A stretch of 64,000 nt of DNA, taken from Gemmatimonadaceae bacterium. GTDB lineage: Bacteria > Gemmatimonadota > Gemmatimonadetes > Gemmatimonadales > Gemmatimonadaceae. Under the pieces are notes generated by a model that saw only the letters and a program-made list of their open reading frames with translations, was not told where the DNA came from and searched no databases. Each line of letters starts with the position of its first letter. The stretch's first letter is position 1. The stretch covers positions 1 to 64,000 of the forward strand of contig DATNEW010000036.1 in assembly GCA_035606695.1 (NCBI GenBank), written 5' to 3'. Shown here piece after piece: positions 1 to 64,000 of the stretch. A program made the position numbers and the translations under genes.

Positions 1-120
1 TCGCAGCAACGCCATCGCGCGAAGGACCACGCGCACCTGCTGGACTCCGCCATGCAACAACGTCTGTAACTCCTTCGTGTCCTGCGACTTCAGTCGGAAC
101 GACGCGGGAGGACGTGGCAT
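1..120 (-). CDS. IS630-like transposase, N-terminal fragment cut by window edge
   Basis: The ATG is at 118-120 and the frame stays open to the window edge, giving 40 residues. The stretch LLHGGVQQVRVVLRAMALLR resembles the helix-turn-helix start of IS630/Tc1-type transposases, which bind the element's ends before the DDE catalytic domain. That domain would lie outside the window. The gene sits exactly where the integron array loses its last attC site, so insertion of this element may have truncated the array. The family call rests on a short motif only. Inverted terminal repeats cannot be judged because only one side is visible. Confidence 0.5.
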   Translation of the reverse strand, partial: MPRPPASFRLKSQDTKELQTLLHGGVQQVRVVLRAMALLR

Positions 121-182
121 GGTCAAAGTATAGATTGGACCCTGCCGGCCTCACAAGCAATATTACGAATCTTTTCAGGCGG

Positions 183-752
183 TCAGAGATCTAGGCCCTG
201 GAACGATGCCTCGGCATCCGTGTCGAATTCGTACAGAATGACGGTGGTCTTCCGCATCGTATCGGTGATGAACGCGGTAACCGTCGCCGTGACTGCCACC
301 ACCCCGACCAACAGTTGCCCGATCACGAGTAGCTGCAGCGAGGCAAATGCGAACGCCAACACTGCGAGGACGAGAACCAGCGGCCCGAACCGAGCAAGCG
401 ACCGCTTCGCGATGAGCTCTGCCAGGAGTCCCTCGGCCGATTCATCCCGCATCTCGACGACAGGTCCGCTCTCGATCTCGACGTCTGGGCCGAGCGTGGG
501 CCGTCCGAGCGATGGCTGCAATGTGGCACGCGGCGATTGCGTGAACGACGGACCAGGTGCCGGTCTCGCTGTCCGGTGCGAGGGAAGCGTCGCTCGATAG
601 TAGAACCCGCCGCGGCCCGCATGAACGTAGTTGCCGCGAGGGCCCATGCCGACGCGAAACCCTGGAACGCCGGCGGATACCCCAACACCGGATTTTGAAA
701 GATTGAATCGCAGGGGACCGACCCGAACGCTTTGCCGAATGGAGAAGCCCAT
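183..752 (-). CDS. DUF4236-type membrane protein (integron cassette)
   Basis: This 189-residue protein begins MGFSIRQSVRVGPLRFNLSK and continues with GVGVSAGVPGFRVGMGPRG, the typical N-terminal pattern of DUF4236, a short domain of unknown function. The C-terminal half (about residues 120-165) holds two hydrophobic stretches that are probably membrane helices. It is the last cassette gene of the array as seen from the integrase. Its own attC, expected just left of the stop, is missing, and an IS630-like gene starts 63 bp away. It may therefore be locked in the chromosome. The domain call is from recognition of the motif; the function is unknown. Confidence 0.75.
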   Translation of the reverse strand: MGFSIRQSVRVGPLRFNLSKSGVGVSAGVPGFRVGMGPRGNYVHAGRGGFYYRATLPSHRTARPAPGPSFTQSPRATLQPSLGRPTLGPDVEIESGPVVEMRDESAEGLLAELIAKRSLARFGPLVLVLAVLAFAFASLQLLVIGQLLVGVVAVTATVTAFITDTMRKTTVILYEFDTDAEASFQGLDL

Positions 753-827
753 GCTTAGATATGCCGAATCGGGCGCCCAAGCGCCAGACGGACGACTATG
801 AGTGTTCTATTACGTCTGTTCGCGACC

Positions 828-923
828 GAGCGCCTCAGCTACCCGCAGAGGAACCATACGAGTTTGCTGCGCAGCAGCAAATACGAATTCAATAAATTCT
901 CTGTCAGGATCAGGGTTGGTTAG
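828..923 (-). repeat. attC site 1 (degenerate, most distal)
   Basis: The site aligns end to end with the other attC sites but has drifted. The left end reads GAGCGCC where others have TAACGCC, and the right end reads GTTGGTTAG where others have GTTCGTTAG. The apical stem is intact: TTTGCTGC, a GCA loop, then GCAGCAAA. Loss of the R' core suggests this site may recombine poorly. Confidence 0.75.
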
Positions 924-930
924 GCCTCTG

Positions 931-1457
931 CTACCCATCATCACGGCTGTTCAGCCGGGGCGCGGCGACGGGTGACGGCTGGACGAGCACGTCCATGTGC
1001 AGCACGACCCGACCAACGGCGATGAGTACGAGGGCTTCAACAAACCAAAACGGACTCCGAAGTAGCGCGATGCCGACCGGACCCGAGAGAGCCCCGGAAG
1101 CGCGCGCCCGAGAGCAATCGCGAACTCGCCACGCGTTTCGATCGAGGCAGCAACGTACCCGAGGCTATCCATGAACAAATCGGCCGCAGCCAAGGCGACA
1201 GTCACGCGGAGCGCGGTGAGCCAGATAGCATACTGACGACGTCGAACGGCAAACCACCAGAGGACTGCTGCGCCGGTCCAATTGAGCACCGCGAGGCCGG
1301 TGATCGCGGCGACCTCGACGAAGCGTGCGCTCGCAAGATTGAGCCGGCCGATATGTAGAAACATCGGAATCGCTTGAACTGTGCCGGCGATCGCAGCGAC
1401 CAATAGAATGAACGGCGTCACCGCGAGGCTTTCAATCTGCGCGAGGGAGCGCGGCAT
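931..1457 (-). pseudogene. Membrane protein cassette, apparent frameshift near the C-terminus
   Basis: The frame that starts at 1457 runs to 951 and encodes 168 residues with four hydrophobic segments. After about residue 120 it becomes Ser/Arg-rich and unlike a membrane protein. From about 1080 another frame on the same strand encodes LLRSPFWFVEALVLIAVGR and then ends at 931, close to attC 1. This second reading continues the hydrophobic pattern far better. A single-base change near 1075-1110 would join the two frames into a protein of about 175 residues. The product is unrecognised. Sequencing error is an alternative to a real frameshift. Confidence 0.6.
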
Positions 1458-1485
1458 TGGTCGTACCTTGTGGCTAGATGGTCAC

Positions 1486-1582
1486 CTGACGCCTTACCTA
1501 AGCTGCGGGTGAGCCATATAAGAGTGCGGCGCGCAGCGTCGCGCAACTCCAAGAATCACCCGTCAGCTTGAGCGTTCGTCAG
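1486..1582 (-). repeat. attC site 2
   Basis: It begins TGACGCCTTACCTAAGCTGC and ends GCTTGAGCGTTCGTCAGG on the plus strand. Both outer cores are slightly altered (CTGAC and GTTCGTCAG) but still complementary to each other. The apical stem TGCGGCG/GCGTCGCGCA is imperfect. Confidence 0.88.
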
Positions 1583-1617
1583 GGTGCCGCGTTATCGATA
1601 GCAATCGGGGCGCACTG

Positions 1618-2076
1618 TCAACGCGTCAGTGACTTCATCGGCGCGTCAGCTCGTTGCGCCATGGCGAGCGTCGCCATCGCCGATCCTGCGCCGACAATCG
1701 CGAACAAAGCACCTCCAACAACAAGGAGCGGCCATGCAACGATGCCCGTTAACGCAACCGCGGCGATGGAAGCCGCCCCCGCGGTCGCTCCCCACCGCGC
1801 CGCATAACCAGGCGACAGATCATCGAGCGTCCGCGCGCCGACCGTCTTGCGAACCGTCAGCGCGAACACTACCCCGGCGACGAATCCGAAGACCCCGAGC
1901 GTCAACGCGCTGGTCGTGGCCATGCGCGGCCAGTAACTCCACGGGAACGCGAGGCGCGGAGAGCCGAGAAACACGCGCCACGTAATGAAGGCGATGCCTG
2001 CGAGCGCCCGCGGGACTGCCCAGGTAAGGCCGAGTATGACGGCAGCGCGCACACGACGAATCATCAACGTGTTCAC
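1618..2076 (-). CDS. Small integral membrane protein (integron cassette)
   Basis: This 152-residue protein has about four hydrophobic segments, near residues 12-33, 50-75, 95-112 and 112-135, rich in Ala, Gly and Val. I recognise no family. The start is GTG at 2076 (MNTLMIRRV); an ATG four codons later is equally possible. The gene fills the cassette between attC 2 and attC 3 and ends 36 bp before attC 2. Small membrane proteins of unknown role recur in this array, which suggests a cell-envelope theme among the cassettes, though this is inference. Confidence 0.7.
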   Translation of the reverse strand: MNTLMIRRVRAAVILGLTWAVPRALAGIAFITWRVFLGSPRLAFPWSYWPRMATTSALTLGVFGFVAGVVFALTVRKTVGARTLDDLSPGYAARWGATAGAASIAAVALTGIVAWPLLVVGGALFAIVGAGSAMATLAMAQRADAPMKSLTR

Positions 2077-2095
2077 CTCGCGATGCGGGTGGCAA

Positions 2096-2193
2096 CCTAA
2101 CGCCCTAGCTAAGCTGCAAAGCGATCAAATAAGAGTTGCGGCGCAGCCGCAACAATTCAATAGCGTTCCTTGTCAGCTTCAACGTTCGTTCAA
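2096..2193 (-). repeat. attC site 3
   Basis: It runs from CCTAACGCCCTAGCTAAGCTG to GCTTCAACGTTCGTTCAAGG on the plus strand. The apical stem is perfect: GTTGCGGC, loop GCA, GCCGCAAC. The right core is altered (GTTCGTTCAA), and the stop codon of the broken hicA gene lies inside it. Confidence 0.9.
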
Positions 2194-2374
2194 GGCTCCG
2201 GGACCTCCAAATCGCGGCAGATCTTTCGTGCGAAGAACTCTTTGATCTTCCGATGGCGCGGAACCGTCGAAATCTTCAGACCTCCGGATTCAGGAAAACT
2301 GAATGGCTGCCGCCTTCCCGAAGAAGTCGACAGCCATGCGATTCTGAGTACCGAATGAGATCACTGCGCTTCAA
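2190..2374 (-). pseudogene. HicA-type toxin, frameshifted
   Basis: From about 2374 one frame reads LKRSDLIRYSESHGCRLLRE followed by GGSHSVFLNPE, the N-terminal half of a HicA mRNA interferase with its catalytic histidine in GGSH. It then stops. From about 2290 the next frame reads KISTVPRHRKIKEFFARKIC followed by RDLEVPEP and a stop at 2190, the expected C-terminal half. A base lost near 2275-2290 explains both. The expected ATG is replaced by TTG next to a duplicated TTCAATGCAC. The antitoxin gene upstream is intact, so this is probably a toxin inactivated while its antitoxin persists. Confidence 0.75.
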
Positions 2375-2393
2375 TGCACTTCAATGCACTTCA

Positions 2394-2618
2394 CTAGGCG
2401 GTGAGGCGCAGCGGCTCACGAATAACCTCGGCGCCCCTGAGCTGCTCTTCGGCGAGCGCCCGATTGGCCTCGATGACAAGTTCCGCGGCTTCCCGCAGGT
2501 TGGCGCGCGCTTCCTCGAGCGTCTCACCCTGCGTGTTGGCTCCCGGCAGTTCCTCGACGAACGCGATGTATCCACCCTCGTCGGCCGGCTTAAAGACGGC
2601 TGTCAGCTCCAGCTGCAT
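2394..2618 (-). CDS. hicB: HicB-family antitoxin (integron cassette)
   Basis: The 74-residue protein has the HicB pattern of a partial RNase H-like fold: an N-terminal beta strand, the segment GGYIAFVEELPGANTQGETL and a helix rich in EEARANLREAAELV. HicB proteins bind and silence the HicA toxin and often repress their own promoter. The protein lacks an obvious C-terminal DNA-binding domain, as in the short HicB forms. The frameshifted hicA follows 20 bp downstream in the same cassette, giving the order hicB-hicA. A second, intact pair lies at 4164-4592. Confidence 0.85.
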   Translation of the reverse strand: MQLELTAVFKPADEGGYIAFVEELPGANTQGETLEEARANLREAAELVIEANRALAEEQLRGAEVIREPLRLTA

Positions 2619-2665
2619 CGATGTCTCCGTGTGGTCCTGAAATGTACGCCGATGCGTACTTGATG

Positions 2666-2763
2666 CCGAACGCCTTAGCTAGGCTGCAAAGGAGCCATAT
2701 AAGAGTTTGCGGCGCAGCCGCAAACAAATCAACAGATCCTTTGTCTGCTTCAGCGTTCGTTAG
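2666..2763 (-). repeat. attC site 4
   Basis: It begins CCGAACGCCTTAGCTAGGCTG and ends GCTTCAGCGTTCGTTAGGA on the plus strand. The apical stem is GTTTGCGGC, loop GCA, GCCGCAAAC. Confidence 0.93.
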
Positions 2764-3170
2764 GATGCCGGCGGGCCGGACTTGAATACGTCGGCGGATG
2801 TTCGCTCCGCACTATCACACCGATCAGCGCGCCGAGAGCCGCTCCAGTCGCCGCGCCCACGGCGCCGAGTCCCAGGACTGCCGTGAGTCGCGCATTCCGT
2901 TTATGACAGCCGCCGACCTCGCAGCCGACCGGGACGGTGGCGCCGGCGAATAGACCAACTACAGCGCCGATGATAGCTCCGGCTACGGCGGCTGTCTCAG
3001 CTTGGCGCGCGCGACACGGCGACGGCACCGCTGACAATCAAAGGTGCCTTGTCGGTTGCCATAGTACGACTCCGCGCGGCCGCTTGGACAGGCGGCTGAA
3101 ACCGAGGTACTTGGCTGAACAGTGCATGCGCGGTCACACATAGGGCGACCATGGCAGTCTTGATGAGCAT
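2750..3170 (-). pseudogene. Exported glycine-zipper protein cassette, probably frameshifted
   Basis: From ATG at 3170 one frame encodes 57 residues beginning MLIKTAMVALCVTAHALFSQ, which looks like a signal peptide, and stops at 2997. A second frame (about 3037 to 2750) encodes AGAIIGAVVGLFAGATVPVG and GAVGAATGAALGALIGV, a glycine-zipper pattern typical of small envelope proteins. It ends in HPNER inside attC 4. Joined near 3000-3035 the two would form one exported protein of about 140 residues with a glycine-zipper core. The alternative is a real short gene starting at an internal TTG near 3037. The function is unknown. Confidence 0.45.
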
Positions 3171-3183
3171 AGGAGTTGATGGC

Positions 3184-3303
3184 TTCTAGCGCCCCAGCTA
3201 AGCTGCGAGCCCGACGGGCGCGCATACCAAAAGACTAAAGCGCGATGCCGAGGGGCGCCACACTGCCGAGATGCAGAACTCGTCAGCTTCAGCGTTCGTT
3301 AGG
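3184..3303 (-). repeat. attC site 5 (long form)
   Basis: It begins TCTAGCGCCCCAGCTAAGCTG and ends GCTTCAGCGTTCGTTAGG on the plus strand. The centre differs from the short sites, is about 120 bp in all, and closely resembles the centre of attC 16 (shared AAGACTAAA and GAGATGCAGAACTCGTCAG). Confidence 0.9.
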
Positions 3304-3335
3304 TGGCACGGAACGAGCACGTTGATCTGAGCGCA

Positions 3336-3551
3336 CTATCGTCGCAGCATCGCGTTGGCGAGCGCGCCAAAGGCCACGCTTGCAGCGAGGAGACAAATAC
3401 CGGCTGCCTGCCACTGCCCGGATAGAAACGCAACGAGACCCACAACCAGTGCGAACGCGCCAGTAATCGCAGCGCCGAGAGACGCCAGGCCAATGAGCCA
3501 ACTTGTCCGGCGCGTCGGCTGTGTATCGCCGACACCCGATGGGTCAGGCAT
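3336..3551 (-). CDS. Two-helix membrane protein (integron cassette)
   Basis: I chose the ATG at 3551 (MPDPSGVGDTQPTRR) because upstream in-frame starts lie inside attC 6. The 71-residue product has a short polar N-terminus and two hydrophobic segments, about residues 19-43 and 47-66, separated by SGQWQ. No family is recognised. It stops 33 bp before attC 5 and is the only gene of its cassette. Confidence 0.65.
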   Translation of the reverse strand: MPDPSGVGDTQPTRRTSWLIGLASLGAAITGAFALVVGLVAFLSGQWQAAGICLLAASVAFGALANAMLRR

Positions 3552-3581
3552 GCTCTCCCTCCGAGACGCGTGTGGGTGCCA

Positions 3582-3680
3582 GCTAACGCCTGAGCTAACC
3601 TGCAGAGGATTCATATAAGAGTTTGCCGCGCAGCGGCAAACAATTCAATAGCTCCTCTGCCAGGTTCAGCGTTCGTTAGG
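3582..3680 (-). repeat. attC site 6
   Basis: It begins GCTAACGCCTGAGCTAACCTG and ends GGTTCAGCGTTCGTTAGG on the plus strand. Inner arms differ from other sites (AACCTG against CAGGTT) but still pair. The apical stem is GTTTGCCGC, loop GCA, GCGGCAAAC. Confidence 0.93.
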
Positions 3681-4035
3681 TAGCGGGACCGCGATGCTTG
3701 CGCTTTTGCGTCGACGATGTCAGCACTCCTGCGCGAGTTGCTTCCTCGTACGCCGCTCGTTGGCTCTTCGCCCGCCCTTCGGCTCGCGTGGTGAGCGCGG
3801 CGACCCAGCGATTGCCCGGCCGCCGAAGCACCTGCTTCCCATGGGCGAGCCATCGGAGGCGCTCGGTCCGCGTCAATTTCGCCGCACCGGCGGCCTCGAC
3901 ATGGGTCAAGAGTTCCATCGCCTGCTCATGGCAATGAGGCCACATACGAGGCGTCGGAGGCGCCGAGATCCAGATGCGCGCCTCCCGCCGCCGAATGCTG
4001 CCACAGTGACGACAAATAAATGTGCGAGGAGACAT
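3676..4035 (-). CDS. Hypothetical protein with CxxC zinc-finger-like N-terminus (integron cassette)
   Basis: The 119-residue protein begins MSPRTFICRHCGSIRRR and has a second Cys/His cluster PHCHEQ near residue 35, so the first 40 residues may bind zinc. The rest is basic (many Arg and Lys) and predicted mostly helical, which would suit nucleic-acid binding, though I recognise no domain. The stop codon lies within the outer core of attC 6, the usual position for a cassette gene. The start at 4035 lies 23 bp from attC 7. Confidence 0.65.
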   Translation of the reverse strand: MSPRTFICRHCGSIRRREARIWISAPPTPRMWPHCHEQAMELLTHVEAAGAAKLTRTERLRWLAHGKQVLRRPGNRWVAALTTRAEGRAKSQRAAYEEATRAGVLTSSTQKRKHRGPAT

Positions 4036-4057
4036 GCCGGTTGTGGACGATGTCGCT

Positions 4058-4155
4058 ACCTAACGCCTCAGCTAAGCTGCAAAGCGATCGGATAAGAGTT
4101 GCGGCGAAGCCGCAACAATTCAATAACCGCTTTGGCAGCTTCAGCGTTCGTTAGA
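4058..4155 (-). repeat. attC site 7
   Basis: It begins CCTAACGCCTCAGCTAAGCTG and ends GCTTCAGCGTTCGTTAGAT on the plus strand. The apical stem is GTTGCGGC, loop GAA, GCCGCAAC. Confidence 0.93.
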
Positions 4156-4163
4156 TTGCCCGA

Positions 4164-4376
4164 TCAGAGATCTTCAGGCCTCAAGCCAGTGTGGCGCGCG
4201 ATGCGCGCGAGCATTCGCGGGCCAATCTCTTCGGAGTCGTGAAAAGCGAACACATAATCCGGAAAGCCGTCGCGGCTGAGCATTTTGTGCGAGGAGCGCT
4301 CCCGCTTGATCTGCCAGCCAATTCGAAGGAGCGCGGCGAGAACGCGCTTTGCCTTCGCGGCCGGCCACGTGCTCAC
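4164..4376 (-). CDS. hicA: HicA-family toxin (mRNA interferase, integron cassette)
   Basis: The 70-residue protein reads AKAKRVLAALLRIGWQIKRE with RSSHKMLSRDGFPDYVFAFH after it. This matches the dsRBD-like HicA fold; the conserved histidine in SSHK is the expected catalytic residue for translation-independent mRNA cleavage. It follows hicB by 3 bp, so the two are cotranscribed. It ends RPEDL just before attC 7. Unlike the module at 2190-2618, this toxin frame is intact. Toxin-antitoxin cassettes are thought to stabilise integron arrays against loss. Confidence 0.85.
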   Translation of the reverse strand: MSTWPAAKAKRVLAALLRIGWQIKRERSSHKMLSRDGFPDYVFAFHDSEEIGPRMLARIARHTGLRPEDL

Positions 4377-4379
4377 GAG

Positions 4380-4592
4380 CTATGCTGCCCGAAACGTGAC
4401 GCTGAAGAGATCCGGGCCCACTTCGGCGTGCTCGAGTCGGTCCGCAAGCACACGGAGCGCTAGCGCTTCGGCACGTGCGACGGCCTCGTCGCGTGAACCG
4501 CCGTACGCGAGCACCCCGGCGAGGTCAGGGACCTCGGCGATCCAGCGGCCATCTTCTTCGCGTTCAACTTCCAATGTGAGCTGCATGGACAT
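4380..4592 (-). CDS. hicB: HicB-family antitoxin (integron cassette)
   Basis: This 70-residue protein has the HicB core: a first strand QLTLEVEREEDGRWIAEVPD, then LAGVLAYGGSRDEAVARAEA and a final strand. It would bind the HicA protein encoded 3 bp downstream and block its RNase activity. No separate DNA-binding domain is present. The gene order hicB-hicA is the same as in the broken module of the attC 3 cassette, but the sequences differ clearly, so the two modules were acquired separately. Confidence 0.85.
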   Translation of the reverse strand: MSMQLTLEVEREEDGRWIAEVPDLAGVLAYGGSRDEAVARAEALALRVLADRLEHAEVGPDLFSVTFRAA

Positions 4593-4622
4593 CTAACGGT
4601 CCTCTTCGGGATGCCTGTGGCA

Positions 4623-4721
4623 ATCTAACGCCCTAGCTAAGCTGCAAGCGAGTCAGATAAGAGTGCGGGCGAAGCCCGCACAACTCAATAGATCGCTTGT
4701 CAGCTTCAGCGTTCGTTAGGC
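4623..4721 (-). repeat. attC site 8
   Basis: It begins ATCTAACGCCCTAGCTAAGC and ends GCTTCAGCGTTCGTTAGGC on the plus strand. The apical stem is TGCGGGC, loop GAA, GCCCGCA. Confidence 0.93.
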
Positions 4722-4742
4722 GACGCGGTGCCTAAGCGGTAG

Positions 4743-5291
4743 TCATGACGGAAACTGGACCGGCAGAGACATCGCCGTCGCGCGCTCGATGTCGGTCAGG
4801 AACGGTGATGAGTTAACCGCGCTATCAAGTGTCGCCTGTTGCAATTGTCCAACCGACGACACCAATACGCCCGTGACATACAGCGTCACTCCGGCTACCA
4901 CACCCCCGATCACCGCGGCAGCAACAACGCCACCCTGCCCCGTCAATAATCCAGCAACCGCGATAAGGATACCCAGGACGACACCAATGATCTTTACCGT
5001 CGTGCCAACGGCGACGATCGTGCGCGCGACTAGATACGCGTCACTGTAGCGACGCAACGCAGGGTTCGGTCGACCCCCAGGGGTGCTTGCCGAAGGTGAA
5101 TACGCTTGTCCTCCGACGACACTCTTGTTGCCCCCTGGCTTGTCGAGCGCGCCTTTTACTCGGAGAATCTCGACGGTATCCGGGGATAGCGACGTGCCAC
5201 ACGCACTACAGTTGCGAAGCGAGTAATCCGACATAACGCGCGCACCGCAGTTCTCGCATCGGCCGACGGGATAGACGTCCACTTTTGGCAT
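4743..5291 (-). CDS. Zinc-ribbon membrane protein (integron cassette)
   Basis: I chose ATG at 5291 because the product then begins MPKVDVYPVGRCENCGARV, with a CxxC pair followed by CSACG at about residue 34, a classic zinc ribbon. A Gly/Pro-rich linker follows. Two hydrophobic segments lie near residues 93-120 and 123-145, and a polar tail ends VQFPS. The 182-residue protein is therefore a membrane protein with a cytoplasmic zinc-ribbon head. No specific family is recognised. In-frame sequence upstream of 5291 enters attC 9 and is unlikely to be translated. Confidence 0.72.
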   Translation of the reverse strand: MPKVDVYPVGRCENCGARVMSDYSLRNCSACGTSLSPDTVEILRVKGALDKPGGNKSVVGGQAYSPSASTPGGRPNPALRRYSDAYLVARTIVAVGTTVKIIGVVLGILIAVAGLLTGQGGVVAAAVIGGVVAGVTLYVTGVLVSSVGQLQQATLDSAVNSSPFLTDIERATAMSLPVQFPS

Positions 5292-5342
5292 GCGGTCTCC
5301 AGGACAATGATTTGTCGGTCTGCGTCGATGCCGTCTGGCGTC

Positions 5343-5440
5343 GCCTAACGCCCGAGCTAAGCTGCGGGCGAACAGAATAAGAGCGAATGCGAAGCATTCG
5401 CAATCCCTAAATCGCCCGTCAGCTTCAGCGTTCGTTAGGC
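5343..5440 (-). repeat. attC site 9
   Basis: It begins GCCTAACGCCCGAGCTAAGC and ends GCTTCAGCGTTCGTTAGGC on the plus strand. The apical stem is GCGAATGC, loop GAA, GCATTCGC. Confidence 0.94.
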
Positions 5441-5461
5441 AGCATCGCGCCGGAGCTTTGC

Positions 5462-5935
5462 TTATGGCAGCTTCAGGTAAAGCGCCGGCGGACGACGTCG
5501 GATTACAGTCGCGGTAAAGCTCAGCGGCTGCTCGCTCAGTGCGTTGACTGGCCTGTTCGCAACGAGGGCCGGGGTGAATCGGAGGTCGCCGGCGACGAGG
5601 CACGCCCATGCGCTCAACGTCGGATCGGTGGATGCTGTAACTGATACTGTCCCGGCCATCACTCGCCCCGAGGTGTCAATTACCATGCCCAACACGACCT
5701 TGCCTTTGTAGCCGTCTCGATGAACCGACATGGGAAATTGCGGACGGGGCTCCGGTAACAAGTGCGCTGGCTGATCCGGAGTTGTGACGACTTGGTCCCA
5801 CTTCACGGAGTCCGCGGACCGCGTCGGGCAGGTGCCCGTCAAGAATGTCGAGGCAGTGTCCCTGCCCTGGCCTCGCACGACTCGAGACGACAACATCAAC
5901 GGCGCAACAAGTAGGATCGAGGTGGCGCGACGCAT
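5462..5935 (-). CDS. Exported TonB C-terminal-domain protein (integron cassette)
   Basis: From ATG at 5935 the product (157 residues) begins MRRATSILLVAPLMLSS, a likely signal peptide, then a linker. From about residue 75 it has FPMSVHRDGYKGKVVLGMVI, DTSGRVMAGTVSVTASTDP and DLRFTPALVANRPV, the pattern of a TonB C-terminal (energy-transducer) domain. The N-terminal transmembrane anchor and Pro-rich spacer of true TonB are missing, so it may be a free periplasmic domain and not an energy transducer. An alternative ATG at 5959 adds eight residues. It is the sole gene of its cassette. Confidence 0.75.
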   Translation of the reverse strand: MRRATSILLVAPLMLSSRVVRGQGRDTASTFLTGTCPTRSADSVKWDQVVTTPDQPAHLLPEPRPQFPMSVHRDGYKGKVVLGMVIDTSGRVMAGTVSVTASTDPTLSAWACLVAGDLRFTPALVANRPVNALSEQPLSFTATVIRRRPPALYLKLP

Positions 5936-5975
5936 ATCTGGTCCAGTCTGAATCAACAAGAACGTTCAAATGGCT

Positions 5976-6075
5976 GCCTAACACCCTAGCTAAGCTGCAA
6001 AGGGATCAAACAAGAGTGCATGCGCAGCATGCACAATTCAATAAACCCTTTGTCAGTTTCAGCGTTCGTTATATG
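5976..6075 (-). repeat. attC site 10
   Basis: It begins GCCTAACACCCTAGCTAAGC and ends GTTTCAGCGTTCGTTATAT on the plus strand. The apical stem is GTGCATGC, loop GCA, GCATGCAC. Confidence 0.93.
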
Positions 6076-6089
6076 GCCGCCACGCGATC

Positions 6090-6389
6090 TCAGCGTGGCA
6101 GATGGGCGATGAGGTCTTGGCGACCGTGAACGACGGCGACCACCTCGACGGTGTCACCATGTACGCGGTAGATGAGGCGATATGGAAAGTCGATGAGCTC
6201 GCGAACGCCGAGGGTTGCGGCCTCGGGAACGCGGCGGCCCGATTCCGGAAAGGCCTGAGCCTGGCGAAGGCGCTGGACAATTCGGTCGAGGAGCTGCTCG
6301 GCATACACCGGGGAGACGAGACTAATATGCTCGGCGATCGCCCCGAGCTGCCCTACGGCGTGCTCCGTCCAGCGGAGCGCGAAGGTCAC
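6090..6389 (-). CDS. RelE/ParE-family toxin (integron cassette)
   Basis: The 99-residue protein starts MTFALRWTEHAVGQLGAIAE and ends with RELIDFPYRLIYRVHGDTVE and VVAVVHGRQD, the standard ParE/RelE fold with its final strand pair and the HGRR-like tail. ParE members poison gyrase and RelE members cleave mRNA; which applies here cannot be read from sequence alone. It overlaps the upstream antitoxin by 4 bp (ATGA), which implies translational coupling. It ends shortly before attC 10. This is the third toxin-antitoxin module of the array. Confidence 0.85.
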   Translation of the reverse strand: MTFALRWTEHAVGQLGAIAEHISLVSPVYAEQLLDRIVQRLRQAQAFPESGRRVPEAATLGVRELIDFPYRLIYRVHGDTVEVVAVVHGRQDLIAHLPR

Positions 6390-6589
6390 GACGCGCGACG
6401 AATGCGGCTGCGGACGCGGGCCATGGCATCCTCGTGCGATACGGTGCGGCCGGTGTCGGCATCAGCAAGGCCAGTTTCCACGGCTTGGCGCACGTACACT
6501 TCGTAGGCCAAGTCGTCCCACGTCGCCGTCTCGGGGAGCGCCTCGACGAGTTGCCGGGCGTCCGCTTTGATATTCGGGGTGTCAGCCAT
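6386..6589 (-). CDS. Antitoxin partner of the RelE/ParE toxin (integron cassette)
   Basis: The 67-residue protein reads MADTPNIKADARQLVEALPE, TATWDDLAYEVYVRQAVETG and ends in a basic helix RVRSRIRRAS. Small acidic proteins of this design commonly precede RelE/ParE toxins and neutralise them; the N-terminal part may bind DNA for autorepression. The stop overlaps the toxin start by 4 bp. The identification depends mainly on size, position and the ALPETATWDDL pattern, not on a clear named family. Confidence 0.75.
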   Translation of the reverse strand: MADTPNIKADARQLVEALPETATWDDLAYEVYVRQAVETGLADADTGRTVSHEDAMARVRSRIRRAS

Positions 6590-6656
6590 GTCTGAAAAGT
6601 GCCGCGCCGCGCGAATTGGAGCAAGCGCGGGCGTGCGGTCCGCGAAAGGTCGTGGC

Positions 6657-6756
6657 CATATAACGCCCTAGCTAAGCTGCAAGCGATTCAAATAAGAAGC
6701 GCCGGCGCAGCCGGCGCAATTCACTAGATCGCTTGTCAGCTTCAGCGTTCGTTAGG
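6657..6756 (-). repeat. attC site 11
   Basis: It begins CATATAACGCCCTAGCTAAG and ends GCTTCAGCGTTCGTTAGGT on the plus strand. The apical stem is GCGCCGGC, loop GCA, GCCGGCGC. Confidence 0.93.
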
Positions 6757-7285
6757 TGGCTTGCGCGAGAAGCTTCCGGTCGCGATCCGTAACCTCGCGC
6801 TGATGTCGCGGCGCTTCGTGCCACTTCGTCTCTCCGAGCTCCGCCGGCCCGTCTCCGGAGTGCGAGGAGTTCTGACGGTTCAGCATCTTCATGCGATGAA
6901 TCGTCCAGCTGGTCGCGGCAGCCATTAGGACCGGAGGCGACGCTAGCCACACCATGGCCCACCACGGTGTCCATGGCAGATATTTCGGAAATGCCACCGC
7001 AGTGATGCCTGCGGTGATCGCCGTGGTGAGCGCGAGCGCAGCGAACTCGACGACGGTTCGCCGGCGCAGACGATGGGCACACGGCGCGCAAATCCGCACG
7101 CCATGAACCTGATGCTCGTGGGCGGCGACACCGATATCGGTCCAGGGAGTTCCACAGACGCCACATGCGTTGGCAGCGTTCCGCCGGAGAGCGCGCTTCC
7201 GCATGACGCGCCAACTGAGCGCGGCGGCAGGTGCGATGATGATGCTGATGATCGCTGCGACTGCTGGAATGGCATCGCCGTGCAT
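6752..7285 (-). CDS. Membrane protein with paired CxxC motifs (integron cassette)
   Basis: The 177-residue protein starts MHGDAIPAVAAIISIIIAPA with a first hydrophobic segment. A CGVCGTPW motif near residue 41 and CAPC near residue 67 follow and could form a zinc-binding loop. Two or three further hydrophobic segments (about residues 78-100 and 107-128) precede a polar tail ending LLAQAT. The stop codon falls within attC 11. No family is recognised. With 3676-4035, 4743-5291 and 8920-9153 it is one of four cassette products with CxxC-type metal sites. Confidence 0.7.
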   Translation of the reverse strand: MHGDAIPAVAAIISIIIAPAAALSWRVMRKRALRRNAANACGVCGTPWTDIGVAAHEHQVHGVRICAPCAHRLRRRTVVEFAALALTTAITAGITAVAFPKYLPWTPWWAMVWLASPPVLMAAATSWTIHRMKMLNRQNSSHSGDGPAELGETKWHEAPRHQREVTDRDRKLLAQAT

Positions 7286-7320
7286 GCTGGGCCTCCGGCC
7301 GTGAAGCGATGTGTATAGCC

Positions 7321-7440
7321 ACCTAACGCCCTAGCTAAGCTGCGGGCTTTCAAGGGGGAAACTTGCCCATCACAGTACGCTAACGACGGGCGCGACGCCA
7401 GATTGCAGTCGGCACCCGTCAGCTTCAGCGTTCGTTATAC
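7321..7440 (-). repeat. attC site 12 (long form)
   Basis: It begins ACCTAACGCCCTAGCTAAGC and ends GCTTCAGCGTTCGTTATAC on the plus strand. The 120-bp centre carries TACGCTAACGACGG and CGACGCCAGATTGCAGTCGG, shared with attC 13. Confidence 0.92.
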
Positions 7441-7742
7441 CGCCGCGTCGCACGAGGGGCGGCGCCGAAGGCCCGCGTTACGCGGCCGAGCTCCGGAATT
7501 CACCGCGCCTCGATCCGGCGAGCGAAACTCGCCGGCGCAAGCGCGTGGCGCGAGACCTGATGCCCGACCGCGATCTCTTTGCCGTCTGGGCGCGCGGCCC
7601 TCGCGCAGGCGCGTGGCGCAGCTACCCAACGACTTCACCGCGATCGGTGGGCCGTCCACGCGCGGGGACGGCGCACATGGGCCGGAGCGACGGGGCGGCT
7701 GTTCCCCTCAGCATTTGACAGAAGCAATAGTGCTCTCTGGCG
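7441..7742. other. Non-coding cassette, copy A
   Basis: No reading frame here is convincing: open frames on both strands run through the flanking attC sites, are Arg/Pro/Gly-rich and lack recognisable domains. The sequence is related to the cassettes at 7862-8163 and 9315-9617. The three share the right-hand 100 bp, including GGCGCACATGGGCCGGAGCG and CCTCAGCATTTGACA, and the left-hand CGCCGCGTCGCACGA-like start. Copy A is the most divergent, with a changed internal repeat unit. Confidence 0.75.
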
Positions 7743-7861
7743 GTATAACGCCCGAGCTAAGCTGCGGGCCTTCAAAGAGGAAACCAGTCCGATCACAATA
7801 CGCTAACGACGGACGACGCCAGATTGCAGTCGGCACCCGTCAGCTTCAGCGTTCGTTATAC
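7743..7861 (-). repeat. attC site 13 (long form)
   Basis: It begins GTATAACGCCCGAGCTAAGC and ends GCTTCAGCGTTCGTTATAC on the plus strand. It is nearly identical in its centre to attC 12 and is flanked on both sides by related non-coding cassettes. Confidence 0.92.
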
Positions 7862-8163
7862 CGCCGCGTCGCACGAGAGGCCGCCCCGAAGCCTCGTTCA
7901 CGCGCAGAAGCAACGGGAAAGCATGTCGCCTCGACCCGGCGAGAGTAACTCGCCGGCGCAGGCGCGTGGCGCGATACCGAACGATTCGATCGAGATGGTT
8001 GGGCCGTCCAGGCGCGGGCCGCGGCGCAGGCGCGTGGCGCAGCGACCCAACGACTTGTCCGAATTCTGTGGGCCGTCCAGGCGCGGGGCCGGCGCACATG
8101 GGCCGGAGCGACGGGGCGGCTCTTCCCCTCAGCATTTGACAGCAGCAGTAGTGCTCTCTGGCG
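7862..8163. other. Non-coding cassette, copy B
   Basis: This cassette resembles copies A and C. It contains two tandem units of 68 bp (starting near 7956 and 8024) that share GCGCAGGCGCGTGGCGC and GGGCCGTCCAGGCGCGGG. Frames on either strand run into attC sites without a plausible start, so I regard it as non-coding. A structured RNA, promoter-bearing or purely passive cassette are all possible. Confidence 0.75.
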
Positions 8164-8263
8164 GTATAACGCCCTAGCTAAGCTGCAAGGAAGTCTAATA
8201 AGAGCGCCGGGCGCAGCCCGGCGCAATCCGTAGATTCCTTGTCAGCTTCAGCGTTCGTTAGGT
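8164..8263 (-). repeat. attC site 14
   Basis: It begins GTATAACGCCCTAGCTAAGC and ends GCTTCAGCGTTCGTTAGGT on the plus strand. The apical stem is GCGCCGGGC, loop GCA, GCCCGGCGC. It differs from attC 15 at only a few bases. Confidence 0.94.
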
Positions 8264-8776
8264 AGCTGGCGCATCCCTGTCAGACGCAAAGACGATGAAG
8301 GCGGTCCAGATGACGCCCTCGACAATGGCCTCCGCAGGCGCCTCCCGACGGACTTCATCCTCGTGCTGCGGCTCAAATCGACTTTCTTGAAGTGTGATTT
8401 GGAGCGGAAGGTACACCTTGCCCGCCGTATCTCGAACCGTGAGCTGCTCCGCGGCCGGAACTCCGACCGCCTCCTCCGGCGACGCGGGGTGAAGGGCGCC
8501 TGAAGAGGTGGGCTCGGACTGCGCCGCGCGATGGCTGCGCTCGGCCACGATATCTCGCTCAACCGGGTACTGCTGCACGCCGATGCCGGGAACCCGCGCG
8601 GCAACTTGCCACACTCCTTCACACCACGGAGCATCAGGTGCGCGAACGAGAAAAGCCGAAAATGCCGGCGGTCTGCCCGCTCGCCGATCCAGCGCGTCAC
8701 GCGGCGTTGTGCGTGGCCAAAGTTCGCCAATCGGATGCTCGCCACGCCACAGCGTAAGCGTCATACCCGGCACCAC
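8258..8776 (-). CDS. Hypothetical protein (integron cassette)
   Basis: The 172-residue protein starts MVPGMTLTLWRGEHPIGELW; the second Met, at 8764, is an equally good start. It has mixed beta-like segments (ELWPRTTPRDALDRR, GVWQVAARVPGIG, LTVRDTAGKVYLPLQITLQE) and a C-terminal hydrophobic stretch IVEGVIWTAFIVFAS. No signal peptide or known domain is recognised. The TAA stop lies inside the core of attC 14, as expected of a cassette gene. The function is unknown. Confidence 0.65.
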   Translation of the reverse strand: MVPGMTLTLWRGEHPIGELWPRTTPRDALDRRAGRPPAFSAFLVRAPDAPWCEGVWQVAARVPGIGVQQYPVERDIVAERSHRAAQSEPTSSGALHPASPEEAVGVPAAEQLTVRDTAGKVYLPLQITLQESRFEPQHEDEVRREAPAEAIVEGVIWTAFIVFASDRDAPAT

Positions 8777-8793
8777 AGAGAAGTCATGTAGCT

Positions 8794-8893
8794 ACCTAAC
8801 GCCCTAGCTAAGCTGCAAGGAAGTCTAATAGGAGCGCCGGGCGCAGCCCGGCGCAATCCGCAGATTCCTTGTCAGCTTCAGCGTTCGTTAGAG
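8794..8893 (-). repeat. attC site 15
   Basis: It begins ACCTAACGCCCTAGCTAAGC and ends GCTTCAGCGTTCGTTAGAG on the plus strand. Apart from AAGTCTAATAGG for AAGTCTAATAAG and CCGCAG for CCGTAG it matches attC 14 through the whole centre. Confidence 0.94.
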
Positions 8894-8919
8894 CGCGGGT
8901 GGGCGATACCGACGACTGG

Positions 8920-9153
8920 TCAGAGTCGCGTCCAGGTCGCCCCCCTTGAGAGTCGCGCGCGTTCGGCCTCGCCAGCGAACAGACGGACGAGACCACAATC
9001 CTCGCACACGACAACCTCCAGCTGGGCGGGCCGAAACATTCTCGCGAGTCCTGGGAGGAGCGCCGGGCCGTAGGCACTGTTCGCCGTCGTCGGCGACCGG
9101 TAGAGATTCGTGCCCGTACAGTTTGGACACGGACTGACGGGTGATTCGGTCAT
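8920..9153 (-). CDS. Small zinc-ribbon protein (integron cassette)
   Basis: The 77-residue protein has two CxxC knuckles, CPNC at residue 9 and CEDC near residue 51, typical of a zinc ribbon. Between them is NLYRSPTTANSAYGPALLPG with a short hydrophobic patch, and the C-terminus reads LVRLFAGEAERARLSRG. Small proteins with this layout occur widely as uncharacterised zinc-ribbon proteins. No catalytic site is visible, so a structural or nucleic-acid-binding role is only a guess. It is the first protein-coding cassette counted from the integrase. Confidence 0.75.
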   Translation of the reverse strand: MTESPVSPCPNCTGTNLYRSPTTANSAYGPALLPGLARMFRPAQLEVVVCEDCGLVRLFAGEAERARLSRGATWTRL

Positions 9154-9194
9154 CGATGCCTAGGTGGTTGAATCGCGATAAGTGCGTGTCGTCG

Positions 9195-9314
9195 CTCTAA
9201 CGCCCGAGCTAAGCTGCGAGCCTTCAAGGGGCAATACCGAAAGACTAAATCGAGATGCCGGCGGGCGCCAACCTGCCGAGATGCAGAACTCGTCAGCTTC
9301 AGCGTTCGTTATAC
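9195..9314 (-). repeat. attC site 16 (long form, nearest intI)
   Basis: It begins CTCTAACGCCCGAGCTAAGC and ends GCTTCAGCGTTCGTTATAC on the plus strand. Its centre closely matches that of attC 5, about 6 kb away. Confidence 0.92.
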
Positions 9315-9617
9315 CGCCGCGCCGCACAAGGGGCCGCGCCGAAGGCTCGCGTCACGCAAAAGAGTTCCGGGAATCACCCCGCCTCGCTCCGGCGCGAGGA
9401 ACTCGCCGGCGCAAGCGCGTGGCGCGATACCGAACGATTCGATCGAGATGGTTGGGCCGTCCAGGCGCGGGCCGCGGCGCAGGCGCGTGGCGCAGCGACC
9501 CAACGACTTGTCCAAATTCTGTGGGCCGTCCAGGCGCGGGGCCGGCGCACATGGGCCGGAGCGACGGGGCGGCTCTTCCCCTCAGCATTTGACACAAGCA
9601 GTAGTGCTCTCTGGCGG
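9315..9617. other. Non-coding cassette, copy C (first cassette next to attI)
   Basis: This is the cassette closest to the integrase. From about 9415 to 9617 it is nearly identical to copy B, including the two 68-bp units, the GGCGCACATGGGCC segment and CAGCATTTGACA. The left part has diverged. Possible frames on the minus strand (for example 9352-9597) are Arg/Pro-rich and continue in the same sense as copy B only by shared sequence, so I do not call a gene. Confidence 0.75.
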
Positions 9618-9707
9618 TATAACGCCAATTGGACTGCGGTGTTTAATAGCGGCGTTTAATAGCGGGGTTTGATGGCGCGCCTCAATAGCGGCGTTTAACG
9701 GTAAAGT
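9618..9707 (-). other. Probable attI recombination site region
   Basis: The boundary of the first cassette reads GGCGTTATACC on the minus strand, with the G/TT crossover position, and TAACGCCAATTGGACTGCGG on the plus strand. The latter resembles the TAACGCC...GCTGCGG end of the attC sites. It is followed by five 13-bp tandem units and then the intI 3' end, where GTTAGAC on the minus strand overlaps the stop codon. A weak minus-strand promoter (TTGAGG at 9680-9685, 18-bp spacer, TATTAA at 9656-9661) could drive the first cassettes. The exact attI limits are inferred. Confidence 0.6.
9641..9705. repeat. Five 13-bp tandem repeats beside intI
   Basis: Successive units on the plus strand are GTTTAATAGCGGC, GTTTAATAGCGGG, GTTTGATGGCGCG, CCTCAATAGCGGC and GTTTAACGGTAAA. 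Units 1 and 2 differ at one base and the others are degenerate. The AT-rich GTTTAA core stands out from the GC-rich surroundings. Such direct repeats at attI could be integrase-binding sites. Confidence 0.8.
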
Positions 9708-10772
9708 CTAACATCGCCCTTTGCCACCAAGCCTTGCGCCCCCGCCATCCCCGCGCACTCCGATTCCGACCCCACCTCCCGCCGCGCCCCCCTCTACAAC
9801 CCATCCCCAGGACTCCTCACCCAACACCCCCGTCGCACTCACATGCGTATAGATCATCGTCGTCCGGAGATCCGTGTGCCCCAGCAGCTCCTGCACCGTC
9901 CGAATATCCGATCCGCTCTCCAACAAGGGCGTCGCGAACGAATGACGGAGCGAATGGCACGTGGCCCGCTTCGCGATGCCCGACCGCCGCACCGCCGTCG
10001 CGAAGGCCCGCTGCACAACCGACTCGTGCAAGTGATGACGGCGACGTCGGCCGCCGCGATCGATCAGCGTCCGCGACGCCGGAAAGACATACTGCCACCC
10101 CCATGCGGTCTCCAGCGCCGGATACTTGCGCAATAGGCTCGCCGAGATTGCCGTCGGGACGATCCTCAGCCTCGTATCCGCCTCGAACTCCGTTCTCCGT
10201 GCCGCCAGCCAGGCGTCGAGCGGCGTTACACACGATATCGCCATCGGCGTCCGGCGGTCCTTGTCGCCTTTCCCGCCGACTACCGTGATCTCGCGGCGCG
10301 TCGTATCAATATCCTTCACGCGAAGCGACAGACACTCGCTCACGCGGAGTCCAGATCCGTACATCAGCATCCCGCACAATCGGACCGGGAGTTCGAGCTT
10401 CTCGAAAACGGCACGAACTTCCGCGGGTGTCAGCACCACCGGTAGCCGTCTCGGGCGACGCGCCGGGGTGAGCGCACTCAAGTCACCAATCGGCAATTCG
10501 AGCACACGGTCATAGAGGAATTTGAGCGCCGCGAGCGCCTGATTCTGCGTGGAGGCGGCGACGCCGGCATCAACCGCAAGCGACGATAGAAATCGGCGCA
10601 CGTCCGCCGTCGTCAGCTCGGACGGATGCCGCGTGTCGTTCGCCAGCACGAATCGGCGAATCCAATAGACGTACGCGTCTTCCGTCCGTCGGCTGAACCG
10701 ACGCTCGCGCGCGCAACGCCGAACGCTCGCGAGCAAGCGAGGCGAGGCAGTCATCTCGCAACCCGCCGTCAC
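9708..10772 (-). CDS. intI: Integron integrase IntI (tyrosine recombinase)
   Basis: The 354-residue protein has a SAM-like N-terminal core-binding domain and a C-terminal catalytic domain. Tyrosine-recombinase residues are present: Arg in GSGLRVSEC, His and Arg in CHSLRHSFAT, His in LLGHTD and the nucleophile Tyr in MIYTHV. The segment ETAWGWQYVFPASRTLID with RRRRHHLHESVVQRA is the extra domain that separates IntI from XerC/D. One oddity is ATPLLESG where most relatives have ATHLLE. After THV the frame runs on through a 43-residue Gly-rich tail; another frame would give VRSPGDGL and a stop at 9794, the usual IntI end, so a late frameshift is likely. The catalytic residues all precede it. The gene reads towards the cassettes. 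Confidence 0.94.
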   Translation of the reverse strand: MTAGCEMTASPRLLASVRRCARERRFSRRTEDAYVYWIRRFVLANDTRHPSELTTADVRRFLSSLAVDAGVAASTQNQALAALKFLYDRVLELPIGDLSALTPARRPRRLPVVLTPAEVRAVFEKLELPVRLCGMLMYGSGLRVSECLSLRVKDIDTTRREITVVGGKGDKDRRTPMAISCVTPLDAWLAARRTEFEADTRLRIVPTAISASLLRKYPALETAWGWQYVFPASRTLIDRGGRRRRHHLHESVVQRAFATAVRRSGIAKRATCHSLRHSFATPLLESGSDIRTVQELLGHTDLRTTMIYTHVSATGVLGEESWGWVVEGGAAGGGVGIGVRGDGGGARLGGKGRC

Positions 10773-10867
10773 TTCGCCCCCCCGAACATATCCCCTCGCC
10801 GCATGATCCAGAGCCTATAATCGCGTAGCCGTTGGCCGAGGGGCACACCAAAACGCCGCGCGCCGAA

Positions 10868-11488
10868 TCAAAACGTCGTTACCGATACACCAGATCCATC
10901 CGACGCACGCCGATCCGTCTCACCACCGAGCTGCCCCACCAGCCACCCATTCACCACCGCATCGATCACCAGATGCACCCGCGCCGCCGCCCCATCATTC
11001 CTCACCGCATGCGGATCCGCCAACCGCAAATACCAACACTCGCCCTCCGCCATCACCACGCGCCGCCCATTCAACAGAAACGTCACGTTCGGATTCGTCA
11101 TCACCGGGATGTGAATTCTCGCATGTCCCTGCTCGATCGACAGATCATGGTCCCGATGCTCGTGAATCACCGAACCCGACGCCAGCTGCATCAGCCGCAC
11201 TGCCTGCAACTCGCACGCGAACGAGGCGAGCACCTCGCGAAAGTAGGCACACCGCTCGAGCACTGGCGTGTCGCGGAATGCCGCGCAGGTCGGATCCGAA
11301 TAAATCATCTGCACGGGATGCGTCGCGTTCGCCGGACCACGCAACGCGATCGCCGACCACGAGCCGTCGAAGTTGCGCTGGACGAAATGCTCGGTCCAGC
11401 CGTCGGCGCCCGCGACGGCAAGATCGGCACGCAAACGCTCGGGATCGAACGAGAAGGGAAAGCGAATCGCGTCGGACAGCTCGGTCAT
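10868..11488 (-). CDS. Aspartyl/asparaginyl beta-hydroxylase-like protein
   Basis: From ATG at 11488 the product (206 residues) begins MTELSDAIRFPFSFDPERLR. It contains YFREVLASFACELQAVRLMQ, then HEHRDHDLSIEQGHARIHIP, then ADPHAVRNDGAAARVHLVID. The spaced His-x-Asp, the second His and the Arg form the iron and 2-oxoglutarate-binding pattern of the Asp/Asn hydroxylase family on a double-stranded beta helix. Members hydroxylate Asp, Asn or Pro side chains of proteins or small molecules; the substrate here is unknown. A TTG at 11584 would extend the protein into the terminator hairpin and is unlikely. It follows the M14 peptidase terminator and precedes intI. Confidence 0.75.
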   Translation of the reverse strand: MTELSDAIRFPFSFDPERLRADLAVAGADGWTEHFVQRNFDGSWSAIALRGPANATHPVQMIYSDPTCAAFRDTPVLERCAYFREVLASFACELQAVRLMQLASGSVIHEHRDHDLSIEQGHARIHIPVMTNPNVTFLLNGRRVVMAEGECWYLRLADPHAVRNDGAAARVHLVIDAVVNGWLVGQLGGETDRRASDGSGVSVTTF

Positions 11489-11529
11489 GAGACGCCTCTC
11501 CAGACTGGCGATAATCCGCCCATCACACC

Positions 11530-11566
11530 AAAAAACGCCCGCCGAGCAGTGAACCTCGGCGGGCGT
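11530..11566 (-). terminator. Rho-independent terminator after the M14 peptidase gene
   Basis: The minus strand forms ACGCCCGCCGAG / CTCGGCGGGCGT with an 8-nt loop, followed by six T residues (A-run at 11530-11535). It lies 51 bp downstream of the peptidase stop. Confidence 0.85.
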
Positions 11567-11616
11567 CTTGACGGGCTTTAGCAAATGCTATTCAGCAAAT
11601 GCTCTTTACCAAACGC

Positions 11617-14532
11617 TTACGGCACGACCGGCTGCGTGTTCTGCGTCGGCGCATAGATCCCGTTCAACAAGAACTTGAACGATCCATGCGGCTGCCCGCG
11701 GAACGTGATCTCCGGTCCAAACAAGTACACCTTCCCACGGCCCATCGAGGCCTCGATCGCCGCCGCACCACCCTCGAGATAGTTCTCGCCCCACGCCCAC
11801 CCGCTGCGCAGCGGCGTCTTGCTGTCGAACCACGCGATCGGCCGCACGCCCTTCGCCATCGCGTCGGGCTTGAGACGGAACACCGGGTCGTTGTCGAAGA
11901 ACACGTCGGCCTGCGCCGGCATCCCCTCGCCGATCGGCAGCGTGTTGTCCACCGCGACGCGCAACACCGAACCCGGCACGTAATACTCCTCGCCCGAGAG
12001 CGCGCGGTCCGGCTCGCCCGGGCTCCGCACCACGAGGTGATTCTCGACGGGCAACCCAAGCTGATACGCCAGGTTCGTCGCGCCGCCGCTCGCCACGATC
12101 ACGCCGCCCTCCTCCACGAACTTCTTGAGCTGCGGAAGGCTGGTCGCCGCCGTGAGGTTGCCGAGCATTTTCTGATATTCCGCGGGGATGTTGGCGTTGT
12201 TGCCGCCGCCGAATCCACCGCCGCCGCCGCGACGGCCGCCGCCCACGCCCTGCACGCCACCCTGAATGGTCATGTCGCTCGGGAAGATGATCACGTCGTA
12301 CTTCGACTTGAGATCGCCCGCGTCGATGTCCTTCGGGTACACGACCGTATAAGGAACCTCGAAATTCTCAAACTCTAAACGCGTCCACCCGCTGGGCATC
12401 GAGCCGCCGAAACGATCGAGCAACGCGACACGTTTCGCCGAAAGTTTCTGAGCGTCCGCGCCGGGGCGCTGGGTGGTGGCGTCGAAGCTGACACCCAGCT
12501 CCTGCGCCGCCTTGTCGACGACGGCTTTGCCGTTCGCGCCGATGTAATACGTGCCCGCGGGATACGTCTTGCCGTTCGCGGTCATCGGCGACTTGAGCCA
12601 GTACACGTCGGCGCCCGCCTTGAACGCGCGGTTGATCACCGTCACCGCGTCGTTGTAGCTGTGCGAGAGCAAGTACCCTTGCGCGCCCTGTTCAGCATTG
12701 ACCTTGCCCGGCAGCGGCTTCGCGAGCTCGTGCCCCTGAATCTTCGTCGTGTTCGGCACGTCGAAGCCGTCCAGGATGCGATCGAACTGCACGCCCATCG
12801 TGTAGGCGAGCGTCCAGCCGGCGTTGTCGTACGGACGCTTCGGCGGGCCGCCCGGATAGGCGAAGTCGTTCGGGTGATCCTGCGGCTCCATCATGTCCAG
12901 GATCTGCGCGCGCGGCGCCTGCGCGGTCTTGATGACGTACGAGCCGGCGGGATACTGCTTGCCGTTCACGCTGAACGCCGCGGTTGCCTGCTCGATCGTC
13001 ACGCCGACGTGCCGCAGCGTGTTGACGAACTTCGTCGCCGTCGGGAAATCGGGCTGGTCGCTGGGGATGATGTAGCCCCGCGCATCCCGCGTCGCCGGAT
13101 TGTGCACGACGTCATTCCAAACCTTTAAACCCGCCGCATCGTTGCCGCGGCCGCCGCGATCCGGCGCGCCACCGACCACGACATCCGCGCCGCCGTTCGC
13201 CCCAGCCGCACCACGACCCCCGCGAGCGCCACGCCCTGCGCCGTTCGCAGGCGCGCCCGCCTGTTCCGCGTTGCCATTCAACGCCTGCTCGGCCGCGGCG
13301 ATCACCTTGCCGCTCACCGTCCAGTTGTCGTGGCTGCCCTTCTCGATGGCGTGCTTCGCCATGAGATATTTGTCATAGAGCAGCGTCTCGCGATACCGGC
13401 TCGCGTAATCGAAGATCGCGTAGTTGGCCGAGACGGAGTAGTCGATCGACTGGCGGAAGTGCCAGACCTGCGGCGCGACCGGGGCCGGCAGGTCGCCGCG
13501 CGGCAACTGCTGTTCGGGAATGAACGGAATGCGCGTCGGCGTCGGGTTGCCGATGATCTCGGTGAGAATGCCGACGATGCCCTGGAAGTAGCCGATCGTC
13601 CGCAGGCCGCCGTTCCACCACGTCGAGTAGCTCGAGCCCGAGCGCATGGTGAAGCCGGGCTTGTTCTCCTCGAGGAAGCGCTGATGGATCGCGAAGCCGA
13701 CGGCGTCGAGCCCCATGACGATCATCGGATCGATGTTGTAGTTGAACGGATCGCGGAACGGCGGCGTGAAGATCACCGTGCCCGCGGGGCCCGTCTGGTG
13801 GTGATTGTACATGATCACCGGATGCCAGTCCCAGAACATGAAATGATTGATGTTCTTGGTCTCGGCCAGGTTCGACATGAACGAGTCGCGATTGTCGTCG
13901 TGTCCCGCGTAGTGATTGTAGAGCAGCGGGATGTTCATGTTGCGGGCGAGCGTGTCCTTGTCCTTCATGTACCAGTTCGCGACGAGCTGCATGCCGTCGG
14001 GATTGACGTGCACCGCCAGGATGATGTCGTCCCGGAGAATGCGCTTCGTCTCGTCGTCGTTGCGCGAGATGAGCTGGTACGTGGTCTCGATCAGCTGGTT
14101 GGCCCCCACGACTTCCGTGGCGTGCAGCCCGCCGTCGAACCACACCACCGCCTTGCCTTCCTTCGCCAGCTGGTGCGCCTGCTCGTCGGTGAGGTTCTCA
14201 CCCTTGGCGAGCTTGAGAGAAATATCTTGATATTTTTTTAATAGCTTGAAGTTCGCCGGATCGGTGATGATGGCGGCGAGCTGCGGGCGGCCTTCGCTCG
14301 TCTTGCCGATCTCCACCGCCTGCATGCGGTCGGATTCCTGATCCATCTTGTGCCAGTACGCCGCGAACTGGTCGTAGTTGGGCAGGAACCAGTCGTCGCC
14401 GATGTTGTGGCCGAAGAACTCCTTCGGCGTCGTGATATGACCCTGGGCGCTGAGGGAACCGGCCGTGATCGCCGCGAAGATCAGCGGCAGGGCAACGGCG
14501 GAGCGCCAGGTGCGGTATGACCGCATCGACAT
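11617..14532 (-). CDS. Secreted M14-family zinc carboxypeptidase
   Basis: The 971-residue protein has a signal peptide (about residues 1-30, ending SLSAQ). The M14 domain follows: HATE at residues 137-140 supplies the first zinc His and Glu, VHVNPDGM and the DWHPVIMYNHH region lie in the expected places for later His ligands, and LTEIIG fits the catalytic Glu. A Gly/Ala-rich linker with RGARGGRG repeats lies near residues 430-470. The C-terminal half contains a second hydrophobic alpha/beta domain with a GGRRGGGGGFGGG run. Large M14 proteins of this kind are periplasmic or secreted and probably trim peptides. A terminator follows. Confidence 0.9.
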   Translation of the reverse strand: MSMRSYRTWRSAVALPLIFAAITAGSLSAQGHITTPKEFFGHNIGDDWFLPNYDQFAAYWHKMDQESDRMQAVEIGKTSEGRPQLAAIITDPANFKLLKKYQDISLKLAKGENLTDEQAHQLAKEGKAVVWFDGGLHATEVVGANQLIETTYQLISRNDDETKRILRDDIILAVHVNPDGMQLVANWYMKDKDTLARNMNIPLLYNHYAGHDDNRDSFMSNLAETKNINHFMFWDWHPVIMYNHHQTGPAGTVIFTPPFRDPFNYNIDPMIVMGLDAVGFAIHQRFLEENKPGFTMRSGSSYSTWWNGGLRTIGYFQGIVGILTEIIGNPTPTRIPFIPEQQLPRGDLPAPVAPQVWHFRQSIDYSVSANYAIFDYASRYRETLLYDKYLMAKHAIEKGSHDNWTVSGKVIAAAEQALNGNAEQAGAPANGAGRGARGGRGAAGANGGADVVVGGAPDRGGRGNDAAGLKVWNDVVHNPATRDARGYIIPSDQPDFPTATKFVNTLRHVGVTIEQATAAFSVNGKQYPAGSYVIKTAQAPRAQILDMMEPQDHPNDFAYPGGPPKRPYDNAGWTLAYTMGVQFDRILDGFDVPNTTKIQGHELAKPLPGKVNAEQGAQGYLLSHSYNDAVTVINRAFKAGADVYWLKSPMTANGKTYPAGTYYIGANGKAVVDKAAQELGVSFDATTQRPGADAQKLSAKRVALLDRFGGSMPSGWTRLEFENFEVPYTVVYPKDIDAGDLKSKYDVIIFPSDMTIQGGVQGVGGGRRGGGGGFGGGNNANIPAEYQKMLGNLTAATSLPQLKKFVEEGGVIVASGGATNLAYQLGLPVENHLVVRSPGEPDRALSGEEYYVPGSVLRVAVDNTLPIGEGMPAQADVFFDNDPVFRLKPDAMAKGVRPIAWFDSKTPLRSGWAWGENYLEGGAAAIEASMGRGKVYLFGPEITFRGQPHGSFKFLLNGIYAPTQNTQPVVP

Positions 14533-14549
14533 CCAGAACCTCCGGAAGG

Positions 14550-14580
14550 TGGGGCTTTCTTGGGGCTTTCTTGGGGCTTG
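14550..14580. repeat. Three 11-bp tandem repeats in divergent promoter region
   Basis: TGGGGCTTTCT occurs at 14550, 14561 and, partly, 14572. It lies just upstream of the M14 peptidase start and about 155 bp upstream of the divergent protease-like gene. A regulatory role is possible but unproven. Confidence 0.6.
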
Positions 14581-14733
14581 CCTGGGAATTTCTTGGTGGG
14601 GATCAAGGGAGTTTACCCCATGGAACTACGCGCCAGAAGGCCCGGATGCTGCCGTTCGGGCCCGGGCGCCGGACGCAACTTTTCCCCGCGAACGTCCGTT
14701 CTGCTGGGTAATCCCGTCCATTCCGGAGCCTCC

Positions 14734-16140
14734 ATGCGCCGCGTCGCTCTCGCCGTGCTGTTCCCCGCCGCCCTGCTCGCCCAGCAAACAGGACAACCGG
14801 CGCAACACGGCCAGGCGTCGCTCGCCGACAGCGTGATGATGCTGAACCGCGCGGGTCAGTTCGCGGACGCCGCTCGCACCGCCAAGCGCGGGCTCGACGC
14901 GGCGAAAACGATTGAAGAGAAGTGCGGTTTCCTGATCGGCGGCGGCTACGCGCTCGGCCGGATGGGCGAGTCCGAGACCGCGGGCGTGCTGCAGGCCATC
15001 GACACGCAGTGCCGCGAGACCCAAGCGGTCCGGACGCACGCCACGGACATCGCCGCCATTCGAGCCGCGCTCGCCTCGTCTCGCGCGTCCGCGGCGCCGA
15101 ACGACATCGATCCAGGCAAATGGCCGCCGCTGCCCGCGACGGGAGTCGACATGACGGCGATCGACGCGTTCTATCGCATCGCCGACATCCTGCGGAGCGA
15201 TCGCGACCCCTCACCAGTTGAGTGGAACGCCATGCTCGCGACGCCGGGTTATCAACTCGTCTGGAAGCAGAACCGGTCGATCCGCGTCTCCATGGCCACC
15301 GCGTTCAAGCCATCGATGAAGCCAAAGCGCGACAGCCTGCTCGCCGTCGAGTCGGACCAGAGCCTCGCGATTCGGCACCTGCTGCGCGCGTACGACCAGC
15401 GCGACGCCGTCATGCGCGCCCGCGACGCGCTCAGTCGCTCGATCGCCGACAGCATCGCACTCGGCGTGCGGGCGGCCGCCCGCTATCTGCCCGCCGGAAC
15501 GACCGAGAAGACTCCAGCGCCGTTCATCGCGTTCGCGGTCTTCGCCGACGACGGCTACGCGCTCGACGGCGGCGTGCTGCTCGATCCGTTGTTCGTGATC
15601 GAGAATGGCCTCGTGCCGTTGATCTCGCACGAGTTTCATCACGCGTATGTCGCGACGGTGGATCGGTCGGTGCGCACGGCCAACATGCAGTACGATGCCG
15701 CGCTGTACGGCGCCATCCGCTCGTTGCGCAACGAGGGCATCGCCGATCAGATCGACAAGCCGCATCCGCTGCCGGCGACGTCCGGCGCGCTCGCGTGGTA
15801 TCCGCCGCGCTACAACGCCGCGTACGACAAGACTCCCGCGCTGTTGAAGACGTTCGACTCGCTCGTGGTCGTCGCCGCGGACGATTCCACCAAGGCCGCC
15901 GTCGTCGGCCAGCGTGCACGCGCACTGTTCTGGTCGAACGGCCATCCGAACGGCGCGTACATCGCGCGCGAGATCGCCGAGACGTTTGGGGTCGACTCGC
16001 TTCTGCCGGCGGTGTATGACCCGTTCGCGTTGCTGCGCATCTACGCGGCGGCCGAACGGAAGCACGGGCGCCCGTCGCCATTCTCAGTGAAGGCGCAGGC
16101 GAAGCTCGATGAGATGGAGAAGCGGTACGTGAGACCGTAG
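14734..16140 (+). CDS. Exported zinc protease-like protein (HExxH, DUF5700-like)
   Basis: I chose ATG at 14734 because the 468-residue product then begins MRRVALAVLFPAALLAQQTG, a signal peptide; upstream in-frame ATGs lie in the divergent promoter region. Residues 299-303 read HEFHH, a zinc-binding HExxH motif in the context LISHEFHHAYVAT, and NEGIAD supplies a possible third ligand (Glu334), as in gluzincins. The N-terminal third is Ala-rich and helical. The arrangement resembles DUF5700-type putative Zn-dependent proteases. It is transcribed away from the M14 gene, so the pair may share a control region. The substrate is unknown. Confidence 0.7.
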   Translation: MRRVALAVLFPAALLAQQTGQPAQHGQASLADSVMMLNRAGQFADAARTAKRGLDAAKTIEEKCGFLIGGGYALGRMGESETAGVLQAIDTQCRETQAVRTHATDIAAIRAALASSRASAAPNDIDPGKWPPLPATGVDMTAIDAFYRIADILRSDRDPSPVEWNAMLATPGYQLVWKQNRSIRVSMATAFKPSMKPKRDSLLAVESDQSLAIRHLLRAYDQRDAVMRARDALSRSIADSIALGVRAAARYLPAGTTEKTPAPFIAFAVFADDGYALDGGVLLDPLFVIENGLVPLISHEFHHAYVATVDRSVRTANMQYDAALYGAIRSLRNEGIADQIDKPHPLPATSGALAWYPPRYNAAYDKTPALLKTFDSLVVVAADDSTKAAVVGQRARALFWSNGHPNGAYIAREIAETFGVDSLLPAVYDPFALLRIYAAAERKHGRPSPFSVKAQAKLDEMEKRYVRP

Positions 16141-16168
16141 CGCGCGCCGCTGGAGGCGCGCCGCTACG
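16138..16168. terminator. Hairpin between convergent genes
   Basis: TAGCGCGCGCCGC / GCGGCGCGCCTCC-like arms (GTAGCGCGCGCCGCTGGAG and its complement) form a strong stem that overlaps the ends of the protease-like gene and map. There is no T-run, so a bidirectional terminator role is tentative. Confidence 0.45.
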
Positions 16169-16916
16169 CGCGAGTCAGCACGAGCGGCCCGTTTTCCGTA
16201 ATCGCGACCGTATGCTCAAAATGAGCAGAGAGGCTGCCGTCGAGCGTAACGATCGTCCAGCGGTCGGACAGTGTCTTCGTCGCCGGGCCGCCGATGTTCA
16301 CCATCGGTTCGATCGCGATCGTGAGCCCCGGCACGAGCTTCTCCTTTCTCTTCGGCTTTCCGTAGTTGGGCACCTGCGGCTCTTCGTGAAACTCCACGCC
16401 GATGCCGTGGCCCACCAGGTCGCGCACGACGCTGAAGCCCGACGCTTCGACGACGTTCTGCACCGCGAAGCCGATGTCGCCGATATGATTGCCGATCACC
16501 GCCGCGGCAATCCCCGCCTCGAGCGAAGCCACCGTCACGTCGAGCAGCTTCTGCGTTTCCGGCGCGATCGCGCCGACGCCGACGGTGCTCGCGCTGTCGG
16601 TGAAGTACCCCTTGTAGCCGACGCCCACGTCGAGCGAGATGATGTCGCCGTCCTTCAGCACGCGCTTGCGGCTGGGAATGCCGTGCACGATCTCGTTGTT
16701 CACGCTCGCGCAGATGCTGCCCGGAAAGCCGTACAATCCCTTGAACGCGGGTGTCGCGCCGTCGTGTGCACGAATGAACTCTTCGGCGATCGCATCGAGC
16801 TCGCCGGTCGAGATGCCGGGCTTCACCGCGGCGCGGAGATGCTCGACGGTCGCGGCGAGAATTTTTCCGCCCTGCGCCATGAGATCGATCTCACGCGCCG
16901 ACTTCAACTGAATCAC
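16164..16916 (-). CDS. map: Methionine aminopeptidase
   Basis: The 250-residue type I enzyme removes the initiator Met from nascent proteins. It shows HGIPSRKRVLKDGDIISLDV and YFTDSASTVG with the two metal-binding Asp residues, GHGIGVEFHEEPQVPNYG with the metal His, and IEPMVN and FEHTVAIT with the Glu ligands. The best start is GTG at 16916, which overlaps the adk stop in a GTGA and begins VIQLKSAREIDLMAQ. No longer N-terminal SH3-binding extension is present. It is the last gene of the ribosomal supercluster. Confidence 0.95.
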   Translation of the reverse strand: MIQLKSAREIDLMAQGGKILAATVEHLRAAVKPGISTGELDAIAEEFIRAHDGATPAFKGLYGFPGSICASVNNEIVHGIPSRKRVLKDGDIISLDVGVGYKGYFTDSASTVGVGAIAPETQKLLDVTVASLEAGIAAAVIGNHIGDIGFAVQNVVEASGFSVVRDLVGHGIGVEFHEEPQVPNYGKPKRKEKLVPGLTIAIEPMVNIGGPATKTLSDRWTIVTLDGSLSAHFEHTVAITENGPLVLTRA

Positions 16917-17566
16917 TTGCGCGTTGCTCCTTCCGCCCCCAGCGCGCCGAGTGCGCGCCGTTTTACGTCGTCGACCGCGCCGACCGCGTTCACGACGACG
17001 ACTTTGTCGCCGTGGCTCCGATACCAGTCGAGCACCGGCGCGGTCTGCTCCCCGTACGCCTTGAGGCGCGTGCGAATGGCGTCGGGATCGTCGTCCTTGC
17101 GGCGAATGAGCGCGCCGCCGCACTTGTCGCAGATGTCGCCAACCTTGCGGCCGCTGTACGGCGTCTGGCACTTCTCGCACACCGTGCGATCGCTCAGGCG
17201 CCGCACGATCTCGTCATTCTCGATGTCGAAGGCCAGCACCGCGTCGACCTTCCGGCCGATCTTCTTCAGCATCGCATCGAGTCCTTCCGCCTGCGGCACG
17301 GTGCGCACGGCGCCGTCGAGAATGACGCCCTTCGCGTACTGCGGCTGGGCGAGCTCCTCGGCGATGATGCCAAGGATGACGGAGTCCGGCACCAGCTCGC
17401 CGCGCTCCATGCACGCCTTGGCCTCGAGGCCGAGCTTCGTGCCGGCGCGCAGGGCGGCCCGCAGCACATCCCCGGTGGCGAGCGTCGGCACGACGAGCGA
17501 CTCGGCGAGAAGCGGGGCCTGTGTTCCCTTGCCGGCGCCGGGCTTCCCGAAAAGGACGATGATCAT
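16913..17566 (-). CDS. adk: Adenylate kinase
   Basis: The 217-residue enzyme converts ATP and AMP into two ADP. The P-loop reads GKPGAGKGTQ, and TGDVLRAALRAG lies in the AMP-binding part. The LID carries CEKC and CDKC, a zinc-binding form. The usual DGFPRT motif reads DGAVRT, an unusual change that still keeps the AMP-contacting Arg. The gene starts 4 bp after the idi stop and overlaps map by 4 bp, so idi-adk-map look cotranscribed. Confidence 0.95.
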   Translation of the reverse strand: MIIVLFGKPGAGKGTQAPLLAESLVVPTLATGDVLRAALRAGTKLGLEAKACMERGELVPDSVILGIIAEELAQPQYAKGVILDGAVRTVPQAEGLDAMLKKIGRKVDAVLAFDIENDEIVRRLSDRTVCEKCQTPYSGRKVGDICDKCGGALIRRKDDDPDAIRTRLKAYGEQTAPVLDWYRSHGDKVVVVNAVGAVDDVKRRALGALGAEGATRK

Positions 17567-17569
17567 GTA

Positions 17570-18103
17570 TTAAAGGTAGTGCGTTCCGGCGCGCAGCCCC
17601 AAGGCGTCCAGCGCGAGCGGAAACCACGCGGTGAACTCCCGCGGGTGCGACGACAGGCGCTGCGCGAGCGCCGCGGTATCCACCCACTCGTACTCCGCCA
17701 CCTCGGCGGCGTTGGGCTCGGGGAGCGCCGACGTCCAACCGACGAAGACGTGATCGATCTCGTTCTCGACCAGGTCGCCCACCGCGGCGCGATACGAGAA
17801 CACGCACCGCTCCTCGAGCGCGCAGTCGAGACCCATCTCCTCGCGAAGACGGCGTTGCGCGGCGGCGATGCTGGTTTCGTCGGGCCGCGGGTGGCCGCAA
17901 CACGTGTTCGTCCAGAGCCCGGGCGAGTGATACTTCGCGTGGGCGCGCCGCTGCAGCAGCAGCCGCGCGCCGTCCGGTGAGAACACGAACACTGACACCG
18001 CGCGGTGCCGCTGCCCGTCGCGATGCGCGGCGAGCTTTTCGGCGACGCCGATCTCGGCGTCCGCCGCGTCGACGAGAATGACCTGCTCGTGAGTCACGAC
18101 CAT
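17570..18103 (-). CDS. idi: Isopentenyl-diphosphate delta-isomerase, type I
   Basis: The 177-residue protein interconverts isopentenyl and dimethylallyl diphosphate for isoprenoid synthesis. It has QRRAHAKYHSPGLWTNTCCG with the metal His and catalytic Cys, HPRPDETSIAAAQRRLREEM of the Nudix-like box, and ENEIDHVFVG with the catalytic Glu region and metal His. Length and motifs fit type I IDI. Its place between secY and adk is unusual: the two are commonly adjacent. A terminator separates it from secY, so it probably has its own promoter or depends on read-through. Confidence 0.93.
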   Translation of the reverse strand: MVVTHEQVILVDAADAEIGVAEKLAAHRDGQRHRAVSVFVFSPDGARLLLQRRAHAKYHSPGLWTNTCCGHPRPDETSIAAAQRRLREEMGLDCALEERCVFSYRAAVGDLVENEIDHVFVGWTSALPEPNAAEVAEYEWVDTAALAQRLSSHPREFTAWFPLALDALGLRAGTHYL

Positions 18104-18121
18104 GCTCGAGAAGGAATGGCG

Positions 18122-18153
18122 AAAAAAAGCCCGGCTGAAAGAGCCGGGCTTTT
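18122..18153 (-). terminator. Rho-independent terminator after secY
   Basis: On the minus strand AGCCCGGCTC / GAGCCGGGCT arms pair and are followed by seven T residues (A-run 18122-18128). It lies 21 bp after the secY stop and 19 bp before the idi start. Confidence 0.88.
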
Positions 18154-18173
18154 CTCGTGGAGCGCGACGAGAC

Positions 18174-19514
18174 TCAGAATCCGCCCGGCGCGCCTTGACG
18201 ACCGCGCATCTTGATGCGGCCTTTCTTCATGAAACCGTCATACTTTCTGAGCAGCAGGTGCTGGTTCATCTGCTGAATCGTGTCGAGCGCGACGCCGACG
18301 ACGATGAGCAGCGACGTGCCGCCGAAGTTGAACGAGGCGATGTGCAGCATGTTCGCGATCCAGATCGGCAGCAGCGCGACGAACGTGAGGAAGATCGCGC
18401 CCGGCAGGGTGATCTTCGACACGACGTCGTCGATGTACTCCGCCGTGCGGGCGCCGGGCTTCACGCCCGGAATGAAGCCGCCCTGCTTCTTCAGGTTCTC
18501 CGCCAGGTCGACCGGATTGAAGATGATCGACGTGTAGAAGTACGTGAAGAAGAGGATGAGGATCGCCATCAGGATGTTGTACAACGTGTTGCCCGGCGCG
18601 AGATAGTCCGCGAAATCGCGCATGCGCTGGTTGCCCATGAACTGCGCGACCGCGCCCGGCACCACGATCACCGACTGGGCGAAGACGATCGGCATGACGC
18701 CCGACGAATTGATGCGGAGCGGAATGAAGCTCCGGCTCGCCTCGCGCATGCGTCCGCGCGCCATGGTGCGTTGCGGGATCTGAATCAACACCCGCCGCGC
18801 CGCCATCGTGACCGCGACGACCGCCGCCACGATGAGCACCATCACGACCACCAGCACGAGGAGCGAGAAGGCGCCGATCGCGCCCGTGCTCACGAACTGG
18901 AACGCCGAGATGATGCCCGGCCAGATGCGCTCGACGATCGCGAAGAAGATCATGAGCGACGCGCCGTTGCCGATGCCGCGCTCGGTGATCTGCTCACCGA
19001 GCCACATCACGAAGATCGCGCCGACGGTGAGGAAGAACGTCATCGACACGCGGAAGCCGAACCCAGGATTCGTCACCGCCGCGGTGATCGACTCGGCGAA
19101 GATCGCGAAGCCCCAGCCCTGCACCGCGGCCAGCACGATCGTCGCGTAGCGCGACCACTGGTTGATCTTCTTTCGGCCTTCTTCGTCCTTCGACATCTTG
19201 TCGATCGACGGCACCACCGCCTGCGCGATCTGCTGGAAGATCGACGCGGAGATGTACGGCATGATGCCCAGCGCGAACACCGTGGCGCGCGCGAGCGAGC
19301 CGCCGGTGAACAGGTTGTAGAGGCCGAGCAGGCCGCCGCCGCGCTGCTGCGTGTTGATGTAATCCTGAATCGCGATCGGATTCACGCCAGGCGCCGTGAT
19401 GGCCGACCCGATGCGGTACACGAGCAGGCAGAGCAGCGTGAAAAGGATCTTGTCCTTCAGCTCGGGCGTGCGGAACAGATTCTGAACCGCCGCCGCCGCA
19501 TTGTTCTGTGCCAT
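18174..19514 (-). CDS. secY: Preprotein translocase subunit SecY
   Basis: The 446-residue protein is the central channel subunit of the Sec translocon, with about ten membrane helices. Typical segments are LLCLLVYRIGSAITAPGVNP, LGIMPYISASIFQQIAQAVV, NGASLMIFFAIVERI and the late LLIVVGVALDTIQQMNQHLL. A basic tail ends RIKMRGRQGAPGGF. It follows rplO with a 12-bp gap and closes the spc-type operon before a strong terminator. Confidence 0.97.
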   Translation of the reverse strand: MAQNNAAAAVQNLFRTPELKDKILFTLLCLLVYRIGSAITAPGVNPIAIQDYINTQQRGGGLLGLYNLFTGGSLARATVFALGIMPYISASIFQQIAQAVVPSIDKMSKDEEGRKKINQWSRYATIVLAAVQGWGFAIFAESITAAVTNPGFGFRVSMTFFLTVGAIFVMWLGEQITERGIGNGASLMIFFAIVERIWPGIISAFQFVSTGAIGAFSLLVLVVVMVLIVAAVVAVTMAARRVLIQIPQRTMARGRMREASRSFIPLRINSSGVMPIVFAQSVIVVPGAVAQFMGNQRMRDFADYLAPGNTLYNILMAILILFFTYFYTSIIFNPVDLAENLKKQGGFIPGVKPGARTAEYIDDVVSKITLPGAIFLTFVALLPIWIANMLHIASFNFGGTSLLIVVGVALDTIQQMNQHLLLRKYDGFMKKGRIKMRGRQGAPGGF

Positions 19515-19526
19515 GAGAATTACCCC

Positions 19527-20027
19527 TTAGTCCTCGACGCGGCCTCCGGCCGCGACGATCTTCTCGCGCGCGCCGGCGCTGACCTTGAGGCCCTTCACCG
19601 TGATCGCCTGCGAGATCTCGCCGTTCGCGAGCACTTTGACCTGCCCCTTGTTGCTGTTGATCAGCCCCGCTTCAGCGAGCGAGTCGCGCGTGATCTCCGC
19701 ACCGCTGGCCGAGAGCGTCGCCAGATCGTCGAGCCGCACGATCTGATTTTCCTCGCGGAATGGATTCGTGAAGCCGCGCTTCGGCAACCGGCGCGTGATC
19801 GGCATCTGGCCGCCCTCGAAGTGCGGCTTGCCGCCGCCCGGACCGTGGTGGCCCGCGCGCGCCTTGATACCCTTGTGACCCTTACCCGAGGTCTTGCCGG
19901 TGCCCGACCCCGGACCGCGGCCGAGACGCTTGCGATTCTTCGTCGCGCCGGGAACGACGGCGAGGTTGTGCAAGCCGATCTTCTCGCTCGCCGCCGTCTC
20001 GCCCGCCGCCTTCTTTGTGGTCGCCAT
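19527..20027 (-). CDS. rplO: 50S ribosomal protein L15
   Basis: The 166-residue protein contains KRLGRGPGSGTGKTSGKGHK and FEGGQMPITRRLPKRGF, the conserved L15 core, and the C-terminal VKVLANGEISQAITVKGLKV. About 20 extra residues (MATTKKAAGETAASEK) precede the usual L15 start. It assembles late into the large subunit. It abuts rpmD with no gap. Confidence 0.97.
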   Translation of the reverse strand: MATTKKAAGETAASEKIGLHNLAVVPGATKNRKRLGRGPGSGTGKTSGKGHKGIKARAGHHGPGGGKPHFEGGQMPITRRLPKRGFTNPFREENQIVRLDDLATLSASGAEITRDSLAEAGLINSNKGQVKVLANGEISQAITVKGLKVSAGAREKIVAAGGRVED

Positions 20028-20288
20028 TTACTTGTCTCCTTCCACCGGCGTCACCTCGACGAGGTGGCGCACTTGCTTCAGCTGACCTTTGAGCCCGGGC
20101 GTGATCTCCTTCACCACTTCATCCTGGTGATGCTTGAGACCGATCGCTTCGAGCGTCGCGCGCATCCGCCACGAGTGGCCGATGCCGGAGCGAACCTGCT
20201 TGATCCGTACGCTTCCCGATTCGGGAAGATTCTGCTTCGCCGTCTTGCGCGGCCCCTTGCTCGGGTGCCATACGAACGTGCGCGGCAT
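20028..20288 (-). CDS. rpmD: 50S ribosomal protein L30
   Basis: The 86-residue protein has SGSVRIKQVRSGIGHSWRMR and ATLEAIGLKHHQDEVVKEIT, the L30 fold. It is longer than the usual 60 residues because of a basic N-terminal extension [20 protein letters not shown]. It shares one base with the rpsE stop (TAATG), implying translational coupling. Confidence 0.93.
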   Translation of the reverse strand: MPRTFVWHPSKGPRKTAKQNLPESGSVRIKQVRSGIGHSWRMRATLEAIGLKHHQDEVVKEITPGLKGQLKQVRHLVEVTPVEGDK

Positions 20289-21187
20289 TAGACCGTCTCC
20301 CCATGCGCCGCATGGCGCACGACTTCACGAGACTTGGCGCGCGACCGGTACTGCAGGCTCGACGTCTCGATGCCGCGCTCGCGCGCGATCTGCTCGACGG
20401 TCGTGAGATGCTGCAGGCCGTCCATCGCCGCGCGCACCATGTTGTGCGGGTTGGTCGAGCCCAGGCTCTTCGTCAGGATGTCCGAGATGCCGGCGCATTC
20501 CATGATGGCGCGCACCGCACCGCCGGCGATCACACCGGCGCCCGGCGCCGCGGGCTTCATGAGGACTTTGCCCGCGCCGTGCTGGCCGACGATCTCGTGC
20601 GGAATGGTGCCGCCCGTGAGCGGAATGTTCACCATCTTGCGACGCGCCGCGTCGACGGCCTTGCGGACCGCTTCCGAGACTTCGTTCGCCTTGCCCGACG
20701 CGAAGCCGACCTTGCCCTGACCGTCGCCCACCGCGACGAGCGCGTTGAACGAGAAGCGCCGGCCGCCCTTCACGACCTTCGCGACGCGGTTGATGGCGAT
20801 CACGTTCTCGACGAGCTCGGAACCACCTTCTCCGCGCTCGCCGCCACGTCCGTCGCCGCCGCCACGGCCTTCACGGCCGCCGCGACCACCACGATCGCCG
20901 CCGCCTTCGCCGCCACGGCCACCACCACCGCCGCCCGGACCGCCGCGTCCGCGGCCGCCGCCAGGGCCGCCGCGACCACCACCGCCGCCGCCGCCGCGAC
21001 CGCCACGGCCGCCGCCCGGACCGCCGCGGCCACCGCCGCTACGGCCACCGCCGGAGCGCGCGCTGCCGCCGCCGAATCCGCCGGGACGACCGGCGCCGCC
21101 ACCCGGGCGATCGCCGCCGCCGGAAGTCGAGCCGCCGGACGCAGGAGCGCCGCTCGCCGGCGCGTTGTTCGATGTGTCTTCTGCCAT
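20288..21187 (-). CDS. rpsE: 30S ribosomal protein S5 with long Gly/Arg-rich N-terminus
   Basis: The conserved S5 core begins near residue 122 with [20 protein letters not shown] and [16 protein letters not shown], then [20 protein letters not shown]. It continues with the S5 C-terminal domain ([16 protein letters not shown] and [14 protein letters not shown]). About 120 residues precede it, almost all Gly, Arg, Ala, Pro and Ser, with RGG-type repeats, giving 299 residues against about 165 in most bacteria. S5 lies at the mRNA entry channel and helps decoding accuracy and unwinding. The extension has no in-frame start near the core, so it is probably translated. Confidence 0.95.
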
Positions 21188-21188
21188 A

Positions 21189-21542
21189 TTAGAACTCCAA
21201 CCCGCCTTCGCGGGCTCCGTCGGCCACCGCTTTCACGCGGCCGTGGTATCTGTAGCCCGCGCGATCGAACACGACTTTCGTGATCCCCGCGGCCTTGGCC
21301 TTTTCAGCGATGCGCTTGCCGACTTCCGTCGACTTGTCCGTCTTCTTGCCGCTCAGGAGATCGGTCGACGTCGCGGTCGCCAGCGTGCGGCGCGCGACGT
21401 CATCCACCAGCTGCGCGGTGATGTGCTTGAGTGAACGGAACACCACGAGACGCGGACGCTCCGCGGTGCCCGTGACCTTCTTGCGTACGCGGAGATGGCG
21501 GCGATACCGCTGCTCAACACGCGTCTTCGGAATTGCTGGCAT
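21189..21542 (-). CDS. rplR: 50S ribosomal protein L18
   Basis: The 117-residue protein binds 5S rRNA. It shows [37 protein letters not shown] and the C-terminal [20 protein letters not shown] with AREGGLEF, the standard L18 ending. It lies 1 bp from rpsE and 3 bp from rplF, in the normal spc order. Confidence 0.97.
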
Positions 21543-21545
21543 GGG

Positions 21546-22085
21546 TTACTTGCCTCCCGCCTTACCGGCCTTGCGCCGAATGACTTCGCCGGCGTAACGA
21601 ATGCCCTTGCCCTTGTACGGCTCGGGCGGACGCAGACCGCGGATTTCCGCCGCGACCTGTCCGACGAGTGCCTTGTCCGACCCTTCGATGGTGACGGCCG
21701 TCGGCTGCGGCGCGGTGAGCTTGATGCCCGCGGGCGCCTTGAACTCGATCGTGTGCGAGAAGCCAAGCGAGAGCTGGAGGCCGTACGGACGCACCTCGGC
21801 CTTGTAGCCGACGCCCGTGATCTCGAGCTGCTTCGCATAGCCCTTGGTCACGCCCTCGACCATGTTCGCGATGAGCGAACGCGTGAGGCCGTGCAGCGAC
21901 TTGTGATTGGTCTCGTCCGAGGCGCGCGCGACGTTGAGCGTGTTGTCGCTCTTGTCGACGGTGACGCCCTCGGGCAGACGATGCGTGAGCTCGCCCTTGG
22001 GACCTTTGACCTTGACCGTGTTGCCGTCGATCGTCACGGTGACGCCGGCGGGAACGGTGATGGGAAGTTTGCCGATTCGCGACAT
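21546..22085 (-). CDS. rplF: 50S ribosomal protein L6
   Basis: The 179-residue protein starts MSRIGKLPITVPAGVTVTID and ends with RGLRPPEPYKGKGIRYAGEV and IRRKAGKAGGK, both diagnostic of L6. The two related L6 domains are complete. It binds near the sarcin-ricin loop at the GTPase centre. Confidence 0.98.
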   Translation of the reverse strand: MSRIGKLPITVPAGVTVTIDGNTVKVKGPKGELTHRLPEGVTVDKSDNTLNVARASDETNHKSLHGLTRSLIANMVEGVTKGYAKQLEITGVGYKAEVRPYGLQLSLGFSHTIEFKAPAGIKLTAPQPTAVTIEGSDKALVGQVAAEIRGLRPPEPYKGKGIRYAGEVIRRKAGKAGGK

Positions 22086-22096
22086 ATTCTGATCTC

Positions 22097-22495
22097 CTAC
22101 CAGACGACGGCGACGAGCTCGCCGCCGGTGCGCGACTGGCGCGCTTCACGGTCGGACATCAAGCCCTTGTTCGTGCTCAGGATGGCGAGCCCGAGTCCGT
22201 TGCGGACGCGCGGAATTTCGCCGGCGCCGACGTATTTCCGGAGCCCGGGGGTGGAGACGCGCTGCAGCTCGCGAATGACGGGCTGGCCGCCGGCGTACTT
22301 CAAGCGCACGCGCAGGACCTTCTTGCCGTCATCCGTCTCGAGCGTCGAATAATCCTGAATGTAGTTGTTCTCCTTCAGGATGCGCGCGATCTCGGTTTTC
22401 ATCTTCGACACCGGCATGTCGACGCGGCGGTGCTTCGATCCGCAGGCGTTGCGGATCCGCGTCAGCATGTCGGCGATCGGGTCGGTCATACTCAT
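22097..22495 (-). CDS. rpsH: 30S ribosomal protein S8
   Basis: From ATG at 22495 the 132-residue product reads MSMTDPIADMLTRIRNACGS, then KTEIARILKENNYIQDY, and ends MSDREARQSRTGGELVAVVW, close to the standard ending with GGELLCYVW. S8 binds 16S helix 21 and in some bacteria represses this operon. The longer upstream frame is the repeat-rich spacer and is not part of the protein. Confidence 0.97.
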   Translation of the reverse strand: MSMTDPIADMLTRIRNACGSKHRRVDMPVSKMKTEIARILKENNYIQDYSTLETDDGKKVLRVRLKYAGGQPVIRELQRVSTPGLRKYVGAGEIPRVRNGLGLAILSTNKGLMSDREARQSRTGGELVAVVW

Positions 22496-22540
22496 GAGTG
22501 AACCTCTGCTCCTCTCGTTTCCGTGGACGTGGAGGACTGT

Positions 22541-22614
22541 GATGGGTGATGGGCGGCGGGCGGTGCGCAGATCGATGGACTCACGCCCATCACCCAACGC
22601 CCAGCGCCCAACGC
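22541..22614. repeat. GGGCGATGGGCG-type repeat between rpsN and rpsH
   Basis: GATGGGTGATGGGCGG at one side and CGCCCATCACCCAACGCCC at the other form an imperfect inverted repeat in the 121-bp spacer. The same motif recurs at 22850, 27931, 29995 and 33931. Confidence 0.75.
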
Positions 22615-22616
22615 GA

Positions 22617-22802
22617 TTACCAACTCGCCTTACGCACGCCGGGGATCATCCCCTGCAGGCTCAGCTCGCGGAAGCAAATGCGGCACAGACCGAAGCGGCG
22701 CAGGAACGCGCGCGAACGGCCGCAGCGGCCGCAGCGATTGTGCACCCGCACCTGGAACTTCGGCTTCCGCTTGCTCTTTTCGATCATGGCTTTACGGGCC
22801 AT
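22617..22802 (-). CDS. rpsN: 30S ribosomal protein S14, zinc-binding type
   Basis: The 61-residue protein is the short, zinc-containing form of S14, with CGRC at residues 24-27 and CRIC at 40-43. It ends [11 protein letters not shown], the standard S14 C-terminus. It is flanked on both sides by GGGCGATGGGCG-type repeats, unlike its tightly packed neighbours. Confidence 0.97.
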
Positions 22803-22849
22803 TTCAGTACTCTCAACTAAAAGTTGTTAATCGATCGGCGAATGGCGAC

Positions 22850-22900
22850 GGGCACCACGCCCATCGCCCAGCGCCCACCGCCCAACGCGAAGCCCAGCGC
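22850..22900. repeat. GGGCGATGGGCG-type repeat between rplE and rpsN
   Basis: CACGCCCATCGCCCAGCGCC and CCGCCCAACGCG, preceded by GGCGACGGGC, repeat the motif of the neighbouring spacer. Confidence 0.7.
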
Positions 22901-23581
22901 TCACGCGGCCGCGCCGCGTCCTTTCTTCTCGTCCGTCCGGAACGGCATGCCGAGCTCCTTCAGGAGCGCGAACGCCTGATCGTCGCGGTTCGTGCTCGTG
23001 ACGAACGTGATGTCCATTCCGTGAATCGATTCGATCGAGTCGTAGTTGATCTCGGGGAAGATCATCTGCTCCTTGACGCCGAGCGAATAGTTGCCGCGCC
23101 CGTCGAACGACCGGGTGCCAAGACCGCGAAAGTCGCGGATGCGCGGAATCGCGACCGTGATGAAGCGATCGAGGAACTCCCACATCCGCGCGCCGCGCAG
23201 CGTGACCGCGGCGCCGATCTCCTGGCCCTGGCGCAGGCCGAAGTTGGCGATGGACTTCTTCGCCTTCTTGCGGACCGGCTGCTGCCCGGTGATGATCGCC
23301 AGCTCGTCGACGACCGAGTCGAGCGCCTTGGGCTGTTTGATCGCCTCGCCCACACCGACGTTGATCACGATCTTCTCGAGCAGCGGCACCTGATGCGGGT
23401 TGGTGAACCCGAACTGCTGCATCAAGCGCTGGCGCACGGTGTTCTGATAGAAATCCTTGAGCCGCGGCGCGGGCACGGGCAGGCCGGCGCCGGCGTGTGG
23501 TCCACGCGCCTTCGCATCGCCGCCGCCCTTCTTGCCGGAGCCCTTGCCGCCGGAACCGCCCTTCTTTTCCTTGGTCGCCAT
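22901..23581 (-). CDS. rplE: 50S ribosomal protein L5
   Basis: The 226-residue protein carries [58 protein letters not shown] and [10 protein letters not shown], all L5 hallmarks. It has about 38 extra N-terminal residues rich in Lys and Gly, and a C-terminal KKGRGAAA tail. It binds 5S rRNA and the P-site tRNA. Its start overlaps the rplX stop by one base. Confidence 0.97.
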
Positions 23582-23985
23582 TAGCGTGTCCTCGGGATCG
23601 CTTCACCGCTCTTCACGGCGATCCGTTCCTTGGTGCCGTCGTCGTCGATCTGCCGGCGCGTGCGCGTCGGGTCGCCCGACTTGGGATCCAGCAGCATGAC
23701 GTTCGACGCGTGAATCGGCGCCGGCATCTCCATGATGCCCGACTGCTCGTCGGCGTTGCGCGCGCGGCGGTGCTTCTTGACGATGTTGACGCCCTCGACG
23801 GTCACGCGCCCCGTCTTGGTGTAGACGCGGAGGATCTTCCCCTCCTTGCCCTTGTCGTCGCCGCGCACCACGCGGACCGTGTCCCCCTTCGTGACGTGGA
23901 CCTTGACGCGCGCCGCGTTGTCGGTGTGCCGCTTCTTGTTGACCGGGCGCGGCCGATCGGTCTTGCGATACTTGAGAATTCTCAT
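23581..23985 (-). CDS. rplX: 50S ribosomal protein L24
   Basis: The 134-residue protein contains [20 protein letters not shown], the KOW motif, followed by [20 protein letters not shown] and [19 protein letters not shown], typical L24. It initiates 50S assembly. An N-terminal basic extension [19 protein letters not shown] makes it longer than the 105 or so residues common elsewhere. Confidence 0.97.
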
Positions 23986-23996
23986 ATTAGAATACC

Positions 23997-24365
23997 TTAA
24001 ATCACTTCGGGCGCCAGCGACACGATCTTCATGTAGCGCTTCTCGCGGAGCTCGCGCGCCACGGGACCGAAGATGCGCGTCGCGCGGGGCTCGCCTTGCT
24101 CGTTGATGATGACGACCGCGTTCTCGTCGAACCGGATGTAGGAGCCGTCCTTCCGGCGCGTCTCCTTCGCCGTGCGCACCACCACCGCGCGCGCCACGTC
24201 GGACTTCTTCACCGTGCCGTTCGGCAGGGCGTTCTTCACGGCCACGATCACGACGTCCCCGAGCCCGGCATACCGCCGGCGGGTACCGCCCAGCACGCGA
24301 ATGACCTGTGCGGTCTTCGCGCCCGAGTTGTCGGCGACCTTGACCATCGACTCTTGCTGAATCAT
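23997..24365 (-). CDS. rplN: 50S ribosomal protein L14
   Basis: The 122-residue protein begins [20 protein letters not shown] and includes VRFDENAV-like [20 protein letters not shown] and [13 protein letters not shown], the canonical L14 sequence. It has normal length. It contacts 16S rRNA in bridge B8. Confidence 0.98.
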
Positions 24366-24393
24366 TGAGAGTTCTCCTTACTCCGTGACACCG

Positions 24394-24678
24394 CTACCGC
24401 GCGCGCTCGACGATCTCGACGACACGCCACCGCTTGTCCTTCGACAGCGGCCGCGTCTCGGCGATGCGCACGGTATCACCCGTCTTCGCCGAATTCTCCT
24501 CGTCGTGCGCCTTCACGCGCTTGGTACGCGTGACCATCTTGCCGTAGACCGGGTGCGGCACGCGACGTTCGATCGCCACCACCACCGTCTTCTGCATCTT
24601 GTCGCTCACCACGAGACCCGTGCGCGTCTTGCGCGAGCCGCGCTCCGTCAGTGCGTTCGTCTGTGTCGTATCAGCCAT
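24394..24678 (-). CDS. rpsQ: 30S ribosomal protein S17
   Basis: The 94-residue protein has [40 protein letters not shown] and [20 protein letters not shown], the S17 OB-fold signature. It overlaps rpmC by 8 bp. It binds the 5' domain of 16S rRNA early in assembly. Confidence 0.98.
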
Positions 24679-24895
24679 TGGTCTGTCCCTGGGCAGCGGC
24701 GCGCTGCTCCACTTGCTGCTCGCGCAGCACGGTCTTGAGGCGCGCGATGTCGCGGCGAATCAGTCGCAGGCGAAGCGGATCCTCGGGTGGTTCCGTCGCG
24801 GCGCGAAACTTCAGCCGAAACTGTTCCTCTTCCAGCTCGTGGATGCGCGACGCGATGTCGGCGACGCTCATCTCGCGGATTTCTTCAGCTCTCAT
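24671..24895 (-). CDS. rpmC: 50S ribosomal protein L29
   Basis: I chose ATG at 24895 ([20 protein letters not shown]), which gives 74 residues and the normal L29 start; an upstream in-frame Met adds only MRRRTP. The two-helix core ends [20 protein letters not shown]. It overlaps both rplP (11 bp) and rpsQ (8 bp). L29 lies at the polypeptide exit and helps bind trigger factor and SRP. Confidence 0.96.
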
Positions 24896-25313
24896 TGGTG
24901 TGCGCCTCCTCACGCATCACGAACTTCGTGCGCACGGGCATCTTGGCGGCGGCCAGGGCCATCGCTTTCTGGGCGATGTCCTTCGTCACACCCTCGAGCT
25001 CGAACATCACGCGGCCCGGCTTCACCACGGCCACCCACATCTCCGGAGAACCCTTGCCCTTGCCCATGCGGGTTTCGGCCGGCTTCTTCGTGATCGGCTT
25101 GTCGGGGAATACGCGGATCCACACCTTGCCGCCGCGCTTGATGTGACGCGTGAGCGCCACACGGGCGGCCTCGATCTGACGAGCCGTGATCCAACCCGGC
25201 TCCAACGTCTGCAGGCCATAGGTGCCGAACGAGATCTCCGATCCACGATGGGAGAGACCGGTCGTCCGACCCTTGAACCGCTTCCGGAATTTGACGCGCT
25301 TGGGTGACAGCAT
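24885..25313 (-). CDS. rplP: 50S ribosomal protein L16
   Basis: The 142-residue protein starts [20 protein letters not shown] and has [40 protein letters not shown] and [20 protein letters not shown], standard L16. It sits near the A-site tRNA. It is flanked by rpsC and rpmC in the usual S10-operon order. Confidence 0.98.
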
Positions 25314-25328
25314 TGTTCGTGATCCCCC

Positions 25329-25988
25329 TTACATGCCGGAGGAGTAAGTGGTGCCGCGGCGATCCTCGACCTTCTCGCCCTTGAAGATCCAGACCTTCAC
25401 GCCGATGGCGCCGAAGGTGGTCTTCGCGGTCGACGTCGCATAGTCGATGTCCGCACGCAGCGTGTGCAGGGGCACACGACCCTCGTGGTAGCCCTCGACG
25501 CGCGCGATCTCCGCGCCGCCCAACCGGCCACCCGCCTTGACCTTGATGCCCTGCGCGCCCATGCGCATGGCGCTCTGCACCGCGCGCTTCATCGCGCGGC
25601 GGAACGAGATGCGCTGCGCGAGCTGGCTCGCGATGTTGTCCGCGACCAACTGCGCGTCGAGCTCGGGACGCTTGATCTCTTCGACGTTGATGCCGACTTC
25701 CTTGCCGGTGAGATGCGCGAGCTCGTCGCGCAGCTTGTCGACTTCCGCGCCCTTCTTGCCGATCACGACACCCGGACGGCCGGTGTGCAGCGTGACGACG
25801 ACCTTGCCGGGCTTGCGGTCGATGACGATGTCCGCGATCGCGGCATGTCCTAAACGCGCCTTGAGATACTTGCGCAGGAGCTCGTCCTCACGGAGAAGCG
25901 CCGGCAGATCGCGGCCCGCATAGTAGCGCGACTTCCAATCCTTCGAGATGCCGAGTCGGAAACCGACCGGATGTGTCTTCTGTCCCAT
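25329..25988 (-). CDS. rpsC: 30S ribosomal protein S3
   Basis: The 219-residue protein begins [20 protein letters not shown] and carries the KH domain with [20 protein letters not shown], then [20 protein letters not shown] and [13 protein letters not shown]. It ends with [13 protein letters not shown]. It lines the mRNA entry tunnel with S4 and S5. It shares one base with the rplV stop. Confidence 0.98.
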
Positions 25989-26440
25989 TAGCTCTCTCTC
26001 CGAGTGCTTTTCTTCGCCGCGCGCTTTCCGGCGGCCTTCTTCGCCACGGGCTGGGGCTTCGGCTTCCGAACTTCGCGCGCGTTGAGCTCGATCTCGACGT
26101 GGCTGGTGCGCTTCTGCACGGGCGTCGCGCGGCCCATCGCGGCCGGCGTGAACCGCTTGAGCTTCGGCCCCTCGTTGATCACGGCGCGCGAGATGTACAG
26201 CTCGTCGACGTCCACCGACGGGCCACCCTCACGCGCGGCATGCTCGGCGTTCGCGACCGCGGACCGCAACGTCTTCTCGATCTGCTTCGCGGCGTGCTTT
26301 TTCGAGAACTGTAAATAGGCGAGGGCGTCGTTCACGCTCTTGCCGCGAATCTCGTCGATGACGAGCCGCATCTTGTACGGCGACTGGCGCGTCGAGCGCT
26401 GGAACGCGGTGGCCAACGCCGTCTTCGTATTCTGCGGCAT
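25988..26440 (-). CDS. rplV: 50S ribosomal protein L22
   Basis: The 150-residue protein contains [40 protein letters not shown] and the beta-hairpin region [20 protein letters not shown] that reaches into the exit tunnel. A Lys/Ala-rich tail ([20 protein letters not shown]) extends past the usual end. The hairpin looks normal, without macrolide-resistance deletions. Confidence 0.98.
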
Positions 26441-26443
26441 CGG

Positions 26444-26770
26444 TTACTTGCCTCCGCGCGCGGCCGGAGCGCCGCCGGCGGCCGGCGCCGGCGCCTTCTT
26501 GTCCGCCGCCTTCTGGCCGGTGTGGCCTCGGAACAGACGCGTCGGCGCGAACTCGCCGAGCTTGTGGCCGACCATGTTCTCCGTCACGTACACCGGGATG
26601 AACTTGTTCCCGTTGTGCACGGCGAAGGTGTGCCCCACGAACTCGGGCAGCACGGTCGACGCCCGCGACCAGGTCTTGATCACGCGCTTCTCGTTCTTGG
26701 CGTTGAGCGCGTCGACCTTTTTGGTCAGCGCCTCCTGAACGAACGGTCCCTTCTTTACGCTACGTCCCAT
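26444..26770 (-). CDS. rpsS: 30S ribosomal protein S19
   Basis: The 108-residue protein starts [20 protein letters not shown] and includes [20 protein letters not shown] and [16 protein letters not shown], typical S19. An Ala/Pro/Gly-rich tail after TGQKAADKK adds about 15 residues. S19 forms part of the small-subunit head near the A site. Confidence 0.98.
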
Positions 26771-26782
26771 AGGATCGATACC

Positions 26783-27613
26783 TTATTGAGTCGCTTTGCC
26801 GCGCTTGCGGCCGCGGACGATGAGGCGCTCGGACGACTTCTTCTTGTTGCGCGTCTTGACGCCTTCCTTCTTGCCCCACGGGCTGACGACGTTTCGTCCG
26901 CCGCGCGTCCGGCCACCGTGCGGGTGATCGACCGGATTCATGACTTCACCGCGCACCTTCGGGCGCCGGCCCTTCCAGCGCGTCTTGCCGGCCTTGCCCC
27001 ACGAGATCAGCTCGTGCTCCTCGTTGCCCACGACGCCGATCGTCGCGTAGCAGCGGCCGTGCACGAGACGCATTTCGGTCGACGGCATGCGGAGCGTCAC
27101 GTACTCGCCCTCTTTCGCCACGACCTGCGCCGACATGCCCGCCGAGCGGCAGAGCTGCGCGCCTTTCCCGATCTTTAATTCAATGTTGTGAACGGCCGTC
27201 CCCAGCGGCATCTCGGCGAGCGGCAACGCGTTGCCGTTGCGGATGTCCGAGCCCGGACCGGCCATCACCGTGTCGCCCACCGCCAGCCCCTTCGGGTGGA
27301 TGATGTAGCGCTTCTCGCCGTCGGCGTACGTGATCAACGCAATACGCGCCGAGCGGTTCGGATCGTACTCGATGGTCGAGACGGTACCGGCCACGCCGTG
27401 CTTGTTGCGCTTGAAATCGATGATGCGATACTGCCGCTTGTGGCCACCGCCGCGGCGGCGCATCGAGATGTGACCGTGATTGTCGCGCCCGCCCGACTTC
27501 TTGATCGGCTCGAGCAGCGACTTCTCGGGCGTCGTCGTCGTGATCTCGGAAAAATCCGAGACCGAACGGAAGCGCGAGCTCTTGGTCACCGGCTTGAATT
27601 GACGAATTCCCAT
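26783..27613 (-). CDS. rplB: 50S ribosomal protein L2
   Basis: The 276-residue protein has [40 protein letters not shown] and the C-terminal [11 protein letters not shown] with the conserved His near the peptidyl-transferase centre. It ends [14 protein letters not shown]. It has normal length. L2 is essential for subunit association and peptide bond formation. Confidence 0.98.
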
Positions 27614-27623
27614 GATCTATGCC

Positions 27624-27911
27624 TCAGCCTTCGAAGATCTCGATCGTGTCACCCTCGCGGAGCGTCACGATCGCCTTCTTCCAGTTGGGGCGGCGGCCGA
27701 TGCTGCGTCCCATGCGCTTTTCCTTGCCGCGCACGTTCATCGTCCAAACGCCGGTGACTTTCACGCCGAAGAGCTGCTCGATCGCCGAACGGATCTGCGT
27801 CTTCGTCGCATCCGGATGCACCTCGAACACGTACTCGCCGCGCGCCTGATACGCGGACGACGTCTTCTCGGTGATCAACGGACGCACAATGGTGCGGTGC
27901 AGGGTGGGCAT
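27624..27911 (-). CDS. rplW: 50S ribosomal protein L23
   Basis: The 95-residue protein has [40 protein letters not shown] and [20 protein letters not shown], standard L23. It surrounds the tunnel exit and is the docking site for trigger factor and SecYEG. Confidence 0.97.
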
Positions 27912-27914
27912 TGG

Positions 27915-28790
27915 CTACTTCCTCTTCTTCGCGTTGGGCGATGGGCGTTGGGCGTTGGGCGACTTCTTCTTCGCCGCTGCCTTCTTCGCTGGCGCCTTCT
28001 TCGCCGACGCTTTCTTCGCTGGCGCCTTCTTCGCGGCCGCCTTCGCGCCCTGCTTCGCTGGTGTCGACTTCTTCGCGGCGGACGCCTTCTTGGCCGGAGC
28101 CTTCGCCGGCGCGCGCTTCGGCGCCACCGCTTCAGCCTTCTCGTTCGCCAGCGGCTGCATGCCGTCGCCGATCGCCGACGACTCGATCAACACCACGTCC
28201 GACCACAGGATGTGATACGTCGACACGTCGGCGTACGGCATCACGTGCACGGTCGGCAGATTGCGGCCCGACAGGAAGACGTTCGTCTTCACGCCGTCGG
28301 TGAGAATGAGCACTTTCTTATCAGCGACGCCCAGCCGCTCGACGAGCCCCTTCAGGCGCGCGGTCTTCGGCGCGTCGTAGTTGAACTGGTCGATCACGAT
28401 GATCGCGTTCTCGCGCGCGCGCGCATTGAAGGCCGACTTGCGAGCGAGGGCTCTCACCTGGCGCGGCACGTACTGCGCGTAGCTGCGCGGAATCGGACCG
28501 AACACCGTGCCGCCGCCGACCCAGTGCGGCGCGCGCGTCGAGCCCTGGCGGGCGCGACCCGTGCCCTTCTGCTTCCACGGCTTCTGATTGCCGCCGGTGA
28601 CGTACTTGCGAATCTTCGTCGCCGCGTTGCCCTGGCGCTGATTGGCGAGAAACGCCTTCACCGCCTGGTGCATGACCGGCATGTTGACGGTTCCGTCGAA
28701 CAACGTCTCGGGGAGCGCGACGGCATCGCGCGACGTCCCCTGCGACGAGTACGCGGCCGCCTGGAATGTGGTAGTCGAGTTCTCAGCCAT
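27915..28790 (-). CDS. rplD: 50S ribosomal protein L4 with long Lys/Ala-rich tail
   Basis: Residues 1-215 form a normal L4: [60 protein letters not shown] and [20 protein letters not shown]. The remaining 75 residues consist of [18 protein letters not shown]-type repeats like histone H1 tails. The last residues, [16 protein letters not shown], are encoded by a GGGCGTTGGGCGATGGGC-type repeat that also occurs in spacers of this cluster, so the repeat has invaded the gene. L4 lines the exit tunnel and in some bacteria regulates the operon. Confidence 0.96.
27931..27961. repeat. GGGCGATGGGCG-type repeat inside the rplD 3' end
   Basis: GCGTTGGGCGATGGGCGTTG followed by GGCGTTGGGC lies in the coding sequence, translated as [11 protein letters not shown] in L4. 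Confidence 0.85.
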
Positions 28791-28801
28791 AGGATGTACC
28801 G

Positions 28802-29485
28802 TTAGCCCTGCTTCCGCACGACGACGATGCCACCGGCTTTGCCGGCGACCGAGCCGCGGATGTAGATCAGATTGCGATCCGTATCGATCTTCTCGACGCG
28901 GAGATGAGTCTGCGTGTGACGCTCGTCGCCATAGTGGCCCGGCATGGCCTTGCCCTTGATGACGCGCGACGGATCTGTGCCAGGTCCGATCGAGCCGGGA
29001 CGACGGTGCTTCGTGTTGCCGTGCGTGTTCGGACCACCGCCCGCCTTGTGGCGCTTGACGATGCCCTGAAATCCGCGGCCCTTCGACGTGCCCGTGACCT
29101 TGACCGTGTCGCCGACCGCGAACACGTCGACCTTCACGACGTCGCCGACGTTGTACGCCGGCACTTCGATCTTCGCGTTCCCCGGCTCGTCGAGACGCAC
29201 CGACCGCAGCACGCGCGGCACGGTCTCGAGATTCGCCTTCTTCGCGTGGCCGACCGCGGCCTTCGACGCGCGGTGACCCTTGGGGGTCCGCTCGCCCTTG
29301 GCGTTGTCGCGGCGCAGACGCGCGCTGCCCAGCCCGAGCTGGATCGACGCGTGCCCCGCCTTGGCCTTGTCGGTCACGGCGAGCACCGGATTCGGCTCGG
29401 CTTCGATCACCGTGACGGGGATCTGCTGCCCTTGTTCGTTGAAGATCTGGGTCATGCCCAGCTTCTTGCCAATGATGCCTATCAT
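28802..29485 (-). CDS. rplC: 50S ribosomal protein L3
   Basis: The 227-residue protein begins [20 protein letters not shown] and contains [40 protein letters not shown] and [14 protein letters not shown], the conserved L3 loop. It is a primary 23S rRNA binder near the peptidyl-transferase centre. Confidence 0.98.
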
Positions 29486-29533
29486 GAATTCCTCTGCAGA
29501 GTCACTGTCGACATTGACAGTTGGACTGTGATC

Positions 29534-29631
29534 GTCATCCCGAGGAGCAAAGCGACGAGGGATCTACCGTCTCCCCGGATTGGCCGGCCTCGCGACCGTG
29601 ATGCCGGATTCCTCGCGTCGCTCGGAATGAC
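29534..29631. repeat. GTCATCC...GGAATGAC dispersed palindromic repeat
   Basis: GTCATCCCGAGGAGCAAAGC at one end and TCGCTCGGAATGAC at the other form an imperfect inverted repeat of about 98 bp between rpsJ and rplC. A related element lies at 62160-62238. Confidence 0.7.
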
Positions 29632-29637
29632 AACCCG

Positions 29638-29670
29638 CTTGTGGTGCTACTTGTGGTGCTACTTGTGGTG

Positions 29671-29673
<3 letters not shown>
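29638..29673. repeat. Three 12-bp tandem repeats at the rpsJ stop
   Basis: CTTGTGGTGCTA occurs three times head to tail. The last copy contains the rpsJ stop codon, so slippage here would not alter the protein. Confidence 0.8.
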
Positions 29674-29979
<306 letters not shown>

Positions 29980-29994
29980 GAGAGTTCTCTGTGT

Positions 29995-30054
29995 GCGTTG
30001 GGCGTTGGGCGATGGGCGATGGGCATGTACGCCCATCGCCCAACGCCCATTGCG

Positions 30055-30056
<2 letters not shown>
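29995..30056. repeat. GGGCGATGGGCG-type inverted repeat between tuf and rpsJ
   Basis: GCGTTGGGCGTTGGGCGATG...GGGC and GCCCATCGCCCAACGCCCAT flank ATGTAC and can form a long stem. It fills nearly the whole 75-bp spacer. Confidence 0.85.
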
Positions 30057-31257
<1,201 letters not shown>

Positions 31258-31301
31258 TGTACGAATCCTGGTTGGTTAAGTCGTTACTGCCCGTTTCTGC
31301 C

Positions 31302-33404
<2,103 letters not shown>

Positions 33405-33889
33405 ATGAAATCAGCGTTGGGCTATGGGACTTCGTTATTCAAGTTCTGCAATCAGGCGTGTATTCATCGTTCCTCACGTCGGCGCGTTGCGCCTCCGCTC
33501 TTTCAAGCTTTTACCAGCAAAAACGCGGGTGGACCGGGCCGCTCCAGAGGAGCGCGGTATCCATCCGCCATCGCCGGGTGCACTCGCCACTGCCGCGCGA
33601 GGGGGACCCAAGGCGCACCGAGTTCGCCATCGTCCTTCGCGCCGAAGCGCGGAGGACCTGCCGTCATCGGTGTTCGATTGTCCTGCGTTACTTGTCGGGA
33701 GCCGTTGCACTCACCCGAGTGCGTCAGCCGGAGCAGGCCCTTGCGTTATTGCAAGCCCATAAGGGTCGGCGCGCAGTTCGCCGGTTTTTCGATCACCACG
33801 ACGATGCCGACGCGAGCCGGAAATGCCGTAGCCCCTTGAATTTATTGAGGATTGGGCGCGGGTCAAGGGGGCCGGCACAGCGCGCGAAA
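33405..33889. other. Spacer upstream of fusA, no convincing gene
   Basis: This 485-bp stretch precedes fusA. Open frames here are short, Arg-rich and without recognisable motifs. It holds a GCGTTGGGCTATGGG repeat fragment near the fusA start and a candidate promoter at its far end. It probably acts as a long 5' leader of fusA. Confidence 0.6.
33839..33866 (-). promoter_or_regulatory. Candidate promoter for the fusA-tuf-rpsJ operon
   Basis: On the minus strand TTGACC (33866-33861) and TAAATT (33844-33839) are 16 bp apart. It would leave a leader of about 430 nt before fusA. Seen by eye only. Confidence 0.35.
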
Positions 33890-33925
33890 GCAAAGGGCGA
33901 CGGAGAATCCTCCGTCGCCCTTTGC
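33890..33925 (-). terminator. Hairpin after the plug-domain gene
   Basis: GCAAAGGGCGACGGAG pairs with CTCCGTCGCCCTTTGC around a short AAT-type loop. The minus-strand T-run is weak (TTT), so termination is probable, not certain. Confidence 0.6.
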
Positions 33926-33930
33926 AGTTT

Positions 33931-33960
33931 CGCCCAACACCCAACACCCAACGCCCAACG
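33931..33960. repeat. GGGCGATGGGCG-type repeat fragment
   Basis: CGCCCAACACCCAACACCCA and ACGCCCAACG repeat the CCCAAC(A/G)C unit of the cluster's spacer repeats, just downstream of the plug-domain gene. Confidence 0.6.
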
Positions 33961-34794
33961 CTACTCCCCTCGCCGCGTCCACACCGCCACCGCCCCACAC
34001 CGAAGATCCGGCTCGGCGAACTCGGACGGCATCTCGCTCAGGCCCCGGAACACCTCGACCGCTTCAACCACATCCATCGACAGCGAGCCCAACCCGTCCG
34101 TCACCGGATCGCTCCGGCCCGGAATGTCCATGCGATGACCGTCCACGAACCAGCCCACGTGACACGCCTGAATGCCCGCCGGCGTGCCTACCATCGTGCC
34201 AACACTCGTGCGCGACATGTTCATGCTCGACGTCGAACCCGGATCGAGCACTCGAAGGCCCGGCACGCTCTGCAGGAATTCGCCGAGGGTGTGCACGCCC
34301 GACTTCTCGAGCGCCACGCGATCGTAGTGAAGACCAGGACCCGTGGCGCGACGCGACTCGAAGCCCGTGAGCAGCGCGCTCCGCGCATTCATCCTCGGCG
34401 CCGCCGACTGTTCCGGACGAACGTGTTCGAGCACACCGATGCGATGCTGCGGATCACCCGACTGGGCGATTGGTACCTTGATCACGAGCCGCTCGCCATC
34501 GAGCAGCGGAATCGGCGACGACAACACCGAGGTGTAGCCCGCGCGCACCGCGGCGATCCGATAGGTGCCGTGGCCCACGTTCAGCGAGAACTGGCCCGCC
34601 GAGTCCGCGACGACGTGCACGACAGGCGCATCGCTCGCCGGATCCACGAGCATCACCGTGCCGCGCACCGGCGTGCCCGTCGCATCGTCGTACAGCACAC
34701 CCTTCACCGTAGCCTGCGCGAAGAGGCCCGTTGCCGCGAACGTGCAGAAAGTCAGTGCGGTCGCGGCCGCACGGTTCAGCGATTGGAAGCTCAT
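33961..34794 (-). CDS. Plug-only TonB-dependent-receptor-like protein
   Basis: The 277-residue protein has a signal peptide (residues 1-27, ending FAQ). A carboxypeptidase-regulatory-like domain follows at about residues 28-110 (VKGVLYDDATGTPVRGTVML and GTYRIAAVRAGY). The last 120 residues resemble a TonB receptor plug: HTLGEFLQSVPGLRVLDPG, VDGHRMDIPG and VEAVEVFRGLSEMPSEF. The outer-membrane barrel that should follow is missing and the frame stops cleanly. Either it is a truncated receptor or a stand-alone periplasmic protein. It is inserted between rpsG and fusA. Confidence 0.8.
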   Translation of the reverse strand: MSFQSLNRAAATALTFCTFAATGLFAQATVKGVLYDDATGTPVRGTVMLVDPASDAPVVHVVADSAGQFSLNVGHGTYRIAAVRAGYTSVLSSPIPLLDGERLVIKVPIAQSGDPQHRIGVLEHVRPEQSAAPRMNARSALLTGFESRRATGPGLHYDRVALEKSGVHTLGEFLQSVPGLRVLDPGSTSSMNMSRTSVGTMVGTPAGIQACHVGWFVDGHRMDIPGRSDPVTDGLGSLSMDVVEAVEVFRGLSEMPSEFAEPDLRCGAVAVWTRRGE

Positions 34795-35052
34795 GGTGCC
34801 ACCTCAATTCGGACGAGAGTCGCCGGGCCCATTTCGGATTGCTCCCTGCAATCCATCGTGCTTTGGTCCGACTGCGCCCGAGCTTCCAACCGACTGCTCG
34901 TCCACCCCGGCCCCACCCCACACGCCCACCCGGCACTTTTCCTATAGACCAGGATCGTGCCAGGACACGACCGCCTCTCGAACTTCCCGATAAAAAATGT
35001 GACCGACTCAGCGGTGCGGCTCGCCGCGGGATATTCCCTGTGAGAAACGACA
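34795..35052. other. Intergenic region with no gene seen
   Basis: The stretch lies upstream of the plug-domain gene and holds its presumed promoter, with CTATAGGA near 34945 as an AT-rich island. No reading frame is supported. Confidence 0.5.
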
Positions 35053-35086
35053 ACGGCGGCGAGTGATGTCTCTCACTCGCCGCCGT
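35053..35086 (-). terminator. Hairpin after the small hydrophilic protein gene
   Basis: ACGGCGGCGAGTGA and TCACTCGCCGCCGT pair around a six-base loop. It lies 20 bp after the stop at 35106; no long T-run follows. Confidence 0.6.
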
Positions 35087-35105
35087 CGATGAATTGCCGA
35101 GCCTC

Positions 35106-35417
35106 CTACTTGTCGTGATGTCTGCCGTGTCCCTCGATCTTCTTTTCAGGCTGATTGAGGTTGCGCTCGCGCGGACTCTGCGCCTGTCCCTTTCGCGCAT
35201 GCTGATCCCGCCGCAGATCGATGCTCGGCGGCAAATCGCCGGCGAGCTGATCGCCGCGCTGGTTGCTCGCGGTCTCCCCCAACGGATGCCCGGTCTGCGT
35301 CTCGAACTGCTCCGCAATGTTGTTCTCGGCGCGGCGACCGCGGCCACCGTGCGGATTGCCCCGCTCATTCAATTGCTGCCTGAACTTGTCGCTGCGGTCC
35401 TGCCGGAAGTCGCTCAT
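35106..35417 (-). CDS. Small hydrophilic, probably disordered protein
   Basis: ATG at 35417 is preceded by AGGAGG at ideal spacing, which decides strand and start over the opposing frame. The 103-residue product begins MSDFRQDRSDKFRQQLNERG and is rich in Arg, Gln, Asn, Asp and Gly, with a His/Lys tail EGHGRHHDK. It has no hydrophobic segment. Such compositions occur in stress or desiccation-related proteins, but I recognise no family. Confidence 0.65.
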   Translation of the reverse strand: MSDFRQDRSDKFRQQLNERGNPHGGRGRRAENNIAEQFETQTGHPLGETASNQRGDQLAGDLPPSIDLRRDQHARKGQAQSPRERNLNQPEKKIEGHGRHHDK

Positions 35418-35571
35418 GAAGTCCTCCTGTACGCTGGTCAAGCGGCAGACGGTGTGCCCCGCGCCTTGCGGACCGCGGTGAACTCCTCCCTGATTAACCA
35501 CCCGTTAACCGGTGGCTAACGCCGAGCCCGTAGCTTCGATTCGATAGCACTGCCTGACGCGACTCCTGGAG

Positions 35572-36975
35572 ATGAAGAACCTGATGCAGCGCCCCGCCAA
35601 AGCACACGTCATTCTCGCCGCCGTGTTCGGACTCATCGCTTGCGGCCTCACGGCGTGCGGCGGCGGCGAATCCGTCCCGTCGACGCAACCGACCACGTCA
35701 ACGCCTCCGCCCCCGCCACCGCCGGTCCCGGTCGTGGCTACGGTCACCGTGACCGGTTCAGCCGCGCTCGACGTCGGCAAGACGGCGCAGTTCAGCGCCG
35801 TCGCGAAGGACTCCACGGGCACCGCCATTTCCGGAAAGACCTTCACGTGGTCGAGCGCGAACGACGCCATCGCGAGCGTTGCATCGGATGGCACGGTGAC
35901 CGGAAAGACCGCCGGATCAACGACGATCAGCGCGTCCGTCGACGGCAAGTCCGGATCGGCGGCCGTTACGGTCAACGCTCCGGCACCGGTGGTCGCATCG
36001 ATCTCGATTTCCGGCACCTCCTCGCTGCAGGCCGGCACGACGACACAGCTCACGGCAACGGTCAAGGACGCAAGCGGCGCCGCGATCACGAGCGTTCCCG
36101 TCACGTGGTCGAGCTCCGATGCAACGCTCATCACCGTCTCGAACACCGGGCTCGTGAACGCCGGACACATCGCGAACGTCACCATCACCGCGACGGCCGG
36201 TGGAAAGTCCGCGACGCTCGCCGTCACGAGCTCACTCACGCCATACACCTTCAGCTTCGATCCGGCCACGAGCGCGTCGGATCAGCAGTTGATCAAGGAC
36301 GCCGTGCAATTCGCCGCCGGCTTCTATCAAACGACGTTCGGGCGAACCATCACGACGGCGTCGACCATCTCGACCTCGACGACGTCGGACGGCTGCTCGC
36401 GCGGCGGCTCGGCGGCCTTCACGGGCGCCGGCGCTGTGACGTTCTGTACTTCGAATGCGGGATGGGTGCTGAACGGTCCGATCTCGCGACAGAAGATCAC
36501 GGTGCACGAGGTCTTCCATCTCTGGCAGTTCCAGTACAAGTGGCTCGGGAATCCGAACACCGCGGGGGCTGACTGGCTGATCGAAGGCTCGGCCGAGTTC
36601 ATGGGGTATGACGGCATGGACGCGGAGAAGCTGATTCCGATCGCCACTACGCGCGGCTGCATGGCGAAACAGGTCGCCGACTTCGCGAAGCAGCAGCCGC
36701 CGGGTTTGCCGTCGCTGCCAACGCTCGAGCCGGCGACGGTGCTTCAAACCACGGTCGGTCCGGTGTACCCGTATTCCTGGATCGCGGTCGACGAGCTCAT
36801 TGCGTCGGCGGGAATCGGCTCGCTCAAGGTGTACGCGGACGCGATCGCGTCGGGCACGCCGTGGCAAACGGCGTTTCAGACCGCGTTCGGTACGTCGATC
36901 TCGGCGTTCTACGCGCAATTCCCGGGATATCTCGCGAGCCAGCCGGTGCCGGCGAACTTCCTCTGCGGCGTGTAA
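35572..36975 (+). CDS. Lipoprotein with Ig-like domains and an HExxH protease-like domain
   Basis: The 467-residue protein has a signal peptide with a lipobox (LTACG at about residue 29), then a Pro-rich linker. Two bacterial Ig-like (BIG2) domains follow (VTVTGSAALDVGKTAQFSAV and SISGTSSLQAGTTTQLTATV). The C-terminal 230 residues contain HEVFH at residues 312-316 and WLIEGSAEF with Glu338, a pattern of a gluzincin-type zinc peptidase. It probably sits on the outer membrane facing outward or in the periplasm. It lies on the opposite strand within the str gene group. The substrate is unknown. Confidence 0.8.
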   Translation: MKNLMQRPAKAHVILAAVFGLIACGLTACGGGESVPSTQPTTSTPPPPPPPVPVVATVTVTGSAALDVGKTAQFSAVAKDSTGTAISGKTFTWSSANDAIASVASDGTVTGKTAGSTTISASVDGKSGSAAVTVNAPAPVVASISISGTSSLQAGTTTQLTATVKDASGAAITSVPVTWSSSDATLITVSNTGLVNAGHIANVTITATAGGKSATLAVTSSLTPYTFSFDPATSASDQQLIKDAVQFAAGFYQTTFGRTITTASTISTSTTSDGCSRGGSAAFTGAGAVTFCTSNAGWVLNGPISRQKITVHEVFHLWQFQYKWLGNPNTAGADWLIEGSAEFMGYDGMDAEKLIPIATTRGCMAKQVADFAKQQPPGLPSLPTLEPATVLQTTVGPVYPYSWIAVDELIASAGIGSLKVYADAIASGTPWQTAFQTAFGTSISAFYAQFPGYLASQPVPANFLCGV

Positions 36976-36998
36976 GGAATTCCCGCGGCCGACGACGC

Positions 36999-37030
36999 AA
37001 AACGCCCCGTCGATATTCGACGGGGCGTTT
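36999..37030. terminator. Bidirectional terminator between the lipoprotein gene and rpsG
   Basis: CGCCCCGTCGA and TCGACGGGGCG pair around TAT, with AAAA on the left and TTT on the right. It can end transcription from both convergent units. Confidence 0.85.
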
Positions 37031-37062
37031 CGTCATCGAGTCTTCGTGAACTACTCGAGTGA

Positions 37063-37532
37063 TTACCAGCGATAGTGCGCGAACGCCTTGTTCGCGTCCG
37101 CCATGCGGTGCGTGTCTTCCTTCTTCTTCACCGCGTTGCCTTCACCCTTGCTCGCCGCGATCACCTCGGCCGCGAGCTTCTCCGGCATCGACTTCTCGTT
37201 GCGGTCGCGCGAGTAGTTGATCAGCCAGCGCATCGCCAGCGCCGTGCGGCGCTCAGGGCGCACTTCCACCGGCACCTGGTACGTGGCGCCGCCGACACGG
37301 CGGCTCTTCACTTCCACGACCGGCTTCAGATTCGCCAGGGCCTGCTTGAACACGTTCACGCCCGGCTGATTCGTGCGGCTTTCGACCAGGTCCATCGCGC
37401 CGTAGAAGATGCGCTCGGCCGTCGACTTCTTGCCCTGCAGCATCATGGCGTTGATGAACTTTGAAACGGTCTGGCTGTCGTAGCGCGCGTCGGCGAGAAT
37501 CGGACGCTTCACGCTTCCTTTGCGGCGGCTCA

Positions 37533-37533
<1 letters not shown>
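37063..37533 (-). CDS. rpsG: 30S ribosomal protein S7
   Basis: The 156-residue protein begins [20 protein letters not shown] and contains [40 protein letters not shown] and [20 protein letters not shown], standard S7. It nucleates the 30S head. Its start shares one base with the rpsL stop. It is followed by a terminator and not by fusA. Confidence 0.98.
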
Positions 37534-37919
<386 letters not shown>

Positions 37920-37999
37920 GTAGAACGGAAGGAATTCGAACGGGATAGCCCCGTGGATGCACTTCCCGCCTGACCAGAGTGGTCCGGGGGAGACTGGAA

Positions 38000-38028
38000 A
38001 AGGTATCCAATCGCGAGCGGTGCGTCAA
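38000..38028 (-). promoter_or_regulatory. Candidate promoter for rpsL-rpsG
   Basis: On the minus strand TTGACG (38028-38023) and TACCTT (38005-38000) are 17 bp apart, about 80 bp upstream of rpsL. The -10 is weak; seen by eye. Confidence 0.35.
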
Positions 38029-38078
38029 GCTGGCGAGGTCGTAATCCCAGACACGACACCGGGTTGCGATGCCTTGTG

Positions 38079-41000
38079 CTATTGGGACGACTGGCCGGAC
38101 GTCAAAAAGTTGGCGTGCACGGCGTCCACGAGCGAGGCGAGCGTATCCGTCGCGGTCGTGCTCGCCACCGTCGCGAATCGGTCGATCAGCGAACCCATCA
38201 CACCGGCGACGGCGCCACCCGTGTGCAACTGAGACGCGGTCACCGACCCGCCGGCGTCCAGACTGCTCGCGAGGAGGTTCGCGTCGACGGTCAAGCGAGG
38301 GGTCAAACTCGATGCATCGAACTCGATACCTCGCGCGCCCGACGCGTGGATCATCGACAGCACGTCGCCGAGCATGCGTCGCGCGTTGCTCCCGCTCACG
38401 GCCCAGCGCTCGAGCATGGCGTCGAAATTCCCAACCGCCTGCTCGACCCCCACTGCCGCCGCGGAGGAGTTGCTCGCCGGACCCGCGGGCGGCGCGGCCG
38501 AGCCCATCACTCGCGGCATGAGCGCATAGTCCGGAATACCGAGCGCGCCGAGGAGTCCGCTCGAATCGCTCAGCTTGAGCGCGGGCGAACCCGGAGCGGC
38601 GTTGATCTTCACCGCGCCGGTGTCGCTGTCGACCGTCGCCTGGACGCCGCCGATCTGATTCAGCGCACTCACGACGCCGTCGACCGTCGTGCTCGACGGA
38701 TCGATCGCGATGTCGACGCCGTTCACGGTCAACTTCCCCGCGTGCACCTTCGCATATTCCGACATGAGGCCAACGGCCACCGCACTCGGCGACGTCGGAT
38801 CGATGCCCACGACGCTCAGCGGGCTCGCATCCATCTTCGCCGCGGCCACAAAGCCGGATGTGTCCGCGCCGATCGTGATCGGCGACGACGATTTCACTTT
38901 CGCGGTGAGTGAAACAGTTTGCGTCGTTGGGTCGAAGTGTGCCGTCACACCGGCACGCGAGCTCGAGATGCGCGACAGCACGCTGGTCATGCTGTCGTTG
39001 TTTGCGACGGCGATCTGAACGCCATTGACCGTGAACGAACCGGCGTGCACCGATTGGCCGGGGTCGAACATTGGTGCACTGAGCTCCGCGCCGTTGAACA
39101 CCGCGTTCGGGTTGACGTGCGTGCCTGCCGAACCCTGCGCGACATGCAGCGCCGAGAGCAATCCGCTCGTGTCATCGACGATCGACAGCGGCGCGCCGGC
39201 GATGGTGGGCGTGAATGACAGCGTGTCGGTCAACGCGTTGTAGCTCGCCGTCACACCCGCATTCGCGGCAGTGATGCGATTGACGACGTCCTGGAGACTG
39301 TCGGTCGCCGCCGACACGGCGATCTGCTGTCCGTTGAGCGTGAACGCGCCGTCCGTCACGCCGCTGAACTCGGGCGTGCGCGCCAACACCTCGGCGAGGT
39401 CGCTGAGTTTTCCGGCCGCACCGTTCGCGGTCGCGAGACCGGTCGTAGCGAGGAATCCGGTGGTGTCGTTGCCAACGTCGATGAGATCCTGGCCCGGCGT
39501 ACTCCGCACGAGCGTGAGGCGATTGGTGTTTGCGTCGAACGCGGCGGTCACATCGGCACCCGCCGCGTTGAGCCGGCTGACGACCGTCGAGAATGAATCG
39601 GCGTTGGCGTCGACGTTGATCGCGACGCCGTTCACCGTGAACGATCCGCTGGTCACGGACGCGAACTGCGACGTCTTGGCGAGCACTTGTTCGTCGTCGC
39701 GCAGGTTCCCGCGCGCAGTGTTCGCGGCGTCGAGATGGGCATCGGCGAGAAAGCCGGTCGTGTCGTTGCCGACGGCGATCGGATCTTCGCTGTCGCCGGT
39801 CGTCGTCAGCTCGAGGGCGTTGGCCTGCGCGTCGAAGACGGCGCTCACGCCCGCGCCGGCTGCGTTGATTCGTGACACGACGTCGGTAAGTGAATCATTG
39901 GCGGGATCGACGCCGATCGACACGCCATTGATCGTAAACGAGCCGCTCGTGACGTCTCCGAATTGCGTCGTCTTCGCCAGCACCTGCAGGTCGTCGCGGA
40001 TGTTGCCCATGACCGTGTTCGCGGCGTCGACATGCGCGGCCGCGAGGAAGCCGGAGGTATCGCCGCCGATCGGCACGGCGTCCTCGCTGTCGTACGTCGC
40101 GTCGAGACGAAGGCCGTCCGTGACGGGATCGTACGTCGCCGTCACGCGTGCGCCGGAATTGTTGACTTTGTCAACTATCGTCTGAATGGTATCGGTGGCG
40201 GCGTCCACGGTGATCGTTTTTCCATCGACGACGAACGAGCCGTCCACGACCGACGCGAACACCGATACATCCTGGAGCGCCACGCCATCCTCGGCGACAT
40301 GGCCGCGCACCGTGTTCGACGTATCGAGGTATGCGGCGCCCAGGAATCCCGTGGCGTCGGCGCCAACCTGAACCAGTTGTTCGCCATTCAACGTCGCCGT
40401 CAGCCGCAGGCGATCACTCATCGTGTCGTATTCGGCGGTGACGCCCGCGCCGGCGCCGTTGATCCGCGTGATGACGGACGCCAGCGAGTCGGAGCTCGCA
40501 TCGACCGCGATCGCGACGCCGTTGATGGTAAACGAGCCCGTCGACACGGCACCGAACTGCGAGGTTTTCGCGAGCACCTGCTGATCGTCGCGCAGGTTGC
40601 CCTGCACCGTGTTGCTCGAGCTGATCCCCGCGGCAGCGAGAAATCCGGAGGTGTCGCCGCCGATCGCGACGTCGTCTTCGGTCTTGTACGTCGTCGTGAT
40701 GACGATCTTGTTCGTGTTCGTGTCGAACGTCGCCGTCGCGCGGGCTCCGGAGGAATTGATTCGTCCGACGATGTCGTTGACTGAATCCGTCGTCGCGACC
40801 GAGATCGTCCGCCCGTCGATGACGAACGCGCCGTCCACGACCGATGAAAACTGGCTGAGATCGGCGAGCGGCACTCCATCTTCCGACAGATGTCCGGGCA
40901 CCGCGTTGTTCGTGGAGAGATGCAACGCGCTCGAGAGGCCCGTCGAATCACTGACCGCGATCGGATCTTCGGTGTCGTACTTCGTCGTGAGATGCACGAC

Positions 41001-43922
41001 GTCGTTCGCCGCATCGTAGGACGCCGCGACGCCGGCCGACGACGACGTGATGCGCGAGAGAATCGAGCTGATCGTATCCGTCGTCGTGTCGAATGCGATC
41101 GCGGTGCCGTTAATGGTGAACGATCCACTCGTCACACCGGCGAACTGCGGCATCTTCGCGAGGACCTGCTCGTCGTCGCGGATATTGCCGAGCACCGAGT
41201 TGGCCGTGTCCATCTTGGCCGCGGTGAGAAAGCCCGAGGTGTCACCGCCGACGACGATCGGGTCCTCGCTGGTCGTGTTGCCGACGAGATGCAGCGTGTT
41301 CGCGGTCGAGTCGAAACTCGCGGCCACGCCCGCGGCCGACGCATTGATCTTCGCGATCAGCGTGCTGAGTGTGTCGGCGCTCGTATCGACGGCGACGGTC
41401 GCGCCGTTGATCGTGAACGAGCCGCTCACCACCGCGGCGAACTGTGTGGTTTTGTCCAACACCTGCTGGTCGTCGCGAATGTTGCCTTTCACGGTGTTCG
41501 CGGTCGAGAGCTTCGCCGCCGTGACGAAGCCCGACGTGTCGCCGGAGACCGTGATCAGATCTTCGCTGTTCCCGTTGGTCGTCAGAACGATCTTATCCTG
41601 GCCCGAATCGTACGTCGCGGTCACGCCCGCGGCCGACGCGTTGATGCGGCTCACGATCGACGACACGCTGTCGGTATCCGTGTCGACCGAGATCGCCGCG
41701 CCGTTGATGCTGAACGATCCGTTCGTCACTCTCGAGAATTGCGTCGTCTTCGACAACACCTGCAGGTCGTCGCGCACGTTGCCGATCACGGTGACCGACG
41801 TCGTGAGCTTCGTCGCCGCGAGAAAGCCGGAGGTGTCGTTTCCGATCACCACCGGATTCGATCCGCTGTTGTTGACGATGGTGATCTTGTCGTTGGCGAG
41901 CGTGGCGGTCACGCCGGCGGACGACGTATTGATATTGTGCAGCACCGACGTGATCGTGTCGCTGGCCGCGACGTTGATCGTGACGCCGTTGACCGTGAAT
42001 GCGCCCGCGCCGACGGTGTATCCCGGATCCCAGCGCGGCGCTGCGTTGCCGGTAGCATTGAACGCGGCGTTGGCGTTGACGTCGGTGCCGATCGTCTTAC
42101 TGACGGTCGTCGACGCCGTGTCGTTCTGACTGACCGTACCGGCCGAAAACGAGATCGACAGCCCGCTGTCGTTGCCGATCGAGATCTTCTGGCCCGCGAC
42201 GTACGACCCGCTGAAGGAGAACAGCGAGTGCCCTGACTGATCGAGGACCGAGAACTTGAGCGTTTGCGGCGTGCCGCTCAGCCCACCGGCGACCGCGCTT
42301 TGAAATTTAACGGTGAGCGATGTTGCGCTCGCGAACGAATCCGTGCCGGTGTAGGTGCCGGTCAGGCTGGCGACGGTCGTGGAGGATCCGAAGGTCAACG
42401 TGTTCGACGCATACGACGTCGTCGCCGTGTTGATCTCCTGGCTCTGCGACGTGAGCTTCATGGCCGCCAGAAAGCCTGACGTGTCGTTCCCGAGATAAAT
42501 GCTGTCTTCCGAGGGGTCGTTCGATGCCAGCGTCAGCTTCTTCGTCGTCGCGTCGAACGACGCGCTGACGCCGGCGGCCGAGTTGTCGATCGCCGAGATG
42601 ACGGAGGCGATCGTGTCGTTGGCCGCGACGGCGATCGTCGTCCCGTTGATCGTGAACGAGCCGGCGGTCACCTGCGCGGCGTTGTCGAAGCGCGGACGCA
42701 GATTGGGATCGGGGTCGTTGAATTTCGCCGCCGTGTCGATGACAGGCGCGCTGTGACTGACCGCCGACGTACCCGTTTGGCCGTTCGCGAGCGTTCCCGC
42801 CGAGAACGAGATGGACAGACCGATGTCGTCGCCCAGATAGACGCGATCGCCTGCCTTGATGCTGCCCGAATAGTCGAGAAGCTTCGTGGCGCCGTCGAGA
42901 ATCTGGAAATGCACCGTCGACGCGGTGGCGCCGACCGTGGCGGCCGCCATCACCTTCACGGTGAGCGTCGACGTCGTCGCCGCGGTGCCGACGCCGGTGT
43001 ACACACCACTCAACGTCGCCACGCTCGTGCTGGTGCCGAGCGCGACATTCGGAGCATAACTCGTCGTCGCGGTGTTGACGGCGGCGTACGACGTAATGGC
43101 GGACACACGCTGCGGCGTCGTCACGTCGAGACCGAGCGTTCCGCTCGATACGAGCACGGACGACGCTTCCGGCGACGTGATGTCGAGACCAAGGCTCGAC
43201 GAGGAATCGAGCGTGGACGCGCGCTCTGGTGATGTGACATCGAGTCCGACACCGCTCGACGACTGCAACTCGGACGGCGCGTCAGGCGACGTGAGATCGA
43301 GGCCGAGCGCGGACGACGAGAGCTGTGACGCGGTTTCCGGCGACGTGACGTCGAGAAGGAGCGGCTGCGATGACTCGAGCACCGACGCGCGGTCGGGCGA
43401 CGCGAGATCCAGACCGATCGGCGATGATGACGCGAGCGAGGAGGCCGCCGCCGGCGAGGTCGTGTCGAGCGCGAGCGACGCGGACGACGTCAGCGTTGAT
43501 GCCGACGTTGGCGACGTGACGTCGAGCCCGAGCGCAGCCGAGTCGAGCGACGAATACGCCGTGGTCAGATCGAGTCCGAGCGGCGACGAGGAGGCGCGAT
43601 CGGTCGACGTCTGCGTGTTTACCGCCTGCGTCGTCTGAAACGTCGAGTAGGCGCCGCCGACGCCGTCGCGCCGCGCGAGGATGCCGCTCAGCGAGGTGAC
43701 TGGAATCGTGAACGCACGCGATGTCGCGGCGCCTGTCGCGGGGGCGGCGCCGTTGAACGTGCCGAGCGCGTCGACGACGCCCTGCGCCGCCTGCTTGAGC
43801 GCATCGCGCGCCGCCGCTGAGCCAGTTGCCGCGCTCGCCGGGCGCAAGTGCAACGACCCCCTCAGGAATTGCGATCTGAAGGGGTTTCCGGAAGATCCCC
43901 ATGGATTCCACGAATAGCTCAT
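38079..43922 (-). CDS. Giant repeat protein with flagellin_IN-like repeats
   Basis: The 1947-residue protein has no clear signal peptide. Residues of about 110-290 hold nine or ten short units of the type LDVTSPExAS. From about residue 390 to 1760 roughly 13 units of 98-99 residues follow. Each has a core such as SGSFTINGVAIAVDASSDSL, then xVxxRINxxxAGVTAxYD and GNDTSGFLAAxxL, which resembles the flagellin hook IN motif found in FliD and flagellins. The last 180 residues are helical. No flagellar gene is nearby, so a flagellar-cap, surface or adhesin role remains open. Adjacent units such as 3-5 and 9-10 are very alike, implying recent tandem duplication. Confidence 0.8.
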   Translation of the reverse strand: MSYSWNPWGSSGNPFRSQFLRGSLHLRPASAATGSAAARDALKQAAQGVVDALGTFNGAAPATGAATSRAFTIPVTSLSGILARRDGVGGAYSTFQTTQAVNTQTSTDRASSSPLGLDLTTAYSSLDSAALGLDVTSPTSASTLTSSASLALDTTSPAAASSLASSSPIGLDLASPDRASVLESSQPLLLDVTSPETASQLSSSALGLDLTSPDAPSELQSSSGVGLDVTSPERASTLDSSSSLGLDITSPEASSVLVSSGTLGLDVTTPQRVSAITSYAAVNTATTSYAPNVALGTSTSVATLSGVYTGVGTAATTSTLTVKVMAAATVGATASTVHFQILDGATKLLDYSGSIKAGDRVYLGDDIGLSISFSAGTLANGQTGTSAVSHSAPVIDTAAKFNDPDPNLRPRFDNAAQVTAGSFTINGTTIAVAANDTIASVISAIDNSAAGVSASFDATTKKLTLASNDPSEDSIYLGNDTSGFLAAMKLTSQSQEINTATTSYASNTLTFGSSTTVASLTGTYTGTDSFASATSLTVKFQSAVAGGLSGTPQTLKFSVLDQSGHSLFSFSGSYVAGQKISIGNDSGLSISFSAGTVSQNDTASTTVSKTIGTDVNANAAFNATGNAAPRWDPGYTVGAGAFTVNGVTINVAASDTITSVLHNINTSSAGVTATLANDKITIVNNSGSNPVVIGNDTSGFLAATKLTTSVTVIGNVRDDLQVLSKTTQFSRVTNGSFSINGAAISVDTDTDSVSSIVSRINASAAGVTATYDSGQDKIVLTTNGNSEDLITVSGDTSGFVTAAKLSTANTVKGNIRDDQQVLDKTTQFAAVVSGSFTINGATVAVDTSADTLSTLIAKINASAAGVAASFDSTANTLHLVGNTTSEDPIVVGGDTSGFLTAAKMDTANSVLGNIRDDEQVLAKMPQFAGVTSGSFTINGTAIAFDTTTDTISSILSRITSSSAGVAASYDAANDVVHLTTKYDTEDPIAVSDSTGLSSALHLSTNNAVPGHLSEDGVPLADLSQFSSVVDGAFVIDGRTISVATTDSVNDIVGRINSSGARATATFDTNTNKIVITTTYKTEDDVAIGGDTSGFLAAAGISSSNTVQGNLRDDQQVLAKTSQFGAVSTGSFTINGVAIAVDASSDSLASVITRINGAGAGVTAEYDTMSDRLRLTATLNGEQLVQVGADATGFLGAAYLDTSNTVRGHVAEDGVALQDVSVFASVVDGSFVVDGKTITVDAATDTIQTIVDKVNNSGARVTATYDPVTDGLRLDATYDSEDAVPIGGDTSGFLAAAHVDAANTVMGNIRDDLQVLAKTTQFGDVTSGSFTINGVSIGVDPANDSLTDVVSRINAAGAGVSAVFDAQANALELTTTGDSEDPIAVGNDTTGFLADAHLDAANTARGNLRDDEQVLAKTSQFASVTSGSFTVNGVAINVDANADSFSTVVSRLNAAGADVTAAFDANTNRLTLVRSTPGQDLIDVGNDTTGFLATTGLATANGAAGKLSDLAEVLARTPEFSGVTDGAFTLNGQQIAVSAATDSLQDVVNRITAANAGVTASYNALTDTLSFTPTIAGAPLSIVDDTSGLLSALHVAQGSAGTHVNPNAVFNGAELSAPMFDPGQSVHAGSFTVNGVQIAVANNDSMTSVLSRISSSRAGVTAHFDPTTQTVSLTAKVKSSSPITIGADTSGFVAAAKMDASPLSVVGIDPTSPSAVAVGLMSEYAKVHAGKLTVNGVDIAIDPSSTTVDGVVSALNQIGGVQATVDSDTGAVKINAAPGSPALKLSDSSGLLGALGIPDYALMPRVMGSAAPPAGPASNSSAAAVGVEQAVGNFDAMLERWAVSGSNARRMLGDVLSMIHASGARGIEFDASSLTPRLTVDANLLASSLDAGGSVTASQLHTGGAVAGVMGSLIDRFATVASTTATDTLASLVDAVHANFLTSGQSSQ

Positions 43923-44117
43923 AGCCGTTCCTCTTCCTTAGAGAACGGCAGTGAGGCGGCGTGAATTCACACACCGTTAAACTTTGCTCACATCCCTGTA
44001 ATGAAGTGTTACAGCGGCTAAGGTTCCGAAAAACAGCTGCCGCGGACGAACGTCGGACGACCACCGACAGGCACGGAGACGGCGGAACTGCCGTCAACGG
44101 CAGTTCAATGATTGTTT
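43923..44117. other. Intergenic region upstream of the repeat protein
   Basis: It probably contains the promoter of the repeat-protein gene. AT-richer stretches around 43975-44010 (GTTAAACTTTGCTCAC and TGTAATGAAGTGTTA) are candidates. No gene is supported. Confidence 0.4.
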
Positions 44118-44165
44118 AAAAAAGCACCCTCGGAATGCTCCGATTCGCGAAGCATCCCGAGGGTG
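44118..44165 (-). terminator. Rho-independent terminator after the susC-susD-DUF4397 operon
   Basis: On the minus strand CACCCTCGGGATGCT pairs with AGCATTCCGAGGGTG and is followed by TTTTTT. It lies about 100 bp after the DUF4397 stop. Confidence 0.85.
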
Positions 44166-44262
44166 TTGAACAAGTCACGCACCAGCGGTCAACCGCCGTT
44201 GACGCCGTCTCCGTGCCGTTCCGTGAACGTCCGACGTCGGTCCGTGGTCAGCGTTGTTCGTT

Positions 44263-45084
44263 CTACCTGTTCGCCGTGCTCGTCAGCCCCGGCTTGTTCG
44301 CCGTGACGGTGGATTGATAGTCACCACGCGCCGCGACGGAGTACACATGCCCGCCGACGAACGAGACCGCCGTCAGCGACGGCACCGCGACCGTACCCTG
44401 CGTTGCGGACAGATCGTACACACCCGCCGGAACCGCCACGAAGGTGCCGGCCGACTTGTACGCGACGGGACCACCGATCGTCACCGGCGCGCCCGTTGTC
44501 TCGTTGTTGCCGATCAGCACCATCGGCGTTGATCCGGGCAGCGCGTTCACGAGCCGCACGTACGCCAGCGAGTAATCCGAGATGGTCGGAATCGGATCTT
44601 CGACGATGAACGCGTCCGCCTTCTTGGTCGACGTGTTGTACACGCCGGTTTGATAGTACGAGTAGAACTTCGCATCGTCGAGCGTCGCACTCGCCGTCGA
44701 GACGGCGACGCCATGGTCCGTCGTCGCCGCGATCTGGCCGGCGAACGTGTACTGGCCCGGCGCAAGCTCGCTGTACAACGCGCCGTTCGCGGCCGCGTTG
44801 TAGCCGGTGCCTGACGTCGACTCGATGCCCGTCGTCGTGCACAGACGGATCGTCGCCGTGTCGGTCGGCAACGCGGCCTGGCAGACGCCGTTGCTGATCG
44901 CCGTGATCTTCTGCGAGTTCGCATAGAAGTTCACACCCGGCGACGTGACGCCAAAATTGAAGAACCTGATATACGCGCCGGACGTCGGCGACGAGATGTC
45001 CTGCACCCCGTTCTTGTCGCACGCGGCGAGTGCCGCCAGCGAACCAACGCCCAGCAACAGCGCAATGAATCGAGATCTATGCAT
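44263..45084 (-). CDS. DUF4397-domain lipoprotein
   Basis: ATG at 45084 gives 273 residues beginning MHRSRFIALLLGVGSLAALA with ACDKNG after it, a lipoprotein signal (lipobox LAAC). The body has AYIRFFNFGVTSPGVNFYAN, AYVRLVNALPGSTPMVLIGN and AGVYDLSATQGTVAVPSL, two copies of the DUF4397 beta-sandwich repeat. It starts 18 bp after the susD stop and is probably the third gene of that operon. It may be a surface-exposed glycan- or polymer-binding accessory protein, by inference from context. Confidence 0.82.
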   Translation of the reverse strand: MHRSRFIALLLGVGSLAALAACDKNGVQDISSPTSGAYIRFFNFGVTSPGVNFYANSQKITAISNGVCQAALPTDTATIRLCTTTGIESTSGTGYNAAANGALYSELAPGQYTFAGQIAATTDHGVAVSTASATLDDAKFYSYYQTGVYNTSTKKADAFIVEDPIPTISDYSLAYVRLVNALPGSTPMVLIGNNETTGAPVTIGGPVAYKSAGTFVAVPAGVYDLSATQGTVAVPSLTAVSFVGGHVYSVAARGDYQSTVTANKPGLTSTANR

Positions 45085-45101
45085 GATGAGTGAGGCCCGG
45101 A

Positions 45102-46688
45102 TTACGGTTGAGTGATCCACAGCGGCGTCGTGTGATAGTCGAGCGCGAGCGCGCCGATCTTGGACAGACCCGGAACGTTCCAGATGTATTCCGAGTTGAA
45201 GCGCGGACGAATGCGCTGCGCGACCTTGCCGGCGTTGTCAGGATAGAGAATGGTGGTGTTCGGCGGCGTGAAGCCCGGGAACACCTGCGTGCCGCTGGCC
45301 GGATCGATGTCCGTGTAGTGGTAGCGGCGCATGTCCATCCACAGCTCGTTGTGTCCCCATGCCCATTGCGCGATGTACTTCTGCGACATGATCAGCGTGA
45401 GCGTGAGCTTGTTCGGATCCGTCGGCACGATACGCGTGTCGCCGAGGAATGCCGCCTTCTCGGCGCTCGAAATCGGCGTCGCCGACTGCGAGCTGATTTC
45501 GGCGTTGCGCGCGTTCACGAAGTCGATGTGCGCCGAGATGCCGTTCCGATACGCGGTGAGCGCCGTGGCCTTGTCGCCCATGCGATACGCCGCCTCCGCC
45601 TTGACGAACTGCAGCTGCGCGTACGTCATGAACGGAAACTTGTTCTTGTCGTCGAAGATGTAGCGGCTCGACAAACCAGAGCCGGCGGTTCCCGCATAGC
45701 CGAAGAAGTTGAACGGCTGCTGCGCGGTGGGTATGGCGCCATAGCCCGCGACGGTCGGATCGACGCCGCGGAACCTGCCGTCGCTCGACGGCGCGAGCAT
45801 GCGGCTCATGCGCGGATCCACGGCGCCGAAATCGGTGCCGTCCATCAGCTTCACGACGAATTGCGTCTGGCGATAGCTGTTGACGTTTCCGCGATGCGTG
45901 CCCAGGAAGTTGCAGTCCGCGAACGCGGGGTCCTGGCACGGGTACTGGTACACCGCTTCTTCGGCATTGCTCTGGAACGATTGGTCGACGGCCGCGATCA
46001 CGTCCTTCGGGCTGTACGACGCCTTGTTCGAGAAATGGTTGAGCGAGATGGCCTTGAGCCCGTACGCCATCTTCAACCACCGCGTGCGATCGCCATTGAA
46101 CAGGTGGTCGGTCTTGCCGAAGTAGATCGGATCGACCGCACCGTCGGTGCGTTGCAGATCCTTGATCGACAGGTCGATGAGACGCGCGACTTCGCTGTAC
46201 GCGTACTCCTGCGTGTCGTAGTCGAACGTCGAGCGCGTCGGGTCCATCGCTTCCTTGATGATGATGTCACCGTGCAGATCGGTGAGCACCAACCAGCCCC
46301 ACGCCTTCATGAAGTAGCCCGCGCCGGCGATGTCCCAGCGCTGCTCGGCTTCAGCCTTGTTGATCATGTCGACGAGATTCTGGCCGAGCGACCAGTACAC
46401 GTCGCGCCACTGCTCGGCGCCGTTGTCGGAGCTCGGGTCGTAGCCCATGCGGTCCCACGTGCTGATGGCCGTCTGGCCATTGGCGAGAAACCACTGCTGC
46501 GTATAGCGGCCGACGAATCGTCCGTCGAATTCGGGCGCCGTCACCATCCAGTGTTCCATCGGCGACAAGTACAAGTTCGCGCCGACGGCCTGCGGTGCGT
46601 TCGGATTGGTGTTGACGTCCAGAAAATCCTTGCAGCTCGCGGTCACGGCAACGGCGGCCAGTGCGAGCGCGATACCAAGTCGTTTCAT
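45102..46688 (-). CDS. SusD/RagB-family outer-membrane lipoprotein
   Basis: ATG at 46688 gives 528 residues beginning MKRLGIALALAAVAVTASCK, a lipoprotein signal; an alternative ATG at 46733 adds 15 residues. The sequence then reads DFLDVNTNPNAPQAVGANLY, the usual SusD start. TPR-like segments such as QGYFMKAW-type AGAGYFMKAWGWLVLTDLHG and AEAAYRMGDKATALTAYRNG follow, and RRYHYTDIDP near the end. SusD caps the SusC channel and binds nutrient ligands. The substrate here is not evident: no hydrolase is adjacent. Confidence 0.93.
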   Translation of the reverse strand: MKRLGIALALAAVAVTASCKDFLDVNTNPNAPQAVGANLYLSPMEHWMVTAPEFDGRFVGRYTQQWFLANGQTAISTWDRMGYDPSSDNGAEQWRDVYWSLGQNLVDMINKAEAEQRWDIAGAGYFMKAWGWLVLTDLHGDIIIKEAMDPTRSTFDYDTQEYAYSEVARLIDLSIKDLQRTDGAVDPIYFGKTDHLFNGDRTRWLKMAYGLKAISLNHFSNKASYSPKDVIAAVDQSFQSNAEEAVYQYPCQDPAFADCNFLGTHRGNVNSYRQTQFVVKLMDGTDFGAVDPRMSRMLAPSSDGRFRGVDPTVAGYGAIPTAQQPFNFFGYAGTAGSGLSSRYIFDDKNKFPFMTYAQLQFVKAEAAYRMGDKATALTAYRNGISAHIDFVNARNAEISSQSATPISSAEKAAFLGDTRIVPTDPNKLTLTLIMSQKYIAQWAWGHNELWMDMRRYHYTDIDPASGTQVFPGFTPPNTTILYPDNAGKVAQRIRPRFNSEYIWNVPGLSKIGALALDYHTTPLWITQP

Positions 46689-46735
46689 CGACTTCTCGGT
46701 CAGCGATGTGATGGAGTGTGTTTTCGTATGCATGA

Positions 46736-49700
46736 TCAGAAGCCCACGCGAAGGCCGACGTTGATCGCGCGCGGAATCGGGAAGTTGGCGTAGTCGATAC
46801 CGACGCCGCCCGAGCCGCCGGACGCCGCGTCGGTCCCGTTGGCGATCGGGTCGAGCCCCTTGTAGTTCGTGAACATGAGGAGATCGGTGGCCGTCATGAA
46901 CACGCTCGCGCTGCGCGCATACTTGGTCTGCGGGAGATCGTAGGTGAGCGACACGTCGCGCAGGCGGAGCCAATTGATGTTGCGCTCGATGAAGAGCTCC
47001 TCACTCATGCCGGTGTAGTAGTTCGTGTTGAGCGAGGGCACGACGACGATCGTGTTCTGCGTCGGAGTGGCCGTGTTCTCCTTGCCGTCGCGGATCACGC
47101 CCTTGATGATGCGCGGCGTGTTGCGGTCGAGCGTTTCCGTCGACAGACCGCGGGTCGTGAGATAATGCTCGGTGGCGTTGAAGACGTCGCCGCCGCGGCG
47201 GATGTCGAACAGGAACTCCAGTCCCCACTGCTTGTAGTGGACGTTGTTCTGGAGACCGATCGTGAAGTTCGGCTGGCGATCGTAGCCCTGCACGACGGTG
47301 TTGCCATGCGAATCGACGCACTTCGCGTCGGCGAACACGCTCGTCTTGATCGGCAGGCCGCTCGTCGGATCGATGAGGAGCTGACAATCCTTGTTGCGCG
47401 CGTAGAACAAGCCGGTGAACGACATCGTGGACAGGCCGGGCTCTGTACCCGCGCGCACGTTGCCGTACAGCCACGTATCGGAGTTGTACGATTCCGGCAG
47501 TGAGTTCGGCAGCGAGACCGTCTTGCCGCGCGCGAGCGTGAAGTTGGTGGTGAAGTCCCACGAGAAGTGGCTCTTCAACACCGGCGTAGCGCGCAACGTC
47601 GCCTCGACGCCGTGATTCTGGGTCGTGGCGCCATTCAGGTTGAACAGGATGAAGCCCGTGGCATAGCTCTCACGGATGTTCTGAACGATCTGATTCTCGG
47701 TGCGCTTGCGGTACGTCGTGATATCGAGGCCGAGGCGATCGTTGAGCCAGCCGAACTCGCCGCCGATCTCGTACGACTTCGCGAACTCCGGCTTGAGGGC
47801 CGGGTTTGGACCGTAGAAGCCGTAGCCGTAGCCGCCGAACGACGTCGTCTTCGATTCGAGCGTGGTCGCGTACGAATACGGCGCGGCATCACGGCCCACC
47901 TCGGCGAACGCCGCGCGGAGCTTGCCCGAACCGAAGAAGCGCTTCGTCGCCGGAAACGCGTCGGTGAACACGAAGCTCGACGAGACAGAAGGATAGAAGA
48001 ACGAGTTCGCGTTCTTCGGCATCGTCGACGTCCAGTCGTTGCGGCCGCTGGCCGTCAGATAGAAGTAGTCGCGGAAGCCGAGTGACGCCTGGCCGAACCC
48101 GCTGACGACACGACGCTGCGTGATGATCGTCCGGCTGTACTTCGTTCCCGTGTTGTTGATCGAGACGAAGTTCGGATCGAGGAACTGGGTGCCCTCCGAG
48201 CCGTCGACCGTCGACTTCTGGTCCTGAATTTCATTGCCGACGAGGCCGTGGATCGTGAACCCCTTGCCGAGCGAGATGTCGTTCACGTTGAACAACGTCT
48301 GTCCCGTGAGATTGCGCGTGACGTTGTCGTTGATGTCCAGAATGCCGTTCTGCGTGAACGCCATGGCGCTTTCCGGATTGCGCAATTCCTGGTTCTGCGT
48401 CGTGAACGCATCGACGCCGATGTTGCTCTTGAGATAGCCCCACGAGAACGGCGTGATCGTGAACGCCGCGTTGGTGAACAGGCGATTCGTGCGATCGTTC
48501 TTCTTGTTCTTGTTGGCGCTGAAGTACGGATTATCGAGCTCGGAGCCGGCGCCGACCGTCGTGATGCGCTGGCGGAGGCCCGCGGGCGTCAGCCAGTTCT
48601 GCGCGTTATTTGTATCGGGCCATGCCAAAAGACCGATGAGTGGACCGTCATCGCCCTTGTAGGGCTGATCGTTGTTCTCGTACGCGTACATCATCGAGAT
48701 GTCACTCGAGAGCCACGACGTCGCCTGACCCTGGCCAGCCGCCGTAACGTTGACCTTGTTGAGCATCGAATTCGGCACGACGCCGCGCGCCCGCGTGAAC
48801 GCCGACGACAAGCGATAGTTGAGCCGATTCTCCGCCGCACCGCCGCTGAACGACAGGTTGTGCTTCTGCGTCACGCCCGTCTGGAAGAAGTTCGAGACGT
48901 TGTTGTAGAACGTCGTGCCCGAGGGGTACGGGGCGCCGAAGTAGCAGAGCGTGGCCAACGCCGTCGAGATCGGGTTGCAGGTGCTGTTCGGGCCGTAGAC
49001 GTCCTGTACATCCGGTTTCGCACGTACCTGGTCGAAGCGAAGCGAGTTGTTGTAATCGAACTGGCCGCCGTTCGAGCCGCGCTTCGTCGTGATGACGATG
49101 GCACCGTTCGCCGCGTCGATGCCGTACAGCGCCGCCGCCTCGGGACCCTTCAACACCGTGATCGACTCGATGTCTTCCGGGTTGATGTCGGCCGCGCGAT
49201 TCGTGAAGTCGACGTTGCGATTATTGAATGCCAGCGCCGACGTCGGCGCGTCGGACGCCAGGTTCGCGGTGTTCGTCGTCGAGTTGTCCAGCGGCAGCCC
49301 GTCGACGATCATCAGCGGCTGGTTCGAGCTCGAGATCGAGCTGATGCCGCGAATGGTGATGACGCTCGACGCGCCGGGAATGCCCGAAGTGCTCGTGACG
49401 TCCACCCCGGCGACTCGGCCCTGCAGCGCGTTCACGAAATTCTCGCGCTGCGTCTGGGCGATCGGCGCACCGGAGACGGTCTGCTGCGCGGTGCCCAGCG
49501 CGCGCTGCGATGCCGTCTGGCCGAACGCCGTCACGACGATGGCGTCCAGGTTCGTCGCGACCTTGCGCAGCTGCACGTTGACGACGTCCGCACTGCCCAC
49601 GGTGCGCTCTTCCGGCGCGGTACCGATGAGACGGTATTGCAGCACCTGCCCGACGGCGGCGCGAATGGAATAGTTGCCTTGATCGTTGGTGGTGGTGCCG

Positions 49701-49849
49701 CTCGTCGTTCCCTTGATGACGACGGATACACTGGAGAGTGGCGTACCAACCTCACTCGTCACCTTGCCGGTCACCGTTTTCTGCTGCGCGAACGCGGCCG
49801 CAGGAAACAGGAATAGTCCGAGCAAGACCGTGAGTACTCGTTTCTTCAT
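46736..49849 (-). CDS. SusC/RagA-family TonB-dependent outer-membrane transporter
   Basis: The 1037-residue protein has a signal peptide (to FAQ), a carboxypeptidase-like domain (residues 24-100), a TonB-box-like DAIVVTAFG near residue 105, a plug (ALQGRVAGVDVTSTSGIPGA and ESITVLKGPEAAALYG) and a long C-terminal barrel ending in Phe (NVGLRVGF). It imports large solutes across the outer membrane using TonB energy. It precedes susD by about 47 bp and starts the operon. Many Asn and aromatic residues in the barrel are normal for the family. Confidence 0.95.
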   Translation of the reverse strand: MKKRVLTVLLGLFLFPAAAFAQQKTVTGKVTSEVGTPLSSVSVVIKGTTSGTTTNDQGNYSIRAAVGQVLQYRLIGTAPEERTVGSADVVNVQLRKVATNLDAIVVTAFGQTASQRALGTAQQTVSGAPIAQTQRENFVNALQGRVAGVDVTSTSGIPGASSVITIRGISSISSSNQPLMIVDGLPLDNSTTNTANLASDAPTSALAFNNRNVDFTNRAADINPEDIESITVLKGPEAAALYGIDAANGAIVITTKRGSNGGQFDYNNSLRFDQVRAKPDVQDVYGPNSTCNPISTALATLCYFGAPYPSGTTFYNNVSNFFQTGVTQKHNLSFSGGAAENRLNYRLSSAFTRARGVVPNSMLNKVNVTAAGQGQATSWLSSDISMMYAYENNDQPYKGDDGPLIGLLAWPDTNNAQNWLTPAGLRQRITTVGAGSELDNPYFSANKNKKNDRTNRLFTNAAFTITPFSWGYLKSNIGVDAFTTQNQELRNPESAMAFTQNGILDINDNVTRNLTGQTLFNVNDISLGKGFTIHGLVGNEIQDQKSTVDGSEGTQFLDPNFVSINNTGTKYSRTIITQRRVVSGFGQASLGFRDYFYLTASGRNDWTSTMPKNANSFFYPSVSSSFVFTDAFPATKRFFGSGKLRAAFAEVGRDAAPYSYATTLESKTTSFGGYGYGFYGPNPALKPEFAKSYEIGGEFGWLNDRLGLDITTYRKRTENQIVQNIRESYATGFILFNLNGATTQNHGVEATLRATPVLKSHFSWDFTTNFTLARGKTVSLPNSLPESYNSDTWLYGNVRAGTEPGLSTMSFTGLFYARNKDCQLLIDPTSGLPIKTSVFADAKCVDSHGNTVVQGYDRQPNFTIGLQNNVHYKQWGLEFLFDIRRGGDVFNATEHYLTTRGLSTETLDRNTPRIIKGVIRDGKENTATPTQNTIVVVPSLNTNYYTGMSEELFIERNINWLRLRDVSLTYDLPQTKYARSASVFMTATDLLMFTNYKGLDPIANGTDAASGGSGGVGIDYANFPIPRAINVGLRVGF

Positions 49850-50122
49850 GATGAGTTGTACCAGGTGGTGGTGGACCGCGAGCCGAGCTCCGCGCGCCCG
49901 ATCGCGTTCGATCGGACCGAGGGCGCGCCAATGAGCAAATCCTCACTAGCAAACGCTCATGGGCGCACCGGAGTAGGCTCGGTGCGCCGCATGGATTCTC
50001 AACGCCTTCCGCTGGGAATGTCCGCCTCGTCGCGGTTCGTTATGATGGCGTATCGAGGCGGTACAAGCTAGGTCACGATTATAGTTGACTCATCAACAAA
50101 GAAAGCGTCAGCAAAGGATTCG
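49850..50122. promoter_or_regulatory. Leader and candidate promoter/operator of the susC operon
   Basis: On the minus strand TATAAT (50083-50078) is preceded by the palindrome GTTGATGAGTCAAC (50097-50084). It lies about 230 bp upstream of susC. The palindrome could be a regulator site or part of a -35 region. The remainder shows no gene. Confidence 0.3.
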
Positions 50123-51547
50123 TCAGCGAATTCCCGCGACCGACGGCGCCGGCAGCGCATCGCGCACACGCACCGCGTGCTCGAACGGACCGAGCAAATG
50201 CGCGATGCTGTTCGCGTAGTAGCTCACCAGCTCCCGGCTTCGCGGCAACACCGCGTAGCCGTCCCCTGATTGCGCCAACACGCGCCGCATGCGCAGCATC
50301 CGCCACGCGCGATCGAACGTCGCCGCGATTCCCTCATCGTACCGCACCACCCGCCCATTCAATTCGCGAAGCGCATCGCTCATCTCGGCCATCCGTTCGA
50401 GCAGCGCATCGCGGGGAATGAAGTCGCGATCGAAGCTCTGAATCGCCGCGCACGCCAGCGGCACGGGCGTGACCGGCACGAGCAGACCGATGCGTGACAT
50501 GACGTCGTCGCACAACGACTGCACGCGTGCCAGCCGTTCTGGTTTCGCCAACTCGAAGAGGTCGGGATTGGAGGCGAGCCACGGCGCGACGCCGATCGGC
50601 GCGCCAACCGTTACCGCCGCACGGCCGTATCGCTTCCATCGCCGCGCAATGAGCCGTGCGAGATTCCACCAGACATAGCGCGCGACTTCGCCGAGCTGAG
50701 CAGCGCGCGACGGACGCGCCCTGCCCTCGCGCGACGCCAGCTCGCGCAAGAGCGAGCGATCCTCGAGGACGCGATCGTAGTTGACCGCGACCGGCACAAT
50801 GAAGATGCGCGACCGGTATCCTGGATCGCGCGCGATGCCGAGCACGTAGTCGAGCAACCCGATCTTGGGCGGCTTGAGCATGCCGTCGCGCGTCAGGCCG
50901 CCTTCGAGGAAGATCCCCTGTGTTACGCCTTCGCGCGTGATGAGCTGGACGTATCGTTCGAGGACGGCGTGGTACAGCGGCTCGCGATATCGCCGCCGCA
51001 CGAAATACGAACCAAACGCCTTGAAGATGTGCTCCAGCGGAAACGCGCGCGCCCATTCGCCGACCGCGTACGAGATCGCCACCTGCCCGGCGAGCGCGTA
51101 ACTCACGAGGACGTAGTCGGCGTTGCTGCGGTGGTTCATCAGGTAGACGATCACGGAATCACGCGGCAGCCGCCCGATCGCGCCGCGGTCCTCGTGCTCG
51201 ACCGTCACCTTGTAGAAGAGGTTCAGAATCTTTTCGGCGACGCGATATCCTATATGGTAGTAGGCGACGACGTTGAAGAACGGCACGATCTCGTGCACGT
51301 ACTGGTCGACGCGCCGCCACGCGGCGGTTTCAGAGACGTCGTTGGCCGCGGCATAGGCACGCACCGCGTCGCCGATCGAAGCGTCGGCAAGCAGCCGGTC
51401 TCGGACGGATTTGCGGCTGGCGAGCTTGAATCGGTCGACGCGCGCGCGAAATCGGAGCAGCGCCTTTCGGCCCGCTCGGCGGGCGTACCAGGTGCCGAAG
51501 ATGGCGGCTGCGAACAGCGCGCCGAGGAGGACGATCCAGGTTCGCAC
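50123..51547 (-). CDS. PlsB-like 1-acyl-glycerol-3-phosphate-pathway acyltransferase
   Basis: The 474-residue protein has an N-terminal membrane helix (MRTWIVLLGALFAAAIFGTW). Acyltransferase motifs follow: NHRSNADYVL (HX4D catalytic pair), GSYFVRRRYREPLYHAVL, IFLEGGLTRDG and VPVAVNYDRVLE. This pattern fits glycerol-3-phosphate 1-O-acyltransferase of the PlsB/GPAT group, which starts phospholipid synthesis, although it is shorter than E. coli PlsB (about 800 residues). A related dihydroxyacetone-phosphate acyltransferase is possible. It is a single gene facing the susC leader. Confidence 0.82.
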   Translation of the reverse strand: MRTWIVLLGALFAAAIFGTWYARRAGRKALLRFRARVDRFKLASRKSVRDRLLADASIGDAVRAYAAANDVSETAAWRRVDQYVHEIVPFFNVVAYYHIGYRVAEKILNLFYKVTVEHEDRGAIGRLPRDSVIVYLMNHRSNADYVLVSYALAGQVAISYAVGEWARAFPLEHIFKAFGSYFVRRRYREPLYHAVLERYVQLITREGVTQGIFLEGGLTRDGMLKPPKIGLLDYVLGIARDPGYRSRIFIVPVAVNYDRVLEDRSLLRELASREGRARPSRAAQLGEVARYVWWNLARLIARRWKRYGRAAVTVGAPIGVAPWLASNPDLFELAKPERLARVQSLCDDVMSRIGLLVPVTPVPLACAAIQSFDRDFIPRDALLERMAEMSDALRELNGRVVRYDEGIAATFDRAWRMLRMRRVLAQSGDGYAVLPRSRELVSYYANSIAHLLGPFEHAVRVRDALPAPSVAGIR

Positions 51548-51593
51548 GGAGCGAGCATTGCCCAGTCACGGACCGCCGTCAAGGCCGGATCGG

Positions 51594-52157
51594 TCAATCG
51601 AACTCGTGGATCGGACCGAAGTCCTCGCGCAGGAAAACTTGGATCGTGTACTGCATCGTCTCCCAGCGAAGGTCAGGTTCTTCGTAGCCCCGCTTCCACG
51701 CGTCGGCTTTGCGCTCTTCTTCGAGCTCGTCGACCCACGCGTTGAAATCCGCCTCAAACTCCTCGAGCCGTTCGCGCTCTTCGGGGTCGAGATCCGGATC
51801 GTCGAGCGGATCGTAATCGTCCGCCGTCTCCGGCCACTCGAGGAAGCCGTCGTAAATGCGCATGAACGCACAGGGAAACAGATCGCCGTTCTCGTCGCGC
51901 AGCTCGAGGTTGAGGGCCTCGCGGCGAACACGCGCGTCCTCGAATTCGGCGCCATGCTCATCGTCGGGATCCGGATCGCGGAAGGGACGACTTGGCCGGC
52001 GCGCGCACACCGCGTGCACTCCTGTCGCGTCGAGGAGCGCCTGTCGGCCCTCTTCGGCCGGCTCGACGAAGCCCATCCGCAAGTTTTCGTTGATGCATTC
52101 GACGTCGAGCTCCGTGTGCCCGACGAGCGTGCCGTTGCTCCAAATGCTGTAGCGCAT
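51594..52157 (-). CDS. Acidic protein of unknown function
   Basis: ATG at 52157 follows a GGAGATCAGACG ribosome-binding stretch and gives 187 residues beginning MRYSIWSNGTLVGHTELDVE. The middle is acidic (ETADDYDPLDDPDLDPEERE) and the end reads RWETMQYTIQVFLREDFGPI. No membrane segment or known domain is seen. The earlier in-frame start at 52307 lies in the repeat-rich spacer and is rejected. Confidence 0.7.
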   Translation of the reverse strand: MRYSIWSNGTLVGHTELDVECINENLRMGFVEPAEEGRQALLDATGVHAVCARRPSRPFRDPDPDDEHGAEFEDARVRREALNLELRDENGDLFPCAFMRIYDGFLEWPETADDYDPLDDPDLDPEERERLEEFEADFNAWVDELEEERKADAWKRGYEEPDLRWETMQYTIQVFLREDFGPIHEFD

Positions 52158-52578
52158 CGTCTGATCTCCGTGGTGGTGCTCGAGACTATGCGCGGGGCGG
52201 GTCGGGGGTCCCATCAAATCGTTGCGGGAGTTGTCGGAAGAGCGCAACAGCGTTGGACGCGGACACCACGGACAGTGCACGGGCACGGCACGGACGCGAT
52301 GATTCACGGCGCCGCGATATTGAATCGCCCAACGAGCCCGGACGAATTCTTTATGAACGACGTCGGGACATCACCGGACGCATCCCGAGTAGCTCCCAGG
52401 AAAATCACGGCTCGTTGGGCGTTTGAGCGCGGAATGCGTAGCCTCTCTCGCCTCCGTGCCGTGCCCGTGCCGTGTCCGTTTCGTCCGCGTCCATGCCGTT
52501 GCTGCTGTTGCGCTCTTCCGATCTTCCACGCATGGTTTCGGTACGCCACACGGTCGACCCGCGACTTATCGTAACGGC
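52158..52578. other. Intergenic region with an 18-bp perfect inverted repeat
   Basis: The 420-bp stretch before the GxxExxY gene has GCACGGGCACGGCACGGA at 52277-52294 and its exact complement at 52453-52470. Adjoining ACGGACA-like sequence extends the similarity. No gene is supported, although open frames on both strands cross it. Confidence 0.7.
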
Positions 52579-52986
52579 ATGCCAACACCCCTGCTCGCGG
52601 CCGCGACGACCAGCCGCATCATCAACGCGTTCTACCGGGTCTACGACGAACTGGGCTACGGTTTTCTCGAGAGCGTGTACAGCGGCGCTTTTGAGATCGA
52701 GCTGAAACGCCACGAACTGATTTTCGTTCGCGAAGCTCCCATTGACGTCGTGTACCATGGACAACGGATCGGCCATTACCGCGCCGACTTCCTGGCCAAC
52801 GAAGAAGTGGTCGTCGAGACAAAGGCCGGGCGAGCACTCAACGACGCGGACTCCAGGCAGTTGTTGAACATGCTTCGCGCAACGCGCATCGAAGTCGGCA
52901 TGCTGCTGCATTTCGGCCCAAAAGCCACCTTCAAGCGCATGATTTTCGAGAACGGCCGCAAGCAAGTGCTCGAAGAAGTCCATTGA
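52579..52986 (+). CDS. GxxExxY-family protein (PD-(D/E)XK-like)
   Basis: ATG at 52579 gives 135 residues. GYGFLESVY fits the GxxExxY signature, followed by RADFLANEEVVVETKAGRAL, in which Asp and E-x-K give a PD-(D/E)XK nuclease-type core. The C-terminus FKRMIFENGRK is typical. The biochemical role is unsettled; a nuclease is suggested by the fold. It is inserted between the acidic-protein gene and rpoC, next to an inverted repeat. Confidence 0.85.
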   Translation: MPTPLLAAATTSRIINAFYRVYDELGYGFLESVYSGAFEIELKRHELIFVREAPIDVVYHGQRIGHYRADFLANEEVVVETKAGRALNDADSRQLLNMLRATRIEVGMLLHFGPKATFKRMIFENGRKQVLEEVH

Positions 52987-52987
52987 C

Positions 52988-53021
52988 AAAAAGAGAGGCG
53001 AGCCGAAGCTCGCCTCTCTTT
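52988..53021. terminator. Bidirectional terminator between the GxxExxY gene and rpoC
   Basis: AGAGAGGCGAGC and GCTCGCCTCTCT pair around CGAA, with an A-run on the left and TTT on the right. It closes the rplKAJL-rpoBC operon on the minus strand. Confidence 0.87.
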
Positions 53022-53043
53022 CCATTCACTCATCAAACGCCGA

Positions 53044-57360
<4,317 letters not shown>

Positions 57361-57363
57361 CGA

Positions 57364-61995
<4,632 letters not shown>

Positions 61996-62029
61996 GGATC
62001 ACCCGGTTTCGCATACGCTTCAGGCGACG

Positions 62030-62079
62030 AAAAGGCCCTCGCAGGGGCGCGTTGCAGCGCGTCCCTGCGAGAAGGGCCT
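62030..62079 (-). terminator. Attenuator-like hairpin between rplL and rpoB
   Basis: On the minus strand AGGCCCTTCTCGCAGGGACG pairs with its complement ending CCCTGCGAGGGCCT around GCGCTGCAACGC and is followed by four T residues. It sits 35 bp before rpoB. A partial terminator here is known in other bacteria to lower rpoBC relative to rplJL. Confidence 0.75.
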
Positions 62080-62159
62080 CAAGACAGCTCTGATTTGAAG
62101 GAACTCTAAAGATCGTGTCACTTATGCGCGGTTGGCTGAAGTGAAGTTGCCCAAGCCTC

Positions 62160-62238
62160 GTCATCCTGAGGGGCGAAGCCCCGAAGGACCCCTGTCCCGG
62201 CGGAGGACCAAGAGGTCCTTCGCTTCGCTCAGGATGAC
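62160..62238. repeat. GTCATCCTGAG...CTCAGGATGAC dispersed palindrome
   Basis: GTCATCCTGAGGGGCGAAGC and CGCTTCGCTCAGGATGAC are inverted, with AAGGACC and GGTCCTT as inner arms. It lies between rplL and rpoB. A relative is at 29534-29631. Confidence 0.85.
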
Positions 62239-62250
62239 AATTTTTCGGCG

Positions 62251-62643
62251 TTACTTCACTTCCACCGTCGCGCCCTGCTCTTCCAGCTTGGTCTTGACGC
62301 TCGCCGCCTCGTCCTTCGACACGCCCGTCTTCACCGTCTGCGGCGCGCCGTCGACCAGGTCCTTGGCTTCCTTCAGGCCCAGGCCGGTCAGCTCGCGCAC
62401 GACCTTGATGACCTGGATCTTCTTGCCACCCGCATCCTTCAGCACCACGTCGAACTCGGTCTTCTCTTCGACCGCCGCCGGCGCAGCCGCGCCGCCGCCG
62501 CCCGCCGCCGCGCCGCCCACCGGGGCCGCCGCGATCGTGACGTTGAACTTGCTCTTGAACGCTTCGATCAGCTCGGCGAGCTCGAAGACGGACATGTTGC
62601 CGATCGCGTCGAGAATCTCGTCCTTGCTCATGGTCGTAGCCAT
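62251..62643 (-). CDS. rplL: 50S ribosomal protein L7/L12
   Basis: The 130-residue protein has the N-terminal dimer domain ([20 protein letters not shown]), an Ala/Gly-rich hinge ([17 protein letters not shown]) and the C-terminal factor-binding domain ([20 protein letters not shown] and [20 protein letters not shown]). It recruits translational GTPases. It follows rplJ in the usual order. Confidence 0.98.
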
Positions 62644-62726
62644 TGTGTCAATCTCCTCAAGTTTTTTAAAAGTCGGTCAAACGATGGATCGGTCAGGTAC
62701 TGCTACTGTCGGTCGCTGACCGACTT

Positions 62727-63278
62727 TCACGCCGCGGATTCACCCGCAACGCTGCCGCCTCCGGCGGAATCTTGTTTTGAAACGCGGAGCGCTTCGACCA
62801 CCCCCGCGAAGTTCGACAACACGCTGTTCATATAGGTCGCGAACATCGCCATCGGCGCCTGCATGCTCGCCCCCAGCTCGCTGAGCATCTGCTCGCGCGA
62901 CGGCATGGACGCGAGCTTCGTCACCTGGGCCTTGTCGATCTGCTTGCCCTCGAACACGCCGCCCTTCACCTCGGGCTTCGCGTCGTTCGCCTTGGCGAAA
63001 TCCGTGATGATCTTCGCCGCGGCCACGGGATCATTCGTGACGACCAGACCCGTGGGCCCGCGCAGCTTCTGCCCGACGAGACCGCTCTCGTTCACGGCGC
63101 GCAGCGCGAGGGTGTTCTTGATGACCACGTACTCCACCTTCGCCTTCCGGAGCGTGCGACGAAGTTCCGTCATGCGCTTCACGTTCAGCCCGGTGAAATC
63201 CGTGTAATAGAGCGCCGTGGCGCCCTGAATCTTCTCTTTCAGCTCCGTGACGAGCTGCTCTTTTTCGTTGCGCTTCAT
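62727..63278 (-). CDS. rplJ: 50S ribosomal protein L10
   Basis: The 183-residue protein has QLVTELKEKIQGATALYYTD, FTGLNVKRMTELRRTLRKAK and VEYVVIKNTLALRAVNESGL, the L10 N-terminal domain, and a C-terminal helix that would bind L7/L12. A short GGGSVAGESAA tail follows. It starts 3 bp after rplA. Confidence 0.97.
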   Translation of the reverse strand: MKRNEKEQLVTELKEKIQGATALYYTDFTGLNVKRMTELRRTLRKAKVEYVVIKNTLALRAVNESGLVGQKLRGPTGLVVTNDPVAAAKIITDFAKANDAKPEVKGGVFEGKQIDKAQVTKLASMPSREQMLSELGASMQAPMAMFATYMNSVLSNFAGVVEALRVSKQDSAGGGSVAGESAA

Positions 63279-63281
63279 TGA

Positions 63282-63974
63282 TTAGACCCGGTAGAGGGTG
63301 CTGTCGACGGCGACGCCAGGACCCATGGTCGAGGACACCGAGACGTTTCTGACGTAGACACCCTTGGCCGCGGCCGGCTTCGCGCGGACGATCTGATCCA
63401 TGAACGCGGTGAAGTTGGTCTCGAGCGCCTCGACCCCGAACGACACCTTGCCGATCGGCGCGTGGACGTTCCCCGCCTTGTCGACGCGGAACTCGATCTT
63501 GCCCGCCTTCGTTTCACGCACCGCGTTGCCCACGTTGAACGTCACCGTGCCCGCCTTCGGGTTGGGCATGAGACCGCGTGGACCGAGCACCCGTCCCAGC
63601 TGGCCCAACTGGCCCATCTGATCCGGGGTCGCGATGAGGACGTCGAAATCCAGCCAGCCGTCCTTGATCTTCTGAATGAACTCGGCCCCGACGTAGTCAG
63701 CGCCGGCATCCTGCGCTTCTTTCGCCTTGTCGCCGACCGCGATGACGAGCACGCGAACGGACTTCCCTGTACCCGCGGGCAATACGACGGTGCCACGCAC
63801 GACCTGATCGGCGTGGCGCGGATCGACACCCAGGCGTACGGCGACTTCCACCGTCTCGTCGAACTTGGCGTACGCCGCTTTCTTCACGATCTCCAGCGCC
63901 TGACGGGGCTGGTACGTGGAAGCGATGTCGCGGTTCTTCGCGGCGTTGACGTACTGCTTGCCATGGTCGCGCAT
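63282..63974 (-). CDS. rplA: 50S ribosomal protein L1
   Basis: The 230-residue protein has [60 protein letters not shown] and [20 protein letters not shown], standard L1. It binds the mobile L1 stalk and in many bacteria represses this operon. Its ATG overlaps the rplK stop (ATGA). Confidence 0.98.
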
Positions 63975-64000
63975 CAGTCCACGACCTCCATGCCCATCGA
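63974..64000 (-). CDS. rplK: 50S ribosomal protein L11, last nine codons (cut by window edge)
   Basis: The minus strand from 64000 reads SMGMEVVD and stop, the common end of L11 (typically SMGIEVVE). The stop overlaps the rplA start by 4 bp. The rest lies outside the window. Confidence 0.85.

Follow-up and report, generated by a model that had tools for sequence, protein, structure and literature searches.

The gene for P0001 was located on the minus strand of the window analysed here, a 64,000-nucleotide stretch of a contig from a Gemmatimonadaceae bacterium. It is flanked by rpsL/rpsG on one side and by a DUF4397-SusD-SusC group on the other, with rpoC and rpoB nearby. The gene begins with an ATG codon preceded by a AGGAAGAGG-like site and encodes a protein of 1947 residues that contains no cysteine. 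The features of the locus are listed below, with the parts of the protein given from its N-terminus to its C-terminus.

38079..43922, minus strand: P0001 coding sequence (open reading frame, Pfam)
43581..43922, minus strand: N-terminal region, residues 1-114, predicted to be mostly disordered, with a single helix at residues 36-54
43077..43580, minus strand: nine tandem 19-residue LDxTSP linker units, residues about 115-282, with a DNA period of 57 nt
42747..43076, minus strand: beta-sandwich module A1, residues 283-392, FlgL/FlgK D2-like
42447..42671, minus strand: IN unit 1, residues 418-492
42099..42434, minus strand: beta-sandwich module A2 (second copy), residues 497-608
41802..42014, minus strand: IN unit 2, residues 637-707
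39123..41756, minus strand: nine-unit array of 98-99-residue IN units (units 3-11), residues about 723-1600
38823..39050, minus strand: IN unit 12, residues 1625-1700
38523..38747, minus strand: IN unit 13, residues 1726-1800, the most diverged unit
38127..38480, minus strand: FliD_C-like helical C-terminal region, residues 1815-1932, shortened, with the FliD terminal coiled coil mostly absent
38030..44263, no strand: species-specific 6.2-kb segment, whose flanks nearly adjoin in congeners
44115..44166, minus strand: hairpin followed by a T run, resembling an intrinsic terminator, upstream of the P0001 gene

The earlier note on this DNA had described a 1947-residue frame with about 13 flagellin_IN-like repeats, an array of 98-99-residue units and a separate run of LDVTSPExAS units near the N-terminus, and all of these were recovered. 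Thirteen IN units were counted by pattern and alignment, starting at residues 418, 637, 732, 831, 930, 1028, 1126, 1225, 1324, 1423, 1522, 1625 and 1726, while Pfam separates 10 stretches that match PF07196 individually; nine of the 13 units have the 98-99-residue spacing, and the LDxTSP run was modelled by AlphaFold with very low confidence, possibly indicating disorder. The flagellin_IN assignment proved right by sequence, with the whole protein matching PF07196 at 3e-47 (159 bits against a gathering score of 22.7) and being the sole match to this family in its own genome at E<=0.001. The IN units were predicted by AlphaFold to fold as beta-beta-alpha-beta-beta with a core pLDDT of about 80-90, and FliD made up most of the top Foldseek matches, none of them significant (best E 0.047); a fold unrelated to flagellin_IN, which the earlier note had named as the result that would speak against it, was not seen in the predicted units. 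The IN unit thus predicted resembles the beta-grasp domain described in FliD, FlgL and FlgK (PMC1949818) and probably corresponds to it, whereas P0001 differs in carrying 13 within one chain. The arrangement between units was predicted with low confidence (pTM 0.26 and 0.28). Pairwise identity was 26-59% between IN cores, 30-60% between whole array units and 48-66% at the DNA level, so that the units are not near-identical as had been suggested, and a change of unit number through recombination between such units is unsupported because the units are diverged; in addition, the gene was found in no congener.

For the beta-sandwich modules, FlgL and FlgK topped the Foldseek list obtained with module A (E 0.04-0.15), with probabilities of 0.92 for 5zj0 and 0.85 for 7c7z at E 0.12-0.15. 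A profile of the family module also picked up a FlgK (L070, E 2.7e-11), while hhalign found no match between module A and three FlgLs, for which the template alignment was poor. The D2 domain of xcFlgL is a beta-sandwich resembling FlgK D2 (PMC6155364), and it is this domain of FlgK/FlgL (HAP1/HAP3; 5ZIZ/5ZJ0, 7C7Z, 4UT1) that the predicted fold of module A resembles, although P0001 shows no FlgK/FlgL-type termini. No match to flagellin- or rod-type terminal domains was found in P0001 with Pfam. An assignment of P0001 as a flagellin was rejected, with Flagellin_N and Flagellin_C unmatched and the Flagellin_N matches of its own genome lying elsewhere; the protein is like the giant flagellins, whose outer domains are repeated (PMC6248924), in being a very large flagellar-type protein grown by domain duplication, but no flagellin termini were matched in it.

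The C-terminal region of 11 members of the P0001 family (described below) matched that of 22 FliDs in hhalign with an E of 4e-7, a probability of 93% and a score of 53.6, compared with decoy scores of 16.4 (reversed), at most 15.3 (column-shuffled) and at most 24.6 (block-shuffled). P0001 and the 1104-residue member L032 alone gave an E of 1e-4 at the corresponding FliD position. The family remained below the cut-off of the Pfam FliD_C model (L032 E 0.013), and the profile-profile match spans just part of FliD_C; the AlphaFold model of the P0001 C-terminus has low confidence (block means 25-47). The chains stop about 30-40 residues past the FliD_C-like core, and most of the C-terminal coiled coil (D0) of FliD is missing. 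At the other end, no Pfam match to FliD_N was found in the P0001 N-terminus, and the hhalign score was only 19.5. P0001 shares with FliD (HAP2, the filament cap; PF07196, PF07195) the order in which IN domains precede a helical region, which in P0001 is probably FliD_C-like, but differs from it in having no detectable FliD_N and little of the terminal coiled coil, and in adding an FlgL-type beta-sandwich, an LDxTSP linker and 13 IN units. A C-terminal peptide of the form G-x-x-G-hydrophobic-x-hydrophobic-S was common to six members (L026, L027, L085, L086, L088 and L089) and was not present in P0001 or L032.

A contig scan with P0001 alone returned no relative, and PDB sequence searches returned nothing useful, while an alignment of the two module copies did detect relatives, which belong to Gammaproteobacteria, Acidimicrobiia, a planctomycete, a myxobacterium and one further bacterium. 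A seven-row profile then matched 14 of 379 Myxococcota genomes, among which members were accepted on inspection in G754, G714, G836, G845, G771, G840 (partial), G407 and G561. In total, about 14 other members were observed in Myxococcota, Gammaproteobacteria, Planctomycetota and Acidimicrobiia, mostly of 480-810 residues, lengths that are approximate because they were counted from stop to stop; the L028 member is cut by a contig end, and L029 was assigned by tblastn alone, with no clean single frame inspected. Candidates rejected as members were L033 (a flagellar FlgK/FlgL locus) and four weak profile matches, namely L071 and L073 (FlgL-like frames of 2269-2286 residues in the Myxococcota genomes G641 and G684), L072 (apparently a phage tail-sheath protein) and L074 (a FliD).

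The members have a common layout of an N-terminal helix, one LDxTSP-like unit, a beta-sandwich, IN domains and a C-terminal helical domain, and the beta-sandwich was not evident in one of them (G771, L089). The enlarged forms are L032, with a few LDxTSP units before the sandwich, and P0001, with nine linker units, two sandwiches and 13 IN units, compared with about one LDxTSP unit in the other members. Neither FliD_N, a signal peptide nor cysteine was detected in the family; 11 members with about 8,800 residues have no cysteine past the start, as do most of the FliDs studied here. In P0001, no hydrophobic signal-peptide-like stretch was found in the N-terminus and no strongly hydrophobic membrane segment was seen in the chain, and residues 1-114 are a candidate export signal. 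No description of the family was found in Pfam, NCBIfam and PHROGs or in a search of the open-access literature. Within that scope the family is apparently undescribed, and P0001 appears to be an expanded member of this hook-associated-protein-like (HAP-like) family with FlgK/FlgL-D2 sandwiches, FliD-type IN domains and a shortened FliD_C-like end.

Flagellar genes accompanied the family in all genomes tested. A separate FliD was present in 14 of 14 member genomes (seven Myxococcota, six others and the P0001 genome), and FlhA likewise in 14 of 14. Within Myxococcota, FliD was found in 7/7 genomes with a member and 12/36 without (Fisher p=0.0016), and FlhA in 7/7 and 9/20 (p=0.013), values that ignore shared ancestry among few and partly related genomes; FliD is the more specific marker, as FHIPEP also covers the export gates of injectisomes. 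The members had been identified without using FliD or FlhA, and the FliD matches of their genomes lie elsewhere. From the sequences surveyed, the family appears rare and sporadic, and seen so far only where flagellar genes are also present. The members of G401 and G402, both gammaproteobacterial and of one order, lie at flagellar clusters: in G402 about 8 kb beyond flhA on the fliD contig, after genes for flhF, a fliA-like sigma factor, DUF2802 and GGDEF proteins, and in G401 on the contig that also carries fliD, at a distance of about 38 kb from it, adjoining a glycosyltransferase gene. The other members, including P0001, showed no visible linkage to flagellar genes.

One rival reading would make P0001 a second FliD or FlgL, serving as cap or junction protein on the filaments of a subset of flagella. 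Its FliD_C-like C-terminus, IN units and D2-like domains are what such a protein would carry, but we consider this quite improbable given the undetected FliD_N, the largely missing terminal coiled coil, the FliD that each tested member genome encodes separately, and a linker of about 170 residues with 13 IN units. A role as the cap proper is in particular unlikely, since FliD_N was not detected, most of the terminal coiled coil is missing and a normal FliD is present. The earlier proposal of a new filament, cap or surface fibre pointed to the right neighbourhood.

A survey of flagellar genes in the genome, which the earlier note had recommended, revealed a cluster encoding FliC, an FlgL-like protein, FliD, rod/hook proteins and FlhA on a separate contig, C50; the earlier remark that flagellar genes are not nearby is true of the annotated part of the window but not genome-wide. 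The flagellar promoter consensus of this genome is TCAAGTC-N12/13-GMCGATA. Sigma28-like sites (TCAAGTC or TAAAG, a spacer and GMCGATAC) were observed on the minus strand of L016 at 14089, 12572 and 6472, where they precede the FlgL-like gene, FliC and one more gene of this genome. Upstream of P0001, the search for a sigma28-type site gave a best score of 10/16, which roughly one in three random stretches attains, and the terminator-like hairpin there suggests a separate transcription unit.

The flanks of the 38030-44263 segment are about 1 bp apart in the congener G002 and about 117 bp apart in G005, and G004 also lacks the P0001 gene. Either a gain in the P0001 species or losses in the congeners would explain this, and a gain is favoured because a search of 98 relatives with P0001 yielded only a FliD, and one of 395 genomes of the phylum with residues 1-708 yielded a single short match (G162), although short members may have escaped as both searches used P0001 itself. 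The single match among the 98 relatives, in G026, was rejected as a family member, being the FliD of that genome. A plasmid search gave no match. Restriction to one species and absence of the segment from congeners would also be expected of a non-functional or cryptic gene that had arrived by horizontal transfer and was retained by chance, but this is very improbable in view of the intact 1947-codon frame, a GC3 of 0.84 similar to that of adjacent genes, and the IN consensus retained in diverged units.

The explanation we hold to be rather likely is that the P0001 family forms a non-capping, HAP-like beaded fibre and that the flagellar type III system exports it. Flagellar export is suggested by the lack of a signal-peptide-like stretch and of cysteine, the HAP-type domains and the co-occurrence with flagellar genes, although missing cysteine and signal peptide would also fit other export routes. 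The protein would use no Sec signal but pass through the flagellar type III apparatus, and outside the cell its small domains, each folded independently, would line up as a string of 15 beads with a flexible LDxTSP linker. Its helical ends would attach the string to or near the hook-filament junction, the filament or the tip, where it may offer an extended, flexible surface that serves adhesion or spacing, and the FliD cap would not be replaced. Domain make-up, family membership, co-occurrence with flagellar genes, clustering with them in two genomes and the species-specific segment are observed here; we infer export, location and the adhesion or spacing role, and a flexible beaded fibre would be the simplest physical reading. 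Weighing against this explanation are the distance of the P0001 gene and most other members from flagellar genes, the lack of a recognisable sigma28-type site, the undetected FliD_N, the low-confidence model of the C-terminus, Foldseek E-values of 0.04 or worse, and a co-occurrence based on few, partly related genomes.

A surface or secreted adhesin or fibre that recruited flagellar IN and D2-like domains, with secretion and anchoring independent of the flagellum, would agree with the isolated locus between rpsL and the SusC/SusD group, the lack of a sigma28-like site, the terminator-like hairpin ahead of the gene and the sporadic distribution of the family. We regard it as unlikely, since neither a signal peptide nor a strongly hydrophobic membrane segment was seen in P0001, its C-terminus is FliD_C-like, FlhA and FliD occur in every member genome tested, and the members of G401 and G402 lie at flagellar clusters. 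Few axial proteins are known beyond the hook, namely FlgK, FlgL, flagellin and FliD. If the flagellar beaded fibre is correct, this rare but widely scattered family would add an accessory component to the flagellum and show how HAP domains, re-used without their capping parts, are recombined into long fibres, while every tested member genome keeps a normal FliD. More tentatively, and with doubt prevailing, the family may represent one more class among the extracellular proteins of the flagellum, made up of beaded fibres that derive from HAPs, do not cap the filament and are sporadic across phyla, and whose length would change as linker, sandwich and IN modules are gained.

At the edge of the species-specific segment, a 58-nt imperfect inverted repeat surrounds the terminator-like hairpin (44027-44260), with an extremely stable predicted fold (z -12.2) and no match in Rfam; the flagellar cluster contains a palindromic stretch related to it (L017 18737-18854), and the repeat is possibly a dispersed palindromic element. 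The rpoC-rpsL interval (window 37500-52000; L157-L161) varies within the genus and family: some congeners carry its SusC/SusD and GPAT genes, which were not seen in G003 or G006. A neighbouring gene on the plus strand (35572-36975) encodes bacterial Ig-like domains (Big_2).
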